Positions 1-33,932 of a DNA stretch of 33,932 nucleotides are shown one piece after another. A model generated the notes under the pieces. It saw only the letters and a list, made by a program, of their open reading frames with translations. It ran no database searches and was not told where the DNA came from. How positions within the stretch are numbered: the stretch's first letter is position 1; each line of letters opens with the position of its first letter. A program made the translations under genes and the position numbers. Origin of the DNA: Zetaproteobacteria bacterium (GTDB taxonomy: Bacteria > Pseudomonadota > Zetaproteobacteria > Mariprofundales > Mariprofundaceae); NCBI GenBank assembly GCA_003696795.1, contig RFFT01000015.1, positions 1-33,932 of the forward strand. Reading direction: 5' to 3'.

Positions 1-177
1 GCTGAGGACGCGATCGAATTCGCCCTGGTCGGCGCCACCGCGGTCGGCCTGGGCACGGGGCTGTTCTATGATCCGCTTCTGTGCGGCAAGGTTCTCGATG
101 GCCTGCGCGACTATTTGACCCGCCATGAAATGTCCGCGTACCGCGAACTCGTTGGAGCCCTTGCGCCGCACCCCTAA
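1..177 (+). CDS. pyrD: Dihydroorotate dehydrogenase, C-terminal fragment (class 1B-like)
   Basis: The first 58 codons of the window are the end of a gene that begins before base 1 and stops with TAA at 175-177. The reading is an open alpha/beta-barrel tail: a V-G-A-T-A-V-G-L-G-T-G-L-F strand/loop, then D-P and a final helix (GKVLDGLRDYLTRHEM) ending in S-A-Y-R-E-L-V-G. This pattern is the FMN-phosphate-binding end of the dihydroorotate dehydrogenase barrel and matches class 1B enzymes (cytosolic, usually paired with the PyrK electron-transfer subunit) better than the membrane-bound class 2 enzymes usual in Gammaproteobacteria. The reaction is dihydroorotate to orotate in pyrimidine synthesis. 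The class assignment is inference from a short tail; the catalytic residues lie outside the window. The following nuclease gene overlaps its 3' end. Confidence 0.8.
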   Translation, partial: AEDAIEFALVGATAVGLGTGLFYDPLLCGKVLDGLRDYLTRHEMSAYRELVGALAPHP

Positions 178-913
178 CCTCGTCCGCGGCCTGCTGATCG
201 CCCTGGCCTGGCAGGCGCATACCGCGATGGCCGGTACGCTGTCGATTATCGGTGGTGATCGTTATGTGCGTGTGGCGCATATCATCGATGGCGACACCTT
301 CGTCACCAAACGGGGCGAAAAGGTGCGCCTGCTGGGCATCAACACCCCGGAAATCATGCATGATGAACAACCCGGCGAGGCATTGGGCGATGCGGCGCGC
401 GCGCGCCTTGCGCAACTGATTGCCGGACATCTGGTGCGCCTGGCTTTCGATCGCGACAAGCGCGACGACTATGGCCGGCTGCTCGCCCAAGTCTATGATC
501 GCGGACGCTGGATCAATGCCCAACTCGTGGAAGAGGGGATAGCGCATGTCTACACCTTCGCACCCAATTTTCGCTGGGCGCCGGCTCTGCTGCAGCGCGA
601 GCGCCAGGCGCGGCGGTTGGGGCTGGGCATCTGGCGCACCTCCCGGTTCATGGTGCTTTCCGCCAACCGCCTGCGCCCAAGCCATCTCGGACAATTTCGC
701 CTCGTGCAAGGCACGGTCACGCATGCCGCACGCTGGCGGTTCCGCCTCGGCAAGCTGCATGTCAGCGTTCCACGCAAATACCGCGCCTACTTCGGACACG
801 GCTTGACCGTCAAGCATGGCGCGCGGGTACTGGTTCGCGGCAAACTACGCCTTTCCAGGCAGGGAACATGGTTCCTGGCCTTGCATACCCCTTTCGACCT
901 GGAGGTTGAATGA
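125..913 (+). CDS. Secreted thermonuclease-family (SNase/TNase) protein with extra C-terminal domain
   Basis: A 262-residue protein. An arginine-rich N-terminus followed by a hydrophobic stretch and T-A-M-A|G (cleavage after about residue 36) is a Sec signal peptide, so the product should be periplasmic or secreted. The staphylococcal-nuclease fold covers about residues 48-172: IDGDTF (D57 in the Ca site), VRLLGINTPE (R68, T74, E76) and D-Y-G-R (R118) line up with SNase D21, R35, T41, E43 and R87. The second calcium ligand of SNase (D40) is N73 here, a substitution I believe is common in bacterial homologues. Residues about 175-262 form an extra basic beta-rich domain (many R/K/V alternations, possibly OB-like) that I do not recognise. 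ATG at 125 overlaps pyrD by 53 bases and has no visible ribosome site; TTG at 161, just after GGAG, would give a cleaner signal peptide, so the start is uncertain. The stop overlaps the next gene. Expected activity: cleavage of DNA and/or RNA. Confidence 0.82.
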   Translation: MKCPRTANSLEPLRRTPNLVRGLLIALAWQAHTAMAGTLSIIGGDRYVRVAHIIDGDTFVTKRGEKVRLLGINTPEIMHDEQPGEALGDAARARLAQLIAGHLVRLAFDRDKRDDYGRLLAQVYDRGRWINAQLVEEGIAHVYTFAPNFRWAPALLQRERQARRLGLGIWRTSRFMVLSANRLRPSHLGQFRLVQGTVTHAARWRFRLGKLHVSVPRKYRAYFGHGLTVKHGARVLVRGKLRLSRQGTWFLALHTPFDLEVE

Positions 914-2361
914 TGCGTTCGTTCCCGCTGCTGTTGATCGCGCTGCTGTTCACCGCCTGCGCCACCAATCCGGTGAGCAAGCACAGCGAATTCGTATTGA
1001 TGTCCGAAAAGGACGAACTTGCGCTGGGCCGCAAGGCAGCCGAAGAAGTGTCCAAGAACATGCCGCTGCTGCCCGCGGAAGATCCGTTGACCCGCTATGT
1101 AGACCGGGTGGGACAAACCGTCGCCGCCGTCTCCGATCGTCCCAACCTGATCTATCGCTTTCGCATCGTCGATGACGCAACGATCAACGCCTTTGCCCTG
1201 CCGGGTGGGCATATCTATATCCACCGCGGCCTGCTCAACCATATGAACAGCGAAGCGGAACTGGCCGCGGTGCTGGGACATGAAATCGGTCATGTCACCG
1301 CCCGCCACGCGGTGCAACAATATACGCGTATGCAGGGCTACCGGATCGGCGCCATGGTCACCTCGATCTTTGTCCCTGTCCCCTACGAGGCCATGCAGCT
1401 TTCCGACCTGCTCGCCGCCGCGATCATCAGCGGCTATGGCCGCGAGGCGGAACTGCAGGCGGATGAACTGTCGCTCAAATACATCGCCCGTGCCGGCTAT
1501 GACCCGCACGCCACCATCGGCATCCTGGAAACACTGAAACGTCTCGATGATCTTGAGGCCAGGGAGCGCAGCGACGCCGGGGAAAAAGTGGAGCAGTATC
1601 ATGGCGCTTTTTCCAGCCATCCGGAAACCGAAAAGCGCATTCGCGAGGCCGTGGCCAAGGCGGCTTCCCTGCAGCGCACGCAGGGGCGGATCGGGCATGA
1701 GACCATGCTACGCAAGCTGGTCGGCTATCCCTATGGCGACAGTCCCGAGCAAGGGGCCGTCGTGGGGCAACGCTTCCTGCATCCCAAGCTTAGGTTCCAA
1801 TTGCGCTTCCCCGATGGCTGGGTGATCGACAATCGCTCCGAGGCTCTGGAGGCGCGACTACGCAAGCAAAAGGTGTTTTTTCGCCTGACCTTGCGCGAAT
1901 TGGACAAGAAGCAGACCGCCCGCGCGCTGCTGGCGGAACTGATCGGCCACCGGCGGCACACGCCCATTACGAGCGGCATGCAATCGGGCTTCCAAACCGC
2001 GCATAGCACCGTGCGCACCTCGATGCCGCATGTCAGCCAGGCGGCGGCGGATGTGCACATCTTCCTCAAAGGGGATCGCGCCTACCTGCTCGCCATGTGG
2101 GAGCCCAGAAAGCAATATCCCGAGCATCGAGCCGACTTTGCCGCCATTGCCGCCAGTTTTCGTTCCTACGACCCGGCGCGCGACGGCGACGTTCCGCGCA
2201 TTGCCCTGCATCGCTGGCAGGCCGGCGACAGTTGGCAGGCGCTGGCCCGTGCGAGCGGGATGGTGTTGGGCCGGTTCACGGCGGAAAAGCTCGCCGCACT
2301 CAATGGCATGAGCGTTGCGCAACATCCCGCACCCGGCACGCTGATCAAGATCGTGCGCTAA
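913..2361 (+). CDS. M48-family zinc metallopeptidase, outer-membrane-type lipoprotein
   Basis: A 482-residue protein. A lipoprotein signal peptide ends in L-F-T-A-C (lipidated Cys at residue 16), so it should be anchored to the envelope. The peptidase M48 core carries H-E-I-G-H at about 123-127 (two Zn ligands and the catalytic Glu) and the third ligand Glu in E-L-Q-A-D near 180. Two hydrophobic stretches near 142-175 follow the active site. The last 45 residues (HRWQAGDSWQALAR, then a glycine/proline turn and GTLIKIV) look like a LysM-related module, as in other long M48 lipoproteins. Related proteins (BepA/LoiP/YggG group) degrade misfolded outer-membrane proteins; that role is inferred. 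ATG at 913 is preferred to ATG at 910 because GGAGG at 901-905 then sits at 7 bases. The gene overlaps the nuclease stop, so the two are almost surely translated together. Confidence 0.88.
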   Translation: MRSFPLLLIALLFTACATNPVSKHSEFVLMSEKDELALGRKAAEEVSKNMPLLPAEDPLTRYVDRVGQTVAAVSDRPNLIYRFRIVDDATINAFALPGGHIYIHRGLLNHMNSEAELAAVLGHEIGHVTARHAVQQYTRMQGYRIGAMVTSIFVPVPYEAMQLSDLLAAAIISGYGREAELQADELSLKYIARAGYDPHATIGILETLKRLDDLEARERSDAGEKVEQYHGAFSSHPETEKRIREAVAKAASLQRTQGRIGHETMLRKLVGYPYGDSPEQGAVVGQRFLHPKLRFQLRFPDGWVIDNRSEALEARLRKQKVFFRLTLRELDKKQTARALLAELIGHRRHTPITSGMQSGFQTAHSTVRTSMPHVSQAAADVHIFLKGDRAYLLAMWEPRKQYPEHRADFAAIAASFRSYDPARDGDVPRIALHRWQAGDSWQALARASGMVLGRFTAEKLAALNGMSVAQHPAPGTLIKIVR

Positions 2362-2371
2362 GCGGCGCGCC

Positions 2372-5017
2372 TTACAGCGCCTGGAGGCGCTCCAGATGTT
2401 GTTGCATCTCGTGGTAGCGCGCATTGAAATCGGCCAGTTCGGCACGCACCTTTTGCACCACCGCCGCCGGCGCGTTGGCGCAGAATTTCGGGTTGCCCAG
2501 CTTGCGCTCCAGCTTCTCGATCTCCCGCTGCAAGCGCGCCATGTTCTTGTTCAGGCGGGCGACCTCCTCGTCCACGTTGACCAGACCGGCCAGCGGCAAA
2601 TACACCTTACAATCGGCAAGCGGCGCAACCGCAGCCCCTGCAACCTCCGCATCCGACTCCAGCCAGGTCAACGCTCTCAACCGCGCCAGGCTCGTCAACA
2701 ATGCCTGCTGCGCGCTCAATGACGAGCGCACCTCCGGCGCGCAGGCGATCATCGCCGGCACGCGCTTGCCGGGCGGAACATTCATTTCACCGCGAATCGA
2801 GCGTATCGCCGAAACCAGATCAATGATGCGCCGCATCTCGCGCACGGCCCCTTCCTCGCGCATGTTCCGCACCCGATAAGCGCAAGCAGTCACCAGCCGC
2901 GCATCGGGGCCGTGCAACTCCTGCCAGAGCGCCTCGGTGATGAACGGACAAATCGGGTGCAACAGGCGCAACCAGCCGTCCATCACGCTCAACATGACTA
3001 CCTGGGTCTCTCGCTTGGCCTCGGCGTCATCGCCATAGAGCGCCACCTTGGCAGCCTCGACATACCAGTCGCAATACGTGCCCCAGATGAAGTTGTACAA
3101 TGCCGCCGCCGCATCGTTGAAACGGTAGCTGCCAAGCGCGTTCTCGACTTCCCCGGCCGTCGCGTCCAACTCGGCCAGAATCCAGCGATTCACCGTCATC
3201 CGCGGACGCACCGCGGGATCAGGTATCGCATCACCGCGGTTCATGAACACAAAGCGCGCCGCATTCCAGATTTTGTTCATGAAATTGCGATTGGCCTCGA
3301 TACGCCCCTCATCGAGCTTCACGTCGCGGCCGGGTGTCGCCATGTGGGTCAAAGTGAAGCGCAGCGCGTCCGCGCCATACTTGGCGATCATCTCCAACGG
3401 ATCGATCACGTTGCCCTTGGACTTGGACATCTTCTGTCCCTGCGCATCGCGGATCAACGCATGGATATACACATCGCGGAAAGGAACCTGCCCGGTGAAC
3501 TTCAGGCCCATCATGATCATCCGCGCCACCCAGAAGAAGATGATGTCAAAGCCGGTGACCAGCACATTGGTCGGATAGAATCGCTTGAGCTCGTCCGTGT
3601 CATGGGGCCAACCGAGCGTGGAAAACGGCCACAGACCGGACGAAAACCAGGTATCCAGCACATCCTCATCCTGATGAATGCGCGTGCTCCCGCAACCTTC
3701 ACAACGTTCCGGCGTCTGGCGGGCCACGGTGACATGATCGCAGTCGTCGCAGTACCAGGCCGGTATCCTGTGCCCCCACCACAACTGGCGCGAGATGCAC
3801 CAGTCCTGAATGTTGCGCATCCACTCGAAGTAGGTCTTTTCCCAGAACTTCGGCACAAAGCGGATGGCACCTGATTCCACCGCCTCGATGGCGGGTCGGG
3901 CCAGCGGCTCGATGCGCACATACCATTGATCGGTCAGATAGGGCTCAATCACCGCATGCGAACGATCGCCACGACCGACCATGTGCACATGCGGCTCGAC
4001 CTTCTCGAGCAGGCCTTCCGCATCCAGGTCGGACACGATCCGCTCACGCGCCTCATAGCGATCAAGGCCGCGGTACTTCTGCGGAATGAATGGCTCATCG
4101 ACAATGTGCGCGCGCGTGGTGAAGATGTTCAACAATGGCAAATCGTGGCGCAGACCGACCTCGTAGTCGTTGAAATCATGCGCCGGGGTGATTTTCACGC
4201 ATCCCGTCCCGAACTCGGGATCGACATAGGCGTCGGCGATCACCGGAATCGTACGGCCCGTCAGGGGCAGAATCAGCTCGCGCCCGACGAGCGCGCGATA
4301 GCGCTCGTCATCCGGATGCACGGCAACCGCGGCATCGCCCAGCATCGTCTCCGGCCGGGTGGTGGCCACGATCACACTTTGCGTGGGATCATCGGCAAGA
4401 GGATAACGGATATGCCAGAAATGACCGCTCTCCTCCTCGTGTTGCACCTCGAGGTCGGATACCGCGGTTTCCAGCACTGGATCCCAGTTCACCAGACGTT
4501 TACCGCGATAGATCAGCCCTTCCTCGTAGAGCCGCACGAACACCTCGCGCACCGCCTCGGACAGGCCTTCATCCAGCGTGAAGCGCTCGCGGCTCCAGTC
4601 GCAGGACGCCCCCAACCGCTTGAGCTGGCGCACGATCGTGCCGCCGGACTCCTCCTTCCAGGCCCATACACGATCAAGGAAACGTTCGCGCCCCATTTCG
4701 CGCCGGCTCTTTCCTTCCTTGTCCAGCAAACGCTCGACCACCATCTGTGTCGCTATGCCCGCATGATCGGTTCCGGGCTGCCAGAGCACGGCCTTGCCTT
4801 TCATGCGCTGCCAGCGAATCAGGATGTCCTGGATCGTGAACGTGAAGGCATGCCCCATATGCAAGCTGCCGGTGACATTGGGCGGCGGAATCACGATGCA
4901 ATAGCTTTCCTCGGCATCCGCAACCGGTTGGAAGGCATCCGAGGCCAACCATTGCTCACTGATGGCCGGCTCCACGGACTGGGGATCGTACACTTTGGCT
5001 AGCTCGTGCTGGCTCAT
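2372..5017 (-). CDS. valS: Valyl-tRNA synthetase
   Basis: Charges tRNA-Val with valine in the cytoplasm. The 881-residue product has the class I signatures: PPPNVTGSLHMGH (the HIGH box at 53-56) and KMSKS at 529-533, with the large CP1 editing insertion between them and D-T-W-F-S-S-G before the second half of the catalytic core. The anticodon-binding helical domain follows, and the last about 65 residues form the ValS coiled-coil arm (EEVARLNKNMARLQREIEKL). Length is close to the shorter bacterial ValS enzymes (about 880) rather than E. coli (951). The reading frame is open a further 93 codons upstream, but ATG at 5017 is preceded by GAGG at good spacing and starts the family homology. It converges with the M48 gene, leaving only 10 bases between stops and no recognisable terminator. 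Confidence 0.97.
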   Translation of the reverse strand: MSQHELAKVYDPQSVEPAISEQWLASDAFQPVADAEESYCIVIPPPNVTGSLHMGHAFTFTIQDILIRWQRMKGKAVLWQPGTDHAGIATQMVVERLLDKEGKSRREMGRERFLDRVWAWKEESGGTIVRQLKRLGASCDWSRERFTLDEGLSEAVREVFVRLYEEGLIYRGKRLVNWDPVLETAVSDLEVQHEEESGHFWHIRYPLADDPTQSVIVATTRPETMLGDAAVAVHPDDERYRALVGRELILPLTGRTIPVIADAYVDPEFGTGCVKITPAHDFNDYEVGLRHDLPLLNIFTTRAHIVDEPFIPQKYRGLDRYEARERIVSDLDAEGLLEKVEPHVHMVGRGDRSHAVIEPYLTDQWYVRIEPLARPAIEAVESGAIRFVPKFWEKTYFEWMRNIQDWCISRQLWWGHRIPAWYCDDCDHVTVARQTPERCEGCGSTRIHQDEDVLDTWFSSGLWPFSTLGWPHDTDELKRFYPTNVLVTGFDIIFFWVARMIMMGLKFTGQVPFRDVYIHALIRDAQGQKMSKSKGNVIDPLEMIAKYGADALRFTLTHMATPGRDVKLDEGRIEANRNFMNKIWNAARFVFMNRGDAIPDPAVRPRMTVNRWILAELDATAGEVENALGSYRFNDAAAALYNFIWGTYCDWYVEAAKVALYGDDAEAKRETQVVMLSVMDGWLRLLHPICPFITEALWQELHGPDARLVTACAYRVRNMREEGAVREMRRIIDLVSAIRSIRGEMNVPPGKRVPAMIACAPEVRSSLSAQQALLTSLARLRALTWLESDAEVAGAAVAPLADCKVYLPLAGLVNVDEEVARLNKNMARLQREIEKLERKLGNPKFCANAPAAVVQKVRAELADFNARYHEMQQHLERLQAL

Positions 5018-5125
5018 GGCATCCTCGCCTCTTCTTGAAATGGGCGCCCATGCTACGTCTCGCTTATCCCCCGGCAACCACGAAGCGCATGACATGCAAC
5101 CACCCTTCGCGATAGGCTTTCCCTC

Positions 5126-6103
5126 ATGCACCCCAAAGCATCCCGCCTGGACAAACTGCGCGTCAGAGCCTATCGCATCGTGGAGGAAAGCGAGACGCTG
5201 CCGGCGCGTCTGTTCAACGGGTTCATCATCGGGCTGATTCTCGTCAACGTGGGCGCGATCGTGCTTGAATCGGTCGAGCCGGTCTACCAGGCGCATCCCA
5301 CCCTGTTTTACGCGCTGGAAGTGTTTTCGGTGGCCGTGTTCACAATCGAATATCTGCTCCGCGTATGGGTATCGGTCGAAAACAGCAGCAAACCACCGTT
5401 GCGCGCGCGCATCCGATACATCTTCTCGTTCATGGCGCTCGTCGACCTGCTGGCCATCCTTCCCTTCTATCTATCCATGTTTGTCGGCATCGATACACGT
5501 CTGCTGCGTATCCTGCGTTTGCTGCGAATCTTCAAGCTCACCCGTCATTTCCAGGTGCTGGGCATCCTGATCGAGGTGCTGCGCATCGAAGGCCCCGCCC
5601 TGCTGGCCGCGGTGTTCATCATGCTCGTGCTGGCCTTGCTGGCGGCGGCGGGCATGTATGTGGTGGAACATGAGGCCCAGCCGGAGGCTTTTGCCAACAT
5701 CCCCACCTCCATGTGGTGGGCCATCGTCACCCTGACCACGGTCGGCTATGGCGACATCGTCCCGGTCACCGCCGCCGGCAAGCTGCTGGCCATCGTGATC
5801 ACCGTGCTCGGCGTCGGCATGGCCGCGCTGCCTGCCGGCATCATCGCCGCCGGCTTCACCCGCGAAATGCAGAAGCGGCGCGAAATCTACCAGACGCGGG
5901 TGCGCGAGGCGTTGGAGGACGGCTTCATCTCCGAAGAGGAGGCACGCCAACTCGAACGCATCCGCGAGCGTCTGGGCTTGAACATCGAAGATGCGCAGGC
6001 GCTGACCCGCGCCGAATTCAGCCTGCTGGCCGAACTGGAGGGTTCGCGCTGTCCCCATTGTGGAAAGCCCCTTTTTGCAACCAAGGACGATAACCAAATT
6101 TGA
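5126..6103 (+). CDS. Voltage-gated-type potassium channel with C-terminal CxxC tail
   Basis: A 325-residue six-helix ion channel of the inner membrane. Predicted segments: S1 about 30-49, S2 60-81, S3 98-119, S4 124-140 with basic residues every third position (R125, R128, R131, R134, K137, R140), S5 157-180, pore helix 194-204, S6 218-243. The selectivity filter is TTVGYGD (204-210), so K+ is the expected ion. The tail (250-325) is a charged helical region rich in Glu/Arg (ISEEEARQLERIRERLGL) that may form a tetramer coiled coil, ending with a single C-P-H-C-G-K motif near 311-316, like half of a zinc ribbon. The gene is divergent from valS across 108 bases. The Shine-Dalgarno sequence is weak. 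A physiological role (K+ homeostasis, membrane potential) is inference. Confidence 0.92.
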   Translation: MHPKASRLDKLRVRAYRIVEESETLPARLFNGFIIGLILVNVGAIVLESVEPVYQAHPTLFYALEVFSVAVFTIEYLLRVWVSVENSSKPPLRARIRYIFSFMALVDLLAILPFYLSMFVGIDTRLLRILRLLRIFKLTRHFQVLGILIEVLRIEGPALLAAVFIMLVLALLAAAGMYVVEHEAQPEAFANIPTSMWWAIVTLTTVGYGDIVPVTAAGKLLAIVITVLGVGMAALPAGIIAAGFTREMQKRREIYQTRVREALEDGFISEEEARQLERIRERLGLNIEDAQALTRAEFSLLAELEGSRCPHCGKPLFATKDDNQI

Positions 6104-6160
6104 CTTGTGCGCAGGCCATAATCCCGTAGGGTGACGCGCTTTACGGACAAGGAGATTCGA

Positions 6161-6640
6161 ATGCAGATTGCAAACAACAAGGTGGTGTCCATCCACTATA
6201 CGCTGAAAAACGATGCCGGAGAGGTTCTCGACTCATCCGAGGGGGAGGCGCCGCTGGCCTATCTTCATGGCGCGCGGAACATCATTCCTGGACTGGAGCG
6301 GGCGCTGGAAGGGAAAAAGGTGGGCGACACCCTGGAAACCACCATCGAGGCCGCGGACGCTTATGGCGAGATCAATCAGGACATGATCAAGGTCGTCCCG
6401 CTCAGTCTGTTTCAGGGCGTGGACAAGGTGGAGCCGGGCATGCAGTTCCAGGCGGAAACCCCCGACGGCACGCAGATCATCACCGTCGCGGCGGTCAATG
6501 GCGATCAAGTCACGATTGACGGCAACCATCCTTTGGCTGGCGAACGCCTGCATTTCACGGTTGAAGTCACGGACATCCGCGACGCGACCGAAGAGGAGCT
6601 GGCGCACGGGCATGTCCACGCCGAGGGCGGCTGCCACTAA
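6161..6640 (+). CDS. slyD: SlyD-type FKBP peptidyl-prolyl cis-trans isomerase
   Basis: A 159-residue cytoplasmic folding helper with prolyl-isomerase and chaperone activity. FKBP-domain residues are seen at both ends: Y-T-L-K-N-D-A-G-E-V-L-D-S-S near 13-26, Y-L-H-G..N-I-I-P-G-L-E near 34-46, then the insert-in-flap domain (about 71-124) where SlyD proteins bind unfolded clients, and the return strand L-H-F-T-V-E-V near 130-136. The C-terminus H-G-H-V-H-A-E-G-G-C-H is a short His/Cys metal-binding tail, much shorter than that of E. coli SlyD (196 residues). ATG at 6161 is chosen because AAGGAG at 6149-6154 sits at the right distance; an in-frame GTG at 6131 has no such signal. It lies 57 bases after the channel gene and is followed by an intrinsic terminator. 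Confidence 0.93.
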   Translation: MQIANNKVVSIHYTLKNDAGEVLDSSEGEAPLAYLHGARNIIPGLERALEGKKVGDTLETTIEAADAYGEINQDMIKVVPLSLFQGVDKVEPGMQFQAETPDGTQIITVAAVNGDQVTIDGNHPLAGERLHFTVEVTDIRDATEEELAHGHVHAEGGCH

Positions 6641-6670
6641 GGCGCCCTAGCCCCCCCCGGACAAGACCCA

Positions 6671-6699
6671 CGGCCATGGCGCATGCCATGGCCGTTTTT
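6671..6699 (+). terminator. Rho-independent terminator after slyD
   Basis: A perfect 10-bp stem (CGGCCATGGC at 6671-6680 pairing with GCCATGGCCG at 6685-6694), a GCAT loop, and five T at 6695-6699. It sits 30 bases after the slyD stop. On the other strand the hairpin is not followed by a T run, so it is not a good terminator for the converging holC transcript. Confidence 0.9.
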
Positions 6700-6707
6700 G
6701 TTGCCGC

Positions 6708-7145
6708 TCAGCGTTTGCGCCCCAAATAGGTCGGCTCCAGTCCCATGTGTCGATACGTGCGAAAACGCGCGCGTGCGGCTTGCTTGAGCCGCTCGTCCCA
6801 TCCATCCACGAAATCGACAATATGTGCAAAGCCCGCGATGTCCGGCGGCACCTCGAGCCCTCCATTGATCAATACCGAGGGCGCATTGTCACGGCAAATC
6901 CTAGTCGCCAGCAAAATCGGCTGCACGGCATTGGCTTCCGCCTCCGACGAGGCCATGGCATGCGCCAGAAAGGACTCCGGATGAATGGTCCACAGGCGCT
7001 CATCCAGCGCACGCATAAACGCCTCATCCGGGCAATACACCAACACATGCGGATGCAGTCGCCCCCGACGCCACAGCAACCGCGCAATGCCTTCGACCCG
7101 ATCGGGTTGAGCAAGCAATTCGAAATACACGCGCGCCTCAGCCAT
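6708..7145 (-). CDS. holC: DNA polymerase III chi subunit
   Basis: A 145-residue protein of the HolC family. Chi joins the clamp-loader complex (through psi) to single-stranded-DNA-binding protein during replication. Family features visible: an N-terminal V-Y-F-E-L strand, then helix R-L-L-W-R-R-G and V-L-V-Y-C-P-D-E-A (about 34-42), L-D-E-R-L-W-T-I-H-P-E-S-F-L-A-H (47-62), and A-P-S-V-L-I-N-G-G-L-E near 87-97, followed by V-D-F-V-D. Start ATG at 7145 begins the homology; a longer open frame upstream lies inside the PAP2 gene. It overlaps the PAP2 stop by 8 bases. In many Gammaproteobacteria holC lies between pepA and valS; here pepA is missing and the channel and slyD genes separate holC from valS. 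Confidence 0.93.
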   Translation of the reverse strand: MAEARVYFELLAQPDRVEGIARLLWRRGRLHPHVLVYCPDEAFMRALDERLWTIHPESFLAHAMASSEAEANAVQPILLATRICRDNAPSVLINGGLEVPPDIAGFAHIVDFVDGWDERLKQAARARFRTYRHMGLEPTYLGRKR

Positions 7146-7833
7146 GCGCCAACCTTTGCTTCCAATACCGCGCCACGAGTAGCAAGGCACACACGGGCAG
7201 CAATAACGTCAGCGCGCCCGCGGTCATCGGTTGAATACGATAGCCAAGACCAAGCACCGCGGCCAAAATCAACACCAACATGCCATTCAAGCGCCATCCC
7301 CATGGATGGGTCTGCCAGGCCGATGGAATGCGCGCACCCAACCATCGCCAGAGCAAAACCATCATGCTCACCCCCAGCACAAGCCCCGCCAGCACATCGA
7401 ATGGAAAATGCACCCCACCGTACACGCGCCCCATGGCGGCCAACAAAAACAGCGTTCCAAGCAACCAACCGCGCACATCCTTCCATCCCCAAAGCAATAA
7501 TGCGGTGGCAAACATCACCCCATCCGAGGTGGCATGGCCGGAAGGAAACGAGTGCGCGCGCAGCACCTCGCCCAGCACATGAACATGATCGAGAACCGCC
7601 GGCGGCCTGGGCGCATCAAACAGCCGTTTCAAGCCCTGGGCAAGCAGGCCGGACACGATGAACGCCAACATGCCGACCACGCCCAACCGCCAGCGCCAGA
7701 GCATCAGCATGGCGCACAACAGGGCCACGACAAGGCCATCGCCAAGACCGCTGAGCACCCCGAACAGCGCATCGCCCCATGCGCTGGGATGCCCGTTCAT
7801 CACCCGAAACCATTGCTCGTTGAGCGCCTGCAT
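7138..7833 (-). CDS. PAP2-family membrane phosphatase (PgpB/undecaprenyl-diphosphatase-like)
   Basis: A 231-residue integral membrane protein with about six hydrophobic helices. The three acid-phosphatase motifs are present in order: K-R-L-F-D-A-P-R-P (about 69-77), S-F-P-S-G-H-A (about 95-101, catalytic His in PSGH) and G-R-V-Y-G-G-V-H-F-P-F-D-V (about 135-147, R...H...D). Such enzymes remove phosphate from lipid substrates at the periplasmic face, for example undecaprenyl diphosphate recycling or phosphatidylglycerol phosphate; the sequence does not tell which. About 60 further hydrophobic residues follow motif 3. It starts 31 bases after the pgi stop and overlaps holC, so pgi-PAP2-holC is a likely transcription unit. 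Its ribosome site is weak. Confidence 0.9.
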   Translation of the reverse strand: MQALNEQWFRVMNGHPSAWGDALFGVLSGLGDGLVVALLCAMLMLWRWRLGVVGMLAFIVSGLLAQGLKRLFDAPRPPAVLDHVHVLGEVLRAHSFPSGHATSDGVMFATALLLWGWKDVRGWLLGTLFLLAAMGRVYGGVHFPFDVLAGLVLGVSMMVLLWRWLGARIPSAWQTHPWGWRLNGMLVLILAAVLGLGYRIQPMTAGALTLLLPVCALLLVARYWKQRLAHG

Positions 7834-7864
7834 GGGCGCAAGACTACACGGCTGGCCCGTGCCG

Positions 7865-9511
7865 TCACTCGCGCCGCAACTGCTTGTAGAAATTGATCAA
7901 GCCGTTGGTCGAGGCGTCATGCCCGGAAACCGGCGCATCATCGGTCAATTCGGGAAGAATCTTGCGCGCCAGTTGCTTGCCCAGCTCCACACCCCACTGA
8001 TCGAACGCGTTGATATTCCAGATCACGCTCTGCACGAAGATCTTGTGCTCGTACATCGCGATCAGACTGCCCAGCACACGCGGGGTGAGCTTGCGGAACA
8101 TGATCGAATTGCTCGGTCGGTTGCCCGGGAACACCTTGTGTGGCAAGAGCTCCTCGATCCTCGCTTCGTCCAGGCCCTCGGCGCGCAATTCCTCGCGCAC
8201 CTCCTGTGCCTGTTTGCCGCGCATCAGGGCCTCGCTTTGCGCAAAGAAGTTCGACAACAGCAAACGGTGATGCTCGCCAACCGGATTCTGACTCTCCACC
8301 GGCGCCAGGAAATCGCAAGGTACGAGTTTCGTCCCCTGATGGATCAACTGATAGAAGGCGTGCTGGCCATTGGTGCCCGGCTCGCCCCAGATGATCGGCC
8401 CGGTTGAATAATCCACAAGCTTGCCATCGCGGGTGACCCGCTTGCCATTGCTCTCCATGTCCCCTTGCTGGAAATAGGCCGGAAAACGATGCATGTATTG
8501 GTCATAAGGCAAAATCGCGTGCGAATCTGCGGCAAAGAAATTATTGTACCAAATGCCCAGCAGGGCGAGCACGACCGGCATGTTTTCGGCAAAGGGCGCA
8601 TGGCGAAAATGTTCATCCATCGCATAAGCGCCGTCGAGCAGCTCCTCGAAGCGGTCCATGCCGATATACAGGGCGATCGACAACCCGACTGCACTCCACA
8701 GCGAATAGCGGCCACCCACCCAATCCCAAAATTCGAACATATTGGTCGCATCGATGCCGAACGCGCTCACCGCCTCGGCATTGGTGGATACGGCCACGAA
8801 ATGCCTGGCGATCGCCTCCCGGGTACCGCCCCGGGTGAGGAACCAGTCGCGCGCCGTCCGCGCATTGGCCAGCGTCTCCTGGGTGGTGAACGTCTTGGAC
8901 ACCACCACGAACAATGTGCTCTCACGGTGCAGCTTTTTGAGCGTCTCCACGATATGGGTGCCATCGACATTGGATACGAAATGCACCCGTAGCGCGTCGC
9001 TGCCGTAAGGCCTGAGCGCCTCGGTGACCATCACCGGCCCAAGATCGGAACCGCCGATCCCGATATTCACGACATCGGTGATCCGCTTGCCAGTCGAGCC
9101 ACGCCATTCGCCATTGCGCACCCGCTCCGTAAAGGCGCGCATCTGAGAAAGCACGCGCCGCACATCGGGCATCACGTCCCTTCCATCGACGAATACCGGG
9201 CGGTCCGAACGATTGCGCAAGGCCGTATGCAACACCGCGCGCTGTTCGGTGTTGTTGATCTTCTCGCCATTGAACATGCGCTCGATCCAGCCTCGCAAGT
9301 CCTGCTGCTCGGCCAGCCGCACCAAAAGGCGAATCGTTTCCTCGGTAATGATGTTCTTGGAATAATCCAGCAGAATATCGTCCAGCCGCAACGAAAAGCG
9401 CGCAAAACGCTGCTCATCCTCGGCGAACAAATCGCGCATATGCACCTGTCGCATGCGCGCGGCATGCCGCTCAAGCTTTTGCCATGCTTCGGAACAGATC
9501 AGCTCGGACAC
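7865..9511 (-). CDS. pgi: Glucose-6-phosphate isomerase
   Basis: Interconverts glucose 6-phosphate and fructose 6-phosphate in the cytoplasm. With the GTG start at 9511 the product has 548 residues, one fewer than E. coli Pgi. Signatures: [12 protein letters not shown] (sugar-phosphate binding), [14 protein letters not shown] (family signature 1), Q-G-D-M-E-S-N-G-K (catalytic Glu), [13 protein letters not shown] (catalytic His) and G-V-E-L-G-K-Q-L-A (catalytic Lys). The GTG is preferred over upstream ATGs because GGGAGG lies 5 bases before it and the length then fits the family. The gene is divergent from glgA, placing hexose-phosphate supply beside glycogen synthesis. Confidence 0.97.
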
Positions 9512-9516
9512 CGCAC

Positions 9517-9522
9517 CCTCCC
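9517..9522 (-). promoter_or_regulatory. Shine-Dalgarno deciding the GTG start of pgi
   Basis: On the minus strand GGGAGG is followed by 5 bases and then GTG. No upstream ATG in the same frame has a comparable site, so this fixes the pgi start at 9511. Confidence 0.8.
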
Positions 9523-9587
9523 ATGATCCTTGCCAACGCATGTGATGTTGCCTTGGGACCATGCGCTTGTCGACCCTCAATCCCCGG

Positions 9588-9633
9588 TTCAGACGCCCGC
9601 CGCGCGATGCTATACTGTCGGCCTCGAGGAGGG
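9588..9633 (+). promoter_or_regulatory. Predicted sigma-70 promoter and ribosome site of glgA
   Basis: TTCAGA at 9588-9593 and TATACT at 9611-9616 are separated by 17 bases, a good match to -35/-10 elements. The expected start of transcription is near 9623, giving a very short leader with a strong GAGGAGGG ribosome site at 9626-9633, just before the ATG at 9637. Prediction by eye only. Confidence 0.55.
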
Positions 9634-9636
9634 CCC

Positions 9637-11091
9637 ATGCGCAATATCGTCTTCATGGCTTCCGAAGCCGCGCCGTTGGCCAAAACGGGCGGATTGGCGG
9701 ACGTGACCGGCTCATTGCCGAAGGCGCTAACCCAGCTTGGGTACCATATCACGGTCATCCTTCCCCTGTATCGACGGGAACTCGCCAAAACCGATTATCG
9801 ACCCACCCCCACCAGCATGCGGATTGAAATGTGGGCCGATGGTCGCAAATGGCTCTGCCCGATCCATGAAATCGACATTGCCGGGCTTCGCTACCTGTTG
9901 GTCGAACAGGATGCGCTGTTCGATCGCGACGGCCTCTACGGACCAGCAGGCGGCGCCTATGCGGACAATCTGCTGCGCTTTTTGCTGTTCGACCGTGTCG
10001 CGCTGGAAGTCGCGGCCCGGCTGGGTCCTGACATCGACATCATCCATTGTCATGACTGGCAGACCGGCCTGGTACCGGTGCTGTTGCGTACTCAGTATCT
10101 GCATCTAAAGCCCATTGCCCGGGCGAAAACCGTGTTCACGATCCATAACCTGGCCTACCAGGGCATCTTTTCACCCGACTGGCTGCATCGCCTGGGCCTG
10201 CCCAGCCACCATTTCCATCCCGAAGGCTTCGAGTTCCACGGTCAGATCAATTGCATGAAAGCGGGCATCATGGAGGCCGATGCGATCACCACGGTGAGCC
10301 CGAGCTATGCGCAAGAGATCATGACCCCCGAATACGGCTGTCAACTTGAAGGCTTCTTGGCCAATCACGCCGGTCGGTTGCGCGGAATCGTCAACGGCAT
10401 CGATACCCGTCATTGGGATCCTGCGCATGATGAACATATCGCCGCGCCATTCCGTGTTGGCGACGTGGCCGGCAAGAAGATTTGCAAACAGCAATTACAA
10501 CGCCAGTGCGGGCTGGATCAGGAAGCGGACACCCCCTTGCTGACCCTGATTTCCCGCCTTGCCGAGCAGAAGGGCATCGATCTCATGCTTGCCAATATCG
10601 AGCGCTGGATCGAACAGGGATACCAGTTGGCCATTCTGGGTTCCGGCGACCCCGCCCTGGAACAGGCATTGCACGAGTTCAGCAACCGATATCCGCAACG
10701 CATGTATTTCTGGCAGGGGTTCAACGAGTCACTGGCGCGGCGCATGTACGCCGGCGGAGACATCTTTTTGATGCCCTCCCGCTTCGAGCCCTGCGGCCTG
10801 GGTCAATTGATGGCCATGCGCTACGGCAATGTGCCCGTCGTGCGCGCCACCGGCGGCCTCAAGGATACGGTCATCGACTATTTTGCCGACAAACGCCACG
10901 CAACAGGGGTGCATTTCCGCGAAGCCAGCGCGGAGGCTCTCGACGCGGCGGTCACCGTGGCGGTCGCACTCTACCGCCGCCCTGCCGTATGGCGAAGAAT
11001 ACGCAACAACGCCCTACGCCGCGACTCGTCCTGGCAGGCATCGGCCAGACACTACGATGCGCTGTATCGCGCGCTCACGCATGACGACTGA
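9637..11091 (+). CDS. glgA: Glycogen synthase (ADP-glucose type)
   Basis: A 484-residue GT5-family glucosyltransferase that extends alpha-1,4-glucan chains from ADP-glucose. The N-terminal K-T-G-G-L-A-D-V (16-23) is the ADP-glucose-binding signature; H-C-H-D-W-Q-T-G-L follows near 135-145, then [11 protein letters not shown], and the C-terminal half has the retaining GT-B motif [11 protein letters not shown] near 380-390 with the following [12 protein letters not shown]. Length matches E. coli GlgA (477). ATG at 9637 has a strong ribosome site; a longer open frame upstream overlaps pgi on the other strand and is not homologous. The stop overlaps the ROK kinase start by 11 bases, implying coupled translation. 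Confidence 0.96.
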
Positions 11092-11998
11092 AGCGGTCCT
11101 GGCCGTCGACATCGGCGGCACCAACGTGCGCCTGGCGCTCGTGGACGCGACCGGAAACCTCCTCGCCGATTGGCGCGCCACCCTGCATCTATCCCACGTG
11201 CAAAGCGAAACAACGATGATCGACACGATCGCGGAATTGCTCCGCCCCACCTTGCGCAAGCATCCGGTTCGCGCCATCGGCATTGGGTTTCCCGGCTTCT
11301 TCGACACTTCCCGCGGTCTGCTCATCGCCTCGCCCAACCTGCCGTATATCCACAACCTTCCCCTCGCCAAGTTGCTCACCACCGCGCTAAGCGTACCGGT
11401 CACGCTACAAAACGACGCCTTGTGCGCAGCACTTGGTGAATTTCATTTCGGGGAGGGTCGAGATGCCAGCAATTTGTTGCACATCACGCTGGGCACCGGC
11501 GTTGGCGGCGGCTTGATCCTCAATGGCCAACCCTGGACGGGAGAGTCCGGCATGGCCATGGAATTCGGACATACGCGCGTGCATCCCGAACCGACCGCGC
11601 GTTGGTGCGGTTGCGGCAATCAGGGATGCCTGGAGGCCTATGCCTCCGCCACCGCCATCACCCGCATGTACGCGGATATCACCGGCGAGCGGCTTGATGC
11701 GAAACAAGTGCAACAACGCGCGCGAGAAGGCGACAGCCTGGCGCATGCCCTCTGGACACAAGCCGGCTCCAGCCTCGGCGCCGCCATCGCGCAATGCGTC
11801 GTGCTGCTGGACATCCACCGCATCACCATCAGCGGCGGTCTACTCGGCGCCTGGGATTTGTTTTATCCCGCGCTGCACAACACGCTGGAGCGCGTGGTCA
11901 TTTCCGCCCAACGGGAACGGGTCTCGGTCCGCGCGTCCCGCCTCAACGATCGGGCGGGATTGCTTGGCGCGGCGATACTGGCCAGGCTATCGCTATAG
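11081..11998 (+). CDS. ROK-family sugar kinase, probable glucokinase
   Basis: A 305-residue ATP-dependent kinase. The phosphate-binding loop is V-D-I-G-G-T-N-V-R (D10-G13), the catalytic base is probably D112 in Q-N-D-A, and the ROK signature is complete: H164 in G-H-T-R-V plus C176-G-C-G-N-Q-G-C183-L-E, the structural zinc site. ROK enzymes include glucokinase, fructokinase and N-acetylmannosamine or N-acetylglucosamine kinases; the context (overlap with glgA, divergent pgi) favours glucose, but specificity cannot be read from the sequence. It overlaps glgA by 11 bases and its stop overlaps the converging mgtE stop by 6 bases, so there is no room for a terminator. Confidence 0.88.
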   Translation: MTTEAVLAVDIGGTNVRLALVDATGNLLADWRATLHLSHVQSETTMIDTIAELLRPTLRKHPVRAIGIGFPGFFDTSRGLLIASPNLPYIHNLPLAKLLTTALSVPVTLQNDALCAALGEFHFGEGRDASNLLHITLGTGVGGGLILNGQPWTGESGMAMEFGHTRVHPEPTARWCGCGNQGCLEAYASATAITRMYADITGERLDAKQVQQRAREGDSLAHALWTQAGSSLGAAIAQCVVLLDIHRITISGGLLGAWDLFYPALHNTLERVVISAQRERVSVRASRLNDRAGLLGAAILARLSL

Positions 11999-13351
11999 CA
12001 GAAACACCGTCGCCAAACCGAGAAAGCTGAGAAAGCCAACCACATCGGTGACGGTGGTCAAAATTGTGCCCGAGGCAAGCGCCGGATCAATGTTCAAACG
12101 CTGCAGGGTCAGTGGAATCACGGCGCCGGCAAGCCCCGCCGCGAACAGGTTGATCAACATCGCCGCGGCTATCACCAGCCCCAGACGCACACCGACCTCG
12201 GGAAACCAAAAGGTCGCCACCACGCCCATGACAAGCGCGAACACCATGCCGGACACGACACCCACCAAAACCTCCTTGGCCAGAGCACGGCGCGCGTTGT
12301 CAAAGGTCACCCGCCCGAGCGCGATGCCGCGCACGATCACCGTCAGCGTCTGGGTGCCGGCGATGCCGCCCATACTGGCCACGATCGGCATCAAGACCGC
12401 CAACGCCACAATCCGGGCAATCGTCTGCTCGAACTGGGCAATGACCAGCGAGGCGGCAATCGCGGTTCCGAGGTTGACCAGCAACCAGACCCCACGCCGC
12501 TTAGCGGTGGTCAGGACAGGCTCGGACAGGTCATCCTCGTCGGACAACGCGGCCAGGCGATACATGTCCTCCGTGGCCTCTTCGTGAATCACGTCGATCA
12601 CGTCATCGGCGGTAATACGCCCGACCAGCACGCCACGTTCATCGACAACCGGCAGGGCCAACACATCGTATTTCTCGAAAATCTTGGCCACCTCTTCCTG
12701 ATCCTGACCCGCCAAGGCTCGCGGGAAGTCTCGATTCTGAATCTCGCTTACCCGCTGCTCCGGCTCGCTGAGCAACAGCTTGTGCAGGGGAAGCACGCCC
12801 GTTAAGCGGTCGTCATCATCCACCACGTAGATGTAGTTCAGGTTCTCGATGTCGCGTCCCCACCGACGCAACACCTTGAGCACCGTATCCACCGTCCAAT
12901 CGTCGCGCACCTTGAACAGCTCGGCCTGCATCAGGCCACCGGCGGACTCCTCGTCATGCGCAAGCAACGGCGCCAGCTCCCGCCGTTCGTCCGGCTCAAG
13001 GCGGCCGATCACCACCTCCGCCACCGGCTTGTCCACCGCCTGCAACAAGTCCGCCGCATCGTCCGAGTCGAGGTGCTCGACGATATCCTCGATGTCGCTG
13101 GGCTGCAGACCGGCCAACAGGTCTTCCCGCATGCCTTCGGGAAGCTGAAGCAGCACATCGCCAATCCGTTGCTCCTCCACGCACTGGAGTAGCAGCCTGC
13201 GTTGCGCGTCATCGCGGCAGTCGATCACCAAGGCCGCGATTTCCGATTCATGCATCGCGGCAAAACGCTGTCGCAAGTGTTCGGGGGCCGCAGTGGCAAG
13301 CTGCAGCGCTTCGTCAAGGCTCAGGGCACGTGTCTTGCTCGAATCTCGCAT
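11993..13351 (-). CDS. mgtE: MgtE-family magnesium transporter
   Basis: A 452-residue channel-type Mg2+ transporter. The order is classic: N-terminal superhelical domain (about 10-135, with P-E-G-M-R-E-D and H-L-D-S-D-D-A-A-D-L-L repeats), two CBS domains (about 140-262, including Y-I-Y-V-V-D-D-D-D-R-L-T-G-V and A-L-P-V-V-D-E-R-G-V-L-V-G), a plug helix, and five transmembrane helices from about residue 287. The pore motif is M-P-I-V-A-S-M-G-G-I-A-G-T-Q and the final helices contain T-D-V-V-G-F, which holds the Mg-binding Asp. ATG at 13351 is used; GTG at 13360 with GGAG seven bases upstream is an equally good alternative. There is no space for an M-box riboswitch in the 133-base divergent gap to mfd. 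Confidence 0.95.
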   Translation of the reverse strand: MRDSSKTRALSLDEALQLATAAPEHLRQRFAAMHESEIAALVIDCRDDAQRRLLLQCVEEQRIGDVLLQLPEGMREDLLAGLQPSDIEDIVEHLDSDDAADLLQAVDKPVAEVVIGRLEPDERRELAPLLAHDEESAGGLMQAELFKVRDDWTVDTVLKVLRRWGRDIENLNYIYVVDDDDRLTGVLPLHKLLLSEPEQRVSEIQNRDFPRALAGQDQEEVAKIFEKYDVLALPVVDERGVLVGRITADDVIDVIHEEATEDMYRLAALSDEDDLSEPVLTTAKRRGVWLLVNLGTAIAASLVIAQFEQTIARIVALAVLMPIVASMGGIAGTQTLTVIVRGIALGRVTFDNARRALAKEVLVGVVSGMVFALVMGVVATFWFPEVGVRLGLVIAAAMLINLFAAGLAGAVIPLTLQRLNIDPALASGTILTTVTDVVGFLSFLGLATVFLL

Positions 13352-13484
13352 CTGACTCACACCTCTGCTCCTTGGATTGTCGATGAGACAAAGCCGGCGA
13401 TGATACAGCAATACGCCCGCAAATGAACCCGCAAAGCCATACCCAAGATGGTGTTGCGATGTGTTTTGTGCAGCATTGCCCGCC

Positions 13485-16400
13485 ATGAACGCATCGACCC
13501 AAGGCAAAGCGACGGAAGCGCCGGGCCTGTCCTGGCGACTGAGCCAACTCGCCGATGACGACCGGCTGCATGTGTGGATTGCGCCGGATGTGCGCAGCTA
13601 TCGCCAGCTTGCCGAAGAACTCGCCTTTTTCCTGCAACGCATGCGCGACCGCCTGTGGCTGTTCCCGGCTTGGGAAATTCTGCCCTATGATCGCGTCGCT
13701 CCACATCACACCATCGTCGGCCAGCGTTTCCTGACCTTGAACCGACTATTGAACACGGCCAGGCCGAAAGGCGTGCTGCTCACCGCCCTGCCGGCCTGGC
13801 TGCAGCGCATCGCGCCCAAAAACATCGTGGCGGCCCATGTATGGCAACTGAAACAAGGCACCCGCGTGGACATCGAAGCCTTGCGCGGACGCCTGATCGA
13901 AGCGGGCATGATGGCCACGGACCGCGTGCTGGCCCCCGGCGAATTCGCCATCCGGGGCGGCCTGATCGACCTCTGGCCAGCGTCGGAAACCATGCCGCTG
14001 CGGCTGGATATGTTCGATGACGAAATCGAAAGCATTCGCCGCTTCGATCCGGAAACGCAACGCTCCGGCGAGCGGATTCCTTCGTTCCAGGCCGTGCCCG
14101 CACGCGAGGTAATTCTCGACGAGACCGGACGCGCCACCTTTCGCGCCGCCTTCCGGCAACGCTTCCCGCACCTGCGCAAGCATCCGATGTTGCTCTCCGC
14201 CGAGGCGGGACGCCCCCACCCCGGCATCGAATCCCTGCTGCCCCTGGTCTACGGCAAGACGTCGCGCCTGCAGGATTATCTGCCGGCGGATGCCAGCATC
14301 CTCGCCCCCGACACGATCGACGCCTTGCGCGAACAGTTTGCCGGCCAGGTGCGCGAACAGTTCTCGCTCATTTCCTCCCGCTCCGATCCCGTGATCAGTC
14401 CGCAGGAGCTGTATGCCACCGAAACCCCGATCCATGCCGCAACCCTCGGCACGCAAGATCTCCGTCCCGCCCCGGCGATCGACCCCGCGCAGCCCCATCC
14501 CCTTGGCGCGCTGCAGCAAAAACTCGCCCAACACTTGCGCGACGGCTGGCATATCTGCTTGGTGGCGCATGGTCCAGGGCAACAAGAGCGCATGATCGAG
14601 GCGCTGGAGACGCTGAGCGGCGAGATCCCACGCTGTTCGGACCTGCATGAGGCCAGCGCGCATCCCTTGGCCAGTTGCATTGGCGCGCTGGATGCGGGCT
14701 TCATGGTGCCCTCCAGCCGGCTGATCGTGCTGACCGGTCGCGAGCTTCTTGGGCAGCGTCTGCCGCGCAAACGACGAGGCTCCCACCTGCCACGCGCGGA
14801 TGTCTTCTCCACGCTGGCGGAACTGGAGTGCGGACGCCATGTGGTGCATGAAGACCATGGCGTGGGCCGCTATCTGGGTCTGGAAACCATTACCGATGGC
14901 GAACATGCGGCGGACTTCATCAAAATCGAGTACGCGGACGGGGCGCATGTGTTCGTGCCGGTGGAGGAACTGGGGCGACTCCATCGCTACACCGGCGACG
15001 AAGCGCCCAAACTCGACCGGCTTGGCTCGGACAAGTGGAAACGCACGCGGGAACGGGCGCGGCGGGACCTCTTGGCCATGGCGCATGAGCTGATCGACAT
15101 CGAGGCGGCCCGCAGCCAGGTCCGTCGCCCCCCCTATCTGCCGGACACACGCATTCATGCCGCCCTTGAGGAATTCTCCGCCCGCTTCCCATTCGAGGAA
15201 ACCGAAGACCAGGCGGCGGCGATCGACGCCATCATCGCCGACCTCAGTCGAGACAAGCCCATGGATCGCGTCATCTGCGGCGATGTCGGCTTTGGCAAAA
15301 CCGAAGTCGCGATGCGCGCGGCGTTCGTCGTAGCCTCCGCCGGCAAGCAGGTTGCCGTCCTCGCCCCCACCACGGTGCTGGCCAACCAGCATTACAACTC
15401 GTTCGTCGAGCGCTTTTCCGGCTGCGGTTTCAATATCGCGTTGATTTCGCGCCTGCAGGGCAAGAAGGAAAGCGCGCGCATTGCGCAAGAACTGCGCAGC
15501 GGTGTCATTCGTATCGTGATCGGCACCCATCGTCTGTTGTCCGACCAGTTCTCGTTCGCCGACTTAGGGCTGGTCATCATCGATGAGGAGCAACGGTTCG
15601 GCGTGCGCCACAAGCAAAAGCTCAAGGCCTTTCACGCAAGTGTCGATCTGTTGACGCTGACCGCCACCCCCATCCCCCGCACCTTGCACCAAACCCTGGC
15701 GGGACTGCGGGACGTGTCGATCATCAGCACCCCGCCGGCCGAGCGCGAGGCCATCCGCACCATTGTGGCCACCTTCGATCCGCAACTGGCCAACGAAGCC
15801 ATCCGCCGCGAGCTGTATCGCGGTGGCCAAGTGTATTATCTGCACAACCATGTGCGCAGCATCGAGCGCATCGCGAAACGGCTCAGAGAGGACATTCCGG
15901 AAGCGGAAATCGGCATCGCGCACGGCCAAATGACCCCTGCCGAACTGGACCGGCAAATGATGGCCTTTTACGAGGGGCGGCTGCATATCCTGGTTTGCAC
16001 GACCATCATCGAGTCCGGCCTCGATGTACCCAACGCGAACACGTTGATCGTCGAACGCGCCGACCTGTTGGGACTGGCACAGCTGCATCAAATTCGCGGT
16101 CGCGTGGGACGCAGTCACCGGCAGGCCTTTGCCTACCTGTTCACACCCGACCCGCGGGCGATGACGTCGGACGCGCGCGAGCGTCTGCAGGCCATTGCGG
16201 AGCATTGCGAACTGGGCGCAGGCTTCCTGTTGGCTCGGCAGGACATGGAAATACGCGGCGCGGGCAATCTATTGGGCGCGGAACAAAGCGGAAAAATCGA
16301 GGAGATCGGCCTCGATTTGTACATGGAGATGCTCAACGATGCGGTGCGCGAGGCGCGCGGCGAACGCAAACCCACGCAATACAAGTGCGAACTGGCCCTG

Positions 16401-16829
16401 GGGATCAATGCCATCCTGCCGGCGGATTACATTCCCCAGCAAGGTGAACGCCTGTCCCTGTATCGTCGCATCGCGCGTGCGATGGATGATGCGCAAATCA
16501 CCATGCTGTTCGAGGAAATGACCGACCGCTTCGGACGCATGCCCGAGGAGGCCTTGCTATGTCTGGAAAGCGCACGCGTGCGCTGGCGCTGTCAGCAACT
16601 GGCCATCCCCGCGATCAAGCGCACCGGTCTTGGATTGCGTATTCAGTTCACGGCGGACTCCCCTATTGAGCCAGCCGCGATGCTGGCCCGGGTGCAGGCG
16701 GAACCGCAGCGCTTTCGGCTGACACCGGATGGGCAATTGACCTTGCTTGATCCGGGCGCATCCGCTCGGGCCATGCTGAAAAACTGCATTGCCTTCCTGG
16801 ATACATTGCTTGAGGATGCCCGGCCATGA
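13485..16829 (+). CDS. mfd: Transcription-repair coupling factor
   Basis: A 1114-residue DNA translocase that removes RNA polymerase stalled at lesions and recruits UvrA. Domains in order: a UvrB-homologous, UvrA-binding region in the first about 340 residues (W-L-F-P-A-W-E-I-L-P-Y-D is typical), the CarD/CdnL-like RNA-polymerase-interacting domain near 450-520 (G-R-H-V-V-H-E-D-H-G-V-G-R-Y), a RecG-like helicase core with Walker A G-D-V-G-F-G-K-T at 599-606 and D-E-E-Q at 700-703, the translocation (TRG) region after R-G-R-V-G-R, and the C-terminal autoinhibitory domain. Size is close to E. coli Mfd (1148). ATG at 13485 lacks a clear ribosome site; ATG at 13461 (8 more residues) is an alternative. 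The stop overlaps serB as ATGA. Confidence 0.97.
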   Translation: MNASTQGKATEAPGLSWRLSQLADDDRLHVWIAPDVRSYRQLAEELAFFLQRMRDRLWLFPAWEILPYDRVAPHHTIVGQRFLTLNRLLNTARPKGVLLTALPAWLQRIAPKNIVAAHVWQLKQGTRVDIEALRGRLIEAGMMATDRVLAPGEFAIRGGLIDLWPASETMPLRLDMFDDEIESIRRFDPETQRSGERIPSFQAVPAREVILDETGRATFRAAFRQRFPHLRKHPMLLSAEAGRPHPGIESLLPLVYGKTSRLQDYLPADASILAPDTIDALREQFAGQVREQFSLISSRSDPVISPQELYATETPIHAATLGTQDLRPAPAIDPAQPHPLGALQQKLAQHLRDGWHICLVAHGPGQQERMIEALETLSGEIPRCSDLHEASAHPLASCIGALDAGFMVPSSRLIVLTGRELLGQRLPRKRRGSHLPRADVFSTLAELECGRHVVHEDHGVGRYLGLETITDGEHAADFIKIEYADGAHVFVPVEELGRLHRYTGDEAPKLDRLGSDKWKRTRERARRDLLAMAHELIDIEAARSQVRRPPYLPDTRIHAALEEFSARFPFEETEDQAAAIDAIIADLSRDKPMDRVICGDVGFGKTEVAMRAAFVVASAGKQVAVLAPTTVLANQHYNSFVERFSGCGFNIALISRLQGKKESARIAQELRSGVIRIVIGTHRLLSDQFSFADLGLVIIDEEQRFGVRHKQKLKAFHASVDLLTLTATPIPRTLHQTLAGLRDVSIISTPPAEREAIRTIVATFDPQLANEAIRRELYRGGQVYYLHNHVRSIERIAKRLREDIPEAEIGIAHGQMTPAELDRQMMAFYEGRLHILVCTTIIESGLDVPNANTLIVERADLLGLAQLHQIRGRVGRSHRQAFAYLFTPDPRAMTSDARERLQAIAEHCELGAGFLLARQDMEIRGAGNLLGAEQSGKIEEIGLDLYMEMLNDAVREARGERKPTQYKCELALGINAILPADYIPQQGERLSLYRRIARAMDDAQITMLFEEMTDRFGRMPEEALLCLESARVRWRCQQLAIPAIKRTGLGLRIQFTADSPIEPAAMLARVQAEPQRFRLTPDGQLTLLDPGASARAMLKNCIAFLDTLLEDARP

Positions 16830-17488
16830 ACGATACCCGCCCCCGCCTGCATCTGCCCGGCTTGCTGTTCATGGACATGGACTCCACCCTGATCCAATGC
16901 GAGTGCATTGACGAGATCGCCGATTTTCTCGGTATCAAGCCGCAAATCGCAGCCATCACCGAACGTGCGATGCGCGGCGAGCTCGATTTCGCGGCCTCGT
17001 TGACCGAACGGGTGCAGTTGCTCGCGGGCCTTCCCGCCGAGGTGCTCGAACGCGTGTACCGGGAACGGATTCGTCTTACCCCTGGCGCCCAAACGTTGAT
17101 CGACACCCTGAAACGCCATGGCTGGCGCGTAGGCCTTGTTTCCGGCGGTTTCACCTACTTCACCGATCGCCTGCAACAGCGCTTGGGTCTCGATTTCGTA
17201 CGCGCCAATGTGTTGGAGATTCGCCAGGGAAAACTGACCGGCAAGGTGCTCGGCGACATTGTGGATGCAAAGACGAAACGGCGTTGCCTGATCGAACAGG
17301 CTGCGATTCATAATATTCCCATGCGGCAGACGGTAGCCATTGGCGATGGCGCCAACGATCTGCCGATGATCTTGAGTGCCGGCATGGGGATTGCCTTCCA
17401 TGCCAAGCCCGCGGTGGTCGCTCAGGCGCCCTATGCGATCCAGGAGGGCGGCCTGGATCGGGTGCTTGAGCTGCTCGCGGCGCCTTGA
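16826..17488 (+). CDS. serB: Phosphoserine phosphatase
   Basis: A 220-residue HAD-superfamily enzyme for the last step of serine synthesis. Motif I is M-D-M-D-S-T (nucleophile D17, acid D19), followed by E-C-I-D-E-I-A, the cap helices with M-R-G-E-L-D-F-A-A-S-L, motif II S-G-G-F-T-Y-F near 111-117, a Lys for motif III, and motif IV I-G-D-G-A-N-D-L-P-M near 172-181. It is a short SerB with no N-terminal ACT domain (E. coli SerB has 322 residues). It starts inside the mfd stop (ATGA overlap) and is 31 bases before hflD. Confidence 0.94.
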   Translation: MNDTRPRLHLPGLLFMDMDSTLIQCECIDEIADFLGIKPQIAAITERAMRGELDFAASLTERVQLLAGLPAEVLERVYRERIRLTPGAQTLIDTLKRHGWRVGLVSGGFTYFTDRLQQRLGLDFVRANVLEIRQGKLTGKVLGDIVDAKTKRRCLIEQAAIHNIPMRQTVAIGDGANDLPMILSAGMGIAFHAKPAVVAQAPYAIQEGGLDRVLELLAAP

Positions 17489-17519
17489 ATTTTTCGTATC
17501 CGCTTCCCATGATCCGGTC

Positions 17520-18179
17520 ATGAGCCAGTTTGCCGATGCGCTGCATCAACGAACCCTGGCGCTGGCCGCCATGCTGCAGGCGGCACGCATGGTAGACCGT
17601 CTGGCCCGGAAAGGGACGTGTGACGCTGAAGATTTCGCGATCTTCGTCAAAGCCATCTTCGCCCCGGCCGAGCAAAGGGTGGAGCGCGTTTACGGCGACG
17701 CGCGCCACTTGCGCGTCGGCTTGCGCCTGTTGCATGACCTGCTCGCCGGCCAGCAGCTGGAGCGGGGTCAGGATATCCTGCGCATGAGCGCCACCTTGAT
17801 GACGCTGGAAAAACGGCTAAGCCGAAACGCGAACATGTTGGGAAAACTTGCCGACGGACTGGCACGCATTCGCCGGCAGGCTGAATACTTCCACGACACC
17901 ACCCATGAGACGGTCATCGCCAACCTGGCCGATCTGTATGGGGAAACGCTGAGCACCATGAAACCCCGAGTCATCGTGCACGGCAAACAGGTTTATCTTC
18001 GTCAAAGTGAGCATACCCGCCGGATTCGCACGCTGTTGTTGTCCGCCATCCGCGCGGCCCATCTTTGGCGCAAACATGGCGGCAGCCATTTCACACTACT
18101 GTTGCGCCGCCGCGCATTGTTGCGCGCCGCTGACGCGCTGCTGGCGCTAACCGCCGACGATCAGTCGTCCTCGCCGTAA
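17520..18179 (+). CDS. hflD: HflD, lysogenization regulator / membrane-associated protein homologue
   Basis: A 219-residue all-helical protein of the HflD family. Recognisable features are the N-terminal T-L-A-L-A-A-M-L-Q-A-A-R-M-V-D-R-L-A-R-K-G pattern, C-D-A-E-D-F, then L-R-V-G-L-R-L-L, the L-M-T-L-E-K-R-L-S segment, and the C-terminal V-R/R-T-L-L-L-S-A-I-R-A-A-H-L-W-R-K-H-G-G repeat-like helix close to E. coli HflD (V-R-A-T-L-L-A-G-I-R-A-A-V-L-W). In E. coli the protein is peripheral to the inner membrane and limits lambda CII; its cellular role is not settled. In enterobacteria it lies between purB and mnmA; here it follows serB. The start ATG has only a weak ribosome site. The 3' end overlaps sixA by 19 bases on opposite strands. 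Confidence 0.9.
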   Translation: MSQFADALHQRTLALAAMLQAARMVDRLARKGTCDAEDFAIFVKAIFAPAEQRVERVYGDARHLRVGLRLLHDLLAGQQLERGQDILRMSATLMTLEKRLSRNANMLGKLADGLARIRRQAEYFHDTTHETVIANLADLYGETLSTMKPRVIVHGKQVYLRQSEHTRRIRTLLLSAIRAAHLWRKHGGSHFTLLLRRRALLRAADALLALTADDQSSSP

Positions 18180-18634
18180 AACAGCGCGGGATAGATATAC
18201 CAAAGCAACTGCCAAACGTCCTTGCTCCGCTCAAGGCACAGCACGCCACCCGGTCGCATGCGCACCGGATCATGCGCGTCATTGCCACAGAGCAACAAGC
18301 CCAGCAAACGCTGAAGAAACGGAAGATGACCCACCAGCATGACATCTTCCCGCATGTCTTGCAGTCGCGCTCGCCAAGGGTGCGGATCATCCTTGGGGGC
18401 AAGCCCTGGAACCGCGCATACATGCGCCACCCCCCAGGCCTCGGCGAACATGCGCGCAGTCTGCTCGGCACGCAGCTTGCCGCTATGCATGATGCGCACG
18501 GGCCGCGGCTTTTCGAACAGACTCAAAAAACCGGCACATCGGGTCACATCCTCGCGCCCTTGCGCGGACAAGGGGCGCGTGGGATCCTGTTCCCTGGCCA
18601 TCGCAAGTCCATGCTGCGCAAGGTAAATCCGCAT
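18161..18634 (-). CDS. sixA: SixA-type phosphohistidine phosphatase
   Basis: A 157-residue histidine-phosphatase-superfamily protein. The phosphate pocket is built from Q-H-G (7-9, nucleophile H8), H-S-G-K-L-R-A-E-Q-T-A (50-60, with R55) and V-G-H-L-P-F-L with the second His at 103. The usual R-H-G motif reads Q-H-G here; the family contains other members with Gln at this place, so activity is not excluded. SixA enzymes remove phosphate from histidine of phosphorelay or phosphotransferase proteins; the target here is unknown. The frame continues open far upstream but overlaps map on the opposite strand; ATG at 18634 begins the homology. Divergent from map and convergent with hflD. Confidence 0.88.
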   Translation of the reverse strand: MRIYLAQHGLAMAREQDPTRPLSAQGREDVTRCAGFLSLFEKPRPVRIMHSGKLRAEQTARMFAEAWGVAHVCAVPGLAPKDDPHPWRARLQDMREDVMLVGHLPFLQRLLGLLLCGNDAHDPVRMRPGGVLCLERSKDVWQLLWYIYPALFYGEDD

Positions 18635-18649
18635 CCGTCCACTCCCTTG

Positions 18650-18675
18650 CTGAACTTGGCTACAGATTAGTTCAG
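18650..18675. repeat. Interrupted 7-bp inverted repeat between sixA and map
   Basis: CTGAACT at 18650-18656 and AGTTCAG at 18669-18675 are exact reverse complements, separated by 12 bases, in the 69-base divergent gap. The centres of the arms are 19 bp apart, roughly two helix turns, as in dimeric regulator sites. A regulatory role is only a guess; a chance occurrence is possible. Confidence 0.4.
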
Positions 18676-18703
18676 AATCGCCCCCCATGCAAAAGGAGCT
18701 CCG

Positions 18704-19453
18704 ATGATCCACATAAAGACGCGCGAAGAAATAGAGGCCATGCGCCCGGCGTGCCGCCACGCGGCCAACACCCTGGTGATGATCGAACCCTACATCAAAC
18801 CGGGCATCACCACCGATGAAATCAACGATCTCGTGCACGAGTACACGATCCGTCATGGTGCCATACCCGCGCCGCTGAATTATCACGGCTTTCCAAAATC
18901 GGTGTGCACCTCGGTCAACCATGTCGTCTGCCATGGCATCCCCGGAGACAAGAAGCTGCGCGACGGCGACATCATCAACGTCGATGTCACCAGCATCATC
19001 GACGGCTGGCACGGGGACACGAGCAAAACCTTCTATGTCGGCACCCCGAAGGTGCGCGCGCGCAAGGTGGTGGAAGTCGCGCGGCGGGCATTGGAGATCG
19101 GCATCGAGCAAGTGCGCCCGGGTGCCCGCCTGGGCGATATCGGGCATGCGATCCAGCAATATGTGGAAGGTGAGCGTTGTTCGGTTGTACGCGAATACTG
19201 CGGCCATGGCATTGGCCGCGCCTTCCACGAAGAGCCGCAGGTGCTGCACTTTGGCAAACCCGGCACCGGTGTGGAACTCAAGGAAGGCATGGTGTTCACC
19301 ATTGAGCCGATGGTGAACCTGGGCAAGCCCGGCGTGAAAGTGCTACGCGACGGATGGACCGTGGTGACCCGCGACAAGTCGCTATCCGCGCAGTTCGAGC
19401 ATACGGTGGCGGTCACCGCCGATGGTTGCGAGATACTGACCCTGCCCGATTAA
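18704..19453 (+). CDS. map: Methionine aminopeptidase, type I
   Basis: Removes the initiator methionine from nascent proteins. The 249-residue protein has all five metal ligands of the pita-bread fold: D94, D105, H168, E201 and E232 (E. coli D97, D108, H171, E204, E235), plus the substrate-contacting H77 in V-V-C-H-G-I-P. Motifs I-I-N-V-D-V-T, Y-C-G-H-G-I-G and F-T-I-E-P are intact. AAAGGAG lies a few bases before the ATG at 18704. It is not beside rpsB, the usual place of the main map gene, so this may be a second copy; that cannot be tested in the window. The stop overlaps the converging ratB stop. Confidence 0.96.
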   Translation: MIHIKTREEIEAMRPACRHAANTLVMIEPYIKPGITTDEINDLVHEYTIRHGAIPAPLNYHGFPKSVCTSVNHVVCHGIPGDKKLRDGDIINVDVTSIIDGWHGDTSKTFYVGTPKVRARKVVEVARRALEIGIEQVRPGARLGDIGHAIQQYVEGERCSVVREYCGHGIGRAFHEEPQVLHFGKPGTGVELKEGMVFTIEPMVNLGKPGVKVLRDGWTVVTRDKSLSAQFEHTVAVTADGCEILTLPD

Positions 19454-19764
19454 TCCTCCGCCTGCCGCGATCTCGCCTGCTTGCGCGCGCGAATGCGCGC
19501 CTTTTTCTCATCTACGGCATGCGCGCTGCGCGGCTTGCGCGGCAAGGGCCGGTAGATCTCCACCCGGTCGCCCTCCTCGAGCACCTGCGACGGTTTGACC
19601 AACTTGGCATAGATGCCGAGCTTGTTCACGTTCAGATCGATCTCCGGATGCTTGTCGAGGAACCCGCTGATGCGCAACAGCTCCTCCACCGTCGTCCCTT
19701 CCGGTACGTCGAACGTCTCCACATACTGCCGCATCGGCAACGCGTACACGATGGAGACATTCAT
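19450..19764 (-). CDS. RnfH/RatB family ubiquitin-fold protein (UPF0125)
   Basis: A 104-residue beta-grasp (ubiquitin-like) protein: V-S-I-V-Y-A-L-P-M-R-Q-Y strand, P-E-G-T-T-V-E-E-L-L-R-I-S-G helix, I-D-L-N-V-N-K-L-G-I-Y-A-K and D-R-V-E-I-Y-R-P-L, all typical of the RnfH/RatB family. The last 25 residues are very basic (KKARIRARKQARSRQ). In E. coli the homologue is encoded with ratA; its molecular function is not established. ATG at 19764 is chosen: it overlaps the ratA stop as ATGA and has GGGGAG five bases upstream, while an in-frame GTG at 19770 has no spacing to that site. Confidence 0.9.
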   Translation of the reverse strand: MNVSIVYALPMRQYVETFDVPEGTTVEELLRISGFLDKHPEIDLNVNKLGIYAKLVKPSQVLEEGDRVEIYRPLPRKPRSAHAVDEKKARIRARKQARSRQAED

Positions 19765-20207
19765 GGCCACTCCCCGGCAAGCTCAAGCGCGCGCCGTTCG
19801 AAGGCATGCACCATGCTGCGGCAAGCGGTGGCGAACAATGGACTGGCCACCAGATCAAGCATCGAACTACGGAACTCGAACTCGATCGAAAAGTGCACCC
19901 GACAACCCTGCGCATCGGCAGAAGCCGGCTCGAACGTCCAGACACTCTCCAGAAAATTGAAGGGGCCTTCGAGCAGACGAATCTCGACGATCTTACCCGG
20001 CACAAAACGATCAATCGTGCGAAACCGGAACTGCCGCCCGCCGAGCTCCGCCGCCAGCTCGGCGGTCAATTCCCCCTCCTTGCGGGTCAGCACACGCGCA
20101 TCCGCCACCCACGGCAGGAACGCCGGATAGGCGTCAATATCCATCACGATATCGAACATGCGTTCGGGCGAAACCGCCAGCTCACGCGTTTCCTCGAAAC
20201 AGCGCAT
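19761..20207 (-). CDS. RatA/Coq10-like START-domain protein
   Basis: A 148-residue single-domain protein of the polyketide-cyclase/START (SRPBCC) fold: S-P-E-R-M-F-D-I-V-M-D-I-D-A-Y-P-A-F-L-P-W near 13-33 is the family hallmark, followed by alternating strands and a long C-terminal helix. Two roles are proposed for the family: ubiquinone binding (Coq10-like) and, for E. coli RatA, interference with 70S ribosome assembly. The sequence alone does not choose between them; the presence of coq7 in the window shows this organism makes ubiquinone. The start overlaps the der stop by one base (TGATG) and the stop overlaps ratB. Confidence 0.9.
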   Translation of the reverse strand: MRCFEETRELAVSPERMFDIVMDIDAYPAFLPWVADARVLTRKEGELTAELAAELGGRQFRFRTIDRFVPGKIVEIRLLEGPFNFLESVWTFEPASADAQGCRVHFSIEFEFRSSMLDLVASPLFATACRSMVHAFERRALELAGEWP

Positions 20208-21562
20208 CAGCCTTTCCTGTCTCCCTGCACATAGGGATTATGGCCGGCCGTGAAAATCAGCCGGATCGGCACGCCCGGCAATCCGAAGGCGCGCCGGAAG
20301 GATTGTTCGAGATAACGCCGATAACTCTCGCGGATGGCCTTAGGGCGATTGCAAAACAGCTTCAGAGTCGGCGGCGAGGTGGCAATTTGCGATGCATACT
20401 TCAAACGCACCACCGCACCATCCTGGCTTGGCGGATGCTGGGCCGCCTGCGCATCCTGCAACCATCGATTCAATGGCCCGGTGGCCACCTGAAAGCGGTT
20501 GCGCTCGGCTGCGCGAACCGCCTCGCTGAGCAGACGACGCACACCCCGTCCCTGCTTCGCGGCAATACGAAAAACCGGAATGTCCGACATTCCCCGCATG
20601 CGAAAAGCGAGACGATCGAGCACATGGGCCAACGCTTCCCGGTCGAGTAGATCGAGCTTGTTGATCGCCACCAACAGAGCGCAGCCCTCCTCTAGCGCCA
20701 ACTGCATCAGTCGCATATCCTGCTCCGTCACGCCTTCAACACCATCCACCAGCATCACCGCGACATCCGCGCGCCGGAATGCCTGTACCGCCTTCACACG
20801 GGCAACAAACTCGATCACATCCCGAATGCGTCCCTGCTTGCGCTGGCCCGCGGTATCCACCAGCCGGATCACCCCATCGCCATACGGCAAGATGCTGTCG
20901 ATCGCATCGCGGGTGGTGCCGGCCAATGGGCTGACCACCATCCGGTCTTTGCCAAGCCAGGCATTGATCAGCGTCGACTTCCCCACGTTGGGCCTGCCAA
21001 TCACCGTGATGCTGGCCAACGGCTGCTCCTCGTCAGCGTCCCTCATCGGCACTGCCGCCGGCAGCGCATCCGCCAGCCGCGCCCGGAACGCGCGCATCCC
21101 TTGGCCATGCATGGCCGACACCGGCAAGGGATCCCCCAAGCCAAGCGGATAGAAGTCGTACGCCACATCCTCGCGCTCCGCCTTGTTCACAACCAGCATC
21201 ACGGGCACGCCCTGACGGCGCAGCTTGTCGGCAATCAAACGGTCGACCTCGGTCAATCCGATTTGGCCGTCGACCACGAACAATACCAGATCGGCAACCG
21301 CCAGTGCCGCTTCCACCTGCGCATCGATGGCGGACTGCATACCGTGATGGGCCGTCTCCCCGATCCCCCCGGTATCCACCAACATCATCAGTCGATCCTC
21401 AATGCGGCAACGAGCCTCAAGCCGATCTACGGTCACCCCGGGGCGATCCCCGACAATCGCCTTGCGTTGCCCCACCAAGCGATTGAACAGGGTCGACTTG
21501 CCCACATTGGGACGACCCACAATGGCCACCACCGGAAGGTTATGCCGCGTGTCTTGCTCCAT
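20207..21562 (-). CDS. der: Ribosome-assembly GTPase Der (EngA)
   Basis: A 451-residue double-GTPase needed for 50S subunit maturation. Two tandem G domains are seen: G1 motifs G-R-P-N-V-G-K-S at 16-23 and again at 189-196, D-T-G-G (63-66) and D-T-A-G in the second, and base-recognition motifs N-K-A-E (126-129) and N-K-L-D. The C-terminal KH-like domain follows (R-L-K-Y-A-S-Q, F-C-N-R-P, S-Y-R-R-Y-L-E and G-V-P-I-R-L-I-F) and ends with a short basic tail. Gene order yfgM-bamB-der is the conserved gammaproteobacterial arrangement. It lies 15 bases after bamB. Confidence 0.97.
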   Translation of the reverse strand: MEQDTRHNLPVVAIVGRPNVGKSTLFNRLVGQRKAIVGDRPGVTVDRLEARCRIEDRLMMLVDTGGIGETAHHGMQSAIDAQVEAALAVADLVLFVVDGQIGLTEVDRLIADKLRRQGVPVMLVVNKAEREDVAYDFYPLGLGDPLPVSAMHGQGMRAFRARLADALPAAVPMRDADEEQPLASITVIGRPNVGKSTLINAWLGKDRMVVSPLAGTTRDAIDSILPYGDGVIRLVDTAGQRKQGRIRDVIEFVARVKAVQAFRRADVAVMLVDGVEGVTEQDMRLMQLALEEGCALLVAINKLDLLDREALAHVLDRLAFRMRGMSDIPVFRIAAKQGRGVRRLLSEAVRAAERNRFQVATGPLNRWLQDAQAAQHPPSQDGAVVRLKYASQIATSPPTLKLFCNRPKAIRESYRRYLEQSFRRAFGLPGVPIRLIFTAGHNPYVQGDRKG

Positions 21563-21577
21563 CAGGAAACTCCGCAG

Positions 21578-22753
21578 CTAGCGTAGATAATACAGCACGC
21601 CGAGGTCGGTCCGCACCAGCACACCATCGTTCATAGGCACCGGCGCGCGGTCGATCCGGCCAGGCAAACGGATACTGGCCACAACGCGTCCCAGGCCATC
21701 CAGCCGAAAAACCCGCCCCTTGGCATCCGCCAGCCACAACCGCTTGCCCGCCCCCACCGCAGGCCCCACCAGTTCGCTATCCGAAATCACCTTCTTCCAC
21801 AGGCTCTGGCCACTGCTCGCATCCAACGCATAAACAGCACCATGGCTGTCGCAGGCATACAACGTGTTGTCCATCAGCACTGGCGTGCTCTTGATCGAAA
21901 TGGCCCGCTGATGAACGATGCTGCCATCGCGGGGCGAGAGAAACAGCAGATCGCCCTGATAAATGGGAACCGCCAACAGAAACGGCTCCTGAAACGAGCT
22001 GGGCGCGGCGACGAACACGGGATCCGCCAATGGCACCCGGATTTCACTGAGCACGGCGGCATTGTTGTCCAGCACCAGCTGCCGCTTCCAAATCATGTCC
22101 CCGCTATCCAGACGCAGCGCCACCGCATCGCCATTATTGAACACGGCATAGACATACTCACCCGCAATCACCGGCGACGATCCCGCGCGCATGGCCAATC
22201 CGCCCAGCGCGCCGGTATAGCTCCAACGTTTGTTGCCGGCGCGATCGAAACGATAAAGGCGATTGTCCGCCGTCTGCACCAGGAAACCATCCGCGGTGGG
22301 AACCGGATGCCCCTGCATCAGCGAGGAAAGCTGCCGTTGCCACGCAATGCGCATCGTGTCGACGTCCAGGGCATAAATGTAGCCTTCCACATCCCCGATG
22401 ATCACCAGGCCATTATCCAGTTGCAGCGCTCCCGCCTCGCTGGGCCCATGCAACGCAAGGCGCGCCAGTTCCTTCCCATGCGTATCGTAGAAACGCACAC
22501 GGCTATCCATTGCTCCGATCACGATGCGCGGCCCGTGTGCCGAGCGCGCCACCAGCGGCACACTGAACCCGGCGGGTGCTGCTGGCCGGCGTTGATCGAC
22601 ATCCACCCGCCAATCGATCCGAATCACTTGCCTCAGCGTCGGCGTGTCGGATGCAGTCGCTTGCGCATCATCATGCCACCAGTGGCGCAACGTGGAACAC
22701 GCATTCAGCGTCAGCAACATTGCCATGGCGATGCAGATGGAGCCGCGGTGCAT
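21578..22753 (-). CDS. bamB: BamB, outer-membrane protein assembly lipoprotein
   Basis: A 391-residue lipoprotein of the BAM complex, which inserts beta-barrel proteins into the outer membrane. The signal peptide ends L-T-L-N-A-C with lipidated C19. The rest is an eight-bladed PQQ-type beta-propeller: repeated units such as G-Y-I-Y-A-L-D-V-D-T..I-A-W-Q-R, N-R-L-Y-R-F-D-R-A-G-N-K-R-W and G-A-V-Y-A-L-D-A-S-S-G-Q-S-L-W-K. Length equals E. coli BamB (392). ATG at 22753 overlaps the yfgM stop by one base (TGATG) and has GGAAG five bases upstream; the TTG just before it is less likely. Confidence 0.95.
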   Translation of the reverse strand: MHRGSICIAMAMLLTLNACSTLRHWWHDDAQATASDTPTLRQVIRIDWRVDVDQRRPAAPAGFSVPLVARSAHGPRIVIGAMDSRVRFYDTHGKELARLALHGPSEAGALQLDNGLVIIGDVEGYIYALDVDTMRIAWQRQLSSLMQGHPVPTADGFLVQTADNRLYRFDRAGNKRWSYTGALGGLAMRAGSSPVIAGEYVYAVFNNGDAVALRLDSGDMIWKRQLVLDNNAAVLSEIRVPLADPVFVAAPSSFQEPFLLAVPIYQGDLLFLSPRDGSIVHQRAISIKSTPVLMDNTLYACDSHGAVYALDASSGQSLWKKVISDSELVGPAVGAGKRLWLADAKGRVFRLDGLGRVVASIRLPGRIDRAPVPMNDGVLVRTDLGVLYYLR

Positions 22754-23415
22754 CAAGACTTCCGACCCTCACCCGCCAATAAACGCTCGATCTCGCGCTT
22801 GAGTTCGTTGTCATAGGATTCGGCCGCCTGCGCCTTTTGCAGATGCTCGCTACGCTCCTTGACATCCTCGGCCAGCAGCGCCAACAGATAGTGGCGACGC
22901 TGTTCGTAGGCCTTGCCCATCCGTTCCTGCAGCAGCGCGCGGGCATCATTCTTTCGCCCATGCAGGCGATACCAGTCGGCCAGGTCAAGGCGCGCCTGCC
23001 AGCGCCACATATCCATACTCTTGTCATGGGCGATCACGGCCTGCAAATGCTGCTCAAGGTGCGCATCATCGAGGGCGGCAAGCTGCATCTGCGCCATCGC
23101 CGCCTGGGGCGAGGAGGGAAACGCCTCGACCAGCTTGCGCAGCATGTCCTGCCGTTTCGTCGAATCCCGCTGCTGCAAAGCTTGCGTGTACATCAGCGAC
23201 GCCGCCGCAGCACGCTCCCTGGCCTGCTGCTGCCAGTAACCCCCGGCCACCAGCGCCAATGCCAGCACCACGCCTCCGATCAGCAGGCGCTGGCGATGTT
23301 GTTCGATCCAGGCCGCGATTTGCGCGCTGCGCATGTCCCGCTTGAGTTCCTCCAGCTCGCTCGCGGACATCTCATTGGGCGTAAGATTCGGAGATGCTTG
23401 TTCGTGTTTCTTCAT
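22753..23415 (-). CDS. yfgM: YfgM-like ancillary SecYEG translocon protein (TPR family)
   Basis: A 220-residue, single-pass inner-membrane protein. A cytoplasmic charged N-terminus is followed by one transmembrane helix at about 43-60 (LLIGGVVLALALVAGGY) and a periplasmic helical-repeat domain with A/L-rich TPR-like pairs. In E. coli YfgM associates with SecYEG and the chaperone PpiD and assists periplasmic folding. Identity rests on this architecture and on its place directly before bamB and der. Usually hisS precedes yfgM in Gammaproteobacteria; here a PerM-like gene does. AAGGAA lies six bases before the ATG. Confidence 0.88.
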   Translation of the reverse strand: MKKHEQASPNLTPNEMSASELEELKRDMRSAQIAAWIEQHRQRLLIGGVVLALALVAGGYWQQQARERAAAASLMYTQALQQRDSTKRQDMLRKLVEAFPSSPQAAMAQMQLAALDDAHLEQHLQAVIAHDKSMDMWRWQARLDLADWYRLHGRKNDARALLQERMGKAYEQRRHYLLALLAEDVKERSEHLQKAQAAESYDNELKREIERLLAGEGRKS

Positions 23416-23467
23416 CGTGTTCCTTCCATGTCAGGCTGCGTGCAGGATAGGAGGAGCCTGCCGGCTG

Positions 23468-24535
23468 TCAATCACCGACACGCGCCTCCCTGCGCTCCAT
23501 GATGATCGACAACACGCTTTGCACCAATGCGGCCAGCGGAATCGCGACAATCACGCCAAGCACACCGAACCAGTTTCCGAACACTAGAACCGCAACAATG
23601 ATCGCGATGGGATGCAGATTCACCATTTCGGAAAACAGCCATGGTACAATCAGGTTGGCGTCAATGGTCTGAATCACCGTATAGCCGGCCAGGCCATAGA
23701 ATAGAGCGTCGCTCCAGCCCCATTGAAGCATGGACAGCAACACCACCGGAATTGTCACCACCGCCGCCCCCACAAACGGCACCCATACGGACACGCCGGT
23801 CAGCACCGCCAACAGCAGCGCGTAGGGGTGACGCAACCACGCATAGCAAATCCACATCGCAAGCGCAACGATCACCGCCTCCCAAAACTTGCCACGAATA
23901 TAATTGCCAATCTGCGCATCGAGCTCGTGCCATACGCGATCGAGCAAGGTCCGCTGACGCGGCAGGAACTGCTGACTCCAGGCGAGAATGCGCGCCTTGT
24001 CCTTGAGCAGAAAGAAAACCAACACGGGGACCAGCACCGCATACACCAGCAGACTGATCGCGCCGGGAATCGAGGAAATCGACAGAGAAAGCAGCGCCGC
24101 GCCCCATTCCTGCAACTTGCCCACCATGGCGGACATCGCATCCTGCAGGTAGTGCGCCGGCAACCATTCAGCGTACCGACTCTGCACCTGATGCACCGTA
24201 TCCCGGACGGCCTGCACATAATGCGGGGTGTTGGCGACCAGTTGCCCGACCTGCTCCACCAACAGTGGAACCACCGCCAACAAGGCGAACACACAGGCCA
24301 GCAGGGCAAGCAGCATGGTCAGCGCAACGGCGAGCAGATGCGGCACGCCACACCGCTCGAACATGCCCACCACGCCATCGAGCACATAGGCCAGCGCAAT
24401 CGCCAGCAACAAAGGCGCGAGCATCCCCCCGAACAGCAACAAGAGCAGAAAAATACCGAGCAGGGACAGCAAGAGCATCACCAACTCGGCGTCCCTGGCC
24501 TGATGGTCTTTCAGCCAGCCTAGGAGGCTCCGCAT
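23468..24535 (-). CDS. PerM/AI-2E-family membrane permease
   Basis: A 355-residue membrane protein (E. coli PerM has 353) of the AI-2 exporter-like family. A pair of long hydrophobic segments occupies about 15-50, another about 65-95, then a soluble loop rich in V-R-D-T-V-H-Q-V-Q (about 100-150), and four to five more helices to residue 345. Family motifs seen: V-F-F-L-L-K-D (about 175), G-K-F-W-E-A-V-I-V-A, V-P-F-V-G-A-A-V-V-T-I-P and the closing L-H-P-I-A-I-I-V-A-V-L-V-F-G-N-W-F-G-V-L-G-V. Substrate unknown; members transport autoinducer-2, indole acetate or Na+ in different species. ATG at 24535 overlaps the preceding gene by 16 bases; the longer upstream frame is not homologous. The 52-base gap to yfgM contains nothing notable. 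Confidence 0.9.
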   Translation of the reverse strand: MRSLLGWLKDHQARDAELVMLLLSLLGIFLLLLLFGGMLAPLLLAIALAYVLDGVVGMFERCGVPHLLAVALTMLLALLACVFALLAVVPLLVEQVGQLVANTPHYVQAVRDTVHQVQSRYAEWLPAHYLQDAMSAMVGKLQEWGAALLSLSISSIPGAISLLVYAVLVPVLVFFLLKDKARILAWSQQFLPRQRTLLDRVWHELDAQIGNYIRGKFWEAVIVALAMWICYAWLRHPYALLLAVLTGVSVWVPFVGAAVVTIPVVLLSMLQWGWSDALFYGLAGYTVIQTIDANLIVPWLFSEMVNLHPIAIIVAVLVFGNWFGVLGVIVAIPLAALVQSVLSIIMERREARVGD

Positions 24536-25002
24536 CGCGTCCTCATACCCCCCAGGGCCACCAGCACCGCCATCGCCAGCGAGGCAAGCAGATGCAACAT
24601 CGCGCTGATCCCGTGCCAGAGCGCAAATTGTTTGTGCAGCGCCCCTTCCTTCGGCAGCGCATCGATCCCGTCCGGCGCCATCGCCTTGAGCGACTGGATC
24701 TCCGGCGCAACCACAAACTCGTTCAAAGCCACAAGCACCAATGCAACGATCAGCAACAGCCAACTAAGGCGTCCCGCGCCGCCGCGCAACCAGAACAAGA
24801 GCACCGCCACCCCCAGCAGCATGACCCCGATATTGGCGACGTGAAAAACATGCCCGGCAAGCATGCCCGCCAGCATGCGGTTCCCCGCATGGGCAAACAA
24901 CTGTGGCGCAACCACATAGCCGGAGACGACCAACAGCCCGAACATCAATGCCAGACTGAGGCGTACCGCACCGGCGCGCAGACAATCAGCGCGCAATGCC
25001 AT
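24520..25002 (-). CDS. DUF4149-family four-helix membrane protein
   Basis: A 160-residue inner-membrane protein with four hydrophobic helices (about 12-33, 46-70, 78-98 and 134-152). The V-V-A-P-Q-L-F-A-H segment after helix 1, the A-G-x-x-A-G-H-V-F-H motif before helix 2, and the N-E-F-V-V-A-P turn before the amphipathic stretch are the DUF4149 (TMEM205-like) pattern. No biochemical function is known to me. It starts inside the greA stop (TGATG) and overlaps the PerM-like gene, so it belongs to the same transcript. Confidence 0.82.
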   Translation of the reverse strand: MALRADCLRAGAVRLSLALMFGLLVVSGYVVAPQLFAHAGNRMLAGMLAGHVFHVANIGVMLLGVAVLLFWLRGGAGRLSWLLLIVALVLVALNEFVVAPEIQSLKAMAPDGIDALPKEGALHKQFALWHGISAMLHLLASLAMAVLVALGGMRTRCGAS

Positions 25003-25475
25003 CAGATGTACTCGATGGACTGGATTTCATACTCGCGCTCGCCATTCGGCGCCTGCACCACCGCGACATCCCCTTCTTCCTTGCCAATCAGCGCGCGCGC
25101 GATCGGTGAGGTAATCGAAACCTTGCCGGCGTCGATGTCGGCCTCGTCGACACCGACAATCTGGTAGCGAACCTCGGTGCCGCTATCCAAATCGATCAAG
25201 GTCACCGTGGCGCCAAACACGACCCGATCCACATCGATCGTGGCCGGGTCGATGATATGCGCACGCGCAAGCTTGTCTTCCAGTTCCTTGATGCGCCCCT
25301 CGTTCAGGCTTTGCTCTTCCTTGGCCGCATGGTATTCGGCGTTCTCGGACAAATCGCCATGCGCACGCGCCTCCTCGATCGCCGCAATGATGCGGCGACG
25401 CTTCTCACCCTTCAGATACTCCAATTCACGCCGCAGGGCTTCCGCGCCCTGTTTGGTCATCGGTATGCGTTCCAT
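25002..25475 (-). CDS. greA: Transcription elongation factor GreA
   Basis: A 157-residue factor that enters the RNA polymerase secondary channel and stimulates cleavage of backtracked RNA. The N-terminal coiled coil (to about residue 75) carries the acidic tip [13 protein letters not shown] with the catalytic D/E pair; the C-terminal globular domain has [14 protein letters not shown] near 123-136. The first ATG fits the family start (M-x-x-I-P-M-T). The carB stop TAA directly adjoins this ATG, so greA is co-transcribed with carB, as in other Gammaproteobacteria. Confidence 0.97.
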
Positions 25476-28697
<3,222 letters not shown>

Positions 28698-28738
28698 AGT
28701 CCAACTCCCGGCTCACTCAATGCTTGGCCTTGGCACAG

Positions 28739-28765
28739 AAAACGGGCGACCTCATGGCTGCCCGT
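28739..28765 (-). terminator. Short hairpin with T run between thiO and carB
   Basis: On the minus strand ACGGGC (28765-28760) pairs with GCCCGT (28747-28742) across a 12-base loop, and the stem leads into a run of four T ending at 28739, then CTG. It is a weak intrinsic terminator, 24 bases after the thiO stop and 41 bases before the carB start. It may end thiO transcription or act as a leader attenuator for carB; the sequence does not decide. Confidence 0.5.
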
Positions 28766-28789
28766 CCGGGTGAACTCTAGCGTGCGCGC

Positions 28790-29974
28790 TCACAGGGTGA
28801 AAGCACTGGCATCCTGGGCGGACGAGCCATCGCGCGGCGGCAGGCCCAGCTGCGCATGCGCGCTGAGCGGACGCCCCACCGCAAAGGGTGTCATGTCCAA
28901 CCCCGGGTTCTCGCCCAGCATCCAACGGCTCATGACATCCGCCGTCACCGGCGCCAGCGCAACACCATTGCGATAGTGGCCCGACGCCACCCAAAGTCCA
29001 GGCAGCGCCGGAACCGGTCCGAGATATGGCAGCCCATCCGGGCTGCCGGGACGGAACCCCATCCAGGCGCGCTCAATATGGTGCGCGGCCAGCCCCGGGG
29101 CAATCCGCCGCATGGCGTCGAGCAACTTCTGCTTCACCGCTTCCGTGGTTCCCGGCGTGAATCCGACACGTTCCATGCTAGCGCCCACCAGGATACGCCC
29201 ATCGCTACGCGGCACGAAATAGGCTTGATCATGCTTGACGATATGTCGCAGGGCGCCCGATGGCCCCTTGAGCAGCACGATCTGCCCCTTGACCGGCTCG
29301 ACCGGCAACCGAAAGCCCATCCGCGCCGCCAGCTCGCCGCTCCAACTGCCCGCCGCAAGCAACACCATATCCGCCGCAAACACGCGCCCATCCTCAGTCC
29401 GCACGCCGCTCAACCGCCCCCCATCCATAAGCAACGATTCCACGACAGCATGCTCAACCATCGCCACGCCCGCCCGCCGCAGGGCCTGGCGCACCGCCTT
29501 CAACAAACGAGGGTTGCGCACCTGCGCCACCTTCGGCCAAAGCAGCCCGCCGATCGCATCCTCGGCCAATGCCGGCTCATGCGCGCGCAATGCGGACGCA
29601 TCCAGTGAAACCACTTCCCAGCCAAAGCGCGCCGACCAGGCCAGCGCCGCATCTCGATGATGGTGGGCATCCCAAGGAAATTCCGGGATCAACAAACCAC
29701 ATCTTCGCCACTGGACATCCATTCCCGTTTCCACGTGCAACTCGCGCTGCATCTCGGCAAACAACCTTAGACTCCGGTCGACCAGACGCGTGAACGCGTC
29801 CGGGTACAGCCATGGATGAATCGGACACAGAATGCCGGCCCCCGCCCATGACGCCTCCTTGCCAAGCGCGCCCTTGTCCAACACCGTCACCCGCGCGCCC
29901 CGCTGGCGCAACCGCCACGCGGTCAAACATCCGATAATTCCGCCCCCAATCACCACCACGCGCTCACCGGCCAT
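28790..29974 (-). CDS. thiO: ThiO-like glycine oxidase (FAD-dependent)
   Basis: A 394-residue member of the DAO family that would oxidise glycine to the iminoacetate used for the thiamine thiazole ring. The FAD dinucleotide fold is V-V-V-I-G-G-G-I-I-G at 6-15, followed by A-S-W-A-G-A-G-I-L near 42-50, which is characteristic of ThiO. Later features are V-K-G-Q-I-V-L-L (about 240), D-Q-A-Y-F-V-P-R-S-D-G-R-I-L-V-G, W-M-G-F-R-P-G-S-P-D-G-L-P-Y-L-G-P and G-H-Y-R-N-G-V-A-L-A-P, the typical C-terminal flavin motifs. A tail of about 30 residues exceeds the usual length (about 370). No other thi genes are in the window, so a related amine oxidase remains possible. ATG at 29974 is fixed by a strong ribosome site. 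Confidence 0.85.
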   Translation of the reverse strand: MAGERVVVIGGGIIGCLTAWRLRQRGARVTVLDKGALGKEASWAGAGILCPIHPWLYPDAFTRLVDRSLRLFAEMQRELHVETGMDVQWRRCGLLIPEFPWDAHHHRDAALAWSARFGWEVVSLDASALRAHEPALAEDAIGGLLWPKVAQVRNPRLLKAVRQALRRAGVAMVEHAVVESLLMDGGRLSGVRTEDGRVFAADMVLLAAGSWSGELAARMGFRLPVEPVKGQIVLLKGPSGALRHIVKHDQAYFVPRSDGRILVGASMERVGFTPGTTEAVKQKLLDAMRRIAPGLAAHHIERAWMGFRPGSPDGLPYLGPVPALPGLWVASGHYRNGVALAPVTADVMSRWMLGENPGLDMTPFAVGRPLSAHAQLGLPPRDGSSAQDASAFTL

Positions 29975-29980
29975 TTTGAA

Positions 29981-29987
29981 CCTCCCC
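29981..29987 (-). promoter_or_regulatory. Shine-Dalgarno deciding the thiO start
   Basis: GGGGAGG on the minus strand, six bases before ATG at 29974. It sits in the 41-base divergent gap to hpnC, so promoters for the two genes must overlap each other or reach into coding sequence. Confidence 0.8.
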
Positions 29988-30015
29988 CTTGCCGCTGCCT
30001 GTCCGAAAGGCCACC

Positions 30016-30891
30016 ATGCCGCGCATGACATGCCATGCAAGCCACGACGTAGCGCAAGCATACCAATATTGCCTGCGCATCGCACGTGCGCACTATGAGA
30101 ACTTTCCGGTCGCATCCCGTCTGCTGCGCCGCGAGCTTCGCGCGCCCATCGCCGCCATTTATGCGTTTGCGCGGCACGCCGACGACCTGGCCGACGAGGG
30201 TGACGCCCCGCCTGAAACCCGCCTGAAGAAACTCGATGCCTGGGAAACGCTGCTCAAACGTTGCCTGGAACAGCGGGTCGAGCACCCGGTGTTTCTCGCC
30301 CTTGGCGACACGATCCGGCAACATCAGCTTCCGGTGGAACCGCTGTTTGATTTGTTGGTCGCCTTTCGCATGGATGTCTCCATCCATCGCTACGCCACCC
30401 GACAGGAACTGGCATTCTATTGTCGTCATTCCGCCAACCCGATCGGCCGCCTGATGCTTGCCCTGCACGGCATCGACAATGGGCGTGCCATCGCCTGCTC
30501 GGATGCGCTCTGCACCGCTCTGCAACTCACCAATTTCTGGCAAGATCTATCCATCGACAGGCAGCGCGGCCGCCATTACCTTCCCGACGAATGGCAGGCG
30601 GAAGACGTCGATACCCCCGAAGCCCTGAAAACCGCGTTGCAATGCGCCATCGCCTGGACCGAATCCTTCTATCGGCAGGGCGCGCAATTATTGCCCATGC
30701 TGCCGCTGCGCCTGCGCCTGCAAGCCGCAGCCACCTTGCACGGCGGGCGCAGCATCCTGCGACGGGTGGAGGCATGTCCCGATCCGCTGCATCAACGCCC
30801 CCGCTTAAGCCGTGCCGACTGGCGAGGCATGGCCCCGCGCATCCTGTTCGACGCACTCGTTCCCATACGCCACAAAGAGGCCCGCGCATGA
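30016..30891 (+). CDS. hpnC: HpnC, hydroxysqualene synthase
   Basis: A 291-residue all-alpha prenyl-transferase-fold enzyme. In the three-gene bacterial route, HpnD joins two farnesyl diphosphates into presqualene diphosphate and HpnC converts that to hydroxysqualene. The two aspartate-rich Mg-binding sites are seen: F-A-R-H-A-D-D-L-A-D-E (DDLADE at 56-61) and N-F-W-Q-D-L-S-I-D-R-Q-R-G-R-H-Y-L-P (D177, D181). The N-F-W-Q-D form separates HpnC from HpnD. ATG at 30016 with AAAGG five bases upstream is preferred to TTG at 29989 and ATG at 30025. The stop overlaps hpnD (ATGA). Confidence 0.93.
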   Translation: MPRMTCHASHDVAQAYQYCLRIARAHYENFPVASRLLRRELRAPIAAIYAFARHADDLADEGDAPPETRLKKLDAWETLLKRCLEQRVEHPVFLALGDTIRQHQLPVEPLFDLLVAFRMDVSIHRYATRQELAFYCRHSANPIGRLMLALHGIDNGRAIACSDALCTALQLTNFWQDLSIDRQRGRHYLPDEWQAEDVDTPEALKTALQCAIAWTESFYRQGAQLLPMLPLRLRLQAAATLHGGRSILRRVEACPDPLHQRPRLSRADWRGMAPRILFDALVPIRHKEARA

Positions 30892-31760
30892 GCCCGGAGG
30901 AATATTGCCTGCGCAAGACGCGCGGCGCCGGCTCGTCGTTTTACTATGCGTTCATTTTCCTGCCCACACCTCAACGACGAGCGATGATGGCGCTGTACGC
31001 GTTCTGCCGCGAGGTGGATGACATTGCCGACGATGTCAGCGACCGCCAGGTTGCGGTCGCCAAGCTCGCCTTCTGGCAGGACGAATTGCAACGCGCATTC
31101 ACCGGGCAGGCGCAGCATCCAGTGGGCAAGGAACTGGACTGGGCACGCCGAAACTACGCCATCGATGAGGAACTGTTCCGCGAAATCATCGACGGCATGC
31201 TGATGGATATCGAGCAGCAACCGATACTCAAGGCTTCCGACCTCGCACTCTACTGCTATCGGGTGGCGGGAGCGGTCGGGCTGCTGTCCATCGAAGTGTT
31301 CGGCTATCGAAATCGCCAAGCGCGCACCTTTGCCACCCACCTGGGGGAAGCCATGCAACGCACCAACATTCTGCGCGACATCGGAGAGGATGCGCGACTG
31401 GGACGCATCTACCTGCCGCAGGAAGACCGCATCCGCTTCCAGGTGCGCGACGAAGACTTCAAGGCCGCGTCCTGCTCTGCCGCGTTGAAGGCGTTGATCG
31501 CTCATCATGTTGCCCTGACCGAGGAAAAATATCGGCAGGCGCTGGATATACTGCCGGCTGAAGACCGTCGCAGCTTACGTCCCGCCCTGCTCATGGCGGC
31601 GATCTATTACGCGCAGCTGCAGCGTATCAAGCAGCGCGGATACGATGTCCTCGCCCACTCGGCGCATATCTCGCCACTGCGCAAGCTATGGATCGCCGCC
31701 CGTATGTGGCAGCGGGAAAAACACGCCGGCAAACACGGACAACCCATCCGGCTGGCATGA
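30888..31760 (+). CDS. hpnD: HpnD, presqualene diphosphate synthase
   Basis: A 290-residue squalene/phytoene-synthase-family enzyme that condenses two farnesyl diphosphate molecules to presqualene diphosphate. The first Asp-rich motif is F-C-R-E-V-D-D-I-A-D-D (44-49), the second is N-I-L-R-D-I-G-E-D-A-R-L-G-R-I-Y-L-P (D164, D168). The N-terminal S-F-Y-Y-A-F-I-F-L-P region and the R-T-N-I-L-R-D form are typical of HpnD. The last residue of the first motif is Asp where Glu is more usual. It overlaps hpnC and hpnE by four bases each (ATGA), so the three are translated as one operon. Confidence 0.94.
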   Translation: MSPEEYCLRKTRGAGSSFYYAFIFLPTPQRRAMMALYAFCREVDDIADDVSDRQVAVAKLAFWQDELQRAFTGQAQHPVGKELDWARRNYAIDEELFREIIDGMLMDIEQQPILKASDLALYCYRVAGAVGLLSIEVFGYRNRQARTFATHLGEAMQRTNILRDIGEDARLGRIYLPQEDRIRFQVRDEDFKAASCSAALKALIAHHVALTEEKYRQALDILPAEDRRSLRPALLMAAIYYAQLQRIKQRGYDVLAHSAHISPLRKLWIAARMWQREKHAGKHGQPIRLA

Positions 31761-33028
31761 CCCGTCGGACTGAAGATGCGCTGATTGTCGGTGGAGGATT
31801 GGCCGGACTAAGCTGCGCCATCACCCTGGCCGAGCATGGTCTGCGCGTGCGTGTAATCGAAGCCGCACCCCGTCTGGGCGGGCGCGCGGGTTCTTTTTTC
31901 GAGCCGCGCATGGGCCAATGGATCGATCAGGGACCACACTTGTTGATCGGCGCCTATCGTCACACCCTGGATCTCCTTCGCCGCTGCAATGCCGAACACC
32001 TCGTCCATTGGCAATCATCGCTGCAGCTACCGTTGTGGGACCCACAACGCGGGCGGTTTGCACTCCACCCCTCGCCTCGCCTGCCGCTCGCCATCGCCTT
32101 GCCCCGTGCGCTGGCCATGCTGCCCGGACACAGTTTCGCCAGTGTACCTGCCATGCTTCGCCTGCGTTTTGGCCAGGCAGGCACGCATGAGACCGTGGTT
32201 CAATGGCTACAACGTGTGCGTGCTCCCCACGAATTGGTCCGCGATTTCCTGGAGCCCCTTTGTCTTGCGGCCATGAACGAACACATGGACACCGCCAACG
32301 CGCGAAGCTTTCAACGCGTCCTCGTCACCGCATTCGCCAATCATGCGCACGCGCGACTGGGTTGGTTCCGACAGCCGCTTGGCCTGTGCATTGAAACCCT
32401 CGCCAAACATGCCCGCTCGCTCGGAGTATGCATAACCACCCACACCCAAATCAACGGCGTCAGCCACCGCGCCGGCATGACCGTGCTGCGCAGTCAGCGC
32501 GGAGAGGAATTCCGTGCGCCACACGCGGTGGCCACCGTACCTCCCTGGCACCAACATCGCCTGAGCGCCCCCGTCGCCACCCCCGCCAGCAACCCGATCA
32601 CCAACATCCATCTCTGGTTCGACGAACAATTGCGCCTGCCGTACCCCTTTATCGGAGGATTGGGCACCCAGGGCCAATGGTTCTTCGATGTCTCCGCACA
32701 AACCAGGCAACGCTCGACGGGTTCGCACCTATGCGTCGTGATCAGCGCTTTCCATGCCGGCAACAAACGCACCCTCGTTGACCAGGCATGTTCCGAACTG
32801 GCGCGCATCATGGAACGCAAGAAGCTGCCCGAGCCATGCCATAGCCGGGTGGTCTGCGTGCGTCGCGCCACCGTGCTGGTGCGGCCGCACCTTCCACCGA
32901 ACCTGCCGACGGGGATCGTGGACAGCATGGAGCACCCTGCGCCGGGCCAACTGCCCGCAACCATTGAATATGCCATCGAACGCGGAAAACAAGGGGCGGA
33001 GCGGGTGCTTGCCCGCTGCCAGCACTGA
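31757..33028 (+). CDS. hpnE: HpnE, hydroxysqualene dehydroxylase (unusual C-terminus)
   Basis: A 423-residue FAD-dependent amine-oxidase-fold enzyme that reduces hydroxysqualene to squalene, completing the HpnC/HpnD/HpnE route. The dinucleotide-binding site is V-G-G-G-L-A-G-L (11-18), followed by E-A-A-P-R-L-G-G-R-A-G-S (35-46) and D-Q-G-P-H-L-L-I-G-A-Y (57-67), all family-typical. The end has R-R-A-T and L-P-A-T-I-E (399-404), also typical. Between them, however, where family members carry an L-A-G-D-(W/Y) FAD motif, this protein reads M-E-H-P-A-P (E392, H393), about five residues shorter than usual. The other two frames show no Gly-Asp motif here, so it is not an obvious frameshift. FAD binding may still occur through the N-terminal fold. 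Function is assigned from operon position and the remaining motifs. Confidence 0.85.
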   Translation: MTRRTEDALIVGGGLAGLSCAITLAEHGLRVRVIEAAPRLGGRAGSFFEPRMGQWIDQGPHLLIGAYRHTLDLLRRCNAEHLVHWQSSLQLPLWDPQRGRFALHPSPRLPLAIALPRALAMLPGHSFASVPAMLRLRFGQAGTHETVVQWLQRVRAPHELVRDFLEPLCLAAMNEHMDTANARSFQRVLVTAFANHAHARLGWFRQPLGLCIETLAKHARSLGVCITTHTQINGVSHRAGMTVLRSQRGEEFRAPHAVATVPPWHQHRLSAPVATPASNPITNIHLWFDEQLRLPYPFIGGLGTQGQWFFDVSAQTRQRSTGSHLCVVISAFHAGNKRTLVDQACSELARIMERKKLPEPCHSRVVCVRRATVLVRPHLPPNLPTGIVDSMEHPAPGQLPATIEYAIERGKQGAERVLARCQH

Positions 33029-33137
33029 AAGTTTTCCACCGTCCAGAGCAACACGGACGCATCAAGTGTTACTTCAATACCCATAATAATTTACATTACA
33101 AGATAGTTACAACAACTTGTTTTTAAATGGATTTATG

Positions 33138-33160
33138 TTATGCCTAACAATTAGGCATAA
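33138..33160. repeat. Perfect 10-bp inverted repeat upstream of coq7
   Basis: TTATGCCTAA at 33138-33147 and TTAGGCATAA at 33151-33160 are exact reverse complements, separated by CAA. Neither strand shows a T run after the hairpin, so it is not an intrinsic terminator. Its size and position in an AT-rich leader suit a dimeric protein-binding site. Confidence 0.7.
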
Positions 33161-33194
33161 AGAAAAAAAGCGCGCCATAACCGTAAAACGCAAC

Positions 33195-33240
33195 CTTTGC
33201 ACAGGTTTATCCACATAGTTATCCACAGATGTTGTGCACA
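33195..33240 (+). promoter_or_regulatory. Tandem array of four DnaA-box-like sites
   Basis: Compared with the consensus TT(A/T)TNCACA: CTTTGCACA at 33195-33203 (one mismatch), TTATCCACA at 33207-33215 (perfect), TTATCCACA at 33219-33227 (perfect), TTGTGCACA at 33232-33240 (one mismatch). All lie on the plus strand with start-to-start steps of 12, 12 and 13 bp, close to one helix turn. Two perfect high-affinity boxes so close together are very unlikely by chance in GC-rich DNA. Confidence 0.75.
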
Positions 33241-33289
33241 ACCGCGCGCACGCTTGCTCGGACTCAAGCTTTGCCTACACTTGGCGCTC

Positions 33290-33932
33290 ATGAAACATGA
33301 TCCGAGACGCTATTCGCTGGTTGACCGCATCATTGGTGAGTTTGATCGCGCGTTGAACAACATCTTTTGCGAACAACAAAGCTCACGACCCTATCCAGCG
33401 GACGAAGCGTCGAGCGAGGAGCGGTTGACGCCACAGGAAAAGCGCTTGTCTGCCGGTCTCATGCGTGTAAACCACGCTGGCGAAATGGCGGCGCAGGCCC
33501 TATACCAGGGACAAAGCCTGACCGCACGGGATCCCGCATTGGCCAACAAGCTGCGTCAAGCATCGATCGAGGAAAGCGACCATCTGAACTGGTGCCGACG
33601 GCGATTGCACGAACTGGATGCGGCACCTTCGCGGTTGGATCCCTTTTGGTATGCCGGCTCGTTTGTCATCGGCTTTACCGCCGGCATCGCCGGCGACCGT
33701 TGGAACCTCGGCTTTCTCGCCGAAACCGAAAAACAGGTAGTGCGTCATCTGGACAGTCATTTGCAACGACTGCCCGCACAGGATCAGCGCAGTCGACGCA
33801 TCGTCGAGCAGATGAAAATCGACGAGCAAGGGCATGCGGATCTGGCCGAATCACTGGGTGCAGCCGAGCTGCCGGCGCCGATCAAGACCCTGATGCAACT
33901 TACCTCCAAAGTCATGACCACGCTGGCCGAAC
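33290..33932 (+). CDS. coq7: Coq7, 2-polyprenyl-3-methyl-6-methoxybenzoquinol hydroxylase (cut by window end)
   Basis: The first 214 residues of a di-iron monooxygenase that adds a hydroxyl group in late ubiquinone synthesis; the end lies beyond base 33932. The hallmark L-M-R-V-N-H-A-G-E-M-A-A-Q-A-L-Y-Q-G-Q (57-75) is clear. Iron ligands by family alignment are E65, E95 and H98 (E-E-S-D-H), E147 (A-E-T-E-K-Q-V) and E179 and H182 (D-E-Q-G-H). Coq7 is the form found in Pseudomonas and other non-enteric Gammaproteobacteria instead of UbiF. ATG at 33290 has no ribosome site; TTGCTC at 33254-33259 and TACACT at 33276-33281 (16-base spacer) would give a nearly leaderless transcript, a weak guess. 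Confidence 0.94.
   Translation, partial: MKHDPRRYSLVDRIIGEFDRALNNIFCEQQSSRPYPADEASSEERLTPQEKRLSAGLMRVNHAGEMAAQALYQGQSLTARDPALANKLRQASIEESDHLNWCRRRLHELDAAPSRLDPFWYAGSFVIGFTAGIAGDRWNLGFLAETEKQVVRHLDSHLQRLPAQDQRSRRIVEQMKIDEQGHADLAESLGAAELPAPIKTLMQLTSKVMTTLAE

Follow-up and report, generated by a model that had tools for sequence, protein, structure and literature searches.

A DARS-like cluster of DnaA boxes between hpnE and coq7 belongs to a dispersed element family of the Mariprofundaceae, mostly terminus-proximal where its copies could be placed

The window analysed here is the whole stretch of 33,932 nucleotides of contig RFFT01000015.1 from a Zetaproteobacteria bacterium. Close to its end, hpnE stops at position 33028 and coq7 starts at 33290, the contig itself ending at 33932, and the gap between the two genes holds the following features, among which three DnaA boxes, numbered III to I, form a core resembling that of the E. 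coli DARS sites.

33032..33040, plus strand: distal DnaA-like box TTTTCCACC, directly past the hpnE stop, one mismatch to TTATCCAC
33081..33170, no strand: AT-rich tract, 24% G+C, with low G+C at the equivalent place in relatives
33110..33122, plus strand: position of the predicted IHF site, CAACAACTTGTTT, two mismatches to TAANNNNTTGATW; family position -110/-109 from box II
33138..33160, no strand: inverted repeat TTATGCCTAA-CAA-TTAGGCATAA, conserved in the family, within the AT-rich tract
33195..33203, plus strand: DnaA-box-like CTTTGCACA, a box that is not conserved in relatives
33207..33215, plus strand: box III of the three-box core, TTATCCACA, exact match
33219..33227, plus strand: box II of the three-box core, TTATCCACA, exact match
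33233..33241, minus strand: inverted box I of the three-box core; its minus-strand sequence is TTGTGCACA, against TTATCCACA in relatives

With 24.4% G+C, against 61.5% for the whole window, the tract at 33081-33170 marks the only place where the window has 90-bp stretches at or below 30% G+C, which bears out the AT-rich tract that an earlier sequence-only reading had placed there. The same reading described four DnaA boxes, all on one strand. Two of them are indeed perfect and two near-perfect, CTTTGCACA at 33195 and TTGTGCACA at 33232 each lying one base off TTWTNCACA, but the fourth fits the minus strand better (33233-33241), given that relatives show a clear inverted box, TGTGGATA, at this place. 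The box at 33195 is present with its single mismatch, yet relatives show no conserved counterpart, and the list of boxes was incomplete in that it missed the distal TTTTCCACC (33032-33040), a box with a conserved position in the family. Two perfect boxes at a 12-bp step greatly exceed what chance would give: TTATCCACANNNTTATCCACA, allowing up to three mismatches, is expected 0.01 times per window and was found twice. The scan for box clusters that had been proposed as a check returned the window pair as the only close TTATNCACA box pair of the 1.55-Mb draft genome, in which both IHF alpha and IHF beta are encoded. Compared to the family described below, the window copy is among the weaker members in terms of its distal box (TTTTCCACC), its IHF site with two mismatches and its degenerate box I (TGTGCACAA). 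The inverted repeat at 33138-33160 is among the most conserved parts of the family, and it bears a loose likeness to Xer half-sites, although its spacer measures 3 bp.

The relatives of its coq7 place the source organism in the Zetaproteobacteria, family Mariprofundaceae. When the gap was compared in relatives, another check that the sequence-only reading had proposed, the element was indeed found between hpnE and coq7 in most of the Mariprofundus-type coq7-linked genomes, with its AT-rich tract and with TTATCCACA some 100-190 bp ahead of coq7. What the alignments of these relatives have in common is the inverted repeat TGC.TA......A.GCA, together with a pair of direct boxes and a third, inverted one; the IHF consensus lies in their AT-rich tract. 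In G002 and G003, which belong to the same genus as the window, no element stands at coq7, yet each carries a copy in another part of the genome. Searching with a sequence model (R1) revealed this noncoding element of about 210 bp in 72 of 74 Mariprofundaceae genomes, with 1-9 copies each and usually several per genome (for instance three in G000 and nine in G065), these counts including weaker matches such as the third copy of G000 (C89:28069), which scores only 26.7 bits. The window site is thereby one copy of a dispersed repeated element common to iron-oxidising Zetaproteobacteria. Outside the Zetaproteobacteria, R1 also matches several other Proteobacteria over its full length, and matches to a model of the core with E <= 1e-5 were obtained in 9 of the 20 other-family genomes searched. 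In these other Proteobacteria, the element was found upstream of uvrB (G049), uvrC (G047), priA (G055) and rmuC (G058), all of them DNA-repair or restart genes; even with the copies at recG and RNase HI added, we claim no preference for such genes.

The DARS core is known to consist of three DnaA boxes, with the same spacing in DARS1 as in DARS2, and with box I in the orientation opposite to the other two (PMC5742627; also PMC8682772). In E. coli (NC_000913), DARS1, located on the minus strand of the bioD-uvrB gap, reads ATACACA-TGG-TTATCCACA-GGAAT-AGTGGATAA, and the zetaproteobacterial consensus core reads TTATCCACA-AAG-TTATCCACA-GCTTC-TGTGGATA. The two agree in box order, in orientation and in the 3-bp and 5-bp gaps, the direct boxes standing at a 12-bp step, and the opposed boxes II and I of DARS2 are arranged in the same way. 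This three-box core is common to 61 aligned copies, a set that was preselected by the TTATCCACA...GTG pattern. In the same line, a BLAST search of 5,426 complete E. coli genomes with the 38-nt consensus core found its best place at ygdT, that is in the rppH-mutH gap of DARS2, at 90.3% identity along 30 nt. This holds for 10 of the 12 rows sampled at even intervals, and the identity band of DARS2 takes in 5,841 of the 5,899 records; the E-values are weak (about 1-5), so that the weight of this result lies in the locus being DARS2 rather than in the score.

For the accessory sites, 71 distinct copies were evaluated. In 62 of them, the sequence closest to the IHF consensus TAANNNNTTGATW, taken from PMC8682772, stands at position -110 or -109 relative to box II; the match is perfect in 10 and has one mismatch in 24 of the 71 copies, compared to 0.3% and 5.2% in mononucleotide shuffles. 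An IHF site of the DARS2 type is hence present in the family, the predicted site being degenerate in the window copy. In addition, a perfect distal TTATCCAC is found in 56 of the 71 copies, in most cases between -187 and -191 relative to box II (0.1% in mononucleotide shuffles).

The location of the copies on the chromosome could be measured in the few assemblies in which dif or dnaA shares a contig with a copy. Dif-like sites (CGCATAATNNATATTATGTNAA, at most two mismatches), usually one per genome, were found at G012:C1:1115141 and in 43 other genomes, thereby providing a terminus marker for the Zetaproteobacteria. In G012, a single contig of 2.30 Mb, the dnaA-dnaN-recF-gyrB order stands at the contig start, the sampled GC skew is positive up to about 1.1 Mb and negative after, with a cumulative peak at about 1.105 Mb, and the coq7 element at 1,093,438 is 22 kb apart from dif at 1,115,141. 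Similarly, in G068, another complete relative (2.54 Mb), dnaA lies at 1.2 kb, and dif, with an element nearby, stands at 51% of the chromosome length. All full-length copies of the three best assemblies lie within about 390 kb of dif, at -304, -22 and +299 kb in G012, at -350, -140, +45, +86 and +307 kb in G068, and at -389, -163, -160, -10 and +137 kb in G077. The placeable copies of the Mariprofundus lineage are mostly in the terminus half. An exception to this terminus proximity is a copy of G009, 7.5 kb from dnaA. This copy (G009:C49:78500-89500) stands beside an IS30-type transposase-like ORF, and it is possible that it was recently relocated.

The copies also share an orientation. On dif-bearing contigs, 24 of 25 have the same sense, minus to the left of dif and plus to the right, the sole exception being G062:C37:188464. 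The pattern was suggested by 13 copies, and the remaining 12 agreed 11 times; the corresponding binomial value of 8e-7 is overstated because many of the copies are orthologous. With copies sorted into locus groups by flanking genes, 14 groups lie on the expected GC-skew side and two on the opposite one (non-Ghiorsea Mariprofundaceae; p = 0.002 for 14/16). This polarity is not universal, since the Ghiorsea copies are located on the opposite GC-skew side from the Mariprofundus copies.

Beyond what was observed in terms of architecture, conservation, copy number, position, orientation and match to the E. coli DARS cores, we infer that the window site is probably a DARS-type DnaA-reactivating element, which would bind DnaA and IHF, allow nucleotide exchange and play a role in the cell cycle. 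That such clusters may be reactivation sites had been remarked in passing by the sequence-only reading, and it is the best-supported of its suggestions. According to this model, ADP-DnaA would occupy boxes III, II and I (33207-33241), and the opposed boxes II and I would put two DnaA molecules head to head, leading to the loss of ADP, after which apo-DnaA would reload ATP. An IHF-induced bend in the AT-rich tract may bring the core into contact with DnaA bound at the distal box (33032) and time the activity of the complex. Copies of the terminus half, being doubled late in replication, would then supply more DnaA-ATP for the next initiation.

Like DARS1 and DARS2, the zetaproteobacterial element is intergenic and has a three-box core of the same spacing with box I opposed; it shares an IHF site with DARS2, and uvrB, the neighbour of DARS1, also stands beside the copy of the more distant genome G049. 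However, while E. coli has two DARS sites at mid-replichore, the Zetaproteobacteria have 1-9 copies, mostly in the terminus half where they could be placed, and the copies of G012, G068 and G077 are not at mid-replichore, a position which does not belong to the structural definition of DARS. The element further differs from DARS by its conserved inverted repeat, its single orientation about dif, and its accessory sites, a conserved distal box and a conserved IHF site, both lying beyond box III, although the side of the IHF site is only a possible difference from DARS2. Besides, E. coli DARS2 needs Fis. Several points count against the DARS interpretation: box I and the IHF site are degenerate in the window copy, the E. 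coli BLAST E-values are weak, DARS chemistry does not account for the orientation about dif, and E. coli DARS2 is less effective near terC (PMC5010248), whereas the zetaproteobacterial copies are mostly terminus-proximal. One may conjecture that several copies compensate for the weaker terminus position, which would fit the data of PMC5010248.

A bolder extension of the DARS interpretation, possible but rather unlikely, is that the polarised multi-copy set around dif acts as a sensor of replication completion in the Zetaproteobacteria. Duplication of the terminus half would in that case cause a jump in DARS dosage, recharge DnaA and license the next round, the fixed orientation relative to fork direction being part of the mechanism.

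Among the other explanations, a datA-like site comes next, although we regard it as unlikely. In such a site, the IHF bend would bring the ATP-DnaA bound at the distal box into contact with that bound at the cluster, and ATP would be hydrolysed, so that DnaA would be switched off or titrated. IHF sites accompanied by DnaA boxes occur at datA and oriC as well, which weakens the case for DARS, and the element shares with datA an IHF site flanked by DnaA boxes at a constrained spacing, over some 190-210 bp, a size close to that of the 187-bp minimal datA. The spacing between IHF site and boxes is likewise critical in datA (PMC10380432). Nevertheless, the core has the opposed boxes and the spacing of DARS, its best match across E. 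coli is DARS2, and datA is a single-copy locus near oriC whereas the copies considered here are mostly near dif.

The shared orientation of the same-contig copies about dif, their position in the terminus half and their skew side, which is the expected one for 14 of the 16 locus groups, could also be explained by a polar terminus element, in which a DnaA/IHF complex would stall or mark forks, or guide segregation around dif, as a fork trap without Tus. This resembles the Tus-Ter system, in which sites around a terminus share one orientation, but the element is made of about 210 bp of DnaA and IHF motifs, and Tus was found in none of the 74 genomes searched, the E. coli control being positive. 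In addition, the polarity fails in Ghiorsea, one G009 copy lies near dnaA, and the orthologous copies are not independent. To our knowledge, no fork barrier based on DnaA has been described. Such a role is therefore quite improbable.

Still less probable is a DnaA-dependent control of the promoter of coq7 or of neighbouring genes, to which the window copy, upstream of coq7 in a gap conserved in many relatives, would lend itself. As named by eye from translated ORFs, the neighbours of the copies include coq7 or hpnE, ychF/hsp20, and glycosyltransferase-like and YjbQ-like genes; copies also lie between convergent trmL and CN-hydrolase genes, and at the 3' ends of recG and RNase HI genes. On account of these varied contexts, a coq7-specific promoter was rejected as the general function. 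In the Ghiorsea type (G011 and G020), moreover, coq7 is found at another place, but the element has kept its position immediately 3' of hpnE, and G002 and G003 have a coq7 without it. The regulatory link to quinone or isoprenoid genes that had been put forward for this site is likewise unsupported, most copies adjoining unrelated genes and some lying between convergent gene ends.

Finally, a chromosomal oriC or secondary origin, also proposed from the sequence, is hardly credible: the AT-rich tract, IHF site and DnaA boxes are origin-like, and the architecture alone would be compatible with occasional firing, but the gene context is wrong, there are 1-9 copies per genome, and in the complete relative G012, on which the proposed skew check was run since the window's own genome is too fragmented, the element lies at the skew maximum near dif while dnaA-dnaN is at the minimum, so that the main-origin reading was rejected.

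The DARS literature consulted deals with E. coli, where two sites are known, and with related beta- and gamma-proteobacteria, and literature searches for DARS or DnaA-box elements in the Zetaproteobacteria or at the terminus returned nothing on point. A DARS core occurring as a multi-copy, terminus-biased and oriented family in a separate class would imply that the reactivation of DnaA by DNA elements has a longer history and takes more forms than so far described. The zetaproteobacterial elements would besides represent natural designs differing in number and position, on which dosage and position models of replication timing could be tested.

In about 40 E. coli genomes, the consensus core finds a match over more than 80% of its length. 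The one that was opened (ECONIH4 2173653-2176087) lies in a conjugative-type region with traJ and a HigA-type antitoxin gene, which suggests that mobile elements can carry DARS-like cores.
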